From contig NZ_JASTWJ010000001.1 in NCBI RefSeq assembly GCF_030499515.1, positions 4,816,001 to 4,880,000 of the forward strand: 64,000 nucleotides of DNA, written 5' to 3'. A program made the translations under genes and the position numbers. Source of the DNA: Streptomyces sp. DT2A-34 (GTDB lineage: Bacteria > Actinomycetota > Actinomycetes > Streptomycetales > Streptomycetaceae). Below are positions 1 through 64,000 of the stretch, in pieces. Under the pieces are notes generated by a model. The model searched no databases and had not been told where the DNA came from. It was given only the letters and a program-made list of their open reading frames with translations. Positions within the stretch are counted from its first letter, which is position 1. Each line of letters opens with the position of its first letter.

Positions 1-1
1 G

Positions 2-910
2 CAGCAGGTCATGGCCGCGATGCGGGAGCTGGGCTACCGGCCCAACAGCGCCGCGCGGGCGCTCAAGCGCGGCGAGTTCCGCACCCTCGGCGTGATCACC
101 TTCTCCCTGTCCACCATGGGCAACATCCGCACGCTGGAGGCGATCGCGACCGCCGCCGCCCAGCACGGTTACGCCGTCACGCTGCTGCCCGTGGCCGTCC
201 CCACCCAGGACGAGGTGAACGGCGCCTTCTCCCGGCTCGGGGAACTCGCCGTGGACGCGGTCATCGTCATCATGGAGATCCATCTGCTCGACGCGGCGAC
301 GGTCTCCCTGCCGCCCGGCGTGCAGGTCGTGGTGGCCGACTCGGACGCCGGCGACCGCTACACCGTCGTCGACACCGACCAGGCGGGCGGCGCCCGCGAC
401 GCCGTACGGCATCTGCTGGACCTCGGCCACGACACGGTGTGGCACCTGGCCGGGCCGGAGGACTCCTTCGCCGCCCAGCGCCGTGCCAACGCCTGGCGCG
501 CCACCCTCACGGAGGCGGGCGCGGTCCCGCCGCCCCTGGTGCGCGGCGACTGGTCGGCCGAATCCGGTTACCGGGCCGGTCTGCGACTCGCCGAACAGCA
601 GGACTGCACGGCCGTGTTCGCCGCCAACGACCAGATGGCGCTGGGCCTGCTGCGTGCCCTGCACGAAAGCGGCCTGAGGGTCCCCGACGACGTCAGCGTC
701 ATCGGCTTCGACGACATCCCCGAGTCCGCGTCCTTCCTGCCCCCGCTCACCACCATCCACCAGGACTTCGCGGAAGTGGGCCGCCTCTGCGTCGAGGGCG
801 TCATCGGCAAGATGCGGCACGCCGGCACCGCGCACGGCACCACCCTCGTCCCGACCCGCCTCGTGCCACGCCGGAGCACGGCACCGCGGCCTGAGCGCCG
901 GGGCGGCTAG
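2..910 (+). CDS. LacI-family transcriptional regulator (5' truncated by window)
   Basis: A sugar-responsive DNA-binding repressor is likely. The open frame runs in from the window edge. Its first residues are the end of a LacI headpiece and hinge (ELGYRPNSAARALKRG), so the recognition helix lies outside. The rest is a periplasmic-binding-protein-like effector domain, including VIGFDDIPESASFLPPLTTI, which is typical of the C-terminal lobe. The gene converges on the photolyase gene and the two stops overlap by 4 nt. The effector and target operon are unknown; the LacI-type operators elsewhere in the window are not close enough to assign to it. Confidence 0.9.
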   Translation, partial: QQVMAAMRELGYRPNSAARALKRGEFRTLGVITFSLSTMGNIRTLEAIATAAAQHGYAVTLLPVAVPTQDEVNGAFSRLGELAVDAVIVIMEIHLLDAATVSLPPGVQVVVADSDAGDRYTVVDTDQAGGARDAVRHLLDLGHDTVWHLAGPEDSFAAQRRANAWRATLTEAGAVPPPLVRGDWSAESGYRAGLRLAEQQDCTAVFAANDQMALGLLRALHESGLRVPDDVSVIGFDDIPESASFLPPLTTIHQDFAEVGRLCVEGVIGKMRHAGTAHGTTLVPTRLVPRRSTAPRPERRGG

Positions 911-2292
911 GACGTCTCCCGCCCAATCCCCCGCCCCTCCCTGAACCGGGCGGCGCCCTCCGCGAGATCCACGATCCGGGCGGGGTAGTCCAGGTCCGCG
1001 CGGGTGGCGTCGTCGAGGTCCGGGAGGCGGTGGATCGTCGCGGCGTCGAGGCCGCGGAGTTCGGGGAGCCAGCGGCGTACGTACTCCCCGTGCGGGTCGA
1101 AGCGGCGGGCCTGGACGAGTGGGTTGAGGACCCGGTTCGGGCGGGTGTCCGTGCCGGTACCGGCCACCCACTGCCAGTTGAGCTGGTTGTCGGCGATGTC
1201 GCCGTCGACGAGGAGGTCCAGGAAGTGGCGGGCCCCCACCCGCCAGTCCACGTACAGCGTCTTGGTGAGGAAGCTCGCCGCGAGCATGCGGGCGCGGCCC
1301 GGCATCCAGCCCTCGTGGCCCAGCTGCCGCAGGGCCGCGTCGACGACGGGGTAGCCCGTGCGGCCCTCCTTCCAGGCCTCGGTCTCCAACGCGCCGCGGC
1401 GCCAGCGGTCGTGCCGGGGACGGTAGTCGTGGTCGGCGGCGTCGGGGCGGGCCGCCAGGACCTGGTGGTGGAAGTCCCGCCAGGCCAGTTGGCGGACGAA
1501 CGCATACGCACCGGGGTTGTGCTGTTCGCGCGCCCGGTGCAGCAGTTCGGTCGGTGACAGACAGCCGAAGTGCAGGTAGGGGGAGAGCCTGGAGGTCGCG
1601 TCGGCGGCGAGGTCGTCGTGCTGGTCGTCGTATGCGCAGAGGGGGCCCGCCAGCCAGGAGCGCAGCCTGCGGCGGGCCTCGGACTCACCGCCGGTGGGCA
1701 GGCCCGGCGAGGTGGGGCCCGACGCCAGGGACTGCGGGCCGGGCAGGCCGGCCGTGCGTACGTCCGGCAGCCGTACGGTGTCCGGGGCCGGGAGGACACC
1801 GCGTACGGAGAAGCCCTCCCAGCGGCGGAAGTACGGGGTGAAGACCGCGAAGTGGTCCTTGTCCTTGCCCGCGGGCGTCAGCGCCCCGGGCGGTACGACC
1901 GTCAACGACGCTTCGTGGACGTGCAGTTCACGTCGGTCACCGGCCAGCTCCGCGCGCAGCCGCTCCTCACGCCGCATCGCGTAGCGACTCACCCCGCCCG
2001 CGAGGTGCACCACCGCCGCCCCGGTCTCCGTCGCCACCCGGCAGGTCTCCTCGACCACGTCGCCGACGCGCACCACCAGCCGGCCGCCCCGGGCGCGCAG
2101 GGCCGCGTCGAGGTCGGCCAGGCTGTCGGCGAGGAACGCCGCCCGGTTGGGGACGGCGAAGCCGGTGCGGCGGATGCCGGTGTCGACGACGAAGAGCGGG
2201 ACCACGCGCTCGGCGTCCTTCAGGGCGGCCACCAGGACCGGGTTGTCGTGCACCCGCAGGTCGGCGGTGAACAGGGCGACCGAGACGCGCAC
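907..2292 (-). CDS. phrB: Deoxyribodipyrimidine photolyase
   Basis: Class I cyclobutane-pyrimidine-dimer photolyase: blue light, captured by FADH- and an antenna cofactor, splits UV-induced thymine dimers. The 461-residue length is typical. The N-terminal alpha/beta antenna domain covers about residues 3-165. The C-terminal FAD domain follows, with WMPGRARMLAASFLTK and DGDIADNQLNWQW, both hallmarks of the flavin pocket. The start is GTG at 2292 behind GAGGAACC. Only 16 nt separate it from the upstream SDR gene, so the two are probably one transcript. A cryptochrome role is less likely given the full photolyase signature. Confidence 0.95.
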   Translation of the reverse strand: MRVSVALFTADLRVHDNPVLVAALKDAERVVPLFVVDTGIRRTGFAVPNRAAFLADSLADLDAALRARGGRLVVRVGDVVEETCRVATETGAAVVHLAGGVSRYAMRREERLRAELAGDRRELHVHEASLTVVPPGALTPAGKDKDHFAVFTPYFRRWEGFSVRGVLPAPDTVRLPDVRTAGLPGPQSLASGPTSPGLPTGGESEARRRLRSWLAGPLCAYDDQHDDLAADATSRLSPYLHFGCLSPTELLHRAREQHNPGAYAFVRQLAWRDFHHQVLAARPDAADHDYRPRHDRWRRGALETEAWKEGRTGYPVVDAALRQLGHEGWMPGRARMLAASFLTKTLYVDWRVGARHFLDLLVDGDIADNQLNWQWVAGTGTDTRPNRVLNPLVQARRFDPHGEYVRRWLPELRGLDAATIHRLPDLDDATRADLDYPARIVDLAEGAARFREGRGIGRETS

Positions 2293-2308
2293 GGTTCCTC
2301 GACCTCCC

Positions 2309-3820
2309 TCAGTGGGTACGGGCGGGTTCCTGGGCGGCCGACTCGGCCGCGGCGGCGATGTTGCGGGTCATGCCGCCGAAGACCGCGGCGTGGAAGGGGG
2401 CCACGCCCCACCAGTAGGCGTGCCCGGCCAGTCCGTGCGGGTGGAACAGTGCCCGCTGCCGGTACACCGTGTGTCCCCGCTGATCCCGGTCCACGGTCAT
2501 CTCCAGCCAGGCCAGGCCCGGCAGCCGCATCTCCGCGCGCAGCCGGAGCAGCCGGCCCGGCTCGATCTCCTCCACCCGCCAGAAGTCCAGGCTGTCGCCG
2601 GCCCTGAGCCGGGTCGCGTCCCGGCGGCCCCTGCGCAGACCGACCCCGCCCACCAGCGTGTCCAGCCAGCCGCGCAGGGACCAGGCCAGCGGCGAGGAGT
2701 ACCAGCCGTTCTCGCCGCCGATCGCCTCGACCACCCGCCACAGTTCCTGCGGCGACGCGGCGACCGTGCGCTCACGGTGATCGGTGTAGAGGCTTCCGCC
2801 GGCCCAGTCGGGGTCGGTCGGCAGTGGATCGCTGGGGGCGCGGGGTGTCGAGGCCGAGGACCACCTGGTGGCGACGTCCGCGTCCCGCACACGCCGCAGG
2901 GCCAGCCGGATCGCCCGGTCGAGGCCGACCGGTCCCTCCGGCGGGTCCGGCAGGTAGTGGACGATGTCCCGCTCGGCGCAGACCACCTCGTGCTTCAACG
3001 ACTCGACCAGCGGGCGGGCGAGGGCGCCCGGCACCGGCGTGATCAGGCCGACCCAGAGGCTGGACAGCCGGGGGGTGAGCAGCGGCACGGGGAGGATGAC
3101 CCGCCTGGGCAGCCCGGCTACGGCGGCGTACCGCCGCATCATGTCCTCGTACGTGAGGATGTCCGGCCCGCCGATGTCGAAGGCACGGTTCACGTCGTAC
3201 GGCAGCCGCGCGCACCCCACGAGCAGGCGGAGCACGTCGCGGACGGCGATCGGCTGGATGCGGGTGCGCACCCAGCTGGGGGTCACCATCACGGGGAGCC
3301 GCTCGGTCAGGTACCGCAGCATCTCGAAGGAGGCCGAGCCCGAACCGATGATCACCGCTGCCCGCAGTACGGCGGTCGGCACGCCCGAGGCCAGCAGGAT
3401 GCGGCCCACTTCGGCGCGGGAGCGCAGGTGGGGTGAGAGCGCGTGCTCGGGTACGCCGGACGGGGTCAGCCCGCCGAGGTAGACGATCCGGCGGACCCCG
3501 GCGGCGCGCGCCTGTTCGCCGAAGATCCTGGCCGCGTGCCGGTCGGTCTCCTCGAAACCCCGCCCTGTGCCCAGCGCGTGCACCAGGTAGTACGCGACGT
3601 CCATGCCCTCCATCGCCGCGCGCACGGACCCCTCGTCCGTGACGTCCCCACGCATGGCCTGAACCTGCCCGGCCCACGGATGGTCGCGCAGCCTGCCGGG
3701 CGAGCGGGCCAGACAGCGCACGCCATGCCCGGCGGCCAGCAACTCCGGCACCAGTCTGCCGCCCAGGTAACCGGTGGCGCCGGTGACCAGACAACGCAGC
3801 GGCCGGTCGTCGTCGATCAT
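2309..3820 (-). CDS. SDR-family NAD(P)-binding protein with C-terminal DUF2867 domain
   Basis: The first ~270 residues form an atypical extended SDR/NmrA-like Rossmann domain with the dinucleotide motif TGATGYLGGRL near the start. The last ~160 residues match the DUF2867 arrangement seen in actinobacterial SDR fusions. The reaction is unknown; NAD(P)-dependent oxidoreductase or redox-sensor roles are possible. The chosen start (3820, MIDDDRPLRCLVTG) follows GGGGAGAAG; an upstream in-frame start at 3886 would add 22 residues. It is the first gene of a two-gene operon with the photolyase, suggesting light or UV response. Confidence 0.85.
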   Translation of the reverse strand: MIDDDRPLRCLVTGATGYLGGRLVPELLAAGHGVRCLARSPGRLRDHPWAGQVQAMRGDVTDEGSVRAAMEGMDVAYYLVHALGTGRGFEETDRHAARIFGEQARAAGVRRIVYLGGLTPSGVPEHALSPHLRSRAEVGRILLASGVPTAVLRAAVIIGSGSASFEMLRYLTERLPVMVTPSWVRTRIQPIAVRDVLRLLVGCARLPYDVNRAFDIGGPDILTYEDMMRRYAAVAGLPRRVILPVPLLTPRLSSLWVGLITPVPGALARPLVESLKHEVVCAERDIVHYLPDPPEGPVGLDRAIRLALRRVRDADVATRWSSASTPRAPSDPLPTDPDWAGGSLYTDHRERTVAASPQELWRVVEAIGGENGWYSSPLAWSLRGWLDTLVGGVGLRRGRRDATRLRAGDSLDFWRVEEIEPGRLLRLRAEMRLPGLAWLEMTVDRDQRGHTVYRQRALFHPHGLAGHAYWWGVAPFHAAVFGGMTRNIAAAAESAAQEPARTH

Positions 3821-3943
3821 GCGTCGCTTCTCCCCGGGACGTGCCGCGCCCGAAGGCTCTGTCGCGTTCACCTGCCCTGCCCCCATGCTTGGCGCCGGGG
3901 ACGATCACCGCAACCGCAACCGCAACCCGGCCGGTCGTCGATC

Positions 3944-4009
3944 GGATCGGTGATCGGTGACCGGATCGGTGATCGGTGGCTGGATCGGTGAACGGTGATC
4001 GGTGGCTGG
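3944..4009. repeat. Short tandem repeats GGATCGGTGATCGGTG
   Basis: Three imperfect ~19-nt units lie between the divergent SDR and TerB-like genes. Two exact 16-nt copies are at 3944-3959 and 3963-3978. A third, expanded copy (GGATCGGTGAACGGTGATCGG) starts at 3982. Each contains nested GATCGGTG half-sites. They sit in the shared promoter region and could be regulator half-sites or a simple slippage product. Confidence 0.8.
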
Positions 4010-4100
4010 AACTTCGGCGGGCTCGCAGGAGTTGGCAGGAGGACGCGTGGAACTCACGCGGACGACCGGAACGACACGGGCTGAAGCCGAGGTGGCACGG

Positions 4101-4655
4101 ATGGCGATGTGGGATCGGATCAAGGACCAGGCGAAGGGTCTGCAGCAGGCGCAGGGGGCGCGGGGCGCGTCCGCCGGTGGGCACGGGCGGCCGGGTTCGG
4201 GGTCCTCCGGGGGATCGAAGGCTCAGCTGGTGAGCGCGCTCAAGTCCCAGCTCACCTCGCTGAAGACGGAGCTGAAGAGCGGTGCCTACCGGGACGCCAG
4301 CATGGCCATGTGCGCCCTGGTCGCCGCGGCCGACGGGCAGGTCGACCCGGCCGAGCGGCAGCATGTGGAGTCGCTGATCCTGAACAACGACGTCCTGCAG
4401 AACTTCCCGTCCGAACAGCTGCGGCAGCGCTTCAACAAGCATGTCGACCAGATGGGGTTCAACTTCCAGCAGGGCAAGGCCGAGGCCCTGCAGGAGATCG
4501 CCAAGGCCGCGAAGAAGCCGACCGAGGCCAGGGCGGTCGTACAGACCGGGTTCGTCGTCGCGGGTGCGGACGGGTACATCGCGCCGGCGGAGGAGCAGGT
4601 CCTGCGTGAGGCGTGCTCGGTGCTCAACCTGTCTCCCCAGGAGTTCGGCCTCTGA
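4101..4655 (+). CDS. TerB-family tellurite-resistance-like protein
   Basis: 184-residue cytoplasmic protein. A Gly/Ser-rich linker (about residues 15-40) precedes an all-helical TerB-like domain (about 45-184) with the acidic, metal-site-like segments AADGQVDPAE and GADGYIAPAEEQ. The TerB family is associated with tellurite and stress responses, but the biochemical role is unsettled. The start at 4101 is preceded by GAGG; an upstream in-frame start at 4002 is less well supported. It stands alone, without other ter genes, so a direct tellurite role is uncertain. Confidence 0.8.
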   Translation: MAMWDRIKDQAKGLQQAQGARGASAGGHGRPGSGSSGGSKAQLVSALKSQLTSLKTELKSGAYRDASMAMCALVAAADGQVDPAERQHVESLILNNDVLQNFPSEQLRQRFNKHVDQMGFNFQQGKAEALQEIAKAAKKPTEARAVVQTGFVVAGADGYIAPAEEQVLREACSVLNLSPQEFGL

Positions 4656-4928
4656 CCGTCACTCACACAGCGTTGACCAGGGTGGCGATCGATATCGAGA
4701 CGGGAGAGAACGCGCTGAGATCTCCGGTCGACCGTCTTTGATCTGTTCACCCCGAATCGGGGCGGCGACCCGGGTGACAGCAGTCCCCGATCGGAGTGCC
4801 CGCCCTGATCTTCACAGCCGACCGGCCGCCCATTAATGTGTCGCCGCTGCCGTGTGGATGAGTGATGACGCCGTCCCTTCACCTCGGGGGAGAGGTCCGG
4901 CGGCCATCCATTCACTTGTGGGGGCACA
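4656..4928. other. Intergenic region before the CWB2 protein gene
   Basis: No gene is visible here. It holds a small hairpin (CCCCGAATCGGGG near 4750), a TTAATGTG element near 4834 that could be part of a -10 region, and the GGGGG-rich ribosome-binding site just before the TTG start of the next gene. Confidence 0.5.
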
Positions 4929-6953
4929 TTGAACACGCGTACGCGCCGCACACTCGCGGCGCTCACCGGCGTCGCCGCGCTCGCGGCGGGCCTCGTCACG
5001 ACGGTTCCGGGGTCGGCGGTGGCCGCCTCCGGCAGCTGGCCGGCCAGCGACGGGAAGCTGCTGTACACCGAGTTCCGCGGGGAGATGGCGTTCGTCAACC
5101 CCGACGGCACCGCATGGCGCTCGTTCAGCCCGACCGGCGACCAGGGCACCTGGTCCGCGGACGGCAGCCAGGTCGCGTTCGTGAACCCGTACGACGACCA
5201 CATCCGCACGGCGTGGGCCGACTCGGAGGGCACCGGCGTCGACATCGCCATGCCGACGGGCAGCGGATGGCATCCGACCGACCCGACCTTCCGGTACGGC
5301 GGCGGCGAGATCGTCTTCGCGGCGGGCGGCCGACTGCGGCTGACCGCGGCCGACGGAACCCGCGCGCCCAAGGCGCTGTTCGGTACCGACGTCGACGGCT
5401 GCGACTCCAAGCCCAGCGGCGCCGTCAACGGCATGCTGGCCTTCGTACGCACCGGCACGGACTGCGGCACCGCCGGCACTCCCGCCGTGTGGGTCCACAA
5501 CGGCCGTACCGGCGCGTTCACCAAGCTGGCCGACGACGCGAGCGAGCCGAGCATCTCCCCGGACGGCCAGTCGGTGGCCTTCACACGGTCCGTCGACGGA
5601 CACAGGCAGCTCTTCACGGTCAGGACGGACGGCACCGGGCTGACCCAGCTCACCACGGACGCCGTCGACCACAACCGGCCCGCCTGGTCGCCGCGGGGCG
5701 ACCGGATCGCGTACGACATCCACTTCACCGGCGGCCCGGACACCGGCCCGAGCGGCCCGCAGGTGTGGATCCACGACCTCGGCACGGGCACGCGGACGCA
5801 GGTTCCCCAGGCCAACGGCACCGACGTGGCCTGGCAGCCGCTCCGTGACAACGCGATCTCCCGCGTCTGGGGCGCCGATACCTACGACACCAACATCGCC
5901 GCGTCCAAGTGGACCTGGAACACGGTCGGCACCACCAAGCCCGGCCTGAGCAACGCGGGCGCGGCCGTGCTCATCAGCAAGTCCGACGCGGCGTACGCCA
6001 CCACGGCGACGTCACTGGCCGGCAAGAAGCGGGGGCCGGTGCTGATGACCTCCGGCACGGCGGTGGACTCCTCGGTGCAGACGGAGCTCAAGCGCATGCT
6101 GCCGAAGGGGAAGACCGTCTATCTGATCGGCGGCACCAAGATCCTCAGCAGCGCGGTGGCGTCCAAGGTGACCGCGCTCGGGTACGTGGCCAAGCGGCTG
6201 TCCGACGTCTCGCGCTACTCCACCTCGGTGGCCGTGGCCAAGGCCGTCACCGGCACGCCGAAGTACGTCTTCCTGGCGACGGGCACCACCTACCACAACG
6301 CCCTCGCGGCGAGCTCCGCCGCCGGTTCCATGGGCGGTTCGGGGACCGCCGTCGTCCTGCTGACCGAGGGGTCGACCATGACCGCGTCGGTCTACGGCTA
6401 CCTCAACAAGTACAGCCCGAGCACGACGAAGATCATCACGGTGGGGACCGACGCGGAGTCGGCGCTGACCAAGGCGTACAACGCCGGCAAGATGCCGAAC
6501 TGGCCCAGGACCTACACCTATTACCGGGTGGCCGGCGGCACACCGCAGTCGAACGCCGCACGCCTCGCCCGGTTCTGGTGGTCGCTGCCGTCCGACGCCG
6601 CGGTCGCCTCCGTGGGCAGCTGGCGCGGCGGCGTCTCCGCGGCGTCGGCGATGACCACCTACGGTCCACTGCTGTGGACGGACGTGACTTCACTGCCGTA
6701 CGACACCAAGCGGTACCTGATGGGGATGTCGTCGAGCCTGCACCACGTGGCCGTCTTCGGCGGCAGCGGATCGGTCGACGCGTCCGTCCTTCCCCAGATC
6801 GGTGCGGCCATCGGCGTGGGTACCCACTACGTCTACACGCCGTACTACAAGGGCGTGGCGCCGCAGACCACGGCTGCTCAGCCGCAGTCCGCCGGGGCCG
6901 GGTCGGCTCCGAGCCCGGACCTCGACTCCCTGCGGGTGACGGCCACGAAGTAG
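4929..6953 (+). CDS. Secreted protein: TolB-like propeller plus cell-wall-binding repeat 2 (CWB2)
   Basis: 674-residue exported protein starting with TTG after a TGTGGGGG Shine-Dalgarno. Residues 1-33 are a Sec signal ending AVAA. Residues about 35-305 contain PD40/TolB-type repeats (for example SPDGQSVAFTRSVDGHRQLF and PAWSPRGDRIAYDI). From about 315 there are three CWB2 repeats opening with RVWGADTYDTNIAAS, RLSDVSRYSTSVAVAK and RVAGGTPQSNAARLA. CWB2 repeats anchor proteins non-covalently to the wall in other Gram-positives. It is monocistronic, with a strong terminator 30 nt downstream. Confidence 0.85.
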   Translation: MNTRTRRTLAALTGVAALAAGLVTTVPGSAVAASGSWPASDGKLLYTEFRGEMAFVNPDGTAWRSFSPTGDQGTWSADGSQVAFVNPYDDHIRTAWADSEGTGVDIAMPTGSGWHPTDPTFRYGGGEIVFAAGGRLRLTAADGTRAPKALFGTDVDGCDSKPSGAVNGMLAFVRTGTDCGTAGTPAVWVHNGRTGAFTKLADDASEPSISPDGQSVAFTRSVDGHRQLFTVRTDGTGLTQLTTDAVDHNRPAWSPRGDRIAYDIHFTGGPDTGPSGPQVWIHDLGTGTRTQVPQANGTDVAWQPLRDNAISRVWGADTYDTNIAASKWTWNTVGTTKPGLSNAGAAVLISKSDAAYATTATSLAGKKRGPVLMTSGTAVDSSVQTELKRMLPKGKTVYLIGGTKILSSAVASKVTALGYVAKRLSDVSRYSTSVAVAKAVTGTPKYVFLATGTTYHNALAASSAAGSMGGSGTAVVLLTEGSTMTASVYGYLNKYSPSTTKIITVGTDAESALTKAYNAGKMPNWPRTYTYYRVAGGTPQSNAARLARFWWSLPSDAAVASVGSWRGGVSAASAMTTYGPLLWTDVTSLPYDTKRYLMGMSSSLHHVAVFGGSGSVDASVLPQIGAAIGVGTHYVYTPYYKGVAPQTTAAQPQSAGAGSAPSPDLDSLRVTATK

Positions 6954-6984
6954 CCCGTACGGCCCGAAGGGGCCACACGGCATC

Positions 6985-7027
6985 GTGGGGGCGTCCGGCA
7001 CATTGCCGGACGCCCCCACGCGCTTTT
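6985..7027. terminator. Bidirectional intrinsic terminator
   Basis: A perfect 16-bp inverted repeat (6985-7000 and 7004-7019) with a 3-nt loop is followed by GCGCTTTT. It lies between the convergent CWB2 and FG-GAP genes and can serve both. Confidence 0.9.
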
Positions 7028-7056
7028 CACCACCGGCCTGGTTGGTGAGCCGGGAC

Positions 7057-8553
7057 TCAGCTGCCCAGGACCGAGCCGAACTCGGCGTTCGGGTAGGTGA
7101 AGCCGAAAGCCCGCTCGCTGAAGGAGAGCGCGCCGGTTGTCGTCAGTCCGGTGGCCGAGCCGCGCAGCACCCAGTCACCGCCGTCCCGCGTCGACCCGGC
7201 GAAGACGTCCTCGCCCTTCGCGGCGATCGCCACGTCGGCCGCTCCGTTGCCGTCGACGTCGGCGATCCGCACGGCGGAACCGAACCAGTCGTCCGCCTCG
7301 GCGGCACCGGGCACACCGCTGGTGGTCTGGTAGAACGCCTGCGCTCCGGTGCCGGTCAGGCCGGTCGCCGTGCCCTTGAGCAGGGCCGCCCCGCCGGTCT
7401 GCGCCACGTCGCCGACCGCCTCGCCCGGCACGCCGACCGCCACATCCGCGTAGCCGTCGCCCGTGACGTCGCCGACCGCGAGGGACGCGCCGAAGTTGTC
7501 GCCGGGCTCGTTCGAGCCGGGGACGCCGGCGGTGTTCTGGTCGAGGGTGGCGGTGCGGTGGGCGCCGAGGCCCTCCGGGCTGCCGTAGCGGACGTGGACG
7601 AAGCCCACGGCGTCCGAGTACTCGCCCGTGCCGGTCGCCGACGCGGGGATGTGGCCGGTGACGAGGTCGGCGTAGCCGTCGCGGTCGATGTCGCCGGCGG
7701 CGGCCGCGACGGTGGGGGCCTCGGTCGCGTCGGCGGTGCCGGAGGCCGGGTCGGTCACCCAGACCTCGTCGAGGCTCTCGGCGCCCCAGGTGTAGACGCC
7801 GGTGTGCTGGCAGCCGCCCGTGGTGCCGTCGCAGTTCTCGGGACCGGTGACGACGAGCTGGGCGCGCCCGGCACCCGTGAAGTCTCCGGCGGTGAGGGTG
7901 CGGGGCTCGATGTAGGCGTTGAAGTTCTCGGAGTACCGGGCGCCGGTCGGCGCCGTACGGCCTGCCAGGTCGTCGTACACCCACAGCTTGTTGCGGCTGA
8001 GCGCGGCGAGCTGCGGGGTGCCGTCGCCGTCGAGGTCGGCGACGACGACCTTCTTGCCGTAGTCCTTCTCGGCGTCCCACTGGCTGGTGGCGAGCGGGCT
8101 GGCGAGCGTGATGCCGTCGCCGCTCAGGCCGTTCGCGCCGCCCCACAGGACGGTGAGGGTGCCGTAGGAACTGCTGTTGGGCGCCCGCTCGCCGGGCGCG
8201 CCGACGACGAGGTCGGTGTAGCCGTCGCCGTCGAGGTCACCGGTGGCGTAGGTGCTGCCGAAGAGCTCGTTGGACCAGGCGTCACCCGGGACGCCGGGGG
8301 AGTTCTGGGTGAGGGTCGCCGAACGGGCGGGGGACACGCCGTTGGCGGAGCCGTAGAGGACGGTGACCGAACCGGCGGCCGGGTAGCTGCCGACGGGGGC
8401 GCCGGGCGTGGCCACGACGAGGTCGGCGACACCGTCGCCGTTGAAGTCGTCGGCCTTGGGGGTGACCGCGCTCGCCGTGGGGACGAGGGTGAGGGACAGG
8501 CCCGCGGCCGCCGCGGCGACGGCCACGGCGACGGACATGGTGCGTAGGCGCAA
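7057..8553 (-). CDS. Secreted FG-GAP (integrin-alpha-like) repeat protein
   Basis: About 498 residues, exported by a Sec signal ending PTASA and built of seven FG-GAP blades. Calcium-binding-like loops include DDFNGDGVADLVV, GDLDGDGYTDLVVG, GDIDRDGYADLV, GDVTGDGYADVAVG and DVDGNGAADVAI. The preferred start is TTG at 8553, preceded by GGAGCAG; ATG at 8538 is the alternative. The family forms a seven-bladed propeller, often in adhesion or as an enzyme scaffold; no catalytic domain is visible. It converges on the CWB2 gene. Confidence 0.85.
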   Translation of the reverse strand: MRLRTMSVAVAVAAAAAGLSLTLVPTASAVTPKADDFNGDGVADLVVATPGAPVGSYPAAGSVTVLYGSANGVSPARSATLTQNSPGVPGDAWSNELFGSTYATGDLDGDGYTDLVVGAPGERAPNSSSYGTLTVLWGGANGLSGDGITLASPLATSQWDAEKDYGKKVVVADLDGDGTPQLAALSRNKLWVYDDLAGRTAPTGARYSENFNAYIEPRTLTAGDFTGAGRAQLVVTGPENCDGTTGGCQHTGVYTWGAESLDEVWVTDPASGTADATEAPTVAAAAGDIDRDGYADLVTGHIPASATGTGEYSDAVGFVHVRYGSPEGLGAHRTATLDQNTAGVPGSNEPGDNFGASLAVGDVTGDGYADVAVGVPGEAVGDVAQTGGAALLKGTATGLTGTGAQAFYQTTSGVPGAAEADDWFGSAVRIADVDGNGAADVAIAAKGEDVFAGSTRDGGDWVLRGSATGLTTTGALSFSERAFGFTYPNAEFGSVLGS

Positions 8554-8689
8554 GACTGCTCCAGTTTCGGAGGGCAGAGGTAGGCGTGGGGGGCCGTGTA
8601 CATGACGCACGAGGGGAGCCAAGGGTTGTACACGGACGGACACGCGTTCGGGCAGACCGCCCCGACCGCCCGCTCACAGCCCCTCCGGG

Positions 8690-9928
8690 TCAAGGGGTTC
8701 CCTCGCCTTCGGCGGCGTGCGGGTGGAGGGGCAGTGCCGTGGAGACTTCGAAGCCGCCTTCGGGGCGGTGACCGGCGCAGAGTTCGCCGCCGACGGAGCG
8801 GGCGCGTTCGCGCATACCCATGACGCCGAAGCCCCGGTTCTGCGCGGCCTCGGAGTACGCGGGGGCCGCGGGGCCGTCGTTGCTGACCGTGATCATCAGG
8901 CGGGAGCCGGAGTACTCGAACCGTACGTGCGCGGCTTCCGCGGCGGCGTGCTTGGTGACGTTGGTGAGCGCCTCCTGCACGATCCGGAACGCGGTCAGGT
9001 CGACGCCCGGTGACAGGGACTGCGGCTCCCCTTCGGTGGTGACCGTGACCGTGAGTCCGGCGGACCGGCACGCCGAGACCAGTTCGGGCAGGCGGGCGAG
9101 GCCCGGCGACGGCTCCAGCGGGGCGGAGGCCGGGTCGTCGTTCTGCCGCAGCAGCCCCAGCGTGGCCTTCAGCTCGCGCAGCGCCGAGGAGGTGGTGCCG
9201 GTCAGATCGGTGAGGATCTTCTTGGTCTGCGGCGGGTTGTCGAGGGCGAGGTGCGCGGCCGTACCGACCTGGGCGTTGGCCAGGGCCAAGTGGTGGGCGA
9301 CGACGTCGTGCAGCTCACGCGCGATACGCATGCGCTCCTCGGTGACGCGCAGGCGGGCCTCCTCCTCCCGGGTGCGCTCGGCGTGCTCGGCGCGGGCCTG
9401 CACGGCCTGGAGGTAGGCGCGCCGCAGCCGCGTCATGCTGCCGGCGGCGAGGGGCAGCAGCAGCCAGAAGAACGGGCCGATCGTCCTGAGCAGCAGCGAC
9501 ACATGGTCCATGGAGTCGGAGATCGCCGCCGCGATGGTCACCGCCACCATGGTGGCGATGCCGTAGGCGCGGGTGGTAGCGCGGTCGGTGAGGGTGGCCA
9601 GCCAGTACAGCGCCGCCATGACGGGTGCCAGCAGCAGGGGGGTGAGCAGGTATCCCAGCCCGATCACGGCCGTGGTGCAGGCCGCGTTCACGACGACGGC
9701 GGCGCGCGGGTGCGTGCGGTACCTCAGCAGGGCGAGGCAGGCCACGCCGAGGAGGACGGAGGCCGTCCTGTCCTGGTCCGGCGGGTCGGCACCGGGCAGG
9801 GTGAGCATGCTGCCGAGGGTGGCGCAGCCCATCAGCGCCATGACCAGTGCCAGGTCGACGACGAAGGGGTGACGGCCCGCGAACTCGTCGAGGCGGTCCG
9901 CGTAACGCCGCTCCGGGCTGGTGCTCAT
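8690..9928 (-). CDS. Two-component sensor histidine kinase (HisKA_3/NarL type)
   Basis: 412 residues. Four to five hydrophobic segments occupy about residues 22-165, then a coiled-coil linker, then a HisKA_3 dimerisation domain with the phospho-acceptor His in RELHDVVAHHLA (about residue 207). A HATPase domain follows, with N-box QEALTNVTKHA and G-box NRGFGVMGMRERA. Such kinases normally sit beside a NarL-type response regulator; none is present here, so it is an orphan. The upstream neighbour on the same strand is an MMPL transporter remnant, a common partner of such kinases. Confidence 0.9.
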   Translation of the reverse strand: MSTSPERRYADRLDEFAGRHPFVVDLALVMALMGCATLGSMLTLPGADPPDQDRTASVLLGVACLALLRYRTHPRAAVVVNAACTTAVIGLGYLLTPLLLAPVMAALYWLATLTDRATTRAYGIATMVAVTIAAAISDSMDHVSLLLRTIGPFFWLLLPLAAGSMTRLRRAYLQAVQARAEHAERTREEEARLRVTEERMRIARELHDVVAHHLALANAQVGTAAHLALDNPPQTKKILTDLTGTTSSALRELKATLGLLRQNDDPASAPLEPSPGLARLPELVSACRSAGLTVTVTTEGEPQSLSPGVDLTAFRIVQEALTNVTKHAAAEAAHVRFEYSGSRLMITVSNDGPAAPAYSEAAQNRGFGVMGMRERARSVGGELCAGHRPEGGFEVSTALPLHPHAAEGEGTP

Positions 9929-10052
9929 CCGGCTCTCCGGCTCTCCGGTCGGTGGGCTGGGTCCATGGTGGGCGTCTCCGGGAACGAACGGCCGACGGGA
10001 CCGCCCGTGTCCTTCGTCACGGGCGGTCCCTGCGGGGGTGGGGCGACCGGAT

Positions 10053-10325
10053 CAGGTGCGCGCCGGTTCCAGGTCGGCGGGTACGGAATCCGGGGTCTCG
10101 GGCCGTCGGCTCAGCGCCTCGCCCTCCACATCCACCCGGGGCAGGATCCGGTCCAGCCCTGCCCGGCATGGAGAACTCCTCGTCGGAGGCTCCCGGCGCC
10201 CTCACGGCACCCAGGCCGACGGCGGCCAGAACGGCCGCCCAGACCAGGGCGACGTACCAGCGCCGCCGGAAGGCCAGACGGCCCACTCGATAAAGGAAAG
10301 TAGCCACGGCAGGGGGTCTCCGCAT
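10053..10325 (-). pseudogene. MMPL-family transporter remnant (internal deletion)
   Basis: The first ~58 codons encode a typical MMPL/RND N-terminus: ATFLYRVGRLAFRRRWYVAL, a membrane helix, then SDEEFSMPG. Directly after this the frame shifts, and the sequence encodes what looks like a normal MMPL C-terminus (LDRILPRVDVEGEALSRRP...) ending with TGA at 10053. The roughly 650 intervening residues are gone. This reads as an internal deletion or an assembly collapse. MMPL proteins export lipids and small molecules. Confidence 0.75.
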
Positions 10326-10457
10326 CTGGGACTCGAACGTCTGCCCAGACTGTTCGGAGCGGGGGTGCCCTGTCGTCGTGCGGCTGCCGACAATCCCGGC
10401 TACTGAGAACGCAGTACGGGCCGGGGTGCAGGTCCACCGCGGGGATGGCATCCGCCC

Positions 10458-10505
10458 GTGACATCGCCGGCCCCGAGGCGAGGGCCTCGGGGCCGGCGAT
10501 GTCAC
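10458..10505. terminator. 22-bp perfect inverted repeat, likely terminator
   Basis: Two 22-nt arms (10458-10479 and 10484-10505) with a 4-nt loop lie 27 nt downstream of the small secreted protein gene ending at 10533. No T-run follows, as is common for Streptomyces hairpin terminators. Confidence 0.75.
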
Positions 10506-10532
10506 GACGTGGTGCAGGTGATGGCTGAGGGG

Positions 10533-11045
10533 TCAGGCGTAGAGCGCCACCCGCGGATGCACCGTGCCCTCGGCCTCCGGGTCGAGGACGGTGATCCGGT
10601 AGACCTCGGTGAGGGTGCCCCCCGCGTGCAGCGTGCGCTGGGCGGTGGTGAGGTCGGTGAACAGGGTGCCGGTCTGGGTGCCGAGGGTCACGGGCTCCCA
10701 GCAGCCGGTGGCGGTGCGCCGCTCGACCCGGATGTCCGACGGGTCCAGGAAGGGCCCGGCGTCCGGGGACTCCACCAGGAGCTGCGGGGCGACCGTGCGG
10801 TCCGCCGACGATGCGTTGCGGTAGGTGACCGTGACCTCGTGACCGTCGTCGTCGGCGACGAGGGTGCTCGTGGGCAGGTCCACGAACTCGGTCGGTATGG
10901 CGGGCGTCTGGCTGGTCAGGGCCGTGGACGTCGCCGTGGTGGTCTGGGACGTGGCTGCTGCGGCTGGTCCTGCCGTGGCGAGGCCGGCGAGCGCCACCAT
11001 GAGGGCCAGGGCGGCGACGCTGGGGCGGATTTTCTTCAATGACAC
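10533..11045 (-). CDS. Small secreted protein of unknown function
   Basis: 170 residues with a clear Sec signal (KKIRPSVAALALMVALAGLA, cleavage near AAAA). A short Ser/Thr-rich linker is followed by a predicted beta-rich domain of about 110 residues. I do not recognise the family; the all-beta character resembles small Ig-like or envelope proteins. Its upstream DNA is interrupted about 50 nt before the start by the IS110 element, so expression may be altered. Confidence 0.7.
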   Translation of the reverse strand: MSLKKIRPSVAALALMVALAGLATAGPAAAATSQTTTATSTALTSQTPAIPTEFVDLPTSTLVADDDGHEVTVTYRNASSADRTVAPQLLVESPDAGPFLDPSDIRVERRTATGCWEPVTLGTQTGTLFTDLTTAQRTLHAGGTLTEVYRITVLDPEAEGTVHPRVALYA

Positions 11046-11104
11046 GTTCGCTGATCCTTCGGATTCGCTCGGTGACTCGGGTGACTGGTGTCCCCCCCAT
11101 TACC

Positions 11105-11331
11105 TTTTTGGTAGCCCCGCAATGGGGCGCCCGGCCTTCGGAGTTGGCATGACTTTCTCCCCCTGTCGATCGCATGTCTTGGGGGGTGGTGTCACCGGCT
11201 CCGGAGGCATCGACAGACCGCTGATTAGGGGCATGACCACCGGCTTCTTCGCAGGTCGGGAGGCTCTTCGTAATGTGGATGTGGCGATCGGTGCCGTGGG
11301 ACGGCCGGGCGAGGACGACCGAAGGACGCAC
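11105..11331 (+). ncRNA. Candidate IS110 left-end non-coding (bridge) RNA region
   Basis: Non-coding left end of the IS, with hairpin-forming stretches (GCCCCGCAATGGGGC at 11114-11128 and a G-run near 11181). In IS110 elements this segment is known to produce the bridge RNA that guides recombination. No RNA boundaries can be read directly, so this is an inference from element architecture. Confidence 0.35.
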
Positions 11332-12534
11332 GTGATCGACGTCAGTGACATCGGCGCTTTCCTCGGCCTGGACGTCGGCAAGGGCGAACACCACGCCACC
11401 GCCGTCACCCCGGCCGGGAAGAAGGCCTTCGACAAGCGGCTGCCCAACAGCGAGCCGAAGCTCCGCGAAGTGTTCGGCAAACTGCAGGCCAAGCACGGGA
11501 CCGTGCTCGTGGTGGTCGACCAGCCGGCCTCGATCGGGGCTCTGCCGCTGGCGGTGGCCCGGGACATGGGCTGCCCGGTCGCCTATCTGCCCGGCCTGAC
11601 GATGCGGCGGATCGCCGACCTCTATCCCGGCGAGGCCAAGACAGATGCCCGCGACGCGTTCGTCATCGCAGACGCGGCCCGCGTCATGCCTCACACGCTC
11701 CGCTCGGTCGACCTCCAGGACGAGACCATCGCCGAGCTGGAGATGATCGTCGGCTTCGACGACGACCTGGCCGGCGAAGCAACCCGCATCAGCAACCGCC
11801 TGCGGGGCCTGCTCACCCAGATCCACCCGTCGCTGGAACGGATCCTGGGCCCACGCGTCCAACACCCGGCCGTGCTCAAGCTCCTCGACCAGTTCGGCTC
11901 CCCGGCCCAGATCCGCAAAGCCGGACGCCGACGGCTCATTGCGTTGATACGCCCGAAGGCACCGCGGATGGCCGAGCGGCTCGTCGAGGACATCTTCACC
12001 GCACTGGACGAACAGACCGTCGTCGTCCCGGGCACCGACGCGGCCGCTCTGATCGTCCCCAGCCTCGCCAACTCGCTCCGAGCGGTGCTTGACCAGCGGA
12101 AACTCTTGGCCACCCGGATCGAGGAACTGCTGGAGAACCACCCTCTTTCCAAGGTCCTGACGTCCATGCCGGGGATCGGCGTCAGGACCGGAGCCCGCAT
12201 CCTCATCGACGTCGGCGACGGCCGTTCGTTCCCGACCGCCGCCCACCTCGCCGCCTACGCCGGCCTCGCCCCCACAACCCGCAGTTCTGGCTCCTCGATC
12301 CGCGGCGAACAACCATCCCGCCGCGGAAACAAGCAGCTCAAACGGGCCTTCTTCCTGTCCGCGTTCGCGGCTCTGGCCGACCCGGCCTCCCGGACCTACT
12401 ACGACAAGAAGATCAGCCAGGGAAAACACCACACCCAAGCCCTCCTCTGCCTCGCGAGACGACGAGCCGACGTGCTCTTCGCGATGCTCCGCGACGGCAC
12501 CTTCTACGACCCCCAACCCGCCCCATCAGCTTGA
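11332..12534 (+). CDS. IS110-family transposase
   Basis: 400-residue recombinase. The N-terminal RuvC-like DEDD domain carries FLGLDVGKGEHH, VVVDQPAS and EAKTDARDAFVIAD. The C-terminal Transposase_20 domain has TSMPGIGVRTGARILIDVGD and the nucleophile region TTRSSGSSIRGE. The GTG start at 11332 follows AGGACGCAC; the frame is open further upstream but without coding character. It appears complete, so the element may be active. Confidence 0.92.
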   Translation: MIDVSDIGAFLGLDVGKGEHHATAVTPAGKKAFDKRLPNSEPKLREVFGKLQAKHGTVLVVVDQPASIGALPLAVARDMGCPVAYLPGLTMRRIADLYPGEAKTDARDAFVIADAARVMPHTLRSVDLQDETIAELEMIVGFDDDLAGEATRISNRLRGLLTQIHPSLERILGPRVQHPAVLKLLDQFGSPAQIRKAGRRRLIALIRPKAPRMAERLVEDIFTALDEQTVVVPGTDAAALIVPSLANSLRAVLDQRKLLATRIEELLENHPLSKVLTSMPGIGVRTGARILIDVGDGRSFPTAAHLAAYAGLAPTTRSSGSSIRGEQPSRRGNKQLKRAFFLSAFAALADPASRTYYDKKISQGKHHTQALLCLARRRADVLFAMLRDGTFYDPQPAPSA

Positions 12535-12540
12535 CGAAAC

Positions 12541-12892
12541 CCATAGGGGCACCCCCCCCCGGTCCATGGCCAACAGCCAGGGACATCAGGAAGATTACGC
12601 GGAGCACTGTAGATGGCACCGGGTGCCCTGTGGATGGGCCGAACGGCCGAGGGCGGTGGCCCGGATCCCGGCCGGTTCCGGCCGAACGGCCGAGGCGGGC
12701 AACGCGGTTGCCGGTCGCGGCCGGCGAGGCCCGACGGGCTCACGTCGCTCGAAATGGTCCGGGCCGTGGCCGGCCTGGTCGTACAAGACGGACAGTGAAG
12801 TTGCTCGTGACGTCCGTCGTCTTCCACGGGCCCGCCGAGTCAAGGCAGTTCGCGGGCGAGCGTCACCCCACTCGCCCGCGATCCGCCGAGGA
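12541..12892. other. Gene-free region right of the IS
   Basis: No credible gene. The right IS end occupies roughly the first 15 nt. The rest has no ribosome-binding site with a coding frame on either strand. The terminator of the beta-helix enzyme gene occupies 12850-12881. Confidence 0.6.
12850..12881 (-). terminator. Terminator hairpin downstream of the beta-helix enzyme
   Basis: 11-bp inverted repeat (12850-12860 and 12871-12881) with a 10-nt loop, just past the stop codon of the minus-strand gene ending at 12893. Confidence 0.7.
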
Positions 12893-14434
12893 TCAAAGAG
12901 CCGCGGCCTCCTCGGTGGTCAGGAACCGCAGGTTCTGCACGTACTCGTTGACCAGCATGGGCACGCCGTCGGAGGCCAGGTACCACCTCGGCTTGCCCGT
13001 GCTGTCGGCGATCACGCGGCCGTTGACGCGCAGGTTCTCGAAGGTGACGTCCTTGACGAGACGGTCCTCGCCGAGGCCCATCATCACCGAGAGGTCGGCG
13101 TTCTTGCCGTTGTAGCTGAGGTCCTTGACGTAGACGGACTCGATGCCGCGGCCGGGCGAGGTGTTGTACTTCGGGTTGTACTCGACCCGCATGTGGATGA
13201 GCTGGCCCCAGCGGAAGTCCTCCACGCGGATGTTGTCGAACTTCACGTCCCGGACGAGGTTGCTGTCGCCGACCATGAACGCGATGGCGCCCTGGTAGGT
13301 CACCTGCGGCTCACGGTGGTCGAGGATGTCGATGTTCTCGAAGGTCAGGTTCTCCAGCATCTCGGGGGTGTCCGAGTTGCCGTGCACACCGATGTTGATC
13401 GGGTGGGCGACGTCGGCCCACAGGCTGCAGTTCTTGACCGTGATGTTGCGGGTGTCGCCGTAGAAGTCCCAGCGGTGGGTGTAGAGGGCGACGGAGTCGT
13501 CGGACGTACGCAGGAAGCAGCCGTCGATGGTGATGTTCTCGGAGCAGTAGAGCTGGATGCCGTCTCCCCAGCCCTGGTGGCTGAAGGCGCGCAGGTTCTT
13601 GATGGTGAGGTTCTGCGACTCGGCGACCCGGACGTTCTCGTAGCGGGGGTTGAGGATCGTGACACCGTCGATGGTGACGTTCTCGGTCTTGCGGACGAAG
13701 AGCGCCCCGTTCGGGGAGTTGTAGAGCACGCCGCGGCCGGTCAGCCGGGAGTTCTCCACGTTCTCGAAGATCACCTGAGAGGTGAGGACGGCGCCGGGGG
13801 CCAGATAGACGGTGGTGCCGCTGGGCACCTTCAGCAACCGGTCGGAGGTGGTGTGCAGACCGGGCCCGAAGTACATGACGTTCTTGTCGCCCTCGGCGGG
13901 CGGGTTCTGCTCGACGGGGTTCGCGAACAGGTGCAGGCAGTCGAAGATCTTGTCGTCGACCTGGACGACGACGTTGCGGGGCCGGTCCAGGGTGAAGCGC
14001 GCGGTGCTGCCGAGCACCTCGGGCTTGATGCCGTACGAGTCCGGGCGGATGCGGAACTTCTCGGCGCTGCCCGGGTTGTAGGTGACCTCGACCTCGACGG
14101 TGCCGGAGAAGTCGAAGGCGGCCCAGGAGGAGTTCTGCGCCCTGTTGCTGCCGGTGACGGGGTCGATGAGCGCGAGCTTGGCCAGGTAGACGTCGAGTCT
14201 CTGCCAACTGCCGCCGGCGGCCCGGACCTTGACGGTGAAGGCGTTGTTGACGGGGACGGACGGCAGCGTGGGGTGGGCGACAACGATGTTCCCGGCGGCC
14301 TCGTCCCCGGCGGAGGCGGCAGTGGCGGAGGCGGTGGCCGCGTTCGCCGTACCGGCGAGGCTGTTCGCGAGACCGGCGGCCGCGAGGACTCCGGCGGCCT
14401 GGAGAGTGGATCGGCGGGAGAGGGGTGAGGTCAT
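12893..14434 (-). CDS. Tat-exported GH28-like right-handed beta-helix glycan hydrolase
   Basis: 513-residue exported enzyme, probably acting on pectin-like polysaccharide. The start at 14434 follows GAGGAG. The signal has a twin-Arg motif (SRRSTLQAAG) and ends near ANAA. An N-terminal beta domain (about residues 45-160) precedes a parallel beta-helix (about 165-510) with repeated N-x-T-I/V strands such as ENVTIDGVTILNPRYENV. Acidic active-site candidates are WGDGIQLY and TSDDSVALY, with GVHGNSD following. Relation to GH28 polygalacturonases is inferred from fold and motif order; the substrate is unproven. It is divergent from an expansin, with two LacI-type operators between. Confidence 0.8.
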   Translation of the reverse strand: MTSPLSRRSTLQAAGVLAAAGLANSLAGTANAATASATAASAGDEAAGNIVVAHPTLPSVPVNNAFTVKVRAAGGSWQRLDVYLAKLALIDPVTGSNRAQNSSWAAFDFSGTVEVEVTYNPGSAEKFRIRPDSYGIKPEVLGSTARFTLDRPRNVVVQVDDKIFDCLHLFANPVEQNPPAEGDKNVMYFGPGLHTTSDRLLKVPSGTTVYLAPGAVLTSQVIFENVENSRLTGRGVLYNSPNGALFVRKTENVTIDGVTILNPRYENVRVAESQNLTIKNLRAFSHQGWGDGIQLYCSENITIDGCFLRTSDDSVALYTHRWDFYGDTRNITVKNCSLWADVAHPINIGVHGNSDTPEMLENLTFENIDILDHREPQVTYQGAIAFMVGDSNLVRDVKFDNIRVEDFRWGQLIHMRVEYNPKYNTSPGRGIESVYVKDLSYNGKNADLSVMMGLGEDRLVKDVTFENLRVNGRVIADSTGKPRWYLASDGVPMLVNEYVQNLRFLTTEEAAAL

Positions 14435-14451
14435 GAGGACTCCTCGGTGAT

Positions 14452-14465
14452 GGCAACCGGTTGCC
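14452..14465. promoter_or_regulatory. LacI-type operator 1 (GGCAACCGGTTGCC)
   Basis: A perfect 14-bp palindrome with the central CG typical of LacI-family operators, 18 nt upstream of the beta-helix enzyme start. A repressor bound here would overlap the ribosome-binding or promoter region. Confidence 0.8.
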
Positions 14466-14565
14466 GAGATGAGGCGGGCCCGATCTTGTGGCCGTATGGG
14501 AGGCCTGGTCAAGGGAAAGGACCGATTTTCGAAAACAATCGGGGAGCCGACCCGACCCGCCGTGT

Positions 14566-14579
14566 GGCAACCGGTTGTC
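14566..14579. promoter_or_regulatory. LacI-type operator 2 (GGCAACCGGTTGTC)
   Basis: A near-perfect copy of operator 1, 114 bp away centre to centre (about 11 helical turns). This spacing would allow cooperative looping across the intergenic region shared with the expansin gene. Confidence 0.75.
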
Positions 14580-14843
14580 CCCGACTCTCCAGCCGGAAGC
14601 ACGAGTTCTGCCCCGACCGACACGACCACCGCCGCGGGCGCCTTTCGAAACCCGACACCGACGTACGCCGAAGCACGCCGGAGGTACGCCGGAGGTACGC
14701 CTGCCGAAAGTACGCCGCTCGCACGCGGCAACCTTTCCGGCTTGCGCGACCACCGATACGCGTGAGGCCCTCTGCCGTACGGCTGGGGCGGCCTCGCAAG
14801 AACCACGTGCTCTGCTTCCGCCGAACCACGTAAGGACTCATCC

Positions 14844-15803
14844 GTGGCATCCCGCTCCCACCGCCGATCCCCGCGCAAGTGGCACACGGCCCTCGTCCCC
14901 GCCGCGGTCGTGGCGGCCGTCGCACTCGCGGCATCCCTGCTCATGGTCCTACGCCCCGATGGGGAGACGACGGCCGGTCACGCGGCGGGCGCCCCCGCAG
15001 CCGCCACGCAGTCGACGTCCCCACGGAAGACGCCGATGCCCCATCCGACGCGGAAGCCGAAGCCCACCAAGGCGACCACCCCCGCCGCAACGCCCGCCAC
15101 GACCACCCCACGACCTCGTGCGACCCCCACAACGGCACGCCCCTCGGCCAAGGCGACGCCCCGACCGGCGTCGGCCACGGCCCCGCTGGCGGGACGGCTA
15201 CGCCCCGACGTCACCTACGAAGGAGTCGCCACCTTCTACGACACCGGCAACGGCGACGGCGCCTGCCTCTACGGCCCGACCGACGACGTCATGACCGCGG
15301 CGATGAACCACACGGACTACGAGACGTCCAAGGCGTGCGGCGCGTACGTACGTGTCCGCGCGGCGAACGGCGCCTCCGTCACGGTCCGCGTCACCAACGA
15401 GTGCCCCCTACCCTGCGCCCCCGGCCAACTCGACCTGAGCGCCGAGGCGTTCGCCGAGCTCGCCGCGCCCTCGGCCGGTCGGATCCCGGTCACCTGGAGC
15501 CTGCTGAGCCCCAGCACGTCCGACACGATCTCGATCCGCTACAAGACGGGGTCCAGCCGCCACTGGTGCGGCATCCAGGCGGTGGGGCACCGCAACCCCC
15601 TGGCCCGGCTGGAGGTTCGCGACGGCAGCGGCTGGCGTCAACTGCCGCGCGCCGAGTACAACTACTTCCTCTCCGAGCAGGGCAGCGGCTGCGGCGGCGA
15701 GATCAGAGTCACCGACATCTACGGAGAGGCGCTGGCGGTCGAGGGCCTGGCGATCCGGCCGGACGCCCTGCAGCCGACCCGGCTCCAGTTCGCGGCGCGC
15801 TGA
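14844..15803 (+). CDS. Bacterial expansin-like protein (DPBB domain)
   Basis: 319 residues: an N-terminal membrane or signal helix (about 15-40), a long Pro/Thr/Lys linker (about 45-115), then the two-domain expansin module. Domain 1 is a double-psi beta-barrel beginning VTYEGVATFYDTGNGDGACL with VTNECPLPCAPGQLDLS, which carries the conserved Asp. Domain 2 (about 215-319) is an Ig-like wall-binding fold with aromatic SSRHWCGIQAV. Expansins loosen cellulose-pectin or wall networks without hydrolysis. The GTG start at 14844 has AAGGAC upstream. Confidence 0.88.
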   Translation: MASRSHRRSPRKWHTALVPAAVVAAVALAASLLMVLRPDGETTAGHAAGAPAAATQSTSPRKTPMPHPTRKPKPTKATTPAATPATTTPRPRATPTTARPSAKATPRPASATAPLAGRLRPDVTYEGVATFYDTGNGDGACLYGPTDDVMTAAMNHTDYETSKACGAYVRVRAANGASVTVRVTNECPLPCAPGQLDLSAEAFAELAAPSAGRIPVTWSLLSPSTSDTISIRYKTGSSRHWCGIQAVGHRNPLARLEVRDGSGWRQLPRAEYNYFLSEQGSGCGGEIRVTDIYGEALAVEGLAIRPDALQPTRLQFAAR

Positions 15804-15807
15804 CCGC

Positions 15808-16332
15808 TCAGGTGCCGAGGCTCCGGATGGTCGCCTCCACGAGACGGTCGCCCTTGGGGGCGTACCACGAGGTGTACGGCGACAGCTTGGCGACCGCCGC
15901 TCCCAGCCACTCGGGATCGCCGAGCCGGTCCAGCGCCCTCGCCTCGGTGAGCTGGTCGAACAGGGCCTTCAGCACGATGGCGTGGCCGGCCGCATAGCGG
16001 CGCTCGTGATGCGTGTAGCGGACCTTCCACAGCTCGTACGGATGGCGCAGGATGCCGTACAGGGAGCAGCAGTCGCGGCCCATGTCGGCGCCGGGGGCAA
16101 ACGCTCCGACGAAGCCCCCGGCGGGGGTGGCGTGCCACCTCACGTAGGCGGCCCGCACCTTCAGCTCGACGAACCGGGACCACGGGAGCACGAGCTGGGG
16201 TGCCGTCTCCCCGCGCCGGTGGTGCTCCAGGCCCTCGGGGGTGAGCTCGACGCACAGGCCGTCCTTGCGCGCCGGATCCCCGATCACCCACCGGTCCCCG
16301 ACCAGCTCCAGTGGCCCCAAGCGCGGAGTCAT
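15808..16332 (-). CDS. Conserved-looking hypothetical protein
   Basis: 174 residues, soluble, with no signal peptide or membrane helix. The composition (KVRAAYVRW, GILRHPYELWKVRYTHHERR) and clean codon bias suggest a real cytoplasmic protein, but I recognise no domain. It converges on the expansin gene with a 4-nt gap and is not linked to the arsenic genes by spacing. Confidence 0.7.
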   Translation of the reverse strand: MTPRLGPLELVGDRWVIGDPARKDGLCVELTPEGLEHHRRGETAPQLVLPWSRFVELKVRAAYVRWHATPAGGFVGAFAPGADMGRDCCSLYGILRHPYELWKVRYTHHERRYAAGHAIVLKALFDQLTEARALDRLGDPEWLGAAVAKLSPYTSWYAPKGDRLVEATIRSLGT

Positions 16333-16500
16333 GGCCCTCCCTCAGTCCCGCGACAATCCAGCGACGGTCCCGCGATCTTTCCGTACCGGGCGCATGACCG
16401 ACCCCCCGGCGACCGGCCGTGTCAGCTCTGCCTCGGGTCCTGGCAGGGACGGTTGATCTCGTGACGGCATGCCGGCCGGATCCCGGCAGCCCGAGTCAGG

Positions 16501-16917
16501 TCAGCTCGCCGGGGCGATCTCCTCGATCAGACCCCGGATGCGCTGCTCGATCTCGTCGCGGATCGGGCGGACGGCTTCGACCCCTTGCCCGGCGGGGTCG
16601 GTGAGCTGCCAGTCGAGGTAACGCTTGCCGGGGAAGACCGGGCAGGTGTCGCCGCAGCCCATCGTGATGACGACGTCGGACGCCTGGACCGCCTCCACGG
16701 TGAGCACCTTGGGGACCTCGGCGGAGATGTCGATGCCCGCTTCGGCCATGGCTTCGACGACGGCGGGGTTGACGGTGTCGGCGGGGGCGGAGCCGGCGGA
16801 GCGGACCTGGACGCGGTCGCCTGCCAGGTGGGTGAGGAAGGCGGCGGCCATCTGTGAGCGCCCGGCGTTGTGGACGCAGACGAACAGGACGGTCGGGCGC
16901 TCGGCGGGAGTGGTCAT
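16501..16917 (-). CDS. arsC: Arsenate reductase, low-molecular-weight phosphatase type
   Basis: 138 residues. Reduces arsenate to arsenite in the cytoplasm. The phosphatase-like P-loop CVHNAGRSQ supplies the nucleophilic Cys. MGCGDTCP carries the resolving Cys pair, and DWQLTDPAGQ is the acid loop. In actinomycetes such enzymes use thioredoxin or mycothiol/mycoredoxin. It is last in an arsR-aquaporin-arsC operon, 26 nt after the aquaporin gene. No arsB or ACR3 pump is adjacent. Confidence 0.93.
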   Translation of the reverse strand: MTTPAERPTVLFVCVHNAGRSQMAAAFLTHLAGDRVQVRSAGSAPADTVNPAVVEAMAEAGIDISAEVPKVLTVEAVQASDVVITMGCGDTCPVFPGKRYLDWQLTDPAGQGVEAVRPIRDEIEQRIRGLIEEIAPAS

Positions 16918-16943
16918 GGCGGTGTCTTTCTGGGCGGGACGGC

Positions 16944-17713
16944 TCAGGAGCCGGAGGGAGCGGCGAGTTCGGGTTCGCCCTGGGCGGGCACGGCACCCGA
17001 TGCGGGCACGGCCTCCGATGCGGGGGCGGGCGGGCGTGCGGACTGGGCGAACACGGCGGCCATCAGACCGAGGCCGAGTACGGCACCGGCGATCTGCGCC
17101 GCGATGAACGGCCCGACGGAGGCGGGCGCGATGCCCGCGAAGGTGTCGGTGAAGGCGCGGCCGACGGTGACGGCCGGGTTGGCGAACGACGTGGAGGACG
17201 TGAACCAGTACGCCGCTCCGATGTAGGACGCCACGGCCGCCGCGGCGAGGTGGGCCCGGCCGCTACGGGTGAGCCCGAAGATCAGAAAGACGAGGCCCGC
17301 TGTCGCGACCAGCTCGCCGAGCCACAGGTGGCCGGCCGAGCGGTCATGGGTGGACCACTGCACCAAGGGCTTGGCGAACATGGCGTCGGCCAGGACGGCG
17401 CCGCCGATCGCCCCGGCCGTCTGGGCGGGGAGGTACACGGCCACGTCCCGAAGGGTCGGTCCGTCGGGGTGCGGCGGCCGGTGAACCAGGCCGCGAGCGT
17501 GACGACGGGGTTGACGTGCGCGCCGGAGACGGGGCCGAGCAGCGCGATGAGCACGCCCAGGCCGAACACGGTGGCCAGGGAGTTGGCCAGCAGCTGCACG
17601 CCGACGTCGTCGGTCAGCTCGGTGGCCTGGATGCCGGAGCCGACCACCACCGCGACCAGGGCGGCCGAGCCGACGGCCTCGGCGAGGGCCCGGCGCCCGA
17701 GCGACGCGCTCAC
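16944..17713 (-). pseudogene. Aquaporin (MIP family) of the ars operon, single frameshift
   Basis: Two frames together encode one MIP channel. The upstream part (GTG at 17713, overlapping the arsR stop as GTGA) gives helices 1-2 and the first pore motif HVNPVV. The downstream part (in frame from 17444) gives helices 3-6 with the second motif SFANPAV. They join if one base is restored in the CCCC run at about 17466-17470. AqpS-type aquaporins release arsenite made by ArsC in other bacteria. Either the gene is inactivated or the base loss is a sequencing error. Confidence 0.8.
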
Positions 17714-18090
17714 GCGGTCGTCCCTGCCTTCTGCGCGGGGGTCAGGAACGTCGAGAGGCGGTCCAGGGCGGCGGGGAGCACCCAGTAGTAGACCCACGTG
17801 CCGCGGCGCTCGCAGTCGATCAGACCCGCCTGTCGGAGCAGCTTGAGGTGGTGCGAGATGGTCGGCTGGGACAGATCGAAGGCCGGGGTCAGGTCGCACA
17901 CACAGACCTCGCCACCCGCCCGCGACGCGATCAGCGACAGCAGGCGCAGCCGCACCGGGTCGCCCAGCGCCTTGAAGGTCTTCGCCAGCTCGGCCGCCTG
18001 GTCCTCCTCCAGAGGCGCGGCCACCAGCCCCGGGCAGCAGGCGGCGGGCCGGTCGTCCTGCCCGAGCACCACAAACTCCTGCTTCGACAT
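17710..18090 (-). CDS. arsR: ArsR/SmtB-family arsenite-responsive repressor
   Basis: 126 residues, winged helix. EVCVCDLT in the recognition region supplies the vicinal Cys that bind As(III), and an N-terminal Cys pair (AACCPG) could extend the site. The HTH reads LSQPTISHHLKLLRQAGLI. The start at 18090 (MSKQEFVVL) is preferred over an upstream in-frame start. It heads the minus-strand operon and is divergent from arsI across two repeated motifs, its probable operators. Confidence 0.93.
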   Translation of the reverse strand: MSKQEFVVLGQDDRPAACCPGLVAAPLEEDQAAELAKTFKALGDPVRLRLLSLIASRAGGEVCVCDLTPAFDLSQPTISHHLKLLRQAGLIDCERRGTWVYYWVLPAALDRLSTFLTPAQKAGTTA

Positions 18091-18099
18091 TCTTCTATG

Positions 18100-18148
18100 T
18101 TGACAAACATCGATCCAAGGCGCAAGCTCTGTATTGACAAACACCAAT
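18100..18148. promoter_or_regulatory. Duplicated ArsR operator / divergent promoter region
   Basis: Two direct copies of TTGACAAACAYCRAT lie at 18100-18114 and 18134-18148, 34 bp apart between arsR and arsI. Each includes a TTGACA hexamer, so operator and -35 element probably overlap. Confidence 0.75.
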
Positions 18149-18170
18149 GCATGCAGATGGGAGGGGCATC

Positions 18171-18647
18171 ATGTCCCGAGCACAGCTCGCTCTGCGCGTC
18201 AGTGACCTCGAAGCGTCGATCGCCTTCTACGCGAAGCTCTTCGGCGCCGAACCGGCCAAGCGGCGTGCGGGTTACGCCAACTTCGCCATCGCCGAGCCCC
18301 CGCTCAAGCTCGTACTGATCGAGGGCGAGCCCGGCGAGGAGACCCGCCTGGACCACCTCGGCGTCGAAGTCGAATCCGCCGAGCAGGTCACCGCCGCCAC
18401 CACCCGGCTGAAGGACGCCGGCCTCGCCACCTTCGAGGAGAACGACACCTCCTGCTGCTACGCCCTCCAGGACAAGGTGTGGGTGCACGGCCCCGGCCGG
18501 GAACCCTGGGAGGTCTACGTGGTCAAGGCCGACGCCGACACGCTCGGCAAGAGCACCGACCCCGAGGCCACCGGGGACGGCTGCTGCACCAGCCAGGCCG
18601 GCGAAGCGGAACCGGCACCCGCCGCGGCGGGGTGCGGCTGCGGCTGA
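18171..18647 (+). CDS. arsI: ArsI/CadI-type VOC protein, probable C-As lyase
   Basis: 158-residue vicinal-oxygen-chelate (glyoxalase-fold) protein. ArsI enzymes use Fe(II) and O2 to cleave the carbon-arsenic bond of methyl- or aromatic arsenicals. Visible features: an N-terminal metal ligand region (SRAQLALRVSDLEASIAFY), LDHLGVEVES (second His), the vicinal Cys pair in NDTSCCYA, and a Glu ligand in PWEVYVV. The Cys-rich tail (DGCCTSQ, GCGCG) is a family hallmark. Start 18171 follows GAGGGG. Divergent from arsR. Confidence 0.9.
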   Translation: MSRAQLALRVSDLEASIAFYAKLFGAEPAKRRAGYANFAIAEPPLKLVLIEGEPGEETRLDHLGVEVESAEQVTAATTRLKDAGLATFEENDTSCCYALQDKVWVHGPGREPWEVYVVKADADTLGKSTDPEATGDGCCTSQAGEAEPAPAAAGCGCG

Positions 18648-18695
18648 CCAGGGCGCCGGGCACGTCGGCGCGGACGGCGACGTAGGGTCTGGTTC

Positions 18696-18920
18696 ATGGT
18701 GACTGCGACGGTCCGCGAGTGGCACGACGAGGAAGGGTGGGGCGTGCTCGACTCCCCTGAAACCCCCGGTGGTTGCTGGGGGCACTTCTCCGCCATCCAG
18801 ACGGACGGGTTCGCCACGCTGTCACCAGGACAGAAGGTGGACCTCACATGGGAAGCCCCTGGCTTCTCCCAGGACGGGTACGACTACCGCGCCGTGAGCA
18901 TCGCACCTCAGCACCCCTGA
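18696..18920 (+). CDS. Small cold-shock-domain-like protein
   Basis: 74 residues with a cold-shock-like fold: EEGWGVLDSPE in place of the canonical RNP1 region and GHFSAIQTDGF resembling RNP2. Likely binds single-stranded nucleic acid. TAGGGT, a good Streptomyces -10, lies 7 nt before the ATG at 18696, so the mRNA may be leaderless. Confidence 0.75.
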   Translation: MVTATVREWHDEEGWGVLDSPETPGGCWGHFSAIQTDGFATLSPGQKVDLTWEAPGFSQDGYDYRAVSIAPQHP

Positions 18921-19005
18921 GCGAGCGGGCAGCAGCGCCGCAGGGCGCGGTTCCCACCGGACGCACCGCATCCGATGGGAACCGCCGGCTCCGGACGCCC
19001 ACAGC

Positions 19006-19716
19006 TCAGCGGAAGTTCACATCGCTGCACAGGAAGTACGTCTGGTCCATGTGTGACGCCTGCCAGATGGTGTAGACGACGTGGCGGCCGCTGAGGCCGG
19101 ACGTGCTCACGTCGATCGAGTAGTTCTGGCTCGGGGCGTACTCCCCGGTGCGGGCGACCAGTTGGAGGTCGCTCCAGCGCAGTGGCTGGGTGGTGGGGTC
19201 GAAGCCCTGGCGGGTGACGTACACCAGGAAGTAGTCCGCGCCGTGGCTGGCCTGGTCGTAGAGCCGCACGGTGAAGTCGCTCGCCACGTCCGTCGTCTTC
19301 CAGGCGCCCACGGCGTCGAGCGAGTTGTAGCGTCCGCCTTCGGTCCGACCCCCGCTGCACAGCCGGCCGTCGGGGATGACCGCCTGGAAGTCGCCCGCGG
19401 AGCCGTTGCGGTACAGGCCGTTCCAGTTCCACATGGCGTTCGGGTTGTCCTGCCAGGCCTGCCAGCACATGGGGTCTTCCTGCTCCATGGCCGGGTTCTG
19501 GAAGTCGCTGCCCCAGCGTAGCCAGCAGCCGTAGTTGCGGGACGCCGGGTCGACGACCGAGCCGTGAGCGGCAGCCGTCCCGCTCCCCGGGATCAGGCAG
19601 AGGAGCAGTGCGGCGAGCACGGTCAGGAGGAGCGCCGGGCGGGGCACGGGGCGCCGTGTGGGGGCAGGCGCGAGGGGGTTTGTGATGTGATCATGACAAG
19701 CTTGATGTTGCAGCAC
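19006..19716 (-). CDS. Lytic polysaccharide monooxygenase, AA10 family
   Basis: 236 residues. A secreted copper enzyme that oxidatively cleaves cellulose or chitin. After an N-terminal extension and Sec signal, cleavage at AAA|HGSV exposes the His-brace His. The second brace His is probably in YDQASHGADYF, and the axial aromatic near the C-terminus is QTYFLCSDVNF. There is no carbohydrate-binding module. The GTG start at 19716 follows GAGGGAGACC. A CebR-type box 80 nt upstream suggests induction by cellulose sugars. Confidence 0.9.
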   Translation of the reverse strand: MLQHQACHDHITNPLAPAPTRRPVPRPALLLTVLAALLLCLIPGSGTAAAHGSVVDPASRNYGCWLRWGSDFQNPAMEQEDPMCWQAWQDNPNAMWNWNGLYRNGSAGDFQAVIPDGRLCSGGRTEGGRYNSLDAVGAWKTTDVASDFTVRLYDQASHGADYFLVYVTRQGFDPTTQPLRWSDLQLVARTGEYAPSQNYSIDVSTSGLSGRHVVYTIWQASHMDQTYFLCSDVNFR

Positions 19717-19796
19717 GGTCTCCCTCTTTCAAGGTGGGGGGATGGGGGTGTGGGTGGTACAGGGGTGCTGGTGACGCAAAGGTGCGAGAGCCAGTG

Positions 19797-19810
19797 TGGG
19801 AGCGCTCCCA
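19797..19810. promoter_or_regulatory. CebR-type operator TGGGAGCGCTCCCA
   Basis: A perfect 14-bp palindrome matching the established Streptomyces CebR box, about 80 nt upstream of the LPMO start. CebR is the cellobiose-responsive LacI-family repressor. Confidence 0.9.
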
Positions 19811-19883
19811 TCACAGCCAGGCTGCGCCCCCACATGCCCCCTCCGCAACGCCGGATCGCGCCACTTTCCCGCCCCTCGGCCGC

Positions 19884-20426
19884 CTACGAACGAGGCGTGC
19901 CCGTCTCCGTCGCCGTGACGCCCCTCGCCGGATCCGGTGACGGTCCCGCCCCCTGCGACGTCGGTGTCGCCGACGGCGCGCTGGTCGGGGCCGCCGGACT
20001 GCTCGGCGTACGGGACTCGTCGGTCCGGGAGTCGGCGGCGGGCTCGGACGTGGCGGATTCGGACGGCACCGTCGGAGTCGGCGACGCCGATCGGGGCGAC
20101 GACGCCGACGGGGTCGGGATCGCCGACGGGGCGGGAGGCGTCGTACGGCCGCTCGCGGGCGGAGGGGCGAGAGGGGGCGCGGGGGAGGCCGGTCCCGGCG
20201 AGGTCCCCAGGTGGAGCGGCAGCGCGACGAGCACCGCGACGGCGCAGGTCACGCCCGCCCCGATCGCCGTACGCACCAGTCGTCGGCGGGATGCCCGGCG
20301 GCGGATGGCCGCGTAGCTGCCGGGGGGTGGGGCGAGGTGGTCCGAGGACGGGCGGAGGATCACCGCGAGAGGGTCGTCGGGGGACGACTCCGGGCCGTCC
20401 GCGTCGTCGTCAAAGCGTGTGGTCAA
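19884..20426 (-). CDS. Single-pass membrane protein encoded with the sigma factor
   Basis: 180 residues: an acidic N-terminal cytoplasmic segment (~55 residues), one helix (TAIGAGVTCAVAVLVALPLHL), then an extracellular Pro/Ser/Thr-rich region of ~100 residues. It overlaps the sigma-factor gene by 17 nt, so the two are translationally coupled. Gene order suggests an anti-sigma or regulatory partner, but no zinc anti-sigma motif is present. Confidence 0.75.
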   Translation of the reverse strand: MTTRFDDDADGPESSPDDPLAVILRPSSDHLAPPPGSYAAIRRRASRRRLVRTAIGAGVTCAVAVLVALPLHLGTSPGPASPAPPLAPPPASGRTTPPAPSAIPTPSASSPRSASPTPTVPSESATSEPAADSRTDESRTPSSPAAPTSAPSATPTSQGAGPSPDPARGVTATETGTPRS

Positions 20427-20904
20427 GGCTTCTCCTCAGATGAACGCGGAGCAGTTCGCGGGCCGCGTGGAGGTCGGCCTTGACGGTCCCTTCCTTGCGC
20501 CCGGTCAGCACGGACACCTCCCGGATCGGCATGTCAGCGTAGTAGTGCAGGAGGATCGGGGTGCGCAGGCGTTCGGGGAGGGACTGGACCAGCAGGCGTA
20601 CGGACGGGTCCGCCTGCTCCGTACGGGAGTTGACCGCCGCTTCCGTGGTGACCCGGCGCATCGCCCTGCGCTCCCGCTCCAGCTTGCGCCAGTGGTCCCG
20701 GACCAGGTTCGCCGCCGTGACGTAGAGGAAACCGCGCGGCTCCTCCACCCGGCTCCAACGGGCCCAGAGCCGGGTGAAGGCCTCGGAGGCGATCTCGTGG
20801 GCCGTCTCGTCATCGTCGACGAGCCGGCGGCACCAGCCGGCGAGGCGCGGATAGAGGGCGGCGAACAGCTCGGACGCCGCCCTGTCTCGGGACCGTTTCA
20901 ACGC
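20410..20904 (-). CDS. ECF/sigma-70-family RNA polymerase sigma factor
   Basis: About 164 residues from the proposed TTG start. Region 2 carries ELFAALYPRLAGWC and EIASEAFTRLWARW; region 4 carries SLPERLRTPILLHYYADM and GRKEGTVKADLHAARELL. The start is uncertain: the frame stays open to GTG at 21018, but that extra stretch would encode a repetitive RQCKPK sequence from an 18-bp repeat, which looks like leader rather than protein. Confidence 0.85.
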   Translation of the reverse strand, partial: ALKRSRDRAASELFAALYPRLAGWCRRLVDDDETAHEIASEAFTRLWARWSRVEEPRGFLYVTAANLVRDHWRKLERERRAMRRVTTEAAVNSRTEQADPSVRLLVQSLPERLRTPILLHYYADMPIREVSVLTGRKEGTVKADLHAARELLRVHLRRSLDHTL

Positions 20905-20933
20905 TCTACAACGCTCTCCATGGTCGTGCGGAA

Positions 20934-20987
20934 GCTTGCACTGTCGCTTGGGCTTGCACTGTCGCTTGGGCTGGCACTGTCGCTCGG
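20934..20987. repeat. Three tandem 18-bp repeats at the sigma-factor 5' end
   Basis: GCTTGCACTGTCGCTTGG occurs at 20934-20951 and 20952-20969, with a diverged copy at 20970-20987. They lie 30 nt upstream of the likely sigma-factor start. The length is a multiple of three, so they can be read as RQCKPK repeats if the long frame is used. Confidence 0.9.
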
Positions 20988-21075
20988 GGGGATGCCGGAC
21001 CGTCGGCATGCGTTCCACGGGCCGTCAGGGGGCCGTAGCACTCCACTCGTCGCGGCCCTCAACTCGTCGTAGCGT

Positions 21076-21723
21076 TCAACTCGTCGCAGCCCTCAACTTC
21101 GCGAACACGATCACGTTGTCGCGGTACTCGTCCCCGGCCCGCGGCCCTCCGCACGTGATCAACCGCAGCTCCGGGTGGTCCACGTCCCCGTACACGTCGT
21201 CCGCCGGAAAGTCCGCCTTGGCGACCGTCCGTACGGCACTGACCGCGAACTCCGCCGACGTGCCGTCCTGCCTGCGCGCCACGATCCGGTCGCCCCGGTG
21301 CAGCCGGGCGAGGTGGCGGAACACCCCGTCCCCGTAGGCGCCCACGGTGACATGGCCGAGGATGACCGACGGGCCGACCTGACCCGGCGTCGGCGAGTGC
21401 CGGTACCAGCCCGCCCGGTCGTCGGCCGTGATCGGCGGCACCTGCACGGTGCCGTCCGGCGCCAGCCCCAGCCGCATGACCGGGGTGTCGACCTCGATCG
21501 CCGGGATCCGCAGTCCGACCGGGGCCGAACGGCCAAGGGGATGCGGCGGGTTCGCGGAGGCGGAAGGCCGCGGAGTCGTCGCCGTGCCGGCCGCGCTGCC
21601 CTCCGCACCCCTCGTCCGCCGGGAGTGCGCGCTCGCGGCCTGCCCCGCCTCGTGGCCGCCGCAGCCCACCAGCAGCGAGGCCATCGCCGCCGTGGCGAAC
21701 GCGCGCCTGGACAGCGGCATCAT
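21076..21723 (-). CDS. Class E-type sortase
   Basis: 215 residues. A membrane or lipid-anchored transpeptidase that joins sorted proteins to peptidoglycan. The N-terminal export segment (ATAAMASLLVGCGG) could also act as a lipobox. The sortase barrel has VILGHVTVGA with the catalytic His, LITCGG with the nucleophile Cys, and the Arg in AGDEYRDNVIVFAKL. The start ATGATG overlaps the upstream stop (ATGA), so it is coupled to the preceding gene, its likely substrate. Confidence 0.88.
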   Translation of the reverse strand: MMPLSRRAFATAAMASLLVGCGGHEAGQAASAHSRRTRGAEGSAAGTATTPRPSASANPPHPLGRSAPVGLRIPAIEVDTPVMRLGLAPDGTVQVPPITADDRAGWYRHSPTPGQVGPSVILGHVTVGAYGDGVFRHLARLHRGDRIVARRQDGTSAEFAVSAVRTVAKADFPADDVYGDVDHPELRLITCGGPRAGDEYRDNVIVFAKLRAATS

Positions 21724-22115
21724 GCGCCGTTCGTCCGCCGACGCCGTACGACGAAGGCCGTCGCGCCTCCGGCGAGGAGCACCGCGGCGACTCCCCCGCC
21801 GATCAGCCCGCTCTGTCCGTTCCCGGAACCCGAAGCCGGCGCCGTGACTCCGGTGTCGGGCGCCCCCGACGGTACGACGGAGACCTGGCCGCCGTCCGGC
21901 GCGCGGGTCGGCTCGGCCGACGGCTGCGAGGGGGCGGGGGTCGCTTCCCGGGGCGGCTCGGTGGCGCTGGGCGTCGGGACGGCCGTCTCCGAGGGGACGG
22001 TGACCGTCGGGCTGGGGACCGGGGTCGGGGCAGCGCTGTCGGCGAACGCGGGCGTGCTGCCTGCCAGCAGGGCCGTGCAGGTCAGTGCCATGGCGCTGAG
22101 GACGGTTCGGCGCAT
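21720..22115 (-). CDS. Surface protein with C-terminal wall-sorting-like signal
   Basis: 131 residues: a Sec signal (MRRTVLSAMALTCTALLAGS, end near AFA), a Pro/Thr/Ser-rich stalk, the motif GAPDTGV, a hydrophobic helix (GLIGGGVAAVLLAGGATAFV) and an RRRR tail. This is the layout of a sortase substrate, although APDTG departs from the LAxTG favoured by class E sortases. It is directly upstream of and coupled to the sortase gene. Confidence 0.8.
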   Translation of the reverse strand: MRRTVLSAMALTCTALLAGSTPAFADSAAPTPVPSPTVTVPSETAVPTPSATEPPREATPAPSQPSAEPTRAPDGGQVSVVPSGAPDTGVTAPASGSGNGQSGLIGGGVAAVLLAGGATAFVVRRRRTNGA

Positions 22116-22400
22116 TGAGTCGCTCTCTTTCGTCGGCCCGGCCGTACTCGCGTACGGGACGGGCTGGGTGACGGTCGAGCGGAGAGACGACGCGGCAGTG
22201 GGGCGGGTTGTAAAGAGAAGGCAAAGTCATGCGAGGGGCCGTCGACAACAGCCCCGGCCCCAAGTTGTTCATGGTCGTGAATTTGAATCACGTACACATC
22301 TATTGACGTGTATGCGGCAGGCCCATACGGTCCCGAACGTCCCATCTTGAGAAAGCGCTTTCCCTATCTGCCACGACGTGTAACAGAAAGGGGTCAGCCC
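22116..22400. other. Divergent regulatory region, surface protein / PL9 lyase
   Basis: 285 nt with no supported gene. It contains the GAAAGCGCTTTC operator at 22351 and the GAAAGGGGTC ribosome-binding site of the pectate lyase. An AT-richer stretch at 22270-22310 could hold promoter elements for either gene. Confidence 0.5.
22351..22362. promoter_or_regulatory. LacI-type operator GAAAGCGCTTTC
   Basis: A perfect 12-bp palindrome with a central CG, 39 nt upstream of the pectate lyase start. It differs from the operators at 14.4 kb and 19.8 kb, implying a different LacI-family repressor. Confidence 0.75.
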
Positions 22401-23993
22401 ATGCACCCGCACTCCGTCAGACGCAGCACTCCGGCCCTGGCCGCCGCCGCCCTCCTCACCACCACCCTCGTCGCGCTCACCGGCACCACCGCCGAGGCCG
22501 CGACCACCCGCTACGAGGCCGAGACCTCCCCGGCGGTCTGCACCGGCACCATCGACTCCGACTGGGCCGGTTACTCCGGCACCGGGTTCTGCAACGGCAC
22601 CAACGCCACCGGCGCCTACGCCCAGTTCACGGTGAACGCCCCCGCGGCCGGTACCGCGACCCTGAACATCCGCTTCGCCAACGGCACCACCACCGCCCGC
22701 CCCGCCTCCCTGATCGTCAACGGGACCACCGTCCAGACACCGTCCTTCGAGGGCACGGGCGCCTGGACGACCTGGACGACGAAGACGCTCACCGTCCCCG
22801 TCAACGCGGGCAGCAACACCATCCGGCTCAACCCGACCACCTCCGGCGGCCTCCCCAACATCGACTACGCCGACGTGGTGACGAGCGACACGACCCCCGC
22901 ACCGACCGGCCCCGTCCTGTACGTGGCGCCGAACGGCACCGACGGCGCGGCCGGCACGGAGTCGGCGCCCACCACGCTCACCTCGGCGATCAGCCGTATC
23001 GCCGCGGGCGGCACGATCTACCTGCGCGGGGGGACGTACAACCAGTCCTCCACCGTCACCATCCCGGTGGGCAACAACGGCACGTCCAGTGCCCGTACGA
23101 AGCTGTCCGCCTATCCCGGCGAGAAGCCGGTGCTGAACTTCTCGGCGCAGAGCGAGAGTTCGTCCAACCGCGGGCTGCAGGTGATGGGGTCGTACTGGCA
23201 CGTCTACGGCATCGTCGTCGAGCGGGCCGGTGACAACGGCATCTTCGTCGGCGGCAGCAACAACGTCATCGAGCGCACGGTGACCCGCTTCAACCGCGAC
23301 ACCGGGCTCCAGCTCGGCCGGATCGCCTCCTCCACGCCGACCAGCCAGTGGCCCTCCAACAACCTCGTCCTCAGCGCCGAGTCGCACGACAACGCCGACT
23401 CCGACGGCGAGGACGCCGACGGCTTCGCGGCGAAGCTGACCGTCGGCGGCGGCAACGTCTTCCGCTACGCCGTCGCGCACAACAACATCGACGACGGCTG
23501 GGACCTCTACACCTACTCCGACTACGACCCCATCGGCGTGGTGACCATCGAGGACTCCCTCTCCTACGAGAACGGCACCCTCAGCGACGGCTCGCAGGCC
23601 GGCAACGGCGACCGCAACGGCTACAAGCTCGGCGGCGAGGACGTGCCCATCAACCATGTCGTGCGGCGCAGCATCGCCTACGACAACGGCAAGCACGGGT
23701 TCACGTACAACAGCAACCCGGGATCGATGACCATCTCGAACAACGTGAGCATCGACAGCACCGAACGCAACTTCAACTTCGACGCGGGCACGTCGGTGTT
23801 CCGCGGCAACACCTCGTGCCGCAGCGGCAGCGGCACGAACGACCGGATCATCGGCGACTCCGACAGCTCCAACCAGTTCTGGTCGGGCACGAACGGCTCC
23901 CGGTGCTCGTCGTACAGCGGCGCCCTGGGCTGGTCCTTCGCCTCGGACGGGCGTCTCGTGGTGACCTTCGGCGGCACCCAGGTCACCCCGTGA
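22401..23993 (+). CDS. Secreted CBM35 - pectate lyase family 9 protein
   Basis: 530 residues. Signal peptide 1-33, CBM35 at about 35-165 (TRYEAETSPAVC, INPNIDY-type strand), a Thr/Pro linker, then a PL9 beta-helix (about 175-530). PL9 enzymes cleave polygalacturonate by calcium-assisted beta-elimination. The segment DADGFAAKLTVGGGNVF with NNIDDGWDLYTYS fits the calcium-binding Asp cluster and catalytic Lys of PL9. Start 22401 follows GAAAGGGG. Confidence 0.9.
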   Translation: MHPHSVRRSTPALAAAALLTTTLVALTGTTAEAATTRYEAETSPAVCTGTIDSDWAGYSGTGFCNGTNATGAYAQFTVNAPAAGTATLNIRFANGTTTARPASLIVNGTTVQTPSFEGTGAWTTWTTKTLTVPVNAGSNTIRLNPTTSGGLPNIDYADVVTSDTTPAPTGPVLYVAPNGTDGAAGTESAPTTLTSAISRIAAGGTIYLRGGTYNQSSTVTIPVGNNGTSSARTKLSAYPGEKPVLNFSAQSESSSNRGLQVMGSYWHVYGIVVERAGDNGIFVGGSNNVIERTVTRFNRDTGLQLGRIASSTPTSQWPSNNLVLSAESHDNADSDGEDADGFAAKLTVGGGNVFRYAVAHNNIDDGWDLYTYSDYDPIGVVTIEDSLSYENGTLSDGSQAGNGDRNGYKLGGEDVPINHVVRRSIAYDNGKHGFTYNSNPGSMTISNNVSIDSTERNFNFDAGTSVFRGNTSCRSGSGTNDRIIGDSDSSNQFWSGTNGSRCSSYSGALGWSFASDGRLVVTFGGTQVTP

Positions 23994-24272
23994 CCGGCGG
24001 CTGAGCGGGCCACGGGCGGCATGCGTACCGAGAGGGCGTGACAGCCCGCCCCACAGCGGCACCGTGCGCCGCGGCTCCCGATGCCGGGACCGTGGCGCAC
24101 GCTTCCGGTGCTCGGGCTGCCGACCGGGCTGTCGTGCTGCCGGCCCCGATGCCCGATCCGTCCGGAACCGCTGTCGCGGGCGACGGGGCGAAACGCGCGT
24201 AGACGGCGAAAGCGGACGCCGGTTTGACGCTTCCGGAGGAGCTTATTCGCCCGTTTCGGTGATAATTGGGGC
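23994..24272. other. Gene-free spacer
   Basis: No gene is supported. A 7-bp inverted repeat (GTGCGCC/GGCGCAC, about 24064-24100) may terminate the lyase transcript. GATAAT at 24261-24266 lies 7 nt before the next ATG, a possible -10 for a leaderless or very short leader mRNA. Confidence 0.45.
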
Positions 24273-24641
24273 ATGAGTACAGCGACGTTTGTACTAGCGG
24301 CCGCGTCGAGCGAAGTACTCAACGTGGTCGCCGCCTTTGTGGGTGGCCTGTTCATCGCCGGCGCCCTGATCTGGGCCGTGCAGCTCGGCATGCGGGTCCG
24401 TGACAAAGAGCTGCCCCGGCCCACGCCCGACGAGCAGCCGCACCTCCCCGACACCGGTCCGGTCCATGAGGAGCGCGAGATCAGGGAGCCGGACGAAGTA
24501 CCGCACGCGGTGGGCAAGGAACGGCTCCTGCCGCACGAGCTGCACCACGCGGGCAGCAGGCGCAGCGAGGACCAGCACCGCAAACGCTGGCTGCCCGGAA
24601 AGAGCGGGGCCTTCGGCGGGGGCGGTCTGGGGCACGGCTGA
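24273..24641 (+). CDS. DUF6479-like small membrane protein
   Basis: 122 residues: one N-terminal membrane helix (NVVAAFVGGLFIAGALIWAV), then a charged, His- and Glu-rich cytoplasmic tail ending in a Gly-rich stretch. This matches a widespread Streptomyces family of unknown function. The GATAAT promoter element is immediately upstream. Confidence 0.75.
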   Translation: MSTATFVLAAASSEVLNVVAAFVGGLFIAGALIWAVQLGMRVRDKELPRPTPDEQPHLPDTGPVHEEREIREPDEVPHAVGKERLLPHELHHAGSRRSEDQHRKRWLPGKSGAFGGGGLGHG

Positions 24642-24703
24642 GCCTGGAAATCCAGGCGACGGGAGCGGCTGCCCGATGCCATCCTGCCCGGACCCGCACG
24701 TGC

Positions 24704-24931
24704 GTGTACGTGTCCGGGTCCGGGTCCGGGCAGGGGAGCGGATCGAGCGGACGACGCTACGTGGCCAGGGGCGTCCCCGGCGGCTACCGCATCTGGGACA
24801 ACCACGGCCGCCGTTTCTGGGGCGACCTCTACGAACTCTGCCCCGACGACCTGCTGGCCGAGCTCAACGGCGGCAAGGACCCGACCCGGATCAGCGCGCT
24901 GCTGAGGCGCTACCGCGCGTTGAAGCGCTAG
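24704..24931 (+). CDS. Small basic hypothetical protein
   Basis: 75 residues; a Gly/Ser-rich start, then RRYVARGVPGGYRIWDNHGR and a helical C-terminus. The second half looks like a conserved actinobacterial small protein. The start is uncertain (GTG at 24704 or an internal GTG). Its 3' end overlaps the convergent membrane protein gene by 41 nt. Confidence 0.6.
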   Translation: MYVSGSGSGQGSGSSGRRYVARGVPGGYRIWDNHGRRFWGDLYELCPDDLLAELNGGKDPTRISALLRRYRALKR

Positions 24932-25481
24932 CGCCGGCCCTGGGGACGTCCGGGGCCGTGGCGAGCGCCAGGATCACGAAGAAGTCGACCCCCACCATGA
25001 TCACCGACCACACCGGCGTGTACGGCAGGAACAGGAAGTGGAGCACCATGCTGAGGGACGCCACGAAGATGCCGGTGATCCGAGCCCACCAGGCGCCCTT
25101 GAGGATGCCGTAGCCGACGCAGGCGACCACGACACCGAGGGCGAGCAGGACCCAGCCCCAGGCCGTGAGGTTGATCTCGAAGACGTAGTCGCCGATACGG
25201 CCGTAGACGTCGTCCCCGGCGATCGCGGAGATGCCCTGGAGGATGGCCAGCAGACCGTTCACCAGCATCAGCACACCGGCGAAGACGAGCCCGCCGGCGG
25301 CCCAGCCGGGGGCGGGCTGATATCCGCCGGGACCGGGGCCGGGACCGGGGCCGGGACCGGGGCCGGCCGAAGGCCAGGTCGCCTGGGACGCAGGCATTCC
25401 AGCGGACCCCGGGGATCCAGCGGGGCTGTGTGCCGCGTCGGTCGCGTGCGACGGCGACTGCGGCTGTTGCTGCTGGCTCAT
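24891..25481 (-). CDS. Four-helix membrane protein (DUF7144-like)
   Basis: 196 residues. A Gln/Pro/Gly-rich cytoplasmic N-terminus (including a GPGPGPG run) is followed by four membrane helices: GLVFAGVLMLVNGLLAILQG, AWGWVLLALGVVVACVGYGI, ARITGIFVASLSMVLHFLFL and WSVIMVGVDFFVILALA. Function unknown. Start at 25481 (MSQQQQ). Confidence 0.8.
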   Translation of the reverse strand: MSQQQQPQSPSHATDAAHSPAGSPGSAGMPASQATWPSAGPGPGPGPGPGPGGYQPAPGWAAGGLVFAGVLMLVNGLLAILQGISAIAGDDVYGRIGDYVFEINLTAWGWVLLALGVVVACVGYGILKGAWWARITGIFVASLSMVLHFLFLPYTPVWSVIMVGVDFFVILALATAPDVPRAGASASTRGSASAAR

Positions 25482-25690
25482 GGCTGCCGTACCCCACTTC
25501 TCGCGTGTTCCACGATCGGGTTCTGCGGTCGGTACGACGATGGGTGGGCCCCGGGGCGGCCACCACGGGAGACGGGCCGATCGGGTGAGCCCGGTCCCCT
25601 GGAGCGCCCTGGAGTGCCCCTGAGGTGCGGACAGCAGCGCACGGATCTTCACTGAGGGAACCGGACCGGAACCGACCCGCTGGAGGCGCC

Positions 25691-26155
25691 ATGCCCGGTC
25701 ACCGAACGCGGTGGAACACAACCGCGATCCTCACGACGACCGCCATCGTGGCCGCCACCCTCGCCCTGACGACCTCCTGCACCGACGACGACACGCCCTC
25801 CTCGGTGGCCGGCAAGGCGGCATCGGCCTTCGCCTCGGCGACGGCGGAGGCGGGCCGCCAACTGGACGACATCAAGGGCGGCATCGACGCCAAGGACGCG
25901 GTGAGCCTGGGCGATCCGAGCACCGACGCGGACGGCCGTACGACCGTGGAGGTCGCGGCGCGGAACACGACCGACGCGACGAAGTCCTTCGCCGCGCAGA
26001 TCAACTTCCGCGACGGGGACGGCAACCTGCTGGACGCGACGGTGGTGACCGTGTCGGACGTGCCGGCGAGCGGGACCGGAAAGGCCACCGCGCGCAGCAC
26101 GCGTGACCTGGACGGCGAGGTGAGGACGGAGGTGGCCAGGGCCGTGCGCTACTGA
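25691..26155 (+). CDS. Lipoprotein with FxLYD-like domain
   Basis: 154 residues. The lipobox LTTSC at about residues 26-30 predicts lipid anchoring. The mature part is a small beta-sandwich (TTVEVAARNTTDATKSFAAQ, VTVSDVPASGTGKATARS) like FxLYD domains. Start 25691 with TGGAGG upstream. Function unknown. Confidence 0.75.
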   Translation: MPGHRTRWNTTAILTTTAIVAATLALTTSCTDDDTPSSVAGKAASAFASATAEAGRQLDDIKGGIDAKDAVSLGDPSTDADGRTTVEVAARNTTDATKSFAAQINFRDGDGNLLDATVVTVSDVPASGTGKATARSTRDLDGEVRTEVARAVRY

Positions 26156-26295
26156 CCGGCGCCCAGTGTGGGCCCCGGATCCCTTTTCCACATCCCCGAG
26201 GGGACGTGGGAGCGGTTCGATCCCATGAGCACGGTGCGCCTCGTGTCGCCGCTGTGGCGGACGACGGTGTTCTTCGTCATGCGATCGCGCAGCGT

Positions 26296-27204
26296 CTAAA
26301 GCGGTCCGCCCCCAGCGTTCGACGCCGTGTCCGGCTGGGCGTCCGCCGAGCCCGTCACGATGATGTCGATCTGCTCGCTCGTCGCGCTCACCCCGTTGAA
26401 CGCGGCCGTCGCCTGGAGGCGGCCCTGGCCGGGCGGGAGGGGGTGGGACGGTACGCAGAACCATGTGCCGGCGGGCGCGGCAGTGGTCGAGCAGACCTCC
26501 TCCTCCTGCGCGTCGCGCACGGTGACCTGGGCTCCCGGGTAGGCCGACCCCGACATCTTCGGCAACGCGCCCAGCGGCACGCCCGACTGGGGGCGGGACA
26601 GGACCGGCGCGGGCAGCCCGACCGTCACGGTGCAGGTGCCCTTCTGCCGCACCGTGCCGTCCGCGTCCCGCAGGACCAGGGCACAGTCGGGGAGCCGGGT
26701 GCCGGGCTCGGCGTTCGCGGGGACCGACAGGACGAAGGGGAACGTACGGCCCTTCCAGGTCGCCAATGCGGACTGGTCAGCCCCCGACTCGTCAGCCACC
26801 GATTCGTCCGTCGCCGGCTCATCTGCCGTCGATCCATCGGCTGCCGACCCCTCAGCCGCGGCAGGCGACCCCACAAAGGTGTACGTCCCGCTGATTCCGC
26901 CCAGAGCCACCGCCCCCCGGTACCCGCCCGCGGCGAACGGCGTACCCGTCACCCTCGTCTGCGCCGGCGCCGTCAGGGTCAGTACCGAGCCCTCGCCCAG
27001 CGGCATCCCCTCGTAACCCCCGACCTCGACGATGCCCTCCCGCCCGGGCTCGATGGTCGCGGTCGCCCACAGGTCACGGCCGACCGTTCGGGTCGGGCCT
27101 TCACCGCCGTAGGCCGTCCCGGCCGCAGCTGCCATTCCGGCCGTGGTCACCACGCCCGCAGCGGCGAGCAACCCAAAGATCGTCGTCTTCCAGGACCTGC
27201 TCAT
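26296..27204 (-). CDS. Secreted Ig-like domain protein
   Basis: 302 residues with a Sec signal (TIFGLLAAAGVVTTAGMAAA). The mature protein has beta-rich segments split by an Asp/Glu/Ala/Ser-rich insert built of DEPATDES-like repeats. The C-terminal ~80 residues resemble a bacterial Ig/adhesin module (VTVRDAQEEEVCSTT, ATSEQIDIIVTG). Ligand unknown. Confidence 0.7.
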   Translation of the reverse strand: MSRSWKTTIFGLLAAAGVVTTAGMAAAAGTAYGGEGPTRTVGRDLWATATIEPGREGIVEVGGYEGMPLGEGSVLTLTAPAQTRVTGTPFAAGGYRGAVALGGISGTYTFVGSPAAAEGSAADGSTADEPATDESVADESGADQSALATWKGRTFPFVLSVPANAEPGTRLPDCALVLRDADGTVRQKGTCTVTVGLPAPVLSRPQSGVPLGALPKMSGSAYPGAQVTVRDAQEEEVCSTTAAPAGTWFCVPSHPLPPGQGRLQATAAFNGVSATSEQIDIIVTGSADAQPDTASNAGGGPL

Positions 27205-27356
27205 CGTCGGCGGAGCTCCTCACACGTACATCGGCGGCACCCCTGCCCGCGATTCTCGCGGCCCGCTCCGCGGGTGACGCGCGCTGTTCGGCCGTACGCG
27301 CCGCGCACCACCCGTCCGGGCGGCGAACCGTAGGCGTACACCGCCCTGCCTCAGTG

Positions 27357-27647
27357 TCACTCGTCCGTCTCCGCGTCCGGCTCCGGGTGCCGTACCGCCC
27401 TCCTCACGTCCTCCTCGACCTGGTTGCGCGCGGCGCCCTGCTCCTTCGCGTACTCGGTCACCGCGCTCTGGACGTCACGGGCGAGGTCGCGCCAGGCGCG
27501 CCAGGCGGTCTCGTACGTGTCGGTCTGGAGCTCGGTCCACGGTGTGTGGGCGGGTGGCCCGTAGTGGTCCCGTAGCTCCTCCACCCTGCTGTGTGCCTGG
27601 TCCGCCGCCCGTTGCATGGCGACCAGTTCGTCGAAGGTGCGTGCCAC
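27357..27647 (-). CDS. Small coiled-coil-like hypothetical protein
   Basis: 96 residues, almost all helical and strongly charged (FDELVAMQRAADQAHSRVEE, LARDVQSAVTEYAKEQGAAR). No export signal and no known domain. It is preceded by a Streptomyces-like intergenic region and followed by the alpha-glucosidase on the same strand. Confidence 0.65.
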   Translation of the reverse strand: MARTFDELVAMQRAADQAHSRVEELRDHYGPPAHTPWTELQTDTYETAWRAWRDLARDVQSAVTEYAKEQGAARNQVEEDVRRAVRHPEPDAETDE

Positions 27648-27825
27648 GCGTCCGGATCCTTGGGCAGCGGGCGGGCGCTGCCCGGTTCGCCACGCGAGCG
27701 ACCCGCGCCTCTCACTCGGACGGCGTCGGCGCGTGCCGCCGGCCGGGCCTGGACGGGCCTGCCCGGCAGCCGCTGCTGCCTGTCCTGCTGCCGGGTGCCA
27801 CCACCGCGCCTGTCCGCGCGACCTC

Positions 27826-29499
27826 TTACGCCAGCCAGACCGTCATGTCCGGCCCCAGCAGGCGCCCCTCCAGCGGCCCGCTGCCGATCAGCACCTCCCC
27901 CGGCGGCAGCTCGACCGCCGTGGCGGAGAGGTTGGCCACGCACCGCCAGCCGTCGGAGCGGACGAAGTGCAGGACGCCGGGTGGGCTGTCCGGGGCCCAC
28001 TCCAGTTCCTCCCCCGCCAGGAGCTTGCGGCGCAGGCGCAGGGCCCGGCGGTAGAGCTCCAGGGTGGAGCCCTCGACGCCGTCCTGGGCCTCCACGGCGT
28101 ACGCCGCGAAGCCCGACGGCTGGGGCAGCCAGGAGCCGCCCGCGCCGAAGCCGTACGACGGCCCCGTCGTCGTCCACGGCAGCGGCACCCGGCAGCCGTC
28201 GCGGCCCTTGCGGACGCGCCCCGTCTGTTCCCAGATCGGGTCCTGGAGGACCTCGGCGGGCAGGTCGGCGACCTCGGGCAGGCCGAGTTCCTCGCCCTGG
28301 TAGACGTACGACGAACCGGGCAGCGCGAGCATGAGGAGGGTCGCGGCGCGGGCGCGGCGCAGGCCGGCGGACTCGTCGACGGCGGGTGCGCGGCCGCCGG
28401 AGAGGAGCCAGGCGTTGTCGTCGGTGCCGGGCGGGAGCATCAGGCGGGAGGGGTGGCGAACGACGTCGTGGTTGGACAGGACCCAGGTGGCGGAGGCGCC
28501 CGCCGCGCGGGCCGTGGCGAGGGAGTCGGTGATGACCCGCTTCAGCGCCTCGGCGTCCCAACCGGCTTGCAGGTACTCGAAGTTGAACGCCTGGCCCAGT
28601 TCGTCCGGGCGGGCGTACAGGGCGCGGCGGGAGGACGGGTTCACCCAGGCCTTGGCGACCGCCATGCGGGGCGGGCGGTAGGCGTCGAGGATCTTGCGCC
28701 AGTCGCGGTAGATCTCGTGGACCTCGTCGCGGTCGTAGAAGGGGTGGGTGCCGGGCGGGAAGGCGGGGAGTGCCTCCTCTCGGCTCAGTTCCGGGGCGCC
28801 CAGGTCTCGTAGCGGCTCGCTCAGGTCCTTGGCGAGCGCGTGGGCCACGTCGACGCGGAAGCCGTCGACGCCGCGGTCGGACCAGAAGCGCAGGGTGGTG
28901 CGGAAGTCGGCGCGGACATCGTCGTTCTCCCAGTTCAGGTCCGGTTGTTGGGGGGTGAAGAGGTGCAGGTACCACTGGCCGTCGGGGACGCGGCGCCAGG
29001 CGCTGCCGCCGAAGACGGACTGCCAGTCGGTGGGCGGGAGTTCGCCGTGCGGGCCGCGGCCGTCGCGGAAGACGTAGCGGTCGCGGGCGGGTGAGCCGGG
29101 GCCGGCCCGCAGCGCCTCCTGGAACCAGACGTGCTGGTGCGAGGTGTGGTTGGGGACCAGGTCGACGATGACTTTCAGGCCGAGGCGGTGGGCCTCGGCG
29201 GTCATGGCGTCGAAGTCGTCGAGGGTGCCCAGGCGCGGGTCGACGTCGCGGTAGTCGGCTACGTCGTAGCCGCCGTCGGCCAGTTCCGAGGGGTAGAAGG
29301 GGCTGAGCCACAGGGCGTCCACGCCGAGGGCGGCGAGGTGGTTCAGGCGCTGGGTGACGCCCTTGAGGTCACCGAGCCCGTCGCCGTCGCCGTCGGCGAA
29401 GCTGCGGGGGTAGACCTGGTAGATGACGGCCTGGCGCCACCAGTCGGGGTTGCGGGACGAGAGGTCGGGGGTGTCGGGCGTGGTGGTGCGGACGGTCAC
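27826..29499 (-). CDS. aglA: GH13 alpha-glucosidase-like protein with substituted catalytic Glu
   Basis: 557 residues, the normal length of actinobacterial oligo-1,6/alpha-glucosidases. Region I is DLVPNHTSHQH, region II GFRVDVAHAL with nucleophile Asp217, region IV VLSNHDVV with Asp345. In region III homologues read VAEAWV, where Glu is the general acid/base; here the codon at 28651-28653 is AAG, giving VAKAWV (Lys283). Hydrolysis should be abolished or strongly reduced. No malEFG transporter is adjacent. The rest of the fold is intact, so a new or non-enzymatic role, or a recent mutation, is possible. Confidence 0.85.
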   Translation of the reverse strand: MTVRTTTPDTPDLSSRNPDWWRQAVIYQVYPRSFADGDGDGLGDLKGVTQRLNHLAALGVDALWLSPFYPSELADGGYDVADYRDVDPRLGTLDDFDAMTAEAHRLGLKVIVDLVPNHTSHQHVWFQEALRAGPGSPARDRYVFRDGRGPHGELPPTDWQSVFGGSAWRRVPDGQWYLHLFTPQQPDLNWENDDVRADFRTTLRFWSDRGVDGFRVDVAHALAKDLSEPLRDLGAPELSREEALPAFPPGTHPFYDRDEVHEIYRDWRKILDAYRPPRMAVAKAWVNPSSRRALYARPDELGQAFNFEYLQAGWDAEALKRVITDSLATARAAGASATWVLSNHDVVRHPSRLMLPPGTDDNAWLLSGGRAPAVDESAGLRRARAATLLMLALPGSSYVYQGEELGLPEVADLPAEVLQDPIWEQTGRVRKGRDGCRVPLPWTTTGPSYGFGAGGSWLPQPSGFAAYAVEAQDGVEGSTLELYRRALRLRRKLLAGEELEWAPDSPPGVLHFVRSDGWRCVANLSATAVELPPGEVLIGSGPLEGRLLGPDMTVWLA

Positions 29500-29538
29500 G
29501 CGGACTCCTCACGGGTGCGTACGGGCGACATTGAATCC

Positions 29539-29560
29539 TCCCCTCCCTGACGGGAGGGGA
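29539..29560. repeat. IS200/IS605-type end hairpin
   Basis: TCCCCTCCC / GGGAGGGGA with a 4-nt loop, directly beside a TnpB C-terminal fragment. It looks like the right end of an IS200/IS605-type element. Confidence 0.6.
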
Positions 29561-29568
29561 TTCCTGGC

Positions 29569-29715
29569 TCAGGAAGCCACCTGAGGCAGCGCCCCTGGTG
29601 GTCTTATGCCCTCAGCGCCAGCCGGGTTGAGACCAGCCCGGATGAGCATCACGCGTGCGGAGTTCTTGTCCCGTGGGCTCACGGTTCCGCATGCGGTGCA
29701 GGTGTAGGTGCGCTC
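29569..29715 (-). pseudogene. TnpB (OrfB) transposase C-terminal fragment
   Basis: Only the last ~48 codons of a TnpB-like protein remain: half of the zinc finger (TYTCTACGTVSPRDKNSAR) and the tail. The N-terminal RuvC part is absent, so the element is dead. Confidence 0.75.
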
Positions 29716-29763
29716 TCCCAGCGGCTGGGGTCCCCCCACGCCCTTAAGGCAGTGGGGGAGGTG

Positions 29764-30191
29764 TGGATGTGTTGGCGCGGGTGCCTGATCCGCGCGGGCG
29801 GCGCAGGACCCGCTACGAGTTCGGCTTCCTGCCGGCGGCTTCGGCGGTCGCGGTGGTGTGCGGCGCACGTTCCCTGCTCGGCCTGGCCCGCTGGATCCGC
29901 GGCGCACCGGGCGGTACTGGAGCGCCTCGGCCTGGGCCGGCACGCGGTGTGGCGGGCGTCGGTGGACAGCACGCTCGGGCGGGCCTGACGCGGCATCGAT
30001 TCCGACGTCCTGGACGACGCGCTGTGCTCTGGGTGGCCCAGGTGCTGAGCGCGGATCCGGCGGTCGCGGGGAACACGCCGGCAGCCGTGGCCTTCGACGG
30101 CAAGATCATGCGGGGTGCGGCCCGTGCCGGGACCCGGCAGCCGCACCTGGTCGCCGTCGTCGACCAGGCATCCGGCACCGTAGTTCGCTGA
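29764..30191 (+). pseudogene. ISAs1-family transposase remnant with frameshifts
   Basis: The start (LARVPDPRGRRRTRYEF), the middle in another frame (AVLERLGLGRHAVWRASVDS) and the end (AAVAFDGKIMRGAARAG) are typical of ISAs1 DDE transposases. At least two frame changes are needed to join them, and the catalytic C-terminal half is missing. It ends abruptly where a different gene fragment begins. Confidence 0.75.
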
Positions 30192-30211
30192 GCGGCCGCA
30201 CTGTACGGGCG

Positions 30212-30556
30212 TTGACCCGAACCGAACTCCTCGCCCACGGTATCGCGGACGACGCCGTCGACTCCGCGCAGCTCGTTCACTCCGAACTCGTCGGCGACTC
30301 GGTGCGGGCCTGCGGTGAGCACGTGCCGTTCGTGGTGGAGGTGTACGTGACGTCGTACGGGATCGCCGTGAACGTGCACGATCCGGACCCCGGCGCGTTG
30401 CCGAGGCCCCGGGCGACGGTGCTCGACAGTGCGGACGCCGAGAGCGGACGGAGGCCCGGCCTGGTCGAGCTGCCGGCACCGGGGTGGCATGTGCGGGGGT
30501 CGGCGATCGGGAAGCAGGTTCGGTGCCGGGTATTCGCTGAGCCGGGGTGGGGCTGA
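30212..30556 (+). pseudogene. HATPase_c (anti-sigma-type ATP-binding) gene fragment
   Basis: About 114 codons of an ATP-binding regulator of the RsbW/SpoIIAB kind: SELVGDSVRAC (usual Asn of the N-box replaced), VNVHDPDPGALPRPRATV, ESGRRPGLVEL (G-box damaged), KQVRCRVF. The N-terminus is missing, and two ATP-site residues are lost, so it is unlikely to function. Confidence 0.65.
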
Positions 30557-30588
30557 GGCGAGCTGCGAGCATCGGGGCCGAGACGCTT

Positions 30589-31064
30589 TCAGCGGGCTCC
30601 CGCACCGTGCCGGCGTGACCGCCGGGTGGGCGGGAACACCGCGGTGGGACACGCGTGCCGGGTGGCGCGGAGGTGGTGGGCCAGGGCGCCGATTACGGCG
30701 GCGTTCACCAGGGCGCAGAGGAGGACCCGGACACCCAAGACCCCGGCGGCGAGCACCGCAGCCGGTCCGCTGCCCTCCACGCTGCCGGGGCCGACGGGAG
30801 GACCGCGCCAAGGAGGGAGAGCGGCTCCGTGAGCAGGAGCGGGATCGTGGCGTACACGCTTCCCGAGAAAGCGAAAGCGATCGGCACGGAGGAGGCGAAG
30901 ACGGCCAGACAGCCGCGGACGGGCCGGTTGTCCGTGGCGAGCGCGAGTAGTCGGTGCAGCCGTGGGAGAGGGGCGCGGGCGGGAGGCGTTCGACATGGCG
31001 GGTCCCTGCGGATCGGTCCGTGAGGGGTGTTCTCCACGGTGGACCGGGGGGCGCGCTCAGGCAT
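30589..31064 (-). pseudogene. Possible frameshifted small membrane protein
   Basis: One minus frame encodes two hydrophobic segments (CLAVFASSVPIAFAFSGSVY, IPLLLTEPLSLLGAVL). A second frame continues with another (VLAAGVLGVRVLLCALVNAA) and a basic tail. A shift at about 30795 would join them into a 3-4 helix protein. No family was recognised and the start is unclear. The 598 nt from 30557 to 31154 otherwise hold nothing I can support. Confidence 0.4.
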
Positions 31065-31154
31065 GAGTGCGGGTGCTCATCTCCGTACGGGTTTCCGCCC
31101 ATGCCGTCTCGACGAGCAGGGGGGCGGGACCCTTTCGAGTCCCGCCCATGCGGT

Positions 31155-31517
31155 CTACGACACGTGGAACGTCGTCGTCCGGCCCTTCGTATTGGGGACG
31201 TACTTCTGCTTCCAGGTCCAGGCGCCGCTGCCGAACTTGGAGTGGAGTTCGACCGAGGAGTTCTTCTTCCACCAGTAGTCCCACATGGTGGCGCAGGTGT
31301 GGGCCCAGGCGTCCCAGACCGGGGAGTCGTCCCACTCGTTGTGCTGGTTGTAGCCCCTGACCCAGAACCGCAGGTTCGAGTTCGAGTCGTTGCAGACCGT
31401 GATCTGTATGGCGGGGACCCCGTCGGCGGCGCTGGCCGTTGTGGGGAGGGCCAGGCCGCCGAGGACGGCGGCCGCAGTGAGCGCGGTTACGGCGAACTTC
31501 CTTCTGATATCACGCAT
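31155..31517 (-). CDS. Small secreted Trp-rich protein
   Basis: 120 residues with a Sec signal ending TASA. The mature ~90 residues are rich in Trp and Asn (FWVRGYNQHNEWDDSPVWDA, MWDYWWKKNSS) with two Cys. No known family; size and composition resemble small secreted beta-domains. It is the last of three consecutive minus-strand exported protein genes. Confidence 0.75.
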   Translation of the reverse strand: MRDIRRKFAVTALTAAAVLGGLALPTTASAADGVPAIQITVCNDSNSNLRFWVRGYNQHNEWDDSPVWDAWAHTCATMWDYWWKKNSSVELHSKFGSGAWTWKQKYVPNTKGRTTTFHVS

Positions 31518-31550
31518 TTCACTGTCACCATTCTGTTCGAGTGAGGGGGA

Positions 31551-32450
31551 TCAGCTGAGCAGCCCTTTGGAGCGCAGCCAGGTCCGCGCCGCCTTCGCGG
31601 GGGACTCGCCCGCGTCGACGGAGGAGGCGAGCGCGGCCAACTGATCTGTCGTCAGCGCCGAGTTGACTCGGGCCAGGGCTTTTCTCGCGGCCAGGCCCGC
31701 GTACGGGGCCTGGATGAGAGGGAAGACGTGCTCGGGCGGGATGACGGCCTCGGGGTCGGTCAGCACGACCAGCTTGTCCTCGGTGAGGGACGGGTCCGTG
31801 CTGCGCAGGGCCAGTACGTCGGCGGTGGCCGAGGTGCCGGCGGTGGTGAGAGTGACGCCGTACGCCTTCTTCAGTGACGAGGGTGTCGGGGCGTCGGGGT
31901 CCTTCGAGGCGGCGCCGCCGAGGGTGAGGCGGCTGCCGGCCTTGGGGAGGTCGGCGAGGCTGTGCAGGTCATGGGCCTGGGCGGTGGCCCTGGTGACCGC
32001 GAGGACGACACCGCGGTCGGCCGCGGCCGGGGGCAGGGCGGTGATGCCCATCGGCAGCGCCATGCTCAGCGTCGTCGACACGTTCCCGGGCAGGGTGTCC
32101 CCGCCCGGGAACGTGCGCAGCAGGGTGCTCTCGTACGCCGGCGCCAGCCCGAGCTTGCCCGCCACCACGGCCTTGGCGGTGGCGGAGGGCGAGGCGTAGC
32201 TCGTCGTCGCCATCCGCACCTTCTGCCCGGCCCCGGTGAGGAGTTCGCCGTACATGGCCGCCACCACCCGGCTCTCCGCCGAGGTGTCGGTGCCGATCAC
32301 CGTCGGTCCGACAGCGTCCGCGTACACGGTGTCGGGCTTGCTCGTCGCCCCCGCCGCACAGCCGGTCAGGAGGACCAGCGAGCATACGGCGGCGGCAGCG
32401 AGCCGGAGCCGGGAGCGGGAGCGGGTTGCCGAGGTCGCGGAGCACCACAT
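31551..32450 (-). CDS. Osmoprotectant/glycine-betaine ABC-type substrate-binding lipoprotein
   Basis: 299 residues. Lipobox VLLTGC at about residues 26-31. The mature domain is an OpuAC/ProX-type type II binding fold (GPTVIGTDTSAESRVVAAMY, GVTLTTAGTSATADVLALRS). No permease or ATPase genes adjoin it, so it is an orphan binding protein. Confidence 0.8.
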   Translation of the reverse strand: MWCSATSATRSRSRLRLAAAAVCSLVLLTGCAAGATSKPDTVYADAVGPTVIGTDTSAESRVVAAMYGELLTGAGQKVRMATTSYASPSATAKAVVAGKLGLAPAYESTLLRTFPGGDTLPGNVSTTLSMALPMGITALPPAAADRGVVLAVTRATAQAHDLHSLADLPKAGSRLTLGGAASKDPDAPTPSSLKKAYGVTLTTAGTSATADVLALRSTDPSLTEDKLVVLTDPEAVIPPEHVFPLIQAPYAGLAARKALARVNSALTTDQLAALASSVDAGESPAKAARTWLRSKGLLS

Positions 32451-32468
32451 GCCGTTGTCCGTCCTGGC

Positions 32469-33122
32469 TCAGCGGCAGTGGGCTGCGCGGTCGCCCGAGT
32501 TCATCGGCGCGTCCTTGAAGTTGACATAGCCCGACTTGGGCTGGTCGGCGTTGAAGCCGGCCGACTGGTAGTTGTTGATGTACCAGATGTAGTGGCCGTA
32601 GTAGCGCTTGCCGAAGTGCAGCTCGTACCAGCCCTTGGCCTGCTGCTTGGAGGTGCCGCGCTCGAGCCAGCCCTTGTAGCCGGACGGGATGTTGACGGTG
32701 TCGGTCACGGTGTCGGTGTGCGAGGCCACCCAGCTGTGGCTGTAGCTGGCCGTGACCTCGGTGGAGAACGTCTCGAACCACTTGTACTCGGCGCTGATCG
32801 CGATGCCGAAGGTGTTGGTCGAGCCGGTCGTGTCCATCCCGCCGACGGTGTGCTGGTTGGTCTGACTCCCGCAGTTGTAGGCGGTGGAGCCGACCTGGTG
32901 CTTGGGACCGGTGTAGGTCCAGTAGTCGGTGGCGTGGAACTCGCAGAGGTCCGTGCTGTGGCCACACGCGTCCAGCAGCTGCTTCGTGGTGGGGCTGTCG
33001 GCGGCGGAGGCCTGCGGGGCGGCCATCAGCGAGGCGCCCAGGGCGAGAGCCGCGACGGCCCCGGCGGTGCGGAGGGCGCGCTTGGGGGACGAGGAGGAGG
33101 TCTTGCGGCGGGCGAATGCCAT
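32469..33122 (-). CDS. Secreted beta-rich protein, possibly aerolysin/ETX-like
   Basis: 217 residues. Sec signal ending QASA; start 33122 behind GGAG. Long alternating polar strands (TFGIAISAEYKWFETFSTEV, SYSHSWVASHTDTVTDTV) lead to a turn IPSGYKGWLERG and a Tyr-rich end. This pattern recalls the membrane-insertion region of ETX/MTX2-like pore-forming proteins, but I cannot prove homology. A related damaged gene lies at 48.9-49.3 kb; both follow an nSTAND1-WD40 gene. Confidence 0.7.
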   Translation of the reverse strand: MAFARRKTSSSSPKRALRTAGAVAALALGASLMAAPQASAADSPTTKQLLDACGHSTDLCEFHATDYWTYTGPKHQVGSTAYNCGSQTNQHTVGGMDTTGSTNTFGIAISAEYKWFETFSTEVTASYSHSWVASHTDTVTDTVNIPSGYKGWLERGTSKQQAKGWYELHFGKRYYGHYIWYINNYQSAGFNADQPKSGYVNFKDAPMNSGDRAAHCR

Positions 33123-33271
33123 CGGTGACTCCAGTGACGGGGATGAAGAGGGGGGGATGAAGCGGTCGGTCTGTTTTCCGGGCAGCCGACGGGATCGCCG
33201 TCGGCTGCCCGCCGGTTTCACTGACCGGGGGGGTGCAGCGAACCGGGTGAGCCCCACTTTTGGCGCCCTGG

Positions 33272-33306
33272 ATTTGTCTATCAATGCAGGTCAGAGGCGT
33301 AAACAA
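33272..33306 (-). promoter_or_regulatory. 35-nt element, copy C (diverged)
   Basis: From TTGTTTACG to GACAAAT, the same 35-nt length as the better-matching copies at 49434-49468 and 53606-53640. Similarity is mainly at the two ends. It lies between the first nSTAND1 gene and the secreted protein gene. Confidence 0.4.
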
Positions 33307-33354
33307 CCCATTGGAGGACGGAAACGGGACACGTTACAACCCGTTCACGCTCCA

Positions 33355-36300
33355 TTAACCGGGGGCCTTTCCTACGAGCGGCCGGCGTGCGGTCTTGCCT
33401 GGCCTGGAGCGCGGATGTGCCTCGTCGGCCGAGGGAGACGCGGCTTCGCGCCGTGCTCCGGGAGGCGGCACGGCCTCCGGCGTCACGATGCCGTGCGCGG
33501 ACGCGCCGGGCTTCCGGGACGCGTGCTGCCGAGCGACGGGCGGCGACGAGGTGGTGCGCGCCGGCGCCGGAGTCCCGGTCGGCTTCGGCGAAGCGGCTGG
33601 GGCGGGGCCGACTTCCGCGACCGGGTCGGCGGTGCCGGACACGGCGCACAGGCGCCGGTAGGGCACATCGGGGAGGTAGGTCCGCCATTCGTCGGCGGTC
33701 AGGTTGCGGCCGGCGCGCGCACAGAGCCGGCTGACCACCTGGGCGGCTCCGACGGCGTACCGCTGGACGGGGACATGGGCGCTGCTGGCGTGGACGGAGT
33801 CGCCGTGCCCGTCGAAGGCGAGCGAACGGATCGCCTCGCCGGGCGTGGTGAGGCTGCCACCGAGAGGCTGCCGGGTGGCGGTGTCCCACAGCCGGAGCGC
33901 GCCGGAGGCGTAACCCACCGCGAGGGTGCGGCCGTCGGAGCTGAAGGCGAGCGCGGTGACCCGGGCGCCGATCGCTCCGTCGCCGGCCACTCCGGCGACG
34001 GGCGGGATGACGGCCTCCCGGTGGCGTTCGGTACGGCCGTGCCAGACCGTGACGCTGCCGAAGCCGCCACCGGTGGCGAGGTGGACGCCGTCGGGGCTGA
34101 GAGCGAGAACCTCCGCGCCGCCGTCCGGGCCGAGCGGTACGTCGGTGTCCAGGCCGAACGGCAGCGCGGAGGCCGGGCCGGTGAAACCGGAGGCCAGGGC
34201 GGACTTCAGGGTCGCGGTCAGGGCTTCGGGCCGGTCGGTCCGCGTTCCGCGGGCGGTGTTCCACACCTCTCCGGTGGGCGAGCCGGCGGCCGTCGCCCGG
34301 GAGAGGAGCAGTTTCCCGCCGCCCGGGGTGAGCGCGATGGAGCGGACCGGGGACGATCCGCCAGGCTGAAGGACCGCCCGCACTCGGTGATCTGTCACAT
34401 TCCATACGACGAACCGCGCGCCGGACGCTTCCGGCTCCCCCACGCCGTACGCGAAGTCCCGCTCGTCCGGACTGAACGTCATCAGCGGCCCGACGCCCCC
34501 GGCCCCACTCCGGCCGTCGGCTGCCGCGAGTGAGGGCAGCCGGGCGAGGACACGACCCGTCCGGGTGTCGCGCAGGCTGAAGCGGTAGTGGTCGCCGTGC
34601 CGTTCGGCGGTGGCCAGCAGGCGGCCGTCCGGGCTGAACGTCTCGCGGTCCAGCGGCCGTTCGAGCCACGGAGAGGTGAGGGGCACCGCGAGGTCGAGGG
34701 AGTGCACGGTGCCGTCGGCCAGGTAGCGCAGGGTCGGGCCGTCCGGATCCCAGGCGAGGGCGGTGACGGGCCCGTCGGAGAGGGCGTGGCGGAACACCGG
34801 TGCCCCCGCCGCCGATATGCGCCAGACCGTCGTCCCGTCCGGGCCGGCCACCGCGAGGAACCGCCCGTCCGGGGTGAAGGCGAGGTGGGACACGCCGGGT
34901 TGGGCGATGTCCGCGAGCTCCCGGCCCGAGGCCGTGTCCCAGACGCGTATCGCAGCGTCGGAGACCGCCGCGAAGCGCGTCCCGGCCCGGTCGAAGACGA
35001 GGGCGGCGGACGAGCACTCCACCGCCGACGAGTCCTGCCAGGCGCCGGTGACCGTGCGGTGGCGGACGATGTCCCGCAGCATGAGCGGCTGGCCCTGTGC
35101 GCACACGGCCGCCAGGCGCCCGTCCGCACTCGGCACGACGACGTCCATGGCACTGGCGGCACCTGCGGCGGAACGCTCCAGCACCACCGGGTCGTCCGTG
35201 AACGCGCTCAACTGCGCCGTCGTATCGGGGCCGTTCACGACGTACGCGCCGACGCCGAGCTCCGAGTCGGCCGCCCCGTGATACCCGACGGGGTCCTCCG
35301 TCCCCGCCGGCAGCCGCCACAGCCGGGAGGCGCCGTCACCGTCAGTACCGGCCAGGGCGAGGGTCCGCCCGTCGAGGCTGACCGCGGTCACCGCACGGTC
35401 CGGCAGGCGTCCCGATCCGGTACGGCGATGTGTGGCCACGTCCCAGGCCGACCACCGGCCGCCGCCGACGCCGAGCAGGGTGCGCCCGGAGTCGGCGAGG
35501 AAGTCGCGGGTGTCGTCGTTCTGGTCGGGGTCGGTGAAGGCGTCGCGTTCGGGTTCGGCGAGGGCGTCGAAGAGGGCGGCGCGGCTCTCGGGCAGCGGGG
35601 CGAGCCGCCAGGCGGCGATGCCGAGCAGGGTCCTGGTGCGGGGATCGGTCACCCGTTCCCCGCCGACGAGGCCGGCGGCCTGGCGGGCTCCGGCCAGGCT
35701 GCGCTCCCTCTCCGCCACGTCGCTCTCGTGCCAGGCGATCTGCCCGGCGACCAGGATCCCGCACACGACGAAGATGAGCGCCCCGACGAGTCTTCGCATG
35801 TGGCGCTGCGCCCGGGCGGCCGTCCAGCGCTCCATGCGGTGGGCCACCCGAGAGGCGCTGAGGAAGGCGCGCTCCCGTGCGGCGAGGTCGTCGTCCTGCT
35901 GTTCGCGGGTGAACAGCACGTCGGCCAGGGCGAGGTTGATCCCCCGGTACAGGGTGCCGGGGTCGCGGCCGTGCTCCTGCCAGTTGCGGGCGGCCTCGGT
36001 GAGGTGGCGGTGCATGCGCAGCCGCTCGCGGTTCTCCTCGAGCCAGCACTGCAGCCGGGGCCAGCCGGTGATGAGGGCCTCGTGGGCGAGTTCGACGTTC
36101 TCCTCGTCCACGGTGACGAGCCGGGCCTGGGAGAGCCGTTCGAGGACGAAGGGCACCTCGGGGTCGGGCCATTCGCGCAGGTCGGCCCGTCTGACCGGGC
36201 GGCGGCTGTCGGGCGTGCCGTCGCCGGGGGCGATGAGGGCGAGCAGGAGCCGGCGGGCGGTGCCGGCCTGGTCGGGCGACAGGCTGCCGTAGACCTCCTC

Positions 36301-37341
36301 GGCCGCCGCGGCGATCGCTCCGTGGACGCCGCCCGTCTCCTCGTAGGCAGCGAGCGTCAGCACTCCGCTGCGTCTGCGGCGCCAGGTCTCGCGCAGGGCG
36401 TGCGAGAGCAGCGGCAGCGCGCCGGGCTGGCCGTACACCTCCTCGACGATGCGGGCGGTGAGTTCCCGTTCGACCCGCAGGCCGGCCGCCGTGGCCGGTT
36501 TGACGATGGCGTCCCGCAGTTGGTCCCGGGTCATCGGGCCGACCGTCAGGCTCGTGTGCCGCAGTGCCTCGGCGAGGCCGGGGTGCTCGGCGCACCGGCC
36601 GTGGAAGCCGGCGCCCACCGCCACGACCACGCGCAGGCGGCCGCCGGAGTCCTTGGCGGCGAGCAGCTGCTCGACGAACAGCCACCGTTCGGCCCGGTCG
36701 CGGCAGAGCGTGAAGATCTCCTCGAACTGGTCGACCACGACGATGCGGTACGGCTCGCCCGGTCCCGGCGCCAGAAGTCGGCCGTGCGTGGCGACCGGCC
36801 GCGAGCCGGGTGTGATCAGCCGCAACTCCGCCGCACAGCCCGCCTCCTGGACGACCTTCTCCAGCAGGGGCAGCACGCCGGCCCGCAGCAGGGAGGACTT
36901 GCCGCTGCCGGATGCGCCGACGAGCACCGCGAACAGGTGCTCCTTCATCAGCCTCACCGTGTCCTCGGCGAGCTCGGCCCGGCCGAAGAACAGCTCCTGG
37001 TCGGCCGGTTCGAACTGGGTGAGTCCCTTGTACGGTGACTCGCCGCCCTCGGTTCCGCGGGCCGCGACGTCGGTGGCCGCCGCCAGCCGGCTCTCCCACT
37101 CGTCCGGATCGGCCTCGCAGGCCCGCGCGTACGCGCGCACGACCGCCACCGACGGCAGCCGCTCGCCCGAGGCCGCCCGTGACAGGGCGGCCACCGAGAC
37201 GCGGGCCTGTTCGGACATCGTCCGGTACGACGGGGAGCCGGCCCGCGCACGTAGTGACCGCAGCTCGTGGGCGAAGCGCTGCACCGGCCCCGCGTCGGGA
37301 TCGAGCAGCCGCTCGGGGCGTCCCCGCTGTCGGCTGCTCAC
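33355..37341 (-). CDS. nSTAND1 NTPase with N-terminal HTH and C-terminal WD40 propeller (1)
   Basis: 1,328 residues, starting GTG at 37341 (AGGAG upstream; ATG at 37362 is less likely). Order: XRE-like helix-turn-helix (about 10-85), nSTAND1 P-loop NTPase with Walker A GASGSGKSS (about 144) and VVVDQFEEIF (about 202), a membrane helix (about 515-535), WD40 repeats (about 600-1,240), then a Pro/Ala/Arg tail. STAND NTPases are signal-responsive switches; WD40 is the likely sensor. The paralogue at 49.5 kb shares this order. Confidence 0.9.
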   Translation of the reverse strand: MSSRQRGRPERLLDPDAGPVQRFAHELRSLRARAGSPSYRTMSEQARVSVAALSRAASGERLPSVAVVRAYARACEADPDEWESRLAAATDVAARGTEGGESPYKGLTQFEPADQELFFGRAELAEDTVRLMKEHLFAVLVGASGSGKSSLLRAGVLPLLEKVVQEAGCAAELRLITPGSRPVATHGRLLAPGPGEPYRIVVVDQFEEIFTLCRDRAERWLFVEQLLAAKDSGGRLRVVVAVGAGFHGRCAEHPGLAEALRHTSLTVGPMTRDQLRDAIVKPATAAGLRVERELTARIVEEVYGQPGALPLLSHALRETWRRRRSGVLTLAAYEETGGVHGAIAAAAEEVYGSLSPDQAGTARRLLLALIAPGDGTPDSRRPVRRADLREWPDPEVPFVLERLSQARLVTVDEENVELAHEALITGWPRLQCWLEENRERLRMHRHLTEAARNWQEHGRDPGTLYRGINLALADVLFTREQQDDDLAARERAFLSASRVAHRMERWTAARAQRHMRRLVGALIFVVCGILVAGQIAWHESDVAERERSLAGARQAAGLVGGERVTDPRTRTLLGIAAWRLAPLPESRAALFDALAEPERDAFTDPDQNDDTRDFLADSGRTLLGVGGGRWSAWDVATHRRTGSGRLPDRAVTAVSLDGRTLALAGTDGDGASRLWRLPAGTEDPVGYHGAADSELGVGAYVVNGPDTTAQLSAFTDDPVVLERSAAGAASAMDVVVPSADGRLAAVCAQGQPLMLRDIVRHRTVTGAWQDSSAVECSSAALVFDRAGTRFAAVSDAAIRVWDTASGRELADIAQPGVSHLAFTPDGRFLAVAGPDGTTVWRISAAGAPVFRHALSDGPVTALAWDPDGPTLRYLADGTVHSLDLAVPLTSPWLERPLDRETFSPDGRLLATAERHGDHYRFSLRDTRTGRVLARLPSLAAADGRSGAGGVGPLMTFSPDERDFAYGVGEPEASGARFVVWNVTDHRVRAVLQPGGSSPVRSIALTPGGGKLLLSRATAAGSPTGEVWNTARGTRTDRPEALTATLKSALASGFTGPASALPFGLDTDVPLGPDGGAEVLALSPDGVHLATGGGFGSVTVWHGRTERHREAVIPPVAGVAGDGAIGARVTALAFSSDGRTLAVGYASGALRLWDTATRQPLGGSLTTPGEAIRSLAFDGHGDSVHASSAHVPVQRYAVGAAQVVSRLCARAGRNLTADEWRTYLPDVPYRRLCAVSGTADPVAEVGPAPAASPKPTGTPAPARTTSSPPVARQHASRKPGASAHGIVTPEAVPPPGARREAASPSADEAHPRSRPGKTARRPLVGKAPG

Positions 37342-38027
37342 GGCCGCTCCTGCACATGGCATCTCACGTTCACAGGAATTCGCTCTCGCAAACGATTCGG
37401 GACGAACTGCATGGAGGAGGTGAGTATGTCATGACAGATTGAGAGTTCAAGGGATGCGTTGAGTCTTTGCCAGTAATGGATCACACGACGTTGCGTGATC
37501 GTTCAGATGGTGGCGCCGACCAAGCTGTTCGAAGATGTCTCGCAGCCAGTACTCCAGGCGCACTTCGTGATCTGACGGAGATCCGCACACCCGCACCTGT
37601 CTCTCGCCACGATCACCCCAATCGGCGAACACGGGCACGCGCGTTCGCCTTCACCGGACTCCGCCGGGCAGACCGCAGCGGCGCTCCACGCCTGGGAAGC
37701 CGGATACGGCGACGCTCCGCGTCACTGTCACGGGATGCGATTCCTCCCCGGCGTGAACGCCGGGGGCCTCCCCACAAGAGACCAGGTGAGAACTCTGTCC
37801 ACTTCGCCGGGAAAGCGAACACCACGAAGAGCGGATCAGCTCGTTCCCTGTGTGACGGAATCGTGATTTCGCTTTGAAGTTCCGTTGCGTTCTCGCAGGT
37901 TGACAGTGCTCTTCCGCCACCCGACGATGTGCTCACCACTGTGGCGCATGTGACCAATGAGCCCAGCGATTCTGTGATTCCACTTCGTCGATGCTTCTTC
38001 GACCACTCACCCCACGATGGGATACGC
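37342..38027. other. Gene-poor region before the LAETG protein
   Basis: 686 nt with no confident gene. A 63-codon minus ORF (37447-37638) has some protein-like composition but no recognised family and no clear ribosome-binding site. A near-palindrome is at 37479-37500 (GATCACACGACGTTGCGTGATC-like) and an IS605-type hairpin at 37746-37765. Confidence 0.55.
37746..37765. repeat. IS200/IS605-type end hairpin relic
   Basis: CCCCGGCG-TGAA-CGCCGGGG within ATTCCTCCCC...GGGGGCCTCC context, typical of TnpB-element ends. No transposase gene remains nearby. Confidence 0.5.
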
Positions 38028-38963
38028 ATGTCCATAGCGAGACGTGTCATGGCGCGACGCCTACTGGGGACGGGCGCCGCGTCGCTCGTTCTCTGCGCTG
38101 CCGGTGTCGCCTCCGCCTCCGGCGCCTGGGCCACCGGGTCGCACGGCGGCGACGGCTGGAAGTCCGGCGGCACCTACCAGCCCGGCACCGGCGCCGGCAC
38201 GGAGACGGCCACCGACCGCTGCCAGTTCTCGCTCGACGGTGCGAACTTCTACGACTCCGTCAAGGTCGACGACCAGAACCTGAAGGTCACCGACGACGGC
38301 AAGGTCCACATCACGGTCCGCGCCGCCGCCGACGCCACGACCTGCACCGCCTCGCTCGCCTCCTACCTCGCCCACGGCCCGACCTTCGCCACCTCCGGCG
38401 AGCAGGTCTTCGTCGACTTCGACACCGTCACGGTCAAGCCCGGCGGCACCGACACCCTCGACATCGCCGTCCCGGACGCGGGCTGCTTCGCGCAGATCGA
38501 CCTGTACCGGGGCGCGGTGAAGTTCGACGGCAAGCTCGACGCGAACGACGGCTTCGTCCACGGTGACCTGCCCAAGGGCCCGGACCGCCCGGTCATCAAG
38601 GACAAGCTGATCGCGGCCTGGAACGGCGGCACGAAGGACTGCACGACGGAGCCGCCGGCGACCGAGGAGCCGCCGACCACGCCGCCGGTCGAGCCGTCTC
38701 AGCCGGAGTCCGAGGAGCCGTCGACCCCGGCTGAGGAGACGACGCCGCCGGCCTCGGAGACCCCGTCGACCGAGACCCCGACCCCGGAGCCCTCCGAGTC
38801 GACGTCCGCCCCGGCGCCCTCCCCCAACGGCGGCGGCGGTGACCTCGCCGAGACCGGCGGCAGCAGCGCGACCGGCCCGATCGCCATCGGCGCGGTGGTG
38901 CTGCTGGCGGGCGGCGCGGCGTTCGTCGTGGCGTCGAAGCGGCGGCGTACGGCGCGTTCCTGA
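38028..38963 (+). CDS. LAETG cell-wall-anchored protein
   Basis: 311 residues. Sec signal (LVLCAAGVASASGAWA); a Cys-containing beta domain (about 50-210); a long Pro/Glu/Thr/Ser stalk; then the sorting signal DLAETGGSS, a hydrophobic helix and a KRRR tail. LAETG is the preferred class E sortase signal of Streptomyces, so the class E-type sortase at 21.1 kb or a relative could anchor it. Start 38028 preferred over upstream in-frame codons. Confidence 0.85.
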   Translation: MSIARRVMARRLLGTGAASLVLCAAGVASASGAWATGSHGGDGWKSGGTYQPGTGAGTETATDRCQFSLDGANFYDSVKVDDQNLKVTDDGKVHITVRAAADATTCTASLASYLAHGPTFATSGEQVFVDFDTVTVKPGGTDTLDIAVPDAGCFAQIDLYRGAVKFDGKLDANDGFVHGDLPKGPDRPVIKDKLIAAWNGGTKDCTTEPPATEEPPTTPPVEPSQPESEEPSTPAEETTPPASETPSTETPTPEPSESTSAPAPSPNGGGGDLAETGGSSATGPIAIGAVVLLAGGAAFVVASKRRRTARS

Positions 38964-38977
38964 TCAACGGCAATGTG

Positions 38978-39012
38978 AAGGGGCCCGGGGTGATTCCCTG
39001 GGCCCCTTTCTG
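38978..39012 (+). terminator. Terminator of the LAETG protein gene
   Basis: AAGGGGCCCGGGG and CCCTGGGCCCCTTT pair as a strong hairpin with a short loop, followed by CTGTT; it also faces the end of the convergent permease gene. Confidence 0.85.
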
Positions 39013-39029
39013 TTCCGCACAGTCTCGCC

Positions 39030-39896
39030 TCAGCCGGTCGGGGCCTCCCGGCGCGAGTACGCCCAGTAGCCCGCCGCGGTCAGCGCGGCCGTGTAGAGCA
39101 GGTAGACCACCAGGGCCACCGGGGTCGACAGATCCGACCCGACCATTGCTTCCACGAAGGTTCGCTCATCGCCCGCAAACGCCGATACATCGGTGAGCAT
39201 CGCCCGGCCGGCCGAGAACGGCAGCCAGTTGCCCACCCCGTCCAGCCCCGGGATGTATCCCAGCAGCAGCCCGGTCAGCCGCTCGCCCAGCATGGGCCAC
39301 AGGCACAGCACCACCACCGGCACGGTCCTGCTCCGCATCAGCGCCACCAGCGCCATGCACACCAGCGCCCAGCAGCCCATCCACAGCACGAACCGCAGCA
39401 TCGGCACCAGAACCGCACCCCACGCCGGCTGCGGCGCGCCCGACACGGCGAGGACGACCGCCGCCGACACCCCGCCCACCAGCGCACTCGTCGCCGCCGT
39501 CCCGGCACCCACCAGGAACCCGACCACGCTCTTCGCTAGGTACGCGGTCCGCCGGCCGTTGACTGCGAGCCACGTCGTACGCGCCGCGCCCCGCACCAGG
39601 TCGGTGGAGACCGGGCCTGTGCCGAGGATCAGCACGAGGAAGCACAGCATGGGGATCTGGGTCGTCATCGGCGCCCATGCCAGCAGGTCGCCCATCGCCG
39701 CGGCACCCATGGGCCGCGTCCTGTCCAGGTCGAACAGCATCCCCGGGCCGGTGAGCAGGCTCAGCACGGCCACCACGGCGAGCAACACCCAGGTGGACCG
39801 CAGCGCGGTGAGATGCCGCCACTCGTACCGGCACGCGTTGCGCAACGCCTCACCGGCGGGAACCGTCCGAGGGGTGTGTGTCACGTCAGGGGTCAC
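39030..39896 (-). CDS. ABC transporter permease of bacteriocin-like operon
   Basis: 288 residues, about six membrane helices in ABC2-type arrangement (STWVLLAVVAVLSLLTGPGM, IPMLCFLVLILGTGPVSTDL, VVYLLYTAALTAAGYWAYSR). The GTG start at 39896 overlaps the ATPase stop as GTGA, so it is the coupled partner of that ATPase. It could export or expel the small secreted peptide encoded first in the operon. Confidence 0.88.
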   Translation of the reverse strand: MTPDVTHTPRTVPAGEALRNACRYEWRHLTALRSTWVLLAVVAVLSLLTGPGMLFDLDRTRPMGAAAMGDLLAWAPMTTQIPMLCFLVLILGTGPVSTDLVRGAARTTWLAVNGRRTAYLAKSVVGFLVGAGTAATSALVGGVSAAVVLAVSGAPQPAWGAVLVPMLRFVLWMGCWALVCMALVALMRSRTVPVVVLCLWPMLGERLTGLLLGYIPGLDGVGNWLPFSAGRAMLTDVSAFAGDERTFVEAMVGSDLSTPVALVVYLLYTAALTAAGYWAYSRREAPTG

Positions 39897-40807
39897 GAGA
39901 TCCTGAACTCCTCTTCCGCGATGGACAGGTAGAAGTCCTCCAGCGAAGGCATGTCCTCGGACAGCCAGTGCAATGGCACGCCGCCGTCCGCCGCGAGGGT
40001 GGCGATCCGGATCCGGTCCAGTCCGGTGACGTGTGCGCTCGGCCCGCCCGCCGGGCTCAGCCGCCCGCCCTGCTCCTCCACCAGACGCGTGAGCTTCGGC
40101 AGGTCCGGCGTCTGCACGGTCACCACGCTCCGGCTGCCCGCCCGGGACAGCAGCTCCGCGATCGGCGAGTCGGCCACGACACGGCCGCGCGACAGCACGA
40201 CCACTCGGTCCGCGAGCTGCTCCATCTCGCCCAGCAGGTGGCTGGACACCATGACGGCCCTGCCCTGCGCGGCCTGGTCCCGCAGGAAGTCCCGTAGCCA
40301 GCGGATCGCGTGCGGGTCGAGTCCGTTCGCGGGCTCGTCGAGGATGAGCACCGGCGGATCGCCGAGCAACGCCTGCGCGATGCCCACGCGCTGGGCCATT
40401 CCCAGGGACAGCTGGGACAGTCGCAGCCGGCCCGCCTGAGTGAGGCCCACCAGCTCCAGCATGTCGTCGACGCGCCGGTCCGACGCGCCGCACCCGGCGG
40501 CCACCATCCGCAGATGGGACCGCACCCGGTGCTTGGGGTGGCCGACGATGCCGCCGAGGACTGCGCCCACGACCGCGCCCGGGGAGCCCCAGGCGTGCAG
40601 CGGGCGGCCGAGGAAGTGACTGGTGCCCTCGCCGTGGGCGAGGCCCAGCATCAGGCGGATGGTGGTGGTCTTGCCCGCGCCGTTGGCGCCGACGAAGCCG
40701 GTGACCTCGCCGGAGCGCAGTGTCAGCGACACGTCGTCGAGGACCGTTCTGCTGCCGAACGAGCGTCTCAGGTCCCGTGCTTCGGCCAGTACGTCGCCTT
40801 TTGGCAC
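39893..40807 (-). CDS. ABC transporter ATP-binding protein
   Basis: 304 residues. Walker A GANGAGKTTT, signature LSLGMAQRVGIAQALLG, Walker B PVLILDEPANGLDP, and the H-loop in VMVSSHLLGE, as in drug- or peptide-efflux ATPases of the CcmA type. The GTG start at 40807 follows GGAGGAACAC. Third gene of the operon. Confidence 0.93.
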   Translation of the reverse strand: MPKGDVLAEARDLRRSFGSRTVLDDVSLTLRSGEVTGFVGANGAGKTTTIRLMLGLAHGEGTSHFLGRPLHAWGSPGAVVGAVLGGIVGHPKHRVRSHLRMVAAGCGASDRRVDDMLELVGLTQAGRLRLSQLSLGMAQRVGIAQALLGDPPVLILDEPANGLDPHAIRWLRDFLRDQAAQGRAVMVSSHLLGEMEQLADRVVVLSRGRVVADSPIAELLSRAGSRSVVTVQTPDLPKLTRLVEEQGGRLSPAGGPSAHVTGLDRIRIATLAADGGVPLHWLSEDMPSLEDFYLSIAEEEFRIS

Positions 40808-40860
40808 AGCGTGTTCCTCCGTGCGTGGACCCAACCTACGAACCTGTCCCTGACGGAGCG

Positions 40861-41133
40861 TCAGGACCAGGGAAATCCTTTGTTGATGATGAAGAGAACG
40901 GTGAACAGCACCATTGCTCCCATCGGAACGATCACGAACGAGTCGGGCCGTTCGCGCCGGGCCGCGCCCCAGACGAGGGCGACAAGCGGCCCAATGAGCC
41001 CGGCGGCCATCAGAGCCCAGCCCGCGTCTTTGTTTCCGACCACGTGGAATGCGATGAACGCTGCCGTGATGAAGCAGAAGGGCGAGGCCCACAGGTTCTT
41101 GAGGGCGGAGGACATTTCGGTGGTGGAGGCCAT
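40861..41133 (-). CDS. Small three-helix membrane protein
   Basis: 90 residues: FCFITAAFIAFHVVGNKDAG, WALMAAGLIGPLVALVWGAA and FVIVPMGAMVLFTVLFIINK span the membrane. It lies between the putative peptide gene and the ABC genes, where bacteriocin immunity proteins are often found. No sequence family recognised. Confidence 0.75.
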   Translation of the reverse strand: MASTTEMSSALKNLWASPFCFITAAFIAFHVVGNKDAGWALMAAGLIGPLVALVWGAARRERPDSFVIVPMGAMVLFTVLFIINKGFPWS

Positions 41134-41211
41134 GAGTTCTTCCTCGCTATTGGGCGGGGCACCCGGGGGTCGGCCGTTTCTCCGACCGGCCCCCGGACGC
41201 CACCTCGACTT

Positions 41212-41682
41212 CTAGAACAGGCTGTTGATGTAGCTCCACAGCGCGTACTGCACTTCACCGCCGGCAGCGACCCAGGCGATACGGACCGGGTGGTACCAGG
41301 GCAGGCCGTTCATGTACCCGCGGAACTTGCCCCAGCCCGCCTTGGCGGCCTTGACCGCGTCGTCGTAGAGCTTGCCGCCGTGCCGCTTCATCAGGTTGTA
41401 CAGGGCCTTGACGGCGCTGCTGGCGGCACCACGGGTCTGGGCCTTGGTCGCCTTGCCGTCGGCCACCGCGCGCACCGACTGCACGTCCTGCGTGCTCAGT
41501 TCGGCCTTGACGGTCGGGTTGGCGAGAAACGTGCGGGCCTGAGCCGCGGACAGGCTCACCTCAGCGGTGGACGCCGTACGGGCGTGGGTGGCCTCCGCGG
41601 CCTGCGCCAGAGCGGCACCGGAGCCGAGCGCCACCGCGGCCATGGCGGAAACCGCCGCCATACGCAATGTATTGCGGGTCAT
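41212..41682 (-). CDS. Secreted cationic peptide precursor, bacteriocin-like
   Basis: 156 residues. Sec signal (RMAAVSAMAAVALGSGAALA, cleaved near AQA). An acidic/neutral pro-like segment (about 35-90) is followed by a Lys/Trp/Tyr-rich, Gly-containing C-terminus (LMKRHGGKLYDDAVKAAKAG, LPWYHPVRIAWVAAGGEVQY). Size, charge and linkage to an ABC pair plus a small membrane protein resemble Sec-exported bacteriocins; activity is inferred. AAGGGAG lies within a hairpin just upstream. Confidence 0.75.
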   Translation of the reverse strand: MTRNTLRMAAVSAMAAVALGSGAALAQAAEATHARTASTAEVSLSAAQARTFLANPTVKAELSTQDVQSVRAVADGKATKAQTRGAASSAVKALYNLMKRHGGKLYDDAVKAAKAGWGKFRGYMNGLPWYHPVRIAWVAAGGEVQYALWSYINSLF

Positions 41683-41691
41683 GTAGAATCT

Positions 41692-41713
41692 CCCTTGCGT
41701 TCAATCGCAAGGG
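41692..41713 (-). promoter_or_regulatory. Hairpin enclosing the ribosome-binding site of the peptide gene
   Basis: In mRNA sense, CCCTTGCG and CGCAAGGG pair (8 bp, 6-nt loop). The Shine-Dalgarno AAGGGAG is part of the 3' arm, so translation could be blocked when the stem forms. A second palindrome (CGCAAT-AC-ATTGCG) lies just inside the coding sequence at 41663-41676. Confidence 0.7.
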
Positions 41714-41981
41714 GAGGAAGCCCGTGCGGGCGACCTGAACAGGCGTGGAAACCGAAAAGGGTCCCCCCGGACTTCTTCCCCCGATTACTTCTCTGCGGAC
41801 ACGCCGAAAAAAGCCCCATAGGGGGCCGGTAAGGCCAAACCCACGGGTGCTGGATTACGGGGTCCTTGCGTCTCAACGCCGCTGGTCAGGACGGGTGTTC
41901 GACGCAGAGAGAAAATAACACAGCCTGAGGCCACTTGGCCAGAAACCGTGTTTGCGCGTGCGGGACATGTAAAAGCAATGC

Positions 41982-42011
41982 GCCAATTCAATTTAATTGG
42001 CAACTTTTTTT
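41982..42011 (+). terminator. AT-rich hairpin plus T7 tract without an upstream gene
   Basis: GCCAATT-CAATTT-AATTGGC followed by AAC and seven T residues: a textbook intrinsic terminator on the plus strand, unusual in Streptomyces. No plus-strand gene precedes it, so it may end an unannotated small RNA or be a regulator-binding palindrome. Confidence 0.5.
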
Positions 42012-42056
42012 CGACAGGCGATCGGCCAGACGCTCGGCAGACGATGGGAACGGCCG

Positions 42057-43031
42057 TCAGACGCCTTCCACCGTCGCCAGGTACAGCTGCACGAAGCGGG
42101 CCACGTCCACGTCCAACGCCACGTCCACCAGGGCCTGTTCGCGCATGCCGGTGTGGATCTCGGACTCGCCGGGGCGGGGGCGGCGGTCGACGAGGGTCTG
42201 GCCTCGGGTGGGGCCGGGGGCGAGGGAGACCTCGACGGGGAGGAGGCGGGTGGTGATGCCCGCCGGGTCCACGACCGTACAGACCGCGCCCGCGTCGCCG
42301 ATGCCGCCGGCCTCGGAGTCGGCGTCGACGTCCGGCGTGGCCGGGCGGTGGGCCAGCAGGTCGCCGGCGAGCCGGGCGCCGGGTTCCGTGCTCGCCCGCA
42401 GGCGCCGTACGTCCGCCCCGGGGACCACGACCCGCTGGAAGACGTCCAGCCCGTACATGGTGATCGGCACCCCGGCGGTGAGCAGGATCGCGGCCGCCTC
42501 CGGGTCGTGCCACACGTTGAACTCCGCGACCGGCGTGGCGTTCCCGCAGGCCACCGCGCCGCCCATGAAGACGATCCGCTCGATGTTGTCGGTCACCTCC
42601 GGGTGCGTGCGCAGCAGCAGGGCGATGTTGGTGAGGGGCGCGGTGGGGACGAGGGTGACCGGGCGCGGGGACGCCAGGATCTCGCGGCGCAGCAGCGTCA
42701 CCGCGTCCACGTCGGCCGGGGCGCGGGTCGGGGCGGGCAGGCCGAGGTCGCCCATGCCGTCGTCGCCGTGCACATGCCGCGCCGAGCGGGCGAGCTCGAT
42801 CAGCGGGACGCCGGCGCCCCGCGCGACGGGGATGTCGGGGGCGCCGGCCTGCTCCAGGACGGTGAGGGTGTTGCGTACGACGCCGTCCACGTCCGTGTTG
42901 CCCGCCACACAGGTGACCGCGCGCACGTCGAGCCCCGGATGGCGTACGGCGAACAGCAGCGCCAGGGCGTCGTCGACACCGGTGTCACAGTCGATGATCA
43001 CCGGGATGGGCTGCCCTTCGGCGTTCGTCAC
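42057..43031 (-). CDS. Nucleoside hydrolase (IunH/DUF4058-free, IUNH family)
   Basis: 324 residues. Cleaves the N-glycosidic bond of ribonucleosides in purine/pyrimidine salvage. The calcium-binding signature IIDCDTGVDDALALLFAV is at about residues 12-29. The segments VPTAPLTNIALLL, VFMGGAVACGN and AEFNVWHDPEAAA follow the IUNH family order. It stands as a single gene; the exact base specificity cannot be read. Confidence 0.92.
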   Translation of the reverse strand: MTNAEGQPIPVIIDCDTGVDDALALLFAVRHPGLDVRAVTCVAGNTDVDGVVRNTLTVLEQAGAPDIPVARGAGVPLIELARSARHVHGDDGMGDLGLPAPTRAPADVDAVTLLRREILASPRPVTLVPTAPLTNIALLLRTHPEVTDNIERIVFMGGAVACGNATPVAEFNVWHDPEAAAILLTAGVPITMYGLDVFQRVVVPGADVRRLRASTEPGARLAGDLLAHRPATPDVDADSEAGGIGDAGAVCTVVDPAGITTRLLPVEVSLAPGPTRGQTLVDRRPRPGESEIHTGMREQALVDVALDVDVARFVQLYLATVEGV

Positions 43032-43153
43032 GGCGGGGTTCCTCTCACGGGCGGCGGCTGTGCGGTGGCGGGGTCCGAGAAAGCGACCTTACGGTGTGAT
43101 GCAGGTGGAGTGCGTCGCCGTATGGCGTCGTCGTGCGGCTCGTGCGTGCGGCG

Positions 43154-44401
43154 TCATGCGGCGTCCACCACCGCGTCCCACAGCTCCGGGCCGCGCGCCG
43201 CCACCCGAGCGGCGATCCGGCCGAGCAGCTCCGCGGCGGGTACGGCGCCCGGCCTGCGCCCGTCCCGCAGTCGTACGGCCACGAGGTCACCGTCCGCCGC
43301 GGCCTCCCGCTCTCCGATGACCGCCTGGTACGGCACGAGGCGTGCCGCGCGGATGCGGGCACCCAGGGTGCCGTGCTCGGGACCGGCGAGTTCCGCGCGC
43401 AGGCCCTGGTCCAGGGCCCGGCGCAGCAGCCGCTGGGCCGGGGCGAGCTGGGCCTCCGACACGGGCAGGATCAGCAGTTGCACCGGCGCGAGCCAGGCCG
43501 GGAAAGCGCCGCCGTGCTGTTCGATGAGGTGGGCGACCGCACGCTCCACACTGCCGATGATGCCGCGGTGGACCATGACCGGGCGGTGCTTGGCCCCGTC
43601 GGGGCCGATGTAGTGCAGGTCGAAGCGTTCGGGCTGGTGGAAGTCGATCTGCACGGTGGAGAGGGTCGCCTCGCGGCCCGCCGGGTCGGTGATCTGGACG
43701 TCGATCTTGGGGCCGTAGAAGGCCGCCTCGCCCTCGGCCGCCTCGTACGGGATGCCGGAGCCGTCGAGGACCTCGCGCAGCAGCGCGGTGGCTCGCCGCC
43801 ACAGCTCGGGATCGGCGACGTATTTGCCGCCGCCTTCGCCCTCGCCGGGGAGGGAGAGGCGGTGGCGGGCGGCCCGGATCCCCAGATCGGCGTAAGCGCG
43901 GGCGATGAGTCGCAGGGCGGCGCGGGCCTCCTCCACCGCCTGCTCCAGGGTGCAGAAGATGTGCGCGTCGTTGAGCTGGATCGACCGTACGCGGGTGAGG
44001 CCGCCCAGGACGCCGGACAGCTCAGAGCGGTACATGCCGCCCAACTCGGCCATGCGGAGGGGAAGTTCGCGGTAGCTGTGGGAGCGGGAGCGGTAGATCA
44101 GGGCGTGGTGGGGGCAGAGGCTGGGGCGCAGGACGACCTGTTCGGCACCGAGCTCCATCGGCGGGAACATGTCGTCGCTGTAGTGGTCCCAGTGCCCGGA
44201 GATCTCGTACAGCTCGCGCTTGCCGAGGACCGGCGAGTAGACGTGCCGATACCCGGCCTCGCGTTCCGCCTCGCGGATGTACTCCTCCAGCACGTGCCGG
44301 ACGATCGCCCCGTCGGGCAGCCAGTAGGGCAGGCCCGCGCCCATCAGCGGGTCGGTGTCGAAGAGGTCGAGTTCGCGGCCGAGGCGGCGGTGGTCGTGCA
44401 T
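43154..44401 (-). CDS. thrS: Threonyl-tRNA synthetase, short form without TGS and editing domains
   Basis: 415 residues against ~640 for the housekeeping enzyme. Class II catalytic core: motif 2 MYRSELSGVLGGLTRVRSI, zinc ligands in PSLCPHH and the His of VMVHRGIIGS, and motif 3 GSVERAVAHLIE. The C-terminal anticodon-binding domain begins near PVQLLILPVSEAQ. The TGS and N2 editing domains are missing at the N-terminus. Start 44401 has a perfect GGAGGAG. It is preceded by a Thr-rich leader peptide and terminator, and is probably a second, regulated or resistance-type synthetase. Confidence 0.92.
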   Translation of the reverse strand: MHDHRRLGRELDLFDTDPLMGAGLPYWLPDGAIVRHVLEEYIREAEREAGYRHVYSPVLGKRELYEISGHWDHYSDDMFPPMELGAEQVVLRPSLCPHHALIYRSRSHSYRELPLRMAELGGMYRSELSGVLGGLTRVRSIQLNDAHIFCTLEQAVEEARAALRLIARAYADLGIRAARHRLSLPGEGEGGGKYVADPELWRRATALLREVLDGSGIPYEAAEGEAAFYGPKIDVQITDPAGREATLSTVQIDFHQPERFDLHYIGPDGAKHRPVMVHRGIIGSVERAVAHLIEQHGGAFPAWLAPVQLLILPVSEAQLAPAQRLLRRALDQGLRAELAGPEHGTLGARIRAARLVPYQAVIGEREAAADGDLVAVRLRDGRRPGAVPAAELLGRIAARVAARGPELWDAVVDAA

Positions 44402-44439
44402 GGCTGCTCCTCCAGGGGATACGGACGAGCACCCACGAC

Positions 44440-44465
44440 AAAACCCCGGGGCACTCGCCCCGGGG
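44440..44465 (-). terminator. Attenuator terminator upstream of the synthetase
   Basis: On the transcribed strand a 9-bp stem (CCCCGGGGC and GCCCCGGGG, loop GAGT) is followed by TTTTG. It lies between the leader peptide and the synthetase ribosome-binding site, the place expected of an attenuator. Confidence 0.85.
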
Positions 44466-44484
44466 CTTCGGATTCGCTCAGGTG

Positions 44485-44541
44485 TCAGCGCGCCGGGACG
44501 GGGTCCGGCGTCGTCGTGAGAGACGGGATGGCGCGCTGCAT
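44485..44541 (-). CDS. Threonine-rich leader peptide of the synthetase attenuator
   Basis: 18 codons, ATG at 44541 to TGA at 44485, reading MQRAIPSLTTTPDPVPAR with three consecutive ACG Thr codons. It ends 20 nt before the terminator stem. A TACGGT element about 7 nt upstream of the ATG suggests a leaderless start. Expected mechanism: stalling at Thr codons when charged tRNA-Thr is scarce prevents the terminator and turns on the synthetase. Confidence 0.8.
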   Translation of the reverse strand: MQRAIPSLTTTPDPVPAR

Positions 44542-44657
44542 GCCGGGACCGTAACAGGGGGTCGGCGGGGAGGTCGCGGTGATTTCCCGATTCACATCAC
44601 CACTGTGAAGCCGTGCGGTTACGCTCAGCTACAGACCGGACTCTGGGGGTGTACGCC

Positions 44658-45506
44658 TTGGTTCACATTCGTCAACTCGATCCCACGGCCTCGCCATTGG
44701 ACTACTACGGCTGGGAGCTGAGGAGAAGGAGGGAGGAAGCGGGGCTGACCCTGAAGCAGTTGGGCTCGATCGTCTTCTGCACGGGGTCGTTGATCGGCCA
44801 GATCGAGACGACGCTGAAGGTGCCGACGCGACCGTTCTCCGAGCGGGTGGACGTCGCGCTGGGAACGGACGGGTGTTTCTCGCGGCTGGTGGGGCTGGTG
44901 CTGCGCAGCCAGCTGCCGACCTGGTTCCAGCCGTACGCCGACATGGAGGCGAAGGCGACGTACATCTCCACGTACCAGTGCCAGCTGGTGTACGGGCTGC
45001 TGCAGACGAAGGCGTACGCGGCGGCGCTGCTGTGCGTGGATCAACCGGACCAGGTTGAGGACATGGTCGCCGCCCGCATGGAACGGCAGCGCGTCCTGGA
45101 GCGTGAACAACCGCCCGCGCTGTGGGTGGTCCTGGACGAGTCGGTGCTGTACCGGATGGTCGGCGACCGGAACGTCATGCGCGAGCAACTCGCCCACCTG
45201 CTGAGCTTCCGGAACAACCCGTCGGTGCACATCCAGGTGCTGCCGTACTCCGCGGGTGCGCACACCGGGATGGTGGGCTCATTCAACCTCCTGCGCTTCG
45301 ATGAGCACCCGGACCTCTTCTACAGCGAGAGTTACGACCAGGGCCACATGACTGCCAACCCGCAGGTAATCAGGGAACGTTCGGTCGGTTACGCTCGCTT
45401 GCAGGCCGCCGCCCTCTCACTCGATGAGTCGGCCGACCTGATCGCCCGCGTGATGGAGGAACGCTATGGACACCAGCAAGCAGCGGAAGGCCGCGACGTG
45501 GCGTAA
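44658..45506 (+). CDS. XRE-family HTH regulator with DUF5753 domain
   Basis: About 282 residues. Helix-turn-helix at about 12-70 (LRRRREEAGLTLKQLGSIVF, CTGSLIGQIETTLKVP), then the DUF5753 ligand/dimer domain (about 90-275, with YGLLQTKAYAAALL and NNPSVHIQVLPYSAGAHTG). Start uncertain: TTG at 44658 with GGGGGTG upstream, or GTG at 44649. Such regulators pair with adjacent DUF397 proteins in Streptomyces and often affect development or antibiotic genes. Confidence 0.88.
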   Translation: MVHIRQLDPTASPLDYYGWELRRRREEAGLTLKQLGSIVFCTGSLIGQIETTLKVPTRPFSERVDVALGTDGCFSRLVGLVLRSQLPTWFQPYADMEAKATYISTYQCQLVYGLLQTKAYAAALLCVDQPDQVEDMVAARMERQRVLEREQPPALWVVLDESVLYRMVGDRNVMREQLAHLLSFRNNPSVHIQVLPYSAGAHTGMVGSFNLLRFDEHPDLFYSESYDQGHMTANPQVIRERSVGYARLQAAALSLDESADLIARVMEERYGHQQAAEGRDVA

Positions 45507-45765
45507 GTCCAGCTACAGCGGCACCAACGGCGGCGACTGCGTCGAGTGCGCCCCACTCGGCACCGCCGCCTGGCGCAAGTCCTCCTACAGCGGCACCAGC
45601 GGCGGCGAATGCGTCGAGGTCGCCGACCTCACCCCCTGCATCGCCGTCCGCGACTCCAAGAACCCCGAGGTCGGCACCCTCACGCTCTCGCCGGAGGCAT
45701 ACGGCGCCTTCGTAGGCTATGTCGGCTCGGGCAACGGTGCGAGGCCCGGTATCTCGGCGCGGTAG
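45466..45765 (+). CDS. DUF397 protein with duplicated domain
   Basis: 99 residues. Two DUF397 copies: WRKSSYSGTNGGDCVE near the start, then WRKSSYSGTSGGECVEVAD followed by the usual VRDSKNPEVGTLTLSPEAY end. The first copy is truncated. Overlaps the HTH gene by 41 nt, so the two are translationally coupled; DUF397 proteins are thought to antagonise their HTH partner. Confidence 0.88.
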   Translation: MDTSKQRKAATWRKSSYSGTNGGDCVECAPLGTAAWRKSSYSGTSGGECVEVADLTPCIAVRDSKNPEVGTLTLSPEAYGAFVGYVGSGNGARPGISAR

Positions 45766-45769
45766 CGGT

Positions 45770-46030
45770 TCACGGCTCGAGGGCCAGATAGGCGCGTACC
45801 TGGGTCACGGCGTGCGCCACGTCGTACTGGTCGGAGTCGATGTACGGGACGACTCTGATGGCGGCCTCCCACTCGTCGGCGGTGACGGGGGCCTGCGACG
45901 CGTCGGCGATCCACCGGGCGGCGCGGGGCGCATCGGTGCCGCCCAGCGTGGCGGCGTACCGGGTCTGCGCGGAGAGGACGGACCGGGCGTCGTCCTCGAC
46001 CGCCACGTTCCGCCACATCTCCGTCGTCAC
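45770..46030 (-). CDS. Small helical hypothetical protein
   Basis: 86 residues from the GTG at 46030 (GGGGAGGATG upstream). Helical throughout, with Trp-containing segments (TTEMWRNVAVEDDARSVLSA, DAPRAARWIADASQA). No known family; Streptomyces-like codon use supports it. Confidence 0.65.
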   Translation of the reverse strand: MTTEMWRNVAVEDDARSVLSAQTRYAATLGGTDAPRAARWIADASQAPVTADEWEAAIRVVPYIDSDQYDVAHAVTQVRAYLALEP

Positions 46031-46213
46031 CCGCGCATCCTCCCCGCCCGCCCGCCTCCGCGTGGCCCGAATCGGCGATCCGGCCCGCCCGCGGGGGGAG
46101 CGGACCACGTCACCCGGACGGCTCGGCGCGCTGGTGGTCGTACTCGTGGGGTGATGCCTTAAGAGCACGCACCGATCTTGAGTGCACGCCTGACCCAGCA
46201 CAGGAGGCCCGCG

Positions 46214-46999
46214 ATGCCCCGTCCCCCGGCCCGCGCCGTCATCGCCTCGACGCTCTCGGCAGCCAGCCTGCTGACCACCGCCTCCGCCTGCTCCCTCGCC
46301 CAGCCGGAGAGGACGGTCTCGGGTGTCCCCGCCGCGGTCTCGCCCGCGGACACGGCCACCGGGCCCCCGACCCCGGCGGCCGCCCCGACCCTCACCGAGG
46401 CGCAGGCGCGGGCCGCCCTCATCAGCGAGGCCGATCTCGGGGAACCCTGGGTCCCCACCCAGGGCGTCGCCACCTGGCGGGACTCCATGCTGAAGGCGAG
46501 CGCCGAGTCGGCCGAGTGCCGGCGGCTGCTCGACGCCCTGTACGCGGAGGAGCTGTTCGGGCCGGACGCCCGTACGCGCGCCTCGGTCGGGCTGGACGAC
46601 GAGTACGACGAGGCCCAGCTGCGCTACCAGGTCGTGGCCCACCGGCCGGACGAGGTGGACCGGACGCTGGAGTGGCTCGGCAGCCTGCCGGACACGTGCG
46701 GGCAGTTCATGGCGAGGACCGCGCGCGGCGGGATGATGACCGTGGAGGTCGGCGAAGCGCAGATGCCGGAGGTCGGCGACGCCCGGCGGGGCCTGCACAT
46801 CGTCCTCAGCGGCGTCTCCGAGGACGAGGAGGCGCCCACGCTCACCCTCCACGTCGCCGTCGTCCGCGTCGGCGACGACGCGATCACCGTCACCAACGGC
46901 GGCCTCGGCGAGGTGCCGGGCGACGCCACCCTGGCCGCCGTCGAACTGGGCGCCCAGCGCCTGGCGGAGGTCAGGAAACGGGGTCGGGTGGAGGTCTGA
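46214..46999 (+). CDS. Lipoprotein of unknown function
   Basis: 261 residues. Lipobox TASAC (about residues 22-26); start 46214 with a perfect AGGAGG. The mature part, after a Thr/Pro linker, is a mixed alpha/beta domain (LISEADLGEPWVPTQGVATW, RYQVVAHRPDEVDRTLEWLG) similar in layout to PknH-sensor-like lipoproteins of actinobacteria. Ligand unknown. Confidence 0.78.
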   Translation: MPRPPARAVIASTLSAASLLTTASACSLAQPERTVSGVPAAVSPADTATGPPTPAAAPTLTEAQARAALISEADLGEPWVPTQGVATWRDSMLKASAESAECRRLLDALYAEELFGPDARTRASVGLDDEYDEAQLRYQVVAHRPDEVDRTLEWLGSLPDTCGQFMARTARGGMMTVEVGEAQMPEVGDARRGLHIVLSGVSEDEEAPTLTLHVAVVRVGDDAITVTNGGLGEVPGDATLAAVELGAQRLAEVRKRGRVEV

Positions 47000-47024
47000 C
47001 CGCTCGGTCAGGCCATGCGCTCGG

Positions 47025-47312
47025 TCAGACCATGCGCTCGGCGAGACGCTCGACCGCCTCCTTGGCCTCCTTCAGGCCCTCCCCGGTGATCTCCCGATAG
47101 ACCTTGATCGCCTCGATCTTCTTGCCGTTCCGCAGGAGCACGAGGACCTCGTCCATGCGGGGCTCGTCCTCCTGCAGCCCCAAGTGGTCGAGAACCAGGT
47201 CGAGTTTGCGCTCGACCCGGGCAACTCGCTGATCCGTCCGGGAAATCCTGCTCTGGATGGTGATGATGCCCGCGAACGCGGCCAGCACGAAGAAGAGACC
47301 CACTATGTCCAT
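47025..47312 (-). CDS. Membrane protein with ribosomal L7/L12 C-terminal-like domain
   Basis: 95 residues. N-terminal membrane helix (VGLFFVLAAFAGIITI), coiled region, then the L7/L12-like module (KKIEAIKVYREITGEGLKEA KEAVERLA). In actinobacteria such fusions occur outside the ribosome with unknown function. Confidence 0.78.
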   Translation of the reverse strand: MDIVGLFFVLAAFAGIITIQSRISRTDQRVARVERKLDLVLDHLGLQEDEPRMDEVLVLLRNGKKIEAIKVYREITGEGLKEAKEAVERLAERMV

Positions 47313-47361
47313 GATCGACGATCATAGGTGAGCCCGCAGGGCCCGCAGGGCTCACTCCGGC

Positions 47362-48102
47362 CTACTCCCGGTCGAACCGCAACCGGTGTTCCACCACGTC
47401 CCGTGCCGCGTCGAGTGCCGTGCTTCCGTCGGCGAAGGCGTGGGCCCGTAGCCGTGCCAGTGCCTCGTCCGTGCCGACGCCCAGCTGGGCCATGATCATG
47501 CCGGTGGCTTGGTAGACCTGGTCGTGGTCGGCGGCGAGGCCGCTCAGCCACTGTTCGTCCTGGTCGCCCGCGTCCTCCGCGCGCGGCAGTGCCATCAGCG
47601 CCACCGTCATCATCCCGGCCACCAGCCGTGCCGTCCGCAGGTCCCGGTCGGTGAGGTCGCCGGGGGTGTCCCGGTAGAGGTCGAGCGTGCCCACGCACAC
47701 CGTGTCGTTGCCGAGCGGCATCGAGTACACCGCCCGCACCCCGGCGGCCGTGGCCTGCTGGGCGAAGACCGGCCAGCGCAGGACGTCCCGCCCGGCCGTC
47801 AGGTCGCAGGCCAGCACCGGCGCACCGCTCTGTGCGGCGGACTGGCAGGGGCCGTCGCCCAAGGTGGCCTGGATCTCGGTCACAAACGCGGCCTGCGCAC
47901 TGCTCGCGCCCAGCTGGACGGGCATGCCGTCACTGTGCAGCGACACGCTCGCGCCGGTCACGGGCAGCAGCTCCACGGCGACGTCGCACAGCCGCGCCGG
48001 GATCTCGCCGGGGCCCGCACCGCGTACGCCTTCGGCGATCGCGTCCGTGGCACCGGTCCGCTCTCGTCCCCGCTCATCAGGATGACCGTCTTCGGGCCGC
48101 AC
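47362..48102 (-). CDS. GAF-ANTAR domain transcription antitermination regulator
   Basis: 246 residues from GTG at 48102 (GAGGAGGCT upstream). GAF domain at about 30-165 (VTGASVSLHSDGMPVQLGAS, GPCQSAAQSGAPVLACDL), then an ANTAR domain (about 175-240: LAADHDQVYQATGMIMAQLG, ALARLRAHAFADGSTALDAA). ANTAR binds paired RNA hexaloop hairpins to prevent termination; GAF senses a small ligand. Targets unknown. Confidence 0.9.
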   Translation of the reverse strand: MRPEDGHPDERGRERTGATDAIAEGVRGAGPGEIPARLCDVAVELLPVTGASVSLHSDGMPVQLGASSAQAAFVTEIQATLGDGPCQSAAQSGAPVLACDLTAGRDVLRWPVFAQQATAAGVRAVYSMPLGNDTVCVGTLDLYRDTPGDLTDRDLRTARLVAGMMTVALMALPRAEDAGDQDEQWLSGLAADHDQVYQATGMIMAQLGVGTDEALARLRAHAFADGSTALDAARDVVEHRLRFDRE

Positions 48103-48237
48103 GGCAGCCTCCTCATCGTGAGAGCGGCCTGCTTGTCCAGGGCCCTCGGGTGGTCCTTCCACCGCTCGCCCGGACGCCGCCCGACTACCCGTGGCACGCC
48201 CCGCGAAACCCCGCCGGCCGCCGCGCGGCGACCGCCT

Positions 48238-48805
48238 CTACCGTTTCTCGTACGGGTTCGCGGGCTGCGCGATCCGCCGCACGACGCCGCGTCCAGGACC
48301 GGCGGCCATGCCGCGTGCGTGCCGAGCGCGCCCTTGGGGTGCCAGGTGCCGGTGACGGTGACCCAGGCGTCGACGGGCGGGGCGTCCGCGTCCCGATCTC
48401 GACCTTGCCGGTGGTGGCGTCGGCGGCGCAGCAGGCGACGAGGAGGCGGGTGACGTACCAGGCGCCGTCGTCGTCGCGGGTGACGAAGCCGGTCAGCCGG
48501 ACCGTGCGGCCCGCCAGCGACCGTCCGCTGTCGTGGATCGCCCGGGAACCGAACTCCGCCACCGTCAGCTCCACCGGGTTCCCGGCCGCCAGCGCCGGGA
48601 AGGCCCCGACCCTTGCGCCGCTCGCTGCGCCGCCTCGCGCTCGGCGCTGTAGGAGCCGAGGGCGGGGGAAGAGGAGGAGAGCGAGCATCGGCCCGAGGAC
48701 CGAGACGACCGTGGCGATGGCGATGAGGGCGGCGCCGCCGAGCAGGGCGTACACGAGCGCGCGCACGCCGAGCCGCAGCCCGTCGGCCACGCTCCGCTGG
48801 TTCTG
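48238..48805 (-). pseudogene. TIGR03943-family membrane protein C-terminal part, multiple frameshifts
   Basis: Across three frames the sequence reads as the second half of a TIGR03943-type protein: a membrane helix (ALIAIATVVSVLGPMLALLL), LGSYSAEREAAQRAAQ, AGNPVELTVAEFGSRAIHD, GRTVRLTGFVTRDDDGAWYV, VDAWVTVTGTWHPKGALGTH and VRRIAQPANPYEKR. At least four single-base losses at C/G runs are needed. The N-terminal half is absent; the family is paired with zinc-linked permeases elsewhere. Confidence 0.65.
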
Positions 48806-48860
48806 GCACGCGCCCGTCCTCGCCCGGTCGGTAGGTCCCTGCCCTGTCGGTAGGCCCCTG

Positions 48861-49320
48861 CCGCCCTGCGAGTGGTGGATGAGCGGCTGGTACCAGTACT
48901 GGCCCTTGTAGCCGGGCCGGACGGTGTTGGTGAGGGTCTCGGTGACGGTGCGCCTGTCGCCCACGGTCCAGGTCTCGTTGCTCTCCACGCCGGCCTTCAT
49001 GCCCGACTGGATCTCGTCGGAGAGAAACCGGCGCTGACCTCCACGGTCTGCTTCGTGCCGTAGGAGTAGGAGGTGTTGGTCTCGTAGGCGGCGGCACGCG
49101 CGTACGTGGCGTTGTCGGTGCCCTGGCAGTCGTTGAACACGTTAGGTCGGGCGTGCCGGCGTTGCAGTCGCCGATCACGTCGGGCTTGTCGGAGCCCCAG
49201 CCGGGGTGGCCGCGTTGGCCGTGCCCGTGGAGAAGGGGATCAGGGCGAGCGCGAGGGCGGGAGCGAGCACGGCGAGGCGTCGGCCGCCGCTCTTGATGGA
49301 CTTCCTGTGGAGGGATCTCC
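48861..49320 (-). pseudogene. Damaged secreted beta-rich protein gene, relative of the 32.5-kb gene
   Basis: A signal peptide (RRLAVLAPALALALIPFSTG) and mature parts in different frames: GWGSDKPDVIGDCNAGTPDL, VFNDCQGTDNATYARAAAYE, SYSYGTKQTVEVSAGFS, then WTVGDRRTVTETLTNTVRPG with YKGQYWYQPLIHHSQG. Two or more frameshifts are needed; no clean start codon remains. The order (Cys motif, strands, V..GYKG turn) parallels the secreted protein at 32.5 kb. The 3' end runs directly into the TIGR03943 remnant. Confidence 0.6.
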
Positions 49321-49433
49321 CGGTTCGGTCGTGTCGGGCGCTGCCCTTCGCGGCCCTGATCGGGGCAGCCCGCCGCGGCGCGAGCGGAGGAGGTTGCCCG
49401 CGCCACGGCTGGAACGAGGCTGACAGGCCGGGG

Positions 49434-49468
49434 AATTGATGGGCAGCCCGTCTCATCAGGGCAATCAA
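49434..49468 (-). promoter_or_regulatory. 35-nt element, copy A
   Basis: TTGATTGCCCTG...CATCAATT, downstream of the second nSTAND1 gene and upstream of the damaged secreted protein gene. It matches copy B at 53606-53640 at most positions, and the similarity runs on for ~25 nt. Confidence 0.65.
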
Positions 49469-49488
49469 CCAATGGACAGCTCAGGGCG

Positions 49489-52400
49489 TCAGTCCCCGCA
49501 CACCTTCCGGTATGCCGCGTCCGGCACATACGTCCGCCACTGCGCCCGCGTCAGCTGCTGCCCGCCCACCCGGGCACACACCCGCTCGGCCACCCGCTCG
49601 GGGCCGACGACGTACCGCTGGAGCGGCACATGGGTCCCCGCCGCGTACACCGTGCCGCTGTCCTCGCTGAACGCCACCGAGACGATCTCCTCGCCCGGCG
49701 TCGGCAGGGGGTCGCCGAGCGGCTGCTGCGTGGCGACGTCCCACAGCTGGAGCGTGCCCGAGCTGCCGCCCACGGCGAGCGTGCGGCCGTCGGGGCTGAG
49801 CGCCAGCGCGCTGACGCCCTCCGGGGTGTCGCCGAGCCGGGCCGGGAAGACGTTGCGCAGGACCCCGGCCTTGTGCCGCACGTCCCCGTCCCACAGCGCG
49901 ACCCGTCCGGTCCCGTCGCCCACCGCCAGCCGTGAGCCGTCCGCGCTGAAGGTGATGGCGCCGATCTGGTCGCCCTGGACGAGGTCCTTTCCGGTCACCG
50001 ACCCGTTCGGGAGGCGGGCGACGCGGTTGTCGCCGACCAGCAGTCCATCGTCGGGGCGGACGGCCAGGTTGCCGCTGTCCAGGCCGGTCACCACGGAACG
50101 GCGGCGGTGGCTCTCCGTGTCCCACACCTCGTCGCGCAATTCTCCGACAGCGGGCGTGCGCACGGCGTACAGCGTGCGGCCGCCGGAGCCCAGGGCGAGG
50201 TCGATGACCGCCCCATCCGAGTCGGCGGTGGCCAGGTCCAGGGTGTCCCGGACCCTGTTGTGGCGCAGGTCCCAGATCGTGATCCGCTGTGGGGCCGCCT
50301 CTCGGCCCGGCGCCGAGACGCCGTAGACGAGCAACCCGCCGTCCGGGCTGAACGCCGTCAGGGCCTGGGTGTCGCCGAGTATGACCTGGTCTGTGCCCTC
50401 CTGAGCGGCGGCCTGGTCTGTGCCTGCCTGAGCGGCGGCCCGGTCTGTACCCGCCAGGGAGGCGGGCACCGGCGGCGACGGCAGCGTCCGTACGACATGG
50501 CCGTCGCGGGTGTCGCGCAGCTGGAAGCGGTAGCCGTTGTCCTTGACTTCGGCGGTGGCGAGGGCGCGGCCGTCCGGGGCGAGGCGGACGCCGGACAGGG
50601 CACTGTCGTCGTCGTGCCAGGCCGGCGTCACCGCCGTCGCCACGTCGAGCGAGTGGACCGTACCGGCCTCCAGGTAGCGCAGGACGGGCTGTTCGGGGTC
50701 CCAGGCGAGGCCGCCGTACGCGTACTGGTTGTTGAGGGAATGCCGGTAGACCGGGGCGTCGGGGTACGACAGCCGCCACACCTTGATCTCCGTACCGTCG
50801 GCCGCCGCCAGGAACTTGCCGTCCCTGCTGAAGGAGGTGTACTCGACGCCCGGGGCCGTGAGATCGGCCAGCAGCCGCCCGGAGCCGGTGTCCCAGACGC
50901 GGATGCCGGACGCGGAGACGGCGGCCATCCGCTGCCCGGCGCCCATGATCAGCGACGAGTCGTTGTCGGCGCAGACGTTCTGGTCCTGCGTCCACTCGCC
51001 GGGCAGCGGCCGGTGGCGGGCGGTGTCCCACACCTGTGGTGGCTTTGCGCCCTGGCCGCCCGTGGGGCAGAAGGCGACCGTGCGTGCGTCGGGGGCCATG
51101 TCCGTGCGGTCGGCCGCCGGGCTCTCGAACATCGACTTGCCGTCGGTGACGGAGCGCACGCGAGCCCGTTCGCCTTCGGGGCCGGTCACCAGATAGGCGT
51201 GGTCCCCGATGACGACGTCGGAGAGCAGCGGCCACGGTCCACCGCCGGTCCAGCGTCCTGTGGCCGTGTCCCACAGCCGGATGCCGTCCGCTCCGCTCAC
51301 CGCCATGACCTTGGCGTCCGGAGAGACCGCCACCACCTCGTGGTCCTCGACCGGCAGCCGGCCCGAGCCGGTGCGGCGGTGCGTGGCCACGTCGTAGGTC
51401 CGCCAGGTGCGGTCCTCGATGTTCAGCAGCGTGCGGCCGGAGGCGGTGAGGTAGCGGAAAGGGGTCTCGCCGGGGGCGGGGTCGGAGAAGATGTCCTGTT
51501 CGGGCTGGGCGAGGGCGCCGAGCAGGGCCCGGCGGGACTCGGGGAGCGGGGAGACGCGCCAGGCGGCGACCCCCAGCAGCATCGCGGCGCGCGGGTCGGT
51601 GGTGCGCAGCGAGTCGGCGACGGCGGCGATGCGGCGGGCGGCGGTGTCGGTGCGCTGCCGCTCGTTGTCGCGGTGCTGGCTCCACGCGGCCAGGCTCACC
51701 ACGAGCGCCACCGCCAGGACGGCGGACAGGGCGGTGACCAGTGCCCGGGATCTTCGGGCGGTCCGCGCGGCGGCCCGCTGCTCGGCCTCCCGGGCCTCCA
51801 GCGCGGCGACGAGGAACCCCCGCTCCGACACGGTGAGCGTGCCGTCGTCGTCCCCGAACAGCTCCTCGGCCCGCGCCAGCCTGCTGCCCCGGTACAGCCC
51901 GCCCGGGTCGCGATCGTGCTCCAGCCAGGCGCGGGCGGCCTCGGTCAGGCGCCGGTGGTGGCGCAGCCGTTCGCGGTCCTCGTCCAGCCAGCCGGACAGG
52001 CGCGGCCAGCAGGTGATCAGGGCCTCGTGGGCGAGCTGGACGCCGTCCTCGTCGGCGGTGAGCAGGCGGGCGCGGGCCAGCCGCTCGACCACCTCCGGCA
52101 CGTCGGGACCGGTCCACTCCGCCAGGTCGGCACGGGTCAGCGGGCGCCGGGTGTCGGGGGTGCCCCGGCCCGGCTCGACCAGCCGCAGCAGCAGCTGGCG
52201 GGCCGTGCGCGCCTGGTCCTCGGTCAGCTGCTCGTACACCTCCTCCGCCGTCGCCGCGATCGCGCCGCGCACCCCGCCGGCCGCCTGGTACGCGGCCAGG
52301 GTGAGCACCCGGCCCTTGCGCCGCCGCCAGGTCTCCAGGAGGACGTGCGAGAGCATGGGCAGTCCGCCCGGCTGGTCGACGACCTCGCCGACGATCCGCG

Positions 52401-53283
52401 CCGCCAGCTCCCGCTCCACCAGCAGCCCGGCGGCCTGCGCCGGCTTGGTCACCGCCTCGCGCAGCTCGTCCGCCGTCATCGGCCCGAGCAGCAGCCCGGC
52501 GCCGGAGACCGCGTCGGCCAGGCCCCGGTGCTCGGAGCAGCGGGCGTAGAAGTCGGCCCGTACGGTGATCAGGACGCGCAGTCGGCTGCCCGGGTACCGG
52601 GCGGCGAGCAGCAGGTCGATGAAGCGGGCCCGTTCCTCGCGGTCCCGGCACAGGGTGAAGGCCTCCTCGAACTGGTCGACCACGACCCAGCTCTCCGGCT
52701 CGTCCTCGGCGGGGGTCAGCAGGCGTCCGTACGTCTCGGCCGGCCGCGCTCCCGGGGTGAGCACCCGCAGCACCGCCGGCCGGATCCCACGGGCGATCTC
52801 CTCGCGCAGGGCGGGGATCAGCCCGGCCCGCAGCAGCGAGGACTTGCCGCTGCCGGACGCCCCGAACAGCACCGCGAACCGGTGGTCGCACACCAGACGG
52901 TGCAGTTCCTCGACCATCCGGTCCCGGCCGAAGAAGAGGTGCCGGTCGCCGGGCTCGAAGCGGGCCAGGCCCCGGTACGGCGGTGCGGTGTCCGCCGACT
53001 CCTGGCACACCGCCTCGGCGACCTCCGCGTCCGCCTCCTTCCAGCGGGGCTCCCACTCCGCGGGGTCGCCGCCGCAGGCCTTGACGTAGCCCTGGACGAC
53101 GGCGAGGGACGGCAGCCGTTCGCCGGCCGCGGCCTGGGACAGCGTTGTCGCGGAGAACCCGGCCGCCTCGGCCATGCGCCGGTACGAGGGAGTGCCGGCG
53201 GCCTTGCGCACCTCGCGGAGATCGTGGGCGAGCCGGGCTATGGGACCGGCTTCCGGGTCCAGGGGTCTTTCAGGGCGGCCCAT
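49489..53283 (-). CDS. nSTAND1 NTPase with N-terminal HTH and C-terminal WD40 propeller (2)
   Basis: 1,264 residues from ATG at 53283 (GGAGG upstream). Same order as the paralogue at 33.4 kb: XRE-like HTH (about 12-85), nSTAND1 NTPase with GASGSGKSS (about 143) and WVVVDQFEEAF (about 201), a membrane helix (about 510-530), then WD40 repeats to the end. A GTDQAAAQ-like triplicate motif from a ~30-bp DNA repeat lies near 50.4 kb. No C-terminal Pro tail. Confidence 0.9.
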   Translation of the reverse strand: MGRPERPLDPEAGPIARLAHDLREVRKAAGTPSYRRMAEAAGFSATTLSQAAAGERLPSLAVVQGYVKACGGDPAEWEPRWKEADAEVAEAVCQESADTAPPYRGLARFEPGDRHLFFGRDRMVEELHRLVCDHRFAVLFGASGSGKSSLLRAGLIPALREEIARGIRPAVLRVLTPGARPAETYGRLLTPAEDEPESWVVVDQFEEAFTLCRDREERARFIDLLLAARYPGSRLRVLITVRADFYARCSEHRGLADAVSGAGLLLGPMTADELREAVTKPAQAAGLLVERELAARIVGEVVDQPGGLPMLSHVLLETWRRRKGRVLTLAAYQAAGGVRGAIAATAEEVYEQLTEDQARTARQLLLRLVEPGRGTPDTRRPLTRADLAEWTGPDVPEVVERLARARLLTADEDGVQLAHEALITCWPRLSGWLDEDRERLRHHRRLTEAARAWLEHDRDPGGLYRGSRLARAEELFGDDDGTLTVSERGFLVAALEAREAEQRAAARTARRSRALVTALSAVLAVALVVSLAAWSQHRDNERQRTDTAARRIAAVADSLRTTDPRAAMLLGVAAWRVSPLPESRRALLGALAQPEQDIFSDPAPGETPFRYLTASGRTLLNIEDRTWRTYDVATHRRTGSGRLPVEDHEVVAVSPDAKVMAVSGADGIRLWDTATGRWTGGGPWPLLSDVVIGDHAYLVTGPEGERARVRSVTDGKSMFESPAADRTDMAPDARTVAFCPTGGQGAKPPQVWDTARHRPLPGEWTQDQNVCADNDSSLIMGAGQRMAAVSASGIRVWDTGSGRLLADLTAPGVEYTSFSRDGKFLAAADGTEIKVWRLSYPDAPVYRHSLNNQYAYGGLAWDPEQPVLRYLEAGTVHSLDVATAVTPAWHDDDSALSGVRLAPDGRALATAEVKDNGYRFQLRDTRDGHVVRTLPSPPVPASLAGTDRAAAQAGTDQAAAQEGTDQVILGDTQALTAFSPDGGLLVYGVSAPGREAAPQRITIWDLRHNRVRDTLDLATADSDGAVIDLALGSGGRTLYAVRTPAVGELRDEVWDTESHRRRSVVTGLDSGNLAVRPDDGLLVGDNRVARLPNGSVTGKDLVQGDQIGAITFSADGSRLAVGDGTGRVALWDGDVRHKAGVLRNVFPARLGDTPEGVSALALSPDGRTLAVGGSSGTLQLWDVATQQPLGDPLPTPGEEIVSVAFSEDSGTVYAAGTHVPLQRYVVGPERVAERVCARVGGQQLTRAQWRTYVPDAAYRKVCGD

Positions 53284-53706
53284 GCGCACGTACCTCCACA
53301 CAGCCGACGAAACCGACGTCAGAGCGGTGACCATACGTCGCGGAACCTTTCGCCCGAGCACGCCCTCGGCGACGTGCAGGCAAATGAAAGGCAACAGGAC
53401 GCGCATCACCGGACAAATCACCACTGATCATGGAATTTAATTGTCCTGACAAAGGAGACGCGTCAATCAATTCTCCGGTCCCAGGAGTCGGTCGCGGAGG
53501 TCGGCTGTCGCGCGGCGGCCGTAAAACGCGGGGTGAACGACACAGAAACGAGTCAGCGGCGGTCATGACGCCCGGGCGAACAGCCCTCCAAAACGCCGAG
53601 AGGAATTGATTGCCCTGGTCAGAAGGGGTACCGAACAATTTTCCGCTCTCCAGTCTCGATCTCGCACCGCCGGATTCCCGGCAGACCGAGCATGCAGGAG
53701 ACCCTC
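53284..53706. other. Divergent region, nSTAND1 (2) / NLP gene
   Basis: 423 nt without a gene. It includes copy B of the 35-nt element, AT-rich DNA near 53430-53450, and the AGGAG ribosome-binding site of the NLP gene. Confidence 0.6.
53606..53640 (+). promoter_or_regulatory. 35-nt element, copy B
   Basis: TTGATTGCCCTGGTCAG...GAACAATT, 66 nt before the NLP start codon. Ends match copies A and C in spacing, and A in sequence. Confidence 0.65.
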
Positions 53707-54555
53707 GTGTCGCAGGCAGTCAAGACCAAGGGCAAGACCAAGAGGACGTCCCGCCTGGGCAAGGCCGCCCTCGTCCTGGGCAGCGTCGCCGCGCTGACCG
53801 TCGGCGTGACCGGCAGCGCCAACGCCGCCCTGCTGAAGCCCTTCGGCTACATGGGCGACGGCGCCGTGAAGCAGGAGATGTTCCAGCCGCTCTTCGACTA
53901 CGACGAGGACGGCTGCTACCCCGCGGCCGCCGTCGACGCGAGCGGCAGACTCAACGGCGGCCTCAACAACAGCGGGTCGCTCGGCGGCGGATGCAAGAGC
54001 AAGCACCTCGGCCAGGCCAACACCTACTCGCGGGCCAAGTGCGACAAGGGCTCCGGCTGGTGCGGCGTCGTCTACACCCTGTACTTCGAGAAGGACCAGG
54101 GCGTCGCCGGCGCCGTCGACAAGTTCGGGCACCGGCACGACTTCGAGGCCACCGTGGTCTGGTACCACGGCAATGACCAGTGGCCCAGCTACGTGTCCGT
54201 CTCCGCCCACGGCAACTACACCACCAAGCGGTTCAACGACGTGGAGCGGGAGGGCAAGCGCTTCAAGGCCGTCTACCACAAGGACGGAAGCCTCCCGCGC
54301 GGCGCCTTCGGAACACACTCCTTCCGCTTCGCCAAGGCGGGAGAGCGGGCGGAGGCGTGGGGCAACGGGAGCTGGGACCGTCCGGCCCTGGTCCCCTACG
54401 ACACCCTGTGGAGCAAGAACCGGACGGCCTGGAACGCGCTGGCGGGCTCCAACTGGGGCAATGCCAACTTCCCCCTGCAGGACAGGGACGACCACTTCCG
54501 CGGCACCCTGAACGCGGCCAAGCCGTCCGGCATCAGCTTCAACGCCTGGAGCTGA
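53707..54555 (+). CDS. NPP1/NLP-family necrosis-inducing secreted protein
   Basis: 282 residues from GTG at 53707 (CAGGAG 6 nt upstream; ATG at 53692 is the alternative). Sec signal ending SANA. The NLP domain includes the signature GHRHDFEATVVWYHG, where the family consensus is GHRHDWE, and a Cys pair in DEDGCYP/GGGCKS. NLPs bind plant sphingolipids and permeabilise dicot membranes; a Trp-to-Phe change may alter activity. Terminator downstream. Confidence 0.92.
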   Translation: MSQAVKTKGKTKRTSRLGKAALVLGSVAALTVGVTGSANAALLKPFGYMGDGAVKQEMFQPLFDYDEDGCYPAAAVDASGRLNGGLNNSGSLGGGCKSKHLGQANTYSRAKCDKGSGWCGVVYTLYFEKDQGVAGAVDKFGHRHDFEATVVWYHGNDQWPSYVSVSAHGNYTTKRFNDVEREGKRFKAVYHKDGSLPRGAFGTHSFRFAKAGERAEAWGNGSWDRPALVPYDTLWSKNRTAWNALAGSNWGNANFPLQDRDDHFRGTLNAAKPSGISFNAWS

Positions 54556-54573
54556 CACCCGGCGCCCACAGCC

Positions 54574-54616
54574 GCCCCCGGCGGGGACACTCCCCCCTGT
54601 CCCGCCGGGGGCTTCC
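54574..54616 (+). terminator. Terminator of the NLP gene
   Basis: A long GC stem (GCCCCCGGCGGG and CCCGCCGGGGGC with flanking ACA/TGT) and a short loop, followed by TTCCCC, 18 nt after the stop. Confidence 0.85.
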
Positions 54617-54802
54617 CCATGCCCACCGGCTCATTCACACCGGCTCGTTCACACCCGGCTCTTACACACGGCTTAACCCTGCTGTCAGTGCGATGACCTA
54701 GCCTGCGATCGCTTACTGGCTGCGGTGCACGCGCGCCCCTGCTGCCGCGTCCGCTCTCATCGCTTCTTTCGCTTCTTTTCGTTCCGGGGGGTTCGAAAAA
54801 CC

Positions 54803-56800
54803 GTGCGCAGACACACTCTTCCGACCGCGACGGCACTCGCGGTCCTCTTCAGCTCGGTCGCCCTGGTCGCGACCGGCGCCGGGTCGGCCGCCGCCGACTC
54901 CAGCACGTCCCTGCCACTGAAGTCGACCGGCGACGTCGTCGTCGACGGGGTCCACCAGCGGGTCTTCATCAGCGACCCGACCGCCGGCCAGGTCCTGGTC
55001 ACCGACTACGCCGGCACGGTCGTCGGGACCGTCGGCTCACTGCCCGGCGTCCACGGCCTGGAGCTGTCGCCCGACTCGGGCACCCTGTACGCGGCCGTCG
55101 CGGACGCCGACGCGGTCGTGGCGATCGACACGGCCACCGCGACGGAGGCCCACCGCTACGCCACCGGCACGGCCGGCCCCGAGTACGTGGCCCTCACCGG
55201 CGGCAAGATCTGGTTCAGCTACGGCGCCGGGGGCGACGGCAACATCGGCTCGCTCGACCTGAGCGGCACCGACCCGGTCGTCACCCTGGGCCAGGACACG
55301 AGCCGCACCTTCTACGACGCTCCGATCCTGGACGCCTCCGCGGGCGCCCCGGGCACACTGGTCGCGGGTGCGCCGAGCCAGAGCCCGGTCGTACTCGCCG
55401 TGTACGACGTCTCCTCAGGCACCGCGAGCCGGACGGCGTACGCCTTCGACCCGGGCAACACCGGCGGCGGCAACCTCGCCGACCTCGCGGTCACGCCGGA
55501 CGGCAAGGACGTCATCACGGCCAGCGGGGCCCCGTACTACCAGGCGGCCTACAAGCTCTCCGACCTCTCGGCGGACGGCAAGTACGTCACCAACACCTAC
55601 CCGAACGCGGTCGACATCGCCCCGAACGGCGACGTCGCGGCGGGCACCTTCTCCTGGTACGACCCGGACGTGCACGTCTTCAAGCAGGGTGTGTCGACCC
55701 CGCTGAAGCAGTACGACTTCCCCAACACCGGCACCAGCAGCGGCACCGACACCCTCGCCGCGCGCGGCCTGGCCTGGGCGCCGGACGAGAGCAAGCTGTT
55801 CGCGGTGTCGAAGAACGACAGCGACGCCTACTCGCTGCGCGTCTTCGACGCCCCGACGAAGGCGTCCACCACCCTCACGGCCGACGCCCCCGCCACGGCG
55901 ACCCGCGCCAAGCCCCTGACCGTGACCGGCGCGCTGAGTTCCCCGGTGGCGTTCCCGGCGGGCACGACGCTCTCGGTCACCCGCACGGACGACGAGTCGC
56001 CCGCCGGCAAGTCCCTCGGCACGGCGACCGTCGCCGCGGACGGCTCGTACTCCTTCACGGACACCCCGCCGGCCGGTGGCAAGGTGACCTACACCGTGAC
56101 CTACGCGGGCGACGCCGACCACGCGGGCGCCACGGCCGCCGACTCGGTGACCGTCGCCAAAACGGCGACCACGCTGACGCTGAACAACAACCTCAAGGTG
56201 TACGGCTACGGCAGCAACGTCAGCTTCACCGCGCACCTCGGCACCACGTACAAGAACCGCACCGTGGAGATCTGGGCCGATCCCTACGGCTCCGACAAGC
56301 CCAACACGCTGGTCAGGAAGGGCACGGTCGACTCGGCGGGCAACCTGACGGCGACCGTCCACCTCACCCGGGACACCAAGGTCAGCGCCAGGTTCACGGG
56401 GGACACGCGCTACTCCGCGAAGACGACGACCAACACCGTCTACACCAAGGTGGCGATCTCGACCTCGCTGACCGGGGCCTACAAGACGGCCACCGCCTGG
56501 AACGCGAAGTACTACTACTTCCGCCAGTCCAAGGACCCCGTCTACAACACGACGATGACGATGTACCCGGGCCGCAAGTACCAGTTCCAGATCCAGCAGT
56601 TCTACAGCGGAGCCTGGCACACGACGACCACCGAGTACTTCGGGCTGGACAGCTACGGCAAGGACTCCGTCCTCCTGGACGACAACCCGCCCACGGGCGT
56701 CCGCTTCCGGCTCCGCTCCTCCTACATCGACACGACGTCGGGCGACAACGTCAACGCGACGACGTACGGCGGCTGGAAGTACTTCACCTTCACCCGCTGA
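54803..56800 (+). CDS. Large secreted beta-propeller/Ig-like repeat protein
   Basis: 665 residues from GTG at 54803. Sec signal ending AAA. Residues ~35-340 are YVTN/NHL-like propeller blades (VVVDGVHQRVFISDP, GLELSPDSGTLYAAVADADA, DLAVTPDGKDVITASG). Next come two Big_3/Ig-like domains (VTGALSSPVAFPAGTTLSVT, TYAGDADHAGATAADSVTV) and a C-terminal Tyr-rich domain. Resembles Streptomyces surface propeller proteins; ligand unknown. Confidence 0.85.
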   Translation: MRRHTLPTATALAVLFSSVALVATGAGSAAADSSTSLPLKSTGDVVVDGVHQRVFISDPTAGQVLVTDYAGTVVGTVGSLPGVHGLELSPDSGTLYAAVADADAVVAIDTATATEAHRYATGTAGPEYVALTGGKIWFSYGAGGDGNIGSLDLSGTDPVVTLGQDTSRTFYDAPILDASAGAPGTLVAGAPSQSPVVLAVYDVSSGTASRTAYAFDPGNTGGGNLADLAVTPDGKDVITASGAPYYQAAYKLSDLSADGKYVTNTYPNAVDIAPNGDVAAGTFSWYDPDVHVFKQGVSTPLKQYDFPNTGTSSGTDTLAARGLAWAPDESKLFAVSKNDSDAYSLRVFDAPTKASTTLTADAPATATRAKPLTVTGALSSPVAFPAGTTLSVTRTDDESPAGKSLGTATVAADGSYSFTDTPPAGGKVTYTVTYAGDADHAGATAADSVTVAKTATTLTLNNNLKVYGYGSNVSFTAHLGTTYKNRTVEIWADPYGSDKPNTLVRKGTVDSAGNLTATVHLTRDTKVSARFTGDTRYSAKTTTNTVYTKVAISTSLTGAYKTATAWNAKYYYFRQSKDPVYNTTMTMYPGRKYQFQIQQFYSGAWHTTTTEYFGLDSYGKDSVLLDDNPPTGVRFRLRSSYIDTTSGDNVNATTYGGWKYFTFTR

Positions 56801-59243
56801 CCTGCAACTGCCGCAGCCGCTGATGGACGTTCTCCAGAGCACCCCGTCGGCGGCCCGGCACCCGGCCCCTCAACTCCGCGAGGGCGGACCCCAGTTCGCG
56901 TACCGCGGCCGTTTCATGGATCTGCCCCCACTGATGATGGGCCCGATCCACGGCGGCCTCCACGGCGGGCGCGTCCGGGGCCTGCCCCGCGGAGAGCCGC
57001 GCCGAGGCGACCGTCAGCCAGGTCCGGCAACTGCGCACCGGGTCTCCCGCCAGCATCGCCAGATCCGCCCGGACCTCGATCCAGTGCAGGGCCTCTTCCG
57101 AGTACGGCCCATGACTACGCACAGCAACCTGCTCATGATGCGCAGCCAACGCATCAGCCTCCCCGGCCCGCCCCGCCTCGACAGCGGCAGCGATGTCGCC
57201 GTGCGGGTCACTCGGCAGGGGGGTGTGGGCGGGGGCCCACGCCGGGCTGGGGGCGAAAGCGAGGGCGGGGTTGGGGGCGAGGGTTGGCATGGGGTTGGGG
57301 GCGGGGGGTGGCGTGGGGTTGGGGGCGGGGGGTGGCGTGGGGTTGGGGGCCACGGCCGGCATGGGGCTGGGCGCGGAAGCCGATGCGGGGGTGGGCGCGG
57401 AAGTCGGCATGGGGCCGGGCGCGGCGGTCGGCATGGGACTCGACGCGGAAGCCGATGCGGGGCTGTGGGCAGGGATCTGCGGGGGACTCTGCGCCGGGAT
57501 CGGCGGGAGGTTCTGCGTGGAACTGGGCACAGAAGCCGGCGCGGGGCTCGGCGCGGAAACCGCCGCGGGAGCCGGGGCGGAGCCTGGCGCGGAAGCCCCC
57601 ACGGACGTCGGCACCGCGTTCGGCGCAGAAGTCGAGGCGGAGCCGTGGGCAGACGCCTGCGGGGGACTCTGCCCCGGGACCAGCGGCAGATTCTGCGCGG
57701 AACTGGGCACAGAAGCCGGCGCGGGGCTCGGCGCGGAAACCGCCGCGGGAGCCGGGGCGGAGCCTGGCGCGGAAGCCCCCACGGACGTCGGCACCGCGTT
57801 CGGCGCAGAAGTCGAGGCGGAGCCGTGGGCAGACGCCTGCGGGGGACTCTGCCCCGGGACCAGCGGCAGATTCTGCGCGGAACTGGGCGCAGAAGCCGGC
57901 GCGGGGCTCGGCACGGAAGCCGCCGCGGGAGCCGGGGCGGAGCTCGGCGCAGAATCCGGGGCGGAGCCCGGCGCAGAATCCGGGGTGGGACTCGACCCGC
58001 TAGCCGCCACGGAAGGGGACACCGCATTCGCCACAGAAGCCGAGGTAGAGCTGTGGGCAGACGCCTGCGGGAGGCTCTGCCCCGCGACTGGCGGGAGACT
58101 CTGCGCGGGACTCGACGCGGAACTCGGCGCGGAAGCCGACGCGGAAGCCGACGCGGGGCTCGACACGGGACTCGGCGCAGAAGCCGACGCGGAGCTCGGC
58201 GTGGAGATCGGTCCCGCAGGCGATGCAGGGCTGTGGGCAGGGGCCTGCCCTGGCATCGGCGGGAGGTTCTGCTCGGTGCTCGACGCAGGGCCCGGTGCGG
58301 GACTCTGCGCAGGCGCCGGCGGGGGATTCTGGGCGGGGCCCGGCATGGGGGCCGACACAGGGCTTTGCGCGCCACCCGGCACCGGGCCCTGCGCGGAACT
58401 CTGCCCACCCGGCATCGGCATCGGCACGGAACTCTGCCCACCACCCGCCACCGGCATCCGCCCGGAACTCTGACCAGCCCCCGCCACCGCCACCGCCACC
58501 GGCACCAGTACCGGCACCGAACTCTGCGCAGCACCCGGCACCGGCGTGGAGCTGTGCGCGGCATTCGGTGCAGGGGTCGCTGCGCGGGTCGGTGCAGGGA
58601 ACTGGGTCGGGCCCTGGGCGGTCAGGATGATGTCGGTGCCCGGGCCGGAGTCGGGGGCGATTCGGGACAGGGCCTGTTGGTGCAGTTGGTCGAGGGGTGG
58701 GCGGAGGCCGCTGCGCAGGAGGGTGGCGACGGCCTTCATGTAGGCCGGCGTCGCCACCGTGCGGCGGTTCGGCGGGGGCGCGATGCGGCCGTACACCGTG
58801 TTGTTGCGGCCCGAGTCGAGGGGGTGGGCGAGGAGCCACTCCCAGGCCTCGGCGTCGGCGTGCAGGTCGAGGAGGAGGGTGGTCGAGCCCGGTGCGCGCA
58901 GACGCAGTTCCTCGCGGAACCAGTGCCAGGGGAAGCCGGTGTAGCGGACGGTCGCGGGCGTCGTACGGGCCAGCGCGAGGTGGGGCAGGTGCTGGCGGCG
59001 GTCCAGTTGCAGCTGGCCGGTGACGAAGACGGTGAGCGGGGCGGGGGCGGCCGCGGCGGCCCGCAGGCGGGTGAGGACGGCCTGCGGTTCCAGGGGGTCG
59101 GCGAGTTCCACGACGTTCGCCGTGTCCGTGCCGGACAGCACCGTCGGCGGGACCGCGGCGAGGACGGGGAGCACGGAGGCGGCGTCCACCAGACAGCCCT
59201 TGGCCGCCGGTGCGGCGGCCAGCAGCAGCACGGTTCCGGGCAT
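56790..59243 (-). CDS. Large Pro/Ala/Ser-rich protein with conserved ends
   Basis: 817 residues. The first ~220 residues look folded (TVLLLAAAPAAKGCLVDAAS, HWFREELRLRAPGSTTLLLD, GRNNTVYGRIAPPPNRRTVA), as do the last ~130 (helical, TPR-like, HHEQVAVRSHGPYSEEALHW). Between them ~450 residues are Ala/Pro/Ser low complexity, expanded by a 180-bp duplication. The start follows GGGAGGG. The N-terminal region recalls caspase-like domains, unproven. It overlaps the stop of the preceding convergent gene by 11 nt. Confidence 0.8.
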   Translation of the reverse strand: MPGTVLLLAAAPAAKGCLVDAASVLPVLAAVPPTVLSGTDTANVVELADPLEPQAVLTRLRAAAAAPAPLTVFVTGQLQLDRRQHLPHLALARTTPATVRYTGFPWHWFREELRLRAPGSTTLLLDLHADAEAWEWLLAHPLDSGRNNTVYGRIAPPPNRRTVATPAYMKAVATLLRSGLRPPLDQLHQQALSRIAPDSGPGTDIILTAQGPTQFPAPTRAATPAPNAAHSSTPVPGAAQSSVPVLVPVAVAVAGAGQSSGRMPVAGGGQSSVPMPMPGGQSSAQGPVPGGAQSPVSAPMPGPAQNPPPAPAQSPAPGPASSTEQNLPPMPGQAPAHSPASPAGPISTPSSASASAPSPVSSPASASASASAPSSASSPAQSLPPVAGQSLPQASAHSSTSASVANAVSPSVAASGSSPTPDSAPGSAPDSAPSSAPAPAAASVPSPAPASAPSSAQNLPLVPGQSPPQASAHGSASTSAPNAVPTSVGASAPGSAPAPAAVSAPSPAPASVPSSAQNLPLVPGQSPPQASAHGSASTSAPNAVPTSVGASAPGSAPAPAAVSAPSPAPASVPSSTQNLPPIPAQSPPQIPAHSPASASASSPMPTAAPGPMPTSAPTPASASAPSPMPAVAPNPTPPPAPNPTPPPAPNPMPTLAPNPALAFAPSPAWAPAHTPLPSDPHGDIAAAVEAGRAGEADALAAHHEQVAVRSHGPYSEEALHWIEVRADLAMLAGDPVRSCRTWLTVASARLSAGQAPDAPAVEAAVDRAHHQWGQIHETAAVRELGSALAELRGRVPGRRRGALENVHQRLRQLQVSG
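57519..57888 (-). repeat. Perfect 180-bp tandem duplication inside the Pro-rich protein gene
   Basis: 57519-57708 and 57699-57888 are identical over 190 nt at a 180-nt period (60 codons). A third, diverged unit precedes it (about 57340-57518). In-frame length change makes this a natural hot spot for size variation. Confidence 0.9.
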
Positions 59244-59340
59244 CGGTCCCTCCCCATCCCCCGTCGATCACGTACGGCAGCACCGTAACCGCTGCGGCTG
59301 CGAACGGGGGATCTCAGGACCGCAAACGTCCATTTCCGTC

Positions 59341-59576
59341 CCCATTCCCCCGCATCCCGTCCCCTCACATCCCGTCCCCTCACATCCCGTCCCCTCGCAT
59401 CCCGTTCCCCCGCGCCCCGTCCCCTCGCATCCCGTTCCCCCGCGCCCCGTCCCCTCGCATCCCGTTCCCCCGCGCCCCGTCCCCTCGCATCCCGTTCCCC
59501 CGCATCCCGTTCCCCCGCGCCCCGTCCCCTCGCATCCCGTTCCCCCGCATCCCGTTCCCCCGCGCCCCGTCCCCCC
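59341..59576 (-). repeat. 15-bp minisatellite (coding tail and beyond)
   Basis: About 15 tandem 15-nt units in three spellings (CCCGTCCCCTCGCAT, CCCGTTCCCCCGCAT, CCCGTTCCCCCGCGC). They encode the phosphatase tail and continue past its stop codon to 59341. Confidence 0.92.
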
Positions 59577-60717
59577 GCCGCACCGCGAACACGGTCGTGT
59601 CGTCCTCCAAATGCCCCCCGCAGTGCCGCAGCGTGCGCTCCCGCACGAAGGCGACCAGGCGCCGCGGCTGCGCGAGCCCCGGGTCGGCCGCGACGGCGGC
59701 GGCGACCTCGTCGGCGAGCGGATAGAAGGCGCCGTCCCCGTTCCGGGCCTCGGTGACGCCGTCCGTGGTCAGCAGCAGCGTCTCGCCGGGTGCCAGGTGC
59801 ACCCGCAGCACCGGCGGCGGCCCGTCGGCGGGGGCGAGTCCGCCGTAGCCGAGGGGAAGTCCGCGGTCGGGCGGCAGGGACCGTACACCGTCGGGACAGA
59901 CCACGAGCGGGGTCTCGTGGCCGAGGACCACGGCGTCCATGGCGTCCCGCCGCTCCTCGGGGAAGCCGAGCAGGACGGCGGTGGCGAAACGGTCGCCCTC
60001 CTCCTTGCCGAGCGCCGTCCCCATCCGGATGTGCCGCTGCATGCGCAGCTCCAGACGTACGGCGACCGTCGTCAGATCCGGCTCGTGATAGGCGGCCTCA
60101 CGAAACGTGCCGAGCAGCGCGGCCGCCGCCTCCACCGCGCCGAGCCCCTTGCCCTGCACGTCGCCGAGGATGACGCGGGTGCCGTGCAGGCCGATCTGGA
60201 TGTCGTAGAAGTCGCCGCCGACCTTGGCCTCGCTGTCGGCCGCGAGATACACCGCCGCGTGGTCCAGGCCGCCCCAACCCGCCGGCAACGGACGCAGCAC
60301 GGTACGCCGGATCGTCTCGGCGACGTCCTGCATGTGCAGCATGCGCTGCTCCCCGCGCACCCGGACCGCGCAGGCCAGCGTGGCGAGGACACCGCCGATG
60401 CCGGCGAGGACGAGGTCGGGCAGGCCGGCCTGGTACTCGTGCGGCAGCACGGCGTCCGCGGCGACGTACGTGGCGGGCGCGAGCAACGCGAACACGGCCG
60501 TCCCCCACACCCCGCAGATCGCGGCGGCGATACCGGGCACCAGCACCATCCAGGACAGGATCCGGAAGTCGCTGCTGGTCTCGAAGTCGACCGCCACGAT
60601 GCCGACGAGCAACAGCAGCGGCGGCACCCAGGCGACGCTGCGGCCGCGCACGCGCAGCAGCTGCGGCCGACGCCCCTCGCCCCGCGGGCCGGCTCCACCG
60701 TCGCTTACGGCCCTCAT
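59380..60717 (-). CDS. PP2C-type (SpoIIE-like) phosphatase with membrane region and repeat tail
   Basis: 445 residues. Four to five membrane helices (~25-130), then a PP2C/SpoIIE domain (~155-370) with DFYDIQIGLHGTRVILGDVQ, KGLGAVEAAAALLG and LTTDGVTEARNGDG. It dephosphorylates anti-anti-sigma-type proteins in this family. The last ~70 residues are MRGNG/ARGNG/MRGDG pentapeptides from a 15-bp minisatellite. Confidence 0.88.
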   Translation of the reverse strand: MRAVSDGGAGPRGEGRRPQLLRVRGRSVAWVPPLLLLVGIVAVDFETSSDFRILSWMVLVPGIAAAICGVWGTAVFALLAPATYVAADAVLPHEYQAGLPDLVLAGIGGVLATLACAVRVRGEQRMLHMQDVAETIRRTVLRPLPAGWGGLDHAAVYLAADSEAKVGGDFYDIQIGLHGTRVILGDVQGKGLGAVEAAAALLGTFREAAYHEPDLTTVAVRLELRMQRHIRMGTALGKEEGDRFATAVLLGFPEERRDAMDAVVLGHETPLVVCPDGVRSLPPDRGLPLGYGGLAPADGPPPVLRVHLAPGETLLLTTDGVTEARNGDGAFYPLADEVAAAVAADPGLAQPRRLVAFVRERTLRHCGGHLEDDTTVFAVRRGDGARGNGMRGNGMRGDGARGNGMRGNGMRGDGARGNGMRGDGARGNGMRGDGARGNGMRGDGM

Positions 60718-60840
60718 GGGCTTCAGCGAAGCACGGCGTTCGGCGGGCCGCATCCGGGTACCCGGGCTTCCCACGACTTGCCGAAGGGCGGCCCTCAGGT
60801 GTGCCCTGGATGGCGGGGGCGAGGAGAGAGGAGTGCTCTC

Positions 60841-61299
60841 ATGGCTCATGCGGCACCCGCACCCGGCAGGAGGACCGCGAGGACGGGCACGAGCGGCACC
60901 AGCGGCCTGCCCGACGTCTTCAGCGCGCGGACGCACCGCGCCGCGAGCATCGCCGTACCGATCGTCCTCGGGCTCGTCTACGGCTACTGGGCCGCGGCGA
61001 ACCGGCGCTCCGGCGGTGAGATCACCGGCTGGAACCTGCTCTTCGGTTTCGTCACCGCGGCCGTGTTCATGGTGCTGTACGTCGCCGTGCGCTGGATCGC
61101 CGAACGCTCCATCCGCGAGGTGCACGCGATCCTGTGGGCCGCGTTCGCGGGCAGCGCGTTCGGGTTCCTGTACAGCGAGACCGACAAGACCGCCCTCAGG
61201 TCCGCGCTCATGGGGCTGGTGATCGGCGCGGTCTTCTTCGCCGTGCTGTTCTACCGCTACTACACGCACGAGGACGCACAGGGCCGCCGTATCGGCTGA
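60841..61299 (+). CDS. Four-helix membrane protein
   Basis: 152 residues; AGGAG-like sequences precede ATG 60841. Helices: IAVPIVLGLVYGYWAA, WNLLFGFVTAAVFMVLYVAV, AILWAAFAGSAFGFLY and ALMGLVIGAVFFAVLFY. No known family; common in Streptomyces. Divergent from the phosphatase. Confidence 0.8.
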   Translation: MAHAAPAPGRRTARTGTSGTSGLPDVFSARTHRAASIAVPIVLGLVYGYWAAANRRSGGEITGWNLLFGFVTAAVFMVLYVAVRWIAERSIREVHAILWAAFAGSAFGFLYSETDKTALRSALMGLVIGAVFFAVLFYRYYTHEDAQGRRIG

Positions 61300-61502
61300 C
61301 GGACATCGGCTGACGGACGTGGACGACATACGCGGCTGACGCACGCAAGCACAGATCGGCCCCGGCCATCACTGGGCCGGGGCCGACCCGTTCCCCTTCA
61401 TCCACCCACGGAACCGGGAGCGTCCTCGCACTCCTCGCGCTCCTGGCTCCTCTGCTCCATGAGACACCCGTTCGGGTGAACGCTCCACCGGAGAGCGGAA
61501 CA

Positions 61503-62489
61503 GTGCCGCCGTATGCAGGCACACCGCTGGCCCGCCCGCCCGGATGGCCCTTGCCTGAAGACGTGCCCACCCGTCTCACCCGTCTGCGGAACGCCCTGTC
61601 GGCAGCGCTGATCGCCCTGTCGTGCCTCCTCGTGCCGTTCGGCGTCCTGGCGGCCTGGGTGACGTACGGGCTGGCCGACACCGGCCGGTACGTCACCGCG
61701 ATGGCGCCGCTCGCCGCGGATCCGGCCGTGCAGAGCGCGGTCGCGGACACCGTCGGGGCCGGGATCACGCAGGAGGTCGACCGCAGGCTGGCCGAATCCA
61801 CCGTCTCGCCCGAGCTGCGCACCATGCGGCCCTTCGTGCACGACGCGGTGCGCTCGTTCACCCGGACCGAGGCCTTCCGCACGGCGTGGGACGCGGGCAA
61901 CAGGGCGGTCCACGACGCCGTCCTGAGCGCCCTGCGGGACGGCCGCGACCGCACCGTCACGGTCGACGTCGCCCCCATCACCGCCCAGGTCAAACACCAG
62001 CTCATCGCCGACCACGTCTCGTTGGCGCACCGCATCCCGGTCGAGCACACCGAGGTCCCGGTGCTCCCGGCCCACCGACTGGACCGGCTCCGAAAGGGGT
62101 ACGCCGTGCTCGAAGTCGCCGGTTTCTGGCTGCCCGTCTCGGCCGCCGTGCTCGCCGCGACCGGCATCGCCGTCGCCGCCTGTCGCCGCCGCGCGGTCAC
62201 GGCGACCGCGCTGGGCACGGCCCTCGGCGGCGCGTTCCTGGCCCTGGCGGTGGCGATCGGCCGCCGGTTCACGCTGGCCGACCTGCCCGAGGCGGCCCAC
62301 CGCCCGGCGGCGGGCGCGGTCTACGACGCCTTGACGCAGACCCTGCGCACGGTGTCCTGGCTGCTGATCGCCCTCGGCCTGGCGGTGGCCCTGGTCTGCC
62401 GGCTCACGGAGTACCTCGCGCGACGCCGGCGAGCGTGCGCAGCGCCCGCCGCAGATCCGGCTCGGGAACCGACGCGAGCCCGAGCCTGA
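61503..62489 (+). CDS. Membrane protein with two to four helices
   Basis: 328 residues from GTG 61503 (GGAGAG upstream; GTG 61476 is an alternative). Helices SAALIALSCLLVPFGVLAAW, VLEVAGFWLPVSAAVLAATG, ATALGTALGGAFLALAVAIG and WLLIALGLAVALVCRL flank an extracytoplasmic domain (~60-180). Function unknown. Its 3' end overlaps the convergent MocR gene by 86 nt. Confidence 0.78.
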   Translation: MPPYAGTPLARPPGWPLPEDVPTRLTRLRNALSAALIALSCLLVPFGVLAAWVTYGLADTGRYVTAMAPLAADPAVQSAVADTVGAGITQEVDRRLAESTVSPELRTMRPFVHDAVRSFTRTEAFRTAWDAGNRAVHDAVLSALRDGRDRTVTVDVAPITAQVKHQLIADHVSLAHRIPVEHTEVPVLPAHRLDRLRKGYAVLEVAGFWLPVSAAVLAATGIAVAACRRRAVTATALGTALGGAFLALAVAIGRRFTLADLPEAAHRPAAGAVYDALTQTLRTVSWLLIALGLAVALVCRLTEYLARRRRACAAPAADPAREPTRARA

Positions 62490-63726
62490 CGGCGTCCGGG
62501 GTGCGGTTCGGGTCGACGACGAAGGCGGGGCCCGGCGTCACCGCGATGCCGTGCGCGGCCGCGGCGGCCGTGAAGGTGTCCGCGCGCCACGGGGCGGGCA
62601 GCTCCCACCAGGCGAAATAGGCGCGCGGATCGGACCGTACGACGAATCCGCGCAGCTCCTCGCCCACGATCCGCTGTCGGCGCGCCGCGTCCGCCCGCTT
62701 CGCCGCGACCAGCCGCTGCACCGTCCCGTCCCCGATCCACCGCGTGGCCGCCTCCACCGCGAACCGCCCCGCACTCCACCCACCGGACCGTACGGCCGCC
62801 GCCACCGCCCCGAGGCGCGCCTCGGGTACGACGACGAAGCCGACGGTGAGGCCGGGGGCGACGCGCTTGGAGAGGCCGTCGACGACGTGGGTGAGGTCGG
62901 GCGCGTGGGCCGCGAGGGGGTCGTCGTCGGTGAGGAAGGACCAGATGCGGTCCTCGACGACGGGGATGTCCAGGGCGCGGACGGCGGCGGCCAGTTGGCG
63001 CAGCCGCTCGCCGCTCGTGGTCAGGGACGTCGGATTGTGCAGCGTCGGCTGGAGGTAGAGCGCGGACAGCGGGGTACGGCGGTGCACGGCGGCGACGGAC
63101 TCCGGGCGCACCCCGCCCTCGTCCGCCGCCAGCGGGACCAGGGCGATGCCGAGCCGGGCGGCGATCTCCTTGACCAGGGGATACGTCAGCGGCTCGACAC
63201 CGAGGCGCCCGCCGGGCCGGACCAGGGAGGCGAGGGTGGCGGCGATGGCCTGGCGGGCGTTGCCGGTGAACAGGATCCGGTCGGGGGCGGGGCGCCGGCC
63301 GGGGGTGGCGAGGAGGGCGGCCGCCGCCTGTCTGGCCGCGGGGGTGCCGTTGGCTGCGGCCGGGCGCAGGGCCTCGGTCAGGACGTCGGGGCGCTGGAGC
63401 GGGGCGAGGGCCGGGGCGAGAAGCTCCGACTGGCCGGGTGCGGAGGGGTAGTTGAGCTCCAGGTTGACCGGCGCCTCGGTGGCTCCGGTCTCGACGAGCG
63501 CCCGCCCCGTCCCCGCCGGAGCGGCCCGTACGAAGGTGCCGCGGCCGACCTCGCCGACGACCAGCCCCCGCCGGACGAGTTCGGCGTACACCCGCCCCGC
63601 CGTCGACCCGGCGATCCCGCGCCGCCGCGCGAACACCCGCTGCGGAGGCAGCCGTTGACCCGGCTCAAGCCGTCCGGCGGTGATGTCGTCGGCTATGCGG
63701 TCGGCGAGGCGCCGGTAGTCGTCCAC
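62404..63726 (-). CDS. MocR-family (GntR-aminotransferase) regulator
   Basis: 440 residues from GTG 63726 (GGGGGA upstream). GntR winged helix (~5-75: LADRIADDITAGRLEPGQRL, STAGRVYAELVRRGLVVGEV), then an aminotransferase class I fold with the PLP Lys in VVDGLSKRVAPGL. MocR proteins regulate PLP/GABA-linked genes; here the target is probably the divergent hydrolase. Confidence 0.92.
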   Translation of the reverse strand: MDDYRRLADRIADDITAGRLEPGQRLPPQRVFARRRGIAGSTAGRVYAELVRRGLVVGEVGRGTFVRAAPAGTGRALVETGATEAPVNLELNYPSAPGQSELLAPALAPLQRPDVLTEALRPAAANGTPAARQAAAALLATPGRRPAPDRILFTGNARQAIAATLASLVRPGGRLGVEPLTYPLVKEIAARLGIALVPLAADEGGVRPESVAAVHRRTPLSALYLQPTLHNPTSLTTSGERLRQLAAAVRALDIPVVEDRIWSFLTDDDPLAAHAPDLTHVVDGLSKRVAPGLTVGFVVVPEARLGAVAAAVRSGGWSAGRFAVEAATRWIGDGTVQRLVAAKRADAARRQRIVGEELRGFVVRSDPRAYFAWWELPAPWRADTFTAAAAAHGIAVTPGPAFVVDPNRTPDAVRLGLASVPEPDLRRALRTLAGVARGTP

Positions 63727-63738
63727 GAGCCATCCCCC

Positions 63739-63801
63739 TGACACCCTGACACCCTGACACCCTGACATTGCACCGAGGGCAAAGATCTTATTGCACCGAG
63801 G
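63739..63801. promoter_or_regulatory. MocR-region direct repeats
   Basis: ATTGCACCGAGG at 63767-63778 and 63790-63801, 23 bp apart, the direct-repeat layout typical of MocR operators. A 10-nt repeat (TGACACCC) x3 adjoins at 63739-63766. Confidence 0.75.
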
Positions 63802-63827
63802 AGTTGAGCCGATCTAGGGTCGTCCAC

Positions 63828-64000
63828 ATGAGCCCCTTCCTCGCATTCGAGGACAAAGGCGTCGATAGCTCACCGACTCCCCTCGTCCCCCTCGTCCTCG
63901 TCCACGGCCACCCCTTCGACCGCACGATGTGGACCCCTCAGATCGAGACGTTCTCCGCCGACCGCCGGGTCGTCGCCCCCGACCTGCGCGGCTACGGCGC
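63828..64000 (+). CDS. Alpha/beta hydrolase (3' truncated by window)
   Basis: The first 57 codons. LVLVHGHPFDRTMWTPQI carries the oxyanion-hole HG motif of alpha/beta hydrolases, then RVVAPDLRGYG. The nucleophile elbow lies outside. Divergent from the MocR gene, so probably its target. Confidence 0.88.
   Translation, partial: MSPFLAFEDKGVDSSPTPLVPLVLVHGHPFDRTMWTPQIETFSADRRVVAPDLRGYG

Follow-up and report, generated by a model that had tools for sequence, protein, structure and literature searches.

Does a short open reading frame (ORF) with three consecutive threonine codons, situated just upstream of a threonyl-tRNA synthetase (ThrRS) gene of Streptomyces sp. DT2A-34, control that gene by stalling the ribosome when charged tRNA-Thr is scarce? 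We addressed this question in a window of 64,000 nucleotides (positions 4,816,001 to 4,880,000 of contig NZ_JASTWJ010000001.1), whose own numbering is used throughout. The original prediction for this locus had described an 18-codon ORF containing ACG ACG ACG, a 9-bp GC hairpin followed by TTTT, and a GGAGGAG motif ahead of the synthetase start, and had interpreted this arrangement as ribosome-mediated attenuation. The ORF was indeed present on the minus strand (44541-44485, with its ATG at 44541), as were, on the same strand, GGAGGAG and the synthetase start (ATG at 44401). The GC hairpin and the TTTT behind it were found as well, but the stem was 14 bp long by folding (44470-44439) and not 9 bp. 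The features of the region are collected in Table 1, where two segment numbers joined by a colon denote the helix that those segments form.

Table 1. Features of the leader region and the short ThrRS gene in the window.
Feature	Position	Strand	Remarks and basis
Putative -10 box TACGGT	44548..44553	-	6 nt 5' of the leader ATG; start site inferred
Leader peptide ORF, MQRAIPSLTTTPDPVPAR*, 18 codons + TGA	44485..44541	-	Sequence; frame conservation
Segment 0, CAGCGCGC, codons 2-4; partner GCGCGCUG, the ORF end (44486-44493)	44531..44538	-	
Regulatory Thr codons ACG ACG ACG	44509..44517	-	ACG three times in 284/290 upstream regions
Hairpin A (1:2), CGCCGG...CCGGCG; variable codon 14 in the loop	44491..44510	-	
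Segment 2, CGUCCCGG; candidate antiterminator strand for CCGGGGCG (44456-44463)	44493..44500	-	Masked nascent fold
Hairpin B (3:4), 14 bp, terminator-like, then UUUU	44439..44470	-	Folding; covariation
Segment 3, GGGGCGAGUG, apex of hairpin B; alternative partner segment 5	44452..44461	-	Covariation
Segment 5, UGCUCGUCCG; complements the hairpin B apex, belongs to the Shine-Dalgarno (SD) hairpin	44422..44431	-	
Hairpin C (5:6), contains the SD and start codon of the ThrRS gene	44399..44437	-	Folding; covariation counts
SD GGAGGAG of the ThrRS gene, within hairpin C	44407..44413	-	Sequence, folding
Short second ThrRS gene, 415 aa	43154..44401	-	Pfam, TIGR00418, PDB match

The gene behind the leader encodes an unusually composed enzyme. 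Pfam detected only a class II core and an anticodon-binding domain in the short ThrRS, which nevertheless passed the curated ThrRS family TIGR00418 (441.1 bits, with a cut-off of 383.65). Its best match in the PDB was 1nyq, a structure from S. aureus, and this match began at residue 241 of 645 and continued onward from there, indicating that the enzyme lacks the TGS and editing domains of the N-terminus; neither domain was found in the short ThrRS by Pfam. A full-length ThrRS of 658 aa (L002) is encoded elsewhere in the genome and is 44% identical to the short ThrRS over the part that they share. No Thr-Thr-Thr leader was found upstream of this full-length thrS in the DT2A-34 genome, and the leader therefore belongs to the second ThrRS. 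A near full-length short ThrRS gene was present in 129 of the 295 sampled Streptomyces genomes, a figure that we counted from the match table, and fragments were present in three more. In the Streptomyces genomes G094, G014, G174, G081 and G224, additional ThrRS-like genes were noticed, either as second copies or as fragments.

Two neighbouring genes flank the region. A nucleoside hydrolase gene (42057-43031) lies on the same strand downstream of the short ThrRS, so that co-transcription is possible, and a nucleoside hydrolase was found downstream of the short ThrRS in 61 of the 70 named loci with full flanks; this neighbourhood gives no functional clue for the short ThrRS. On the other side, a gene for a HTH_31-DUF5753 regulator (44613-45506) is divergently oriented, and the intergenic region is common to it and to the leader promoter.

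The leader occurred in genomes of seven actinobacterial families. In the regions upstream of homologues, TTTP with a stop close behind it occurred at 109 of 111 loci in one set, for which the pattern search set no start-codon requirement (at L100, no in-frame start was found), and at 92 of 100 loci in another, while a Thr-Thr-Thr ORF was found at 83 of 85 loci in a third; the three sets overlap in genomes, and the counts are of loci and not of independent genomes. Twelve loci did not show the leader pattern. Two of these belong to the full-length paralogue (L002, L212), two lie at contig ends (L259, L286), four carry two Thr codons (L088, L131, L132, L134) and three have shifted or extended frames (L137, L170, L175). 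The only true loss among the twelve was L162, a Streptomyces locus in which the leader ORF is gone and hairpin B is retained before the short ThrRS.

A covariance model of the leader scored 126.8 bits at this locus in a search of the 10.3-Mb genome, whereas the next-best match in the same genome, which overlaps a tRNA-Val gene, scored 29.5 bits, showing that the match at the locus is not due to chance. In a class-wide search of 394 genomes, which used stricter filters and in which the positions of matches and genes were compared by eye, 62 genomes carried the short ThrRS gene, and in 59 of them a match of at least 55 bits preceded it. The three genomes without a model match were G584 and G708, where the gene lies at contig ends, and G626, where the leader was seen by its pattern (L296); the sole other match of at least 55 bits among the 394 genomes was cut at a contig end (G313). 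As the model was built in part from the genomes that were searched, these matches speak for its specificity and are not an independent discovery of the leader.

Leaders of this kind were also observed before the full-length gene. In two genera of family f19, the full-length thrS was preceded at 6 of the 30 loci read (L347, L348, L349, L351, L364 and L375) by a Thr-Thr-Thr leader that has two hairpins, one with CGCCGGG and one with CCCCGGGAGCGAUCCC. In three of these genomes (G663, G763 and G783), the class search found no short ThrRS (E 1e-112).

If the Thr codons are to act through a ribosome, the leader ORF has to be translated. We found that the AGCGYGY motif behind the start codon stands at ten different distances from the ACG codons, and that all of these keep a single reading frame in 258 of 258 regions, counting those in which the start motif could be recognised (it was missing from 32 of the 290). 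The spacer between hairpins A and B behind the ORF, in contrast, spreads over three frames (157/84/47). This difference, in which the frame is kept from the start to the Thr codons and not behind the ORF, indicates that the leader is probably translated. ACG-ACG-ACG itself was kept in 284 of 290 upstream regions, even though in four genes of DT2A-34 threonine was encoded by ACC 41 times and by ACG 32 times. The original prediction had named a loss of the ORF or of its Thr codons in close relatives as an outcome that would speak against it, and both were retained with few exceptions across the seven families.

An SD motif was absent from 281 of the 286 leaders and an SD-like motif was present in the other five; a leader start could not be chosen for L070, L100, L160 and L296. 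Upstream of the leader starts, a TANNNT-like profile was seen at positions -13 to -7, and a C stood at -1 in 256 of 285 leaders. The combination of a missing SD, a TANNNT-like box and the C at -1 suggests that the leader mRNA is probably leaderless, with its transcript starting at the leader ATG.

The hairpins were counted in 290 of 296 upstream regions, after removal of L002, L212, L259, L286, L162 and L033, the last of which has a changed arm of hairpin A. Covariation was counted in an alignment of 92 of 281 leaders picked by a similarity cut, and these counts may be inflated by relatedness. Hairpin B contained 29 doubly changed cells, compared with 5.0 after shuffling, and it is for this terminator-like hairpin that the covarying stem pairs that the original prediction proposed to look for upstream of thrS homologues were clear. 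Comparison supported the reading of the region as ribosome-mediated attenuation, through the frame kept in all 258 regions, the conserved ACG triplet and the covariation of hairpin B. We consider it very probable, from these sequence comparisons, that ribosome stalling at the Thr codons controls the short ThrRS gene as an attenuator sensing charged tRNA-Thr.

The part of the ORF that follows the Thr codons is also conserved, and could be so either as peptide or as RNA. The stem of hairpin A starts within the last of the three ACG codons. The codons CCG, GTC, CCG and GCG that come after the Thr run show little or no variation, third positions included, and the one codon that varies freely, number six when the first ACG is taken as number one, forms the hairpin A loop. 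An arrest peptide, in which the conserved TTTPESVPAR would stall the ribosome, perhaps together with a small molecule, is consistent with the very conserved peptide end; however, the conservation is at the level of the RNA, as the third positions indicate, and a shift of frame alters the peptide past the Thr codons at L137, L170, L275, L295, L296 and L297 while hairpin A is intact. That hairpin A stands despite the shifted peptides argues against an arrest peptide, which we regard as highly improbable and have dropped. Judging from these comparisons, the 3' half of the leader ORF is conserved as an RNA hairpin and not as a peptide.

The kind of gene downstream would also suit a T-box or another riboswitch, which are placed before aminoacyl-tRNA synthetase genes; in Firmicutes, thrS and thrZ use T-boxes. 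No such family was among the five Rfam matches in positions 40000-50000 at E values up to 10, and what is present instead is a conserved, translated ORF with regulatory codons, which makes this explanation scarcely credible. Likewise, the Rfam family of the enterobacterial thr operon leader gave no match in positions 40000-50000 at E values up to 10.

Besides its pairing in hairpin A, segment 2 can pair with segment 0, and this 0:2 pairing was present in 92.1% of cells, as against 15-56% with slid partners; there were only 2 doubly changed cells, and L295 provides a compensatory case. In the full fold of DT2A-34 without a ribosome, the longer 0:2 helix was preferred and hairpin A was reduced to a 4-bp GGAC:GUCC remnant, so that segments 0 and 1 together hold segment 2. 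When the stretch under a ribosome at Thr codon 9 or 10, the first two of the three, was masked, the nascent RNA paired CGUCCCGG with CCGGGGCG, forming the 2:3 helix, and a ribosome placed at the stop codon covered segment 2. With the ribosome stalled at Thr 11, the third of them, segment 0 recaptured segment 2, a result that counts against the simplest model. The 2:3 helix was paired in 96.0% of cells and in 31-71% when slid, but 119 of 500 shuffles gave covariation as high; the helix is nearly invariant, and covariation hence neither supports nor refutes it. One possible reason for this near-invariance is that every strand has two or three partners to match.

The U-run behind hairpin B was good in DT2A-34 but weak in most relatives, with TTT at most 9 nt past the GC core of the hairpin in 50 of 278 cases, suggesting that termination may not be the sole output. 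The apex of hairpin B (segment 3) is complementary to segment 5, and in DT2A-34 this 3:5 helix has 9 bp, with the outermost G opposite G. Across 259 unique regions, the match between apex and segment 5 had a mean score of 21.8 for the region's own partner, 19.6 for partners swapped between species and 15.7 for shuffled ones, and it lay above the 95% point of the shuffles in 178 of the 259. In the 92-leader alignment, 91.0% of cells were paired as 3:5, compared with 47-60% when slid, and 36 doubly changed cells were counted, as against 8.6 after shuffling, with 0 of 500 shuffles as high. One 3:5 pair changes from A-U to G-C in six loci of three families. The helix is not uniformly kept, as several species break at least one pair and it is broken at several positions in, for example, L203, L205 and L209.

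Three stem Gs of hairpin B pair with segment 5, as G-C or G-U, in 269 of 275 ungapped cells. A pseudoknot limited to the loop, in which the apex loop would pair with segment 5 while hairpin B stays closed, is therefore less likely. In two of the leaders that precede a full-length thrS (L347 and L349), the apex GGGAGCG faces a downstream CGCUCCC, which is the 3:5 pairing in other letters; by eye, five 3:5 pairs remain in L348, and the pairing is not clearly present in L351, L364 and L375.

These observations bear on a simpler version of control by stalling, a textbook transcription attenuator made of 1:2, 2:3 and 3:4, in which segment 5 and hairpin C would be ordinary structure of the ribosome binding site with no role in a switch. 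The geometry of the stall, segment 2 and hairpin B fits such an attenuator, as do the U-run present in DT2A-34 and some relatives, the precedents predicted in Streptomyces for trpS and leuS (Seliverstov et al. 2005, PMC1262725) and the finding, given below, that 3:5 opens the SD only partly in DT2A-34. A plain terminator, however, has no need of a 3:5 helix that covaries, that engages three stem Gs of hairpin B and that recurs in other letters in L347 and L349, and we regard this version as rather unlikely.

The remaining element is hairpin C, whose 5' arm includes segment 5. In 252 of 255 unique regions, at least half of the SD (3 to 6 of its 6 nt) was paired, a count made with no shuffled control. 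Hairpin C contained 42 doubly changed cells, compared with 25.4 after shuffling (0 of 500 shuffles as high), but the number of its pairs bearing a double change was not unusual (54 of 500 as high). Short contiguous matches between segment 5 and the SD gained little from belonging to the same leader (13.8 own vs 13.0 swapped; 12.0 shuffled). A clearer signal came from the counts of changed cells and from the whole-arm duplex energies of hairpin C, which were -16.8 for own arms, -14.7 for swapped and -13.1 for shuffled ones, and only 47 of 255 own duplexes lay beyond the 5% point of the shuffles.

To relate 3:5 to the SD, the helix was forced in 89 of the 92 leaders, namely those with at least 7 standard 3:5 pairs. 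Forcing raised the mean probability that the SD is unpaired from 0.26 to 0.55, and the SD became more open in 81 of the 89 leaders and less open in 4. For DT2A-34 itself, the rise was only from 0.17 to 0.34, and in its best folds with the ON helices forced, 7 of 7 and 4 of 7 SD nucleotides were still held in other, weaker pairs. Release of the SD by 3:5 is, on these models, plausible for the family and weakly indicated for the DT2A-34 sequence. In the full transcript with a stalled ribosome, hairpins B and C together amounted to -64.5 kcal/mol, vs -37.4 and -43.9 kcal/mol for the ON forms; as B + C are far more stable than the ON forms in the finished RNA, the switch could only be kinetic.

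The same data can be read as a mainly translational attenuator, in which hairpin B would be a relay hairpin instead of a terminator and stalling would let segment 3 take segment 5, freeing the SD. The SD is at least half paired in nearly all of the unique regions of the uncontrolled count above, C and 3:5 both covary, forcing 3:5 opens the SD in most leaders, U-runs are poor, and the T-boxes of actinobacterial ileS genes work via an SD hairpin (PMC1262725). Against this version, hairpin B, once formed, is too stable for segment 2 to open, so that a co-transcriptional step would be needed anyway. Moreover, a GC hairpin can act as a terminator in Streptomyces even when its U-run is poor. We consider a mainly translational attenuator improbable.

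The version that we prefer combines both outputs, antitermination followed by opening of the SD; taken alone, this full two-stage version is in our estimate possible but falls somewhat short of an even chance, and its second step, the opening of the SD, is one that we infer. With ample Thr-tRNA, the ribosome would reach the stop codon and cover segment 2, hairpin B would form and transcription would mostly end, and in transcripts that leak through, hairpin C would hide the SD. If the leader is not translated at all, segment 2 would be held by segments 0 and 1, which also gives the OFF state. A ribosome stalled at the ACG codons would instead cover the 5' arm of hairpin A and leave segment 2 available to segment 3 while segment 4 has yet to be synthesised, so that RNA polymerase would pass B; segment 3 would then be captured by segment 5, hairpin C would open and the synthetase would be translated.

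The sensor and the missing editing domain together suggest that the short ThrRS may be a backup for times of poor tRNA-Thr charging. A wider proposal joins the two-stage attenuator, in which segment 3 is contested by segments 2, 4 and 5 and segment 5 by the SD, to a role in tolerance of ThrRS inhibitors, as an arrangement common in Streptomyces; we put this forward only tentatively. Under this proposal, one stalled ribosome would both let RNA polymerase pass and open the start site, and an editing-free spare ThrRS would remain silent until tRNA-Thr charging fails, whatever the cause, including attack of an inhibitor on the main ThrRS. Borrelidin and obafluorin are natural ThrRS inhibitors, and a link of the short ThrRS to such compounds is our hypothesis.

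Several known systems share parts of this arrangement. In the thr and pheST attenuators of E. coli, a ribosome that stalls at codons for the amino acid under control keeps the terminator from forming, and the short-ThrRS leader would resemble them in this. The thr operon, however, controls biosynthesis, whereas the short-ThrRS leader would control charging, and the E. coli thr and pheST leaders have an SD and are not known to have a downstream segment connecting the apex of the terminator with the SD. In B. subtilis, thrZ is a second ThrRS gene that is made when Thr-tRNA is short; it is governed by T-boxes and encodes a full-length enzyme. The short ThrRS would likewise be a second gene for Thr-tRNA shortage, but with leader-peptide attenuation and an enzyme lacking the editing domain. 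ErmC-type translational attenuators, in which stalling needs an antibiotic and the nascent peptide, are similar in that stalling in a leader re-sorts hairpins and frees an SD, although codon starvation is the likely signal for the Thr leader.

For Streptomyces, Seliverstov et al. 2005 (PMC1262725) predicted attenuators of the classical type ahead of trpS and leuS; they also predicted SD-sequestering T-boxes before ileS in actinobacteria, named the pheST attenuator, and stated that no conserved RNA structures were found upstream of threonine operons. The Thr leader would share with the trpS and leuS attenuators a leader peptide with regulatory codons, an antiterminator and a terminator before a synthetase gene, but it differs in amino acid and gene and has, in addition, an SD hairpin and a 3:5 helix that covaries. 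With the ileS T-box as described there, it shares the control of a synthetase gene via an SD-sequestering hairpin, but the sensor would be the translating ribosome and not the binding of a tRNA. A limited full-text literature search found no paper joining leader peptide, attenuation, Streptomyces and threonyl-tRNA synthetase.

The leader predicts when many Streptomyces would make their second ThrRS, and it would be a natural sensor, compact in build, of how well tRNA-Thr is charged. Should the 3:5 layer work in the way we suppose, a single leader would couple transcription attenuation with translation control. The locus also raises the question of why an editing-less ThrRS should be kept in reserve.

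One further leader was encountered in the model searches. At L338, a leader ORF, MQRKFWRFYGYRPLGRTVARLALR*, is rich in Phe, Trp and Tyr and is accompanied by a GC hairpin, and a close relative of it occurs at L339. The gene that follows reads, by eye, like a DAHP synthase, and the L338/L339 leader is likely an aromatic amino acid attenuator.
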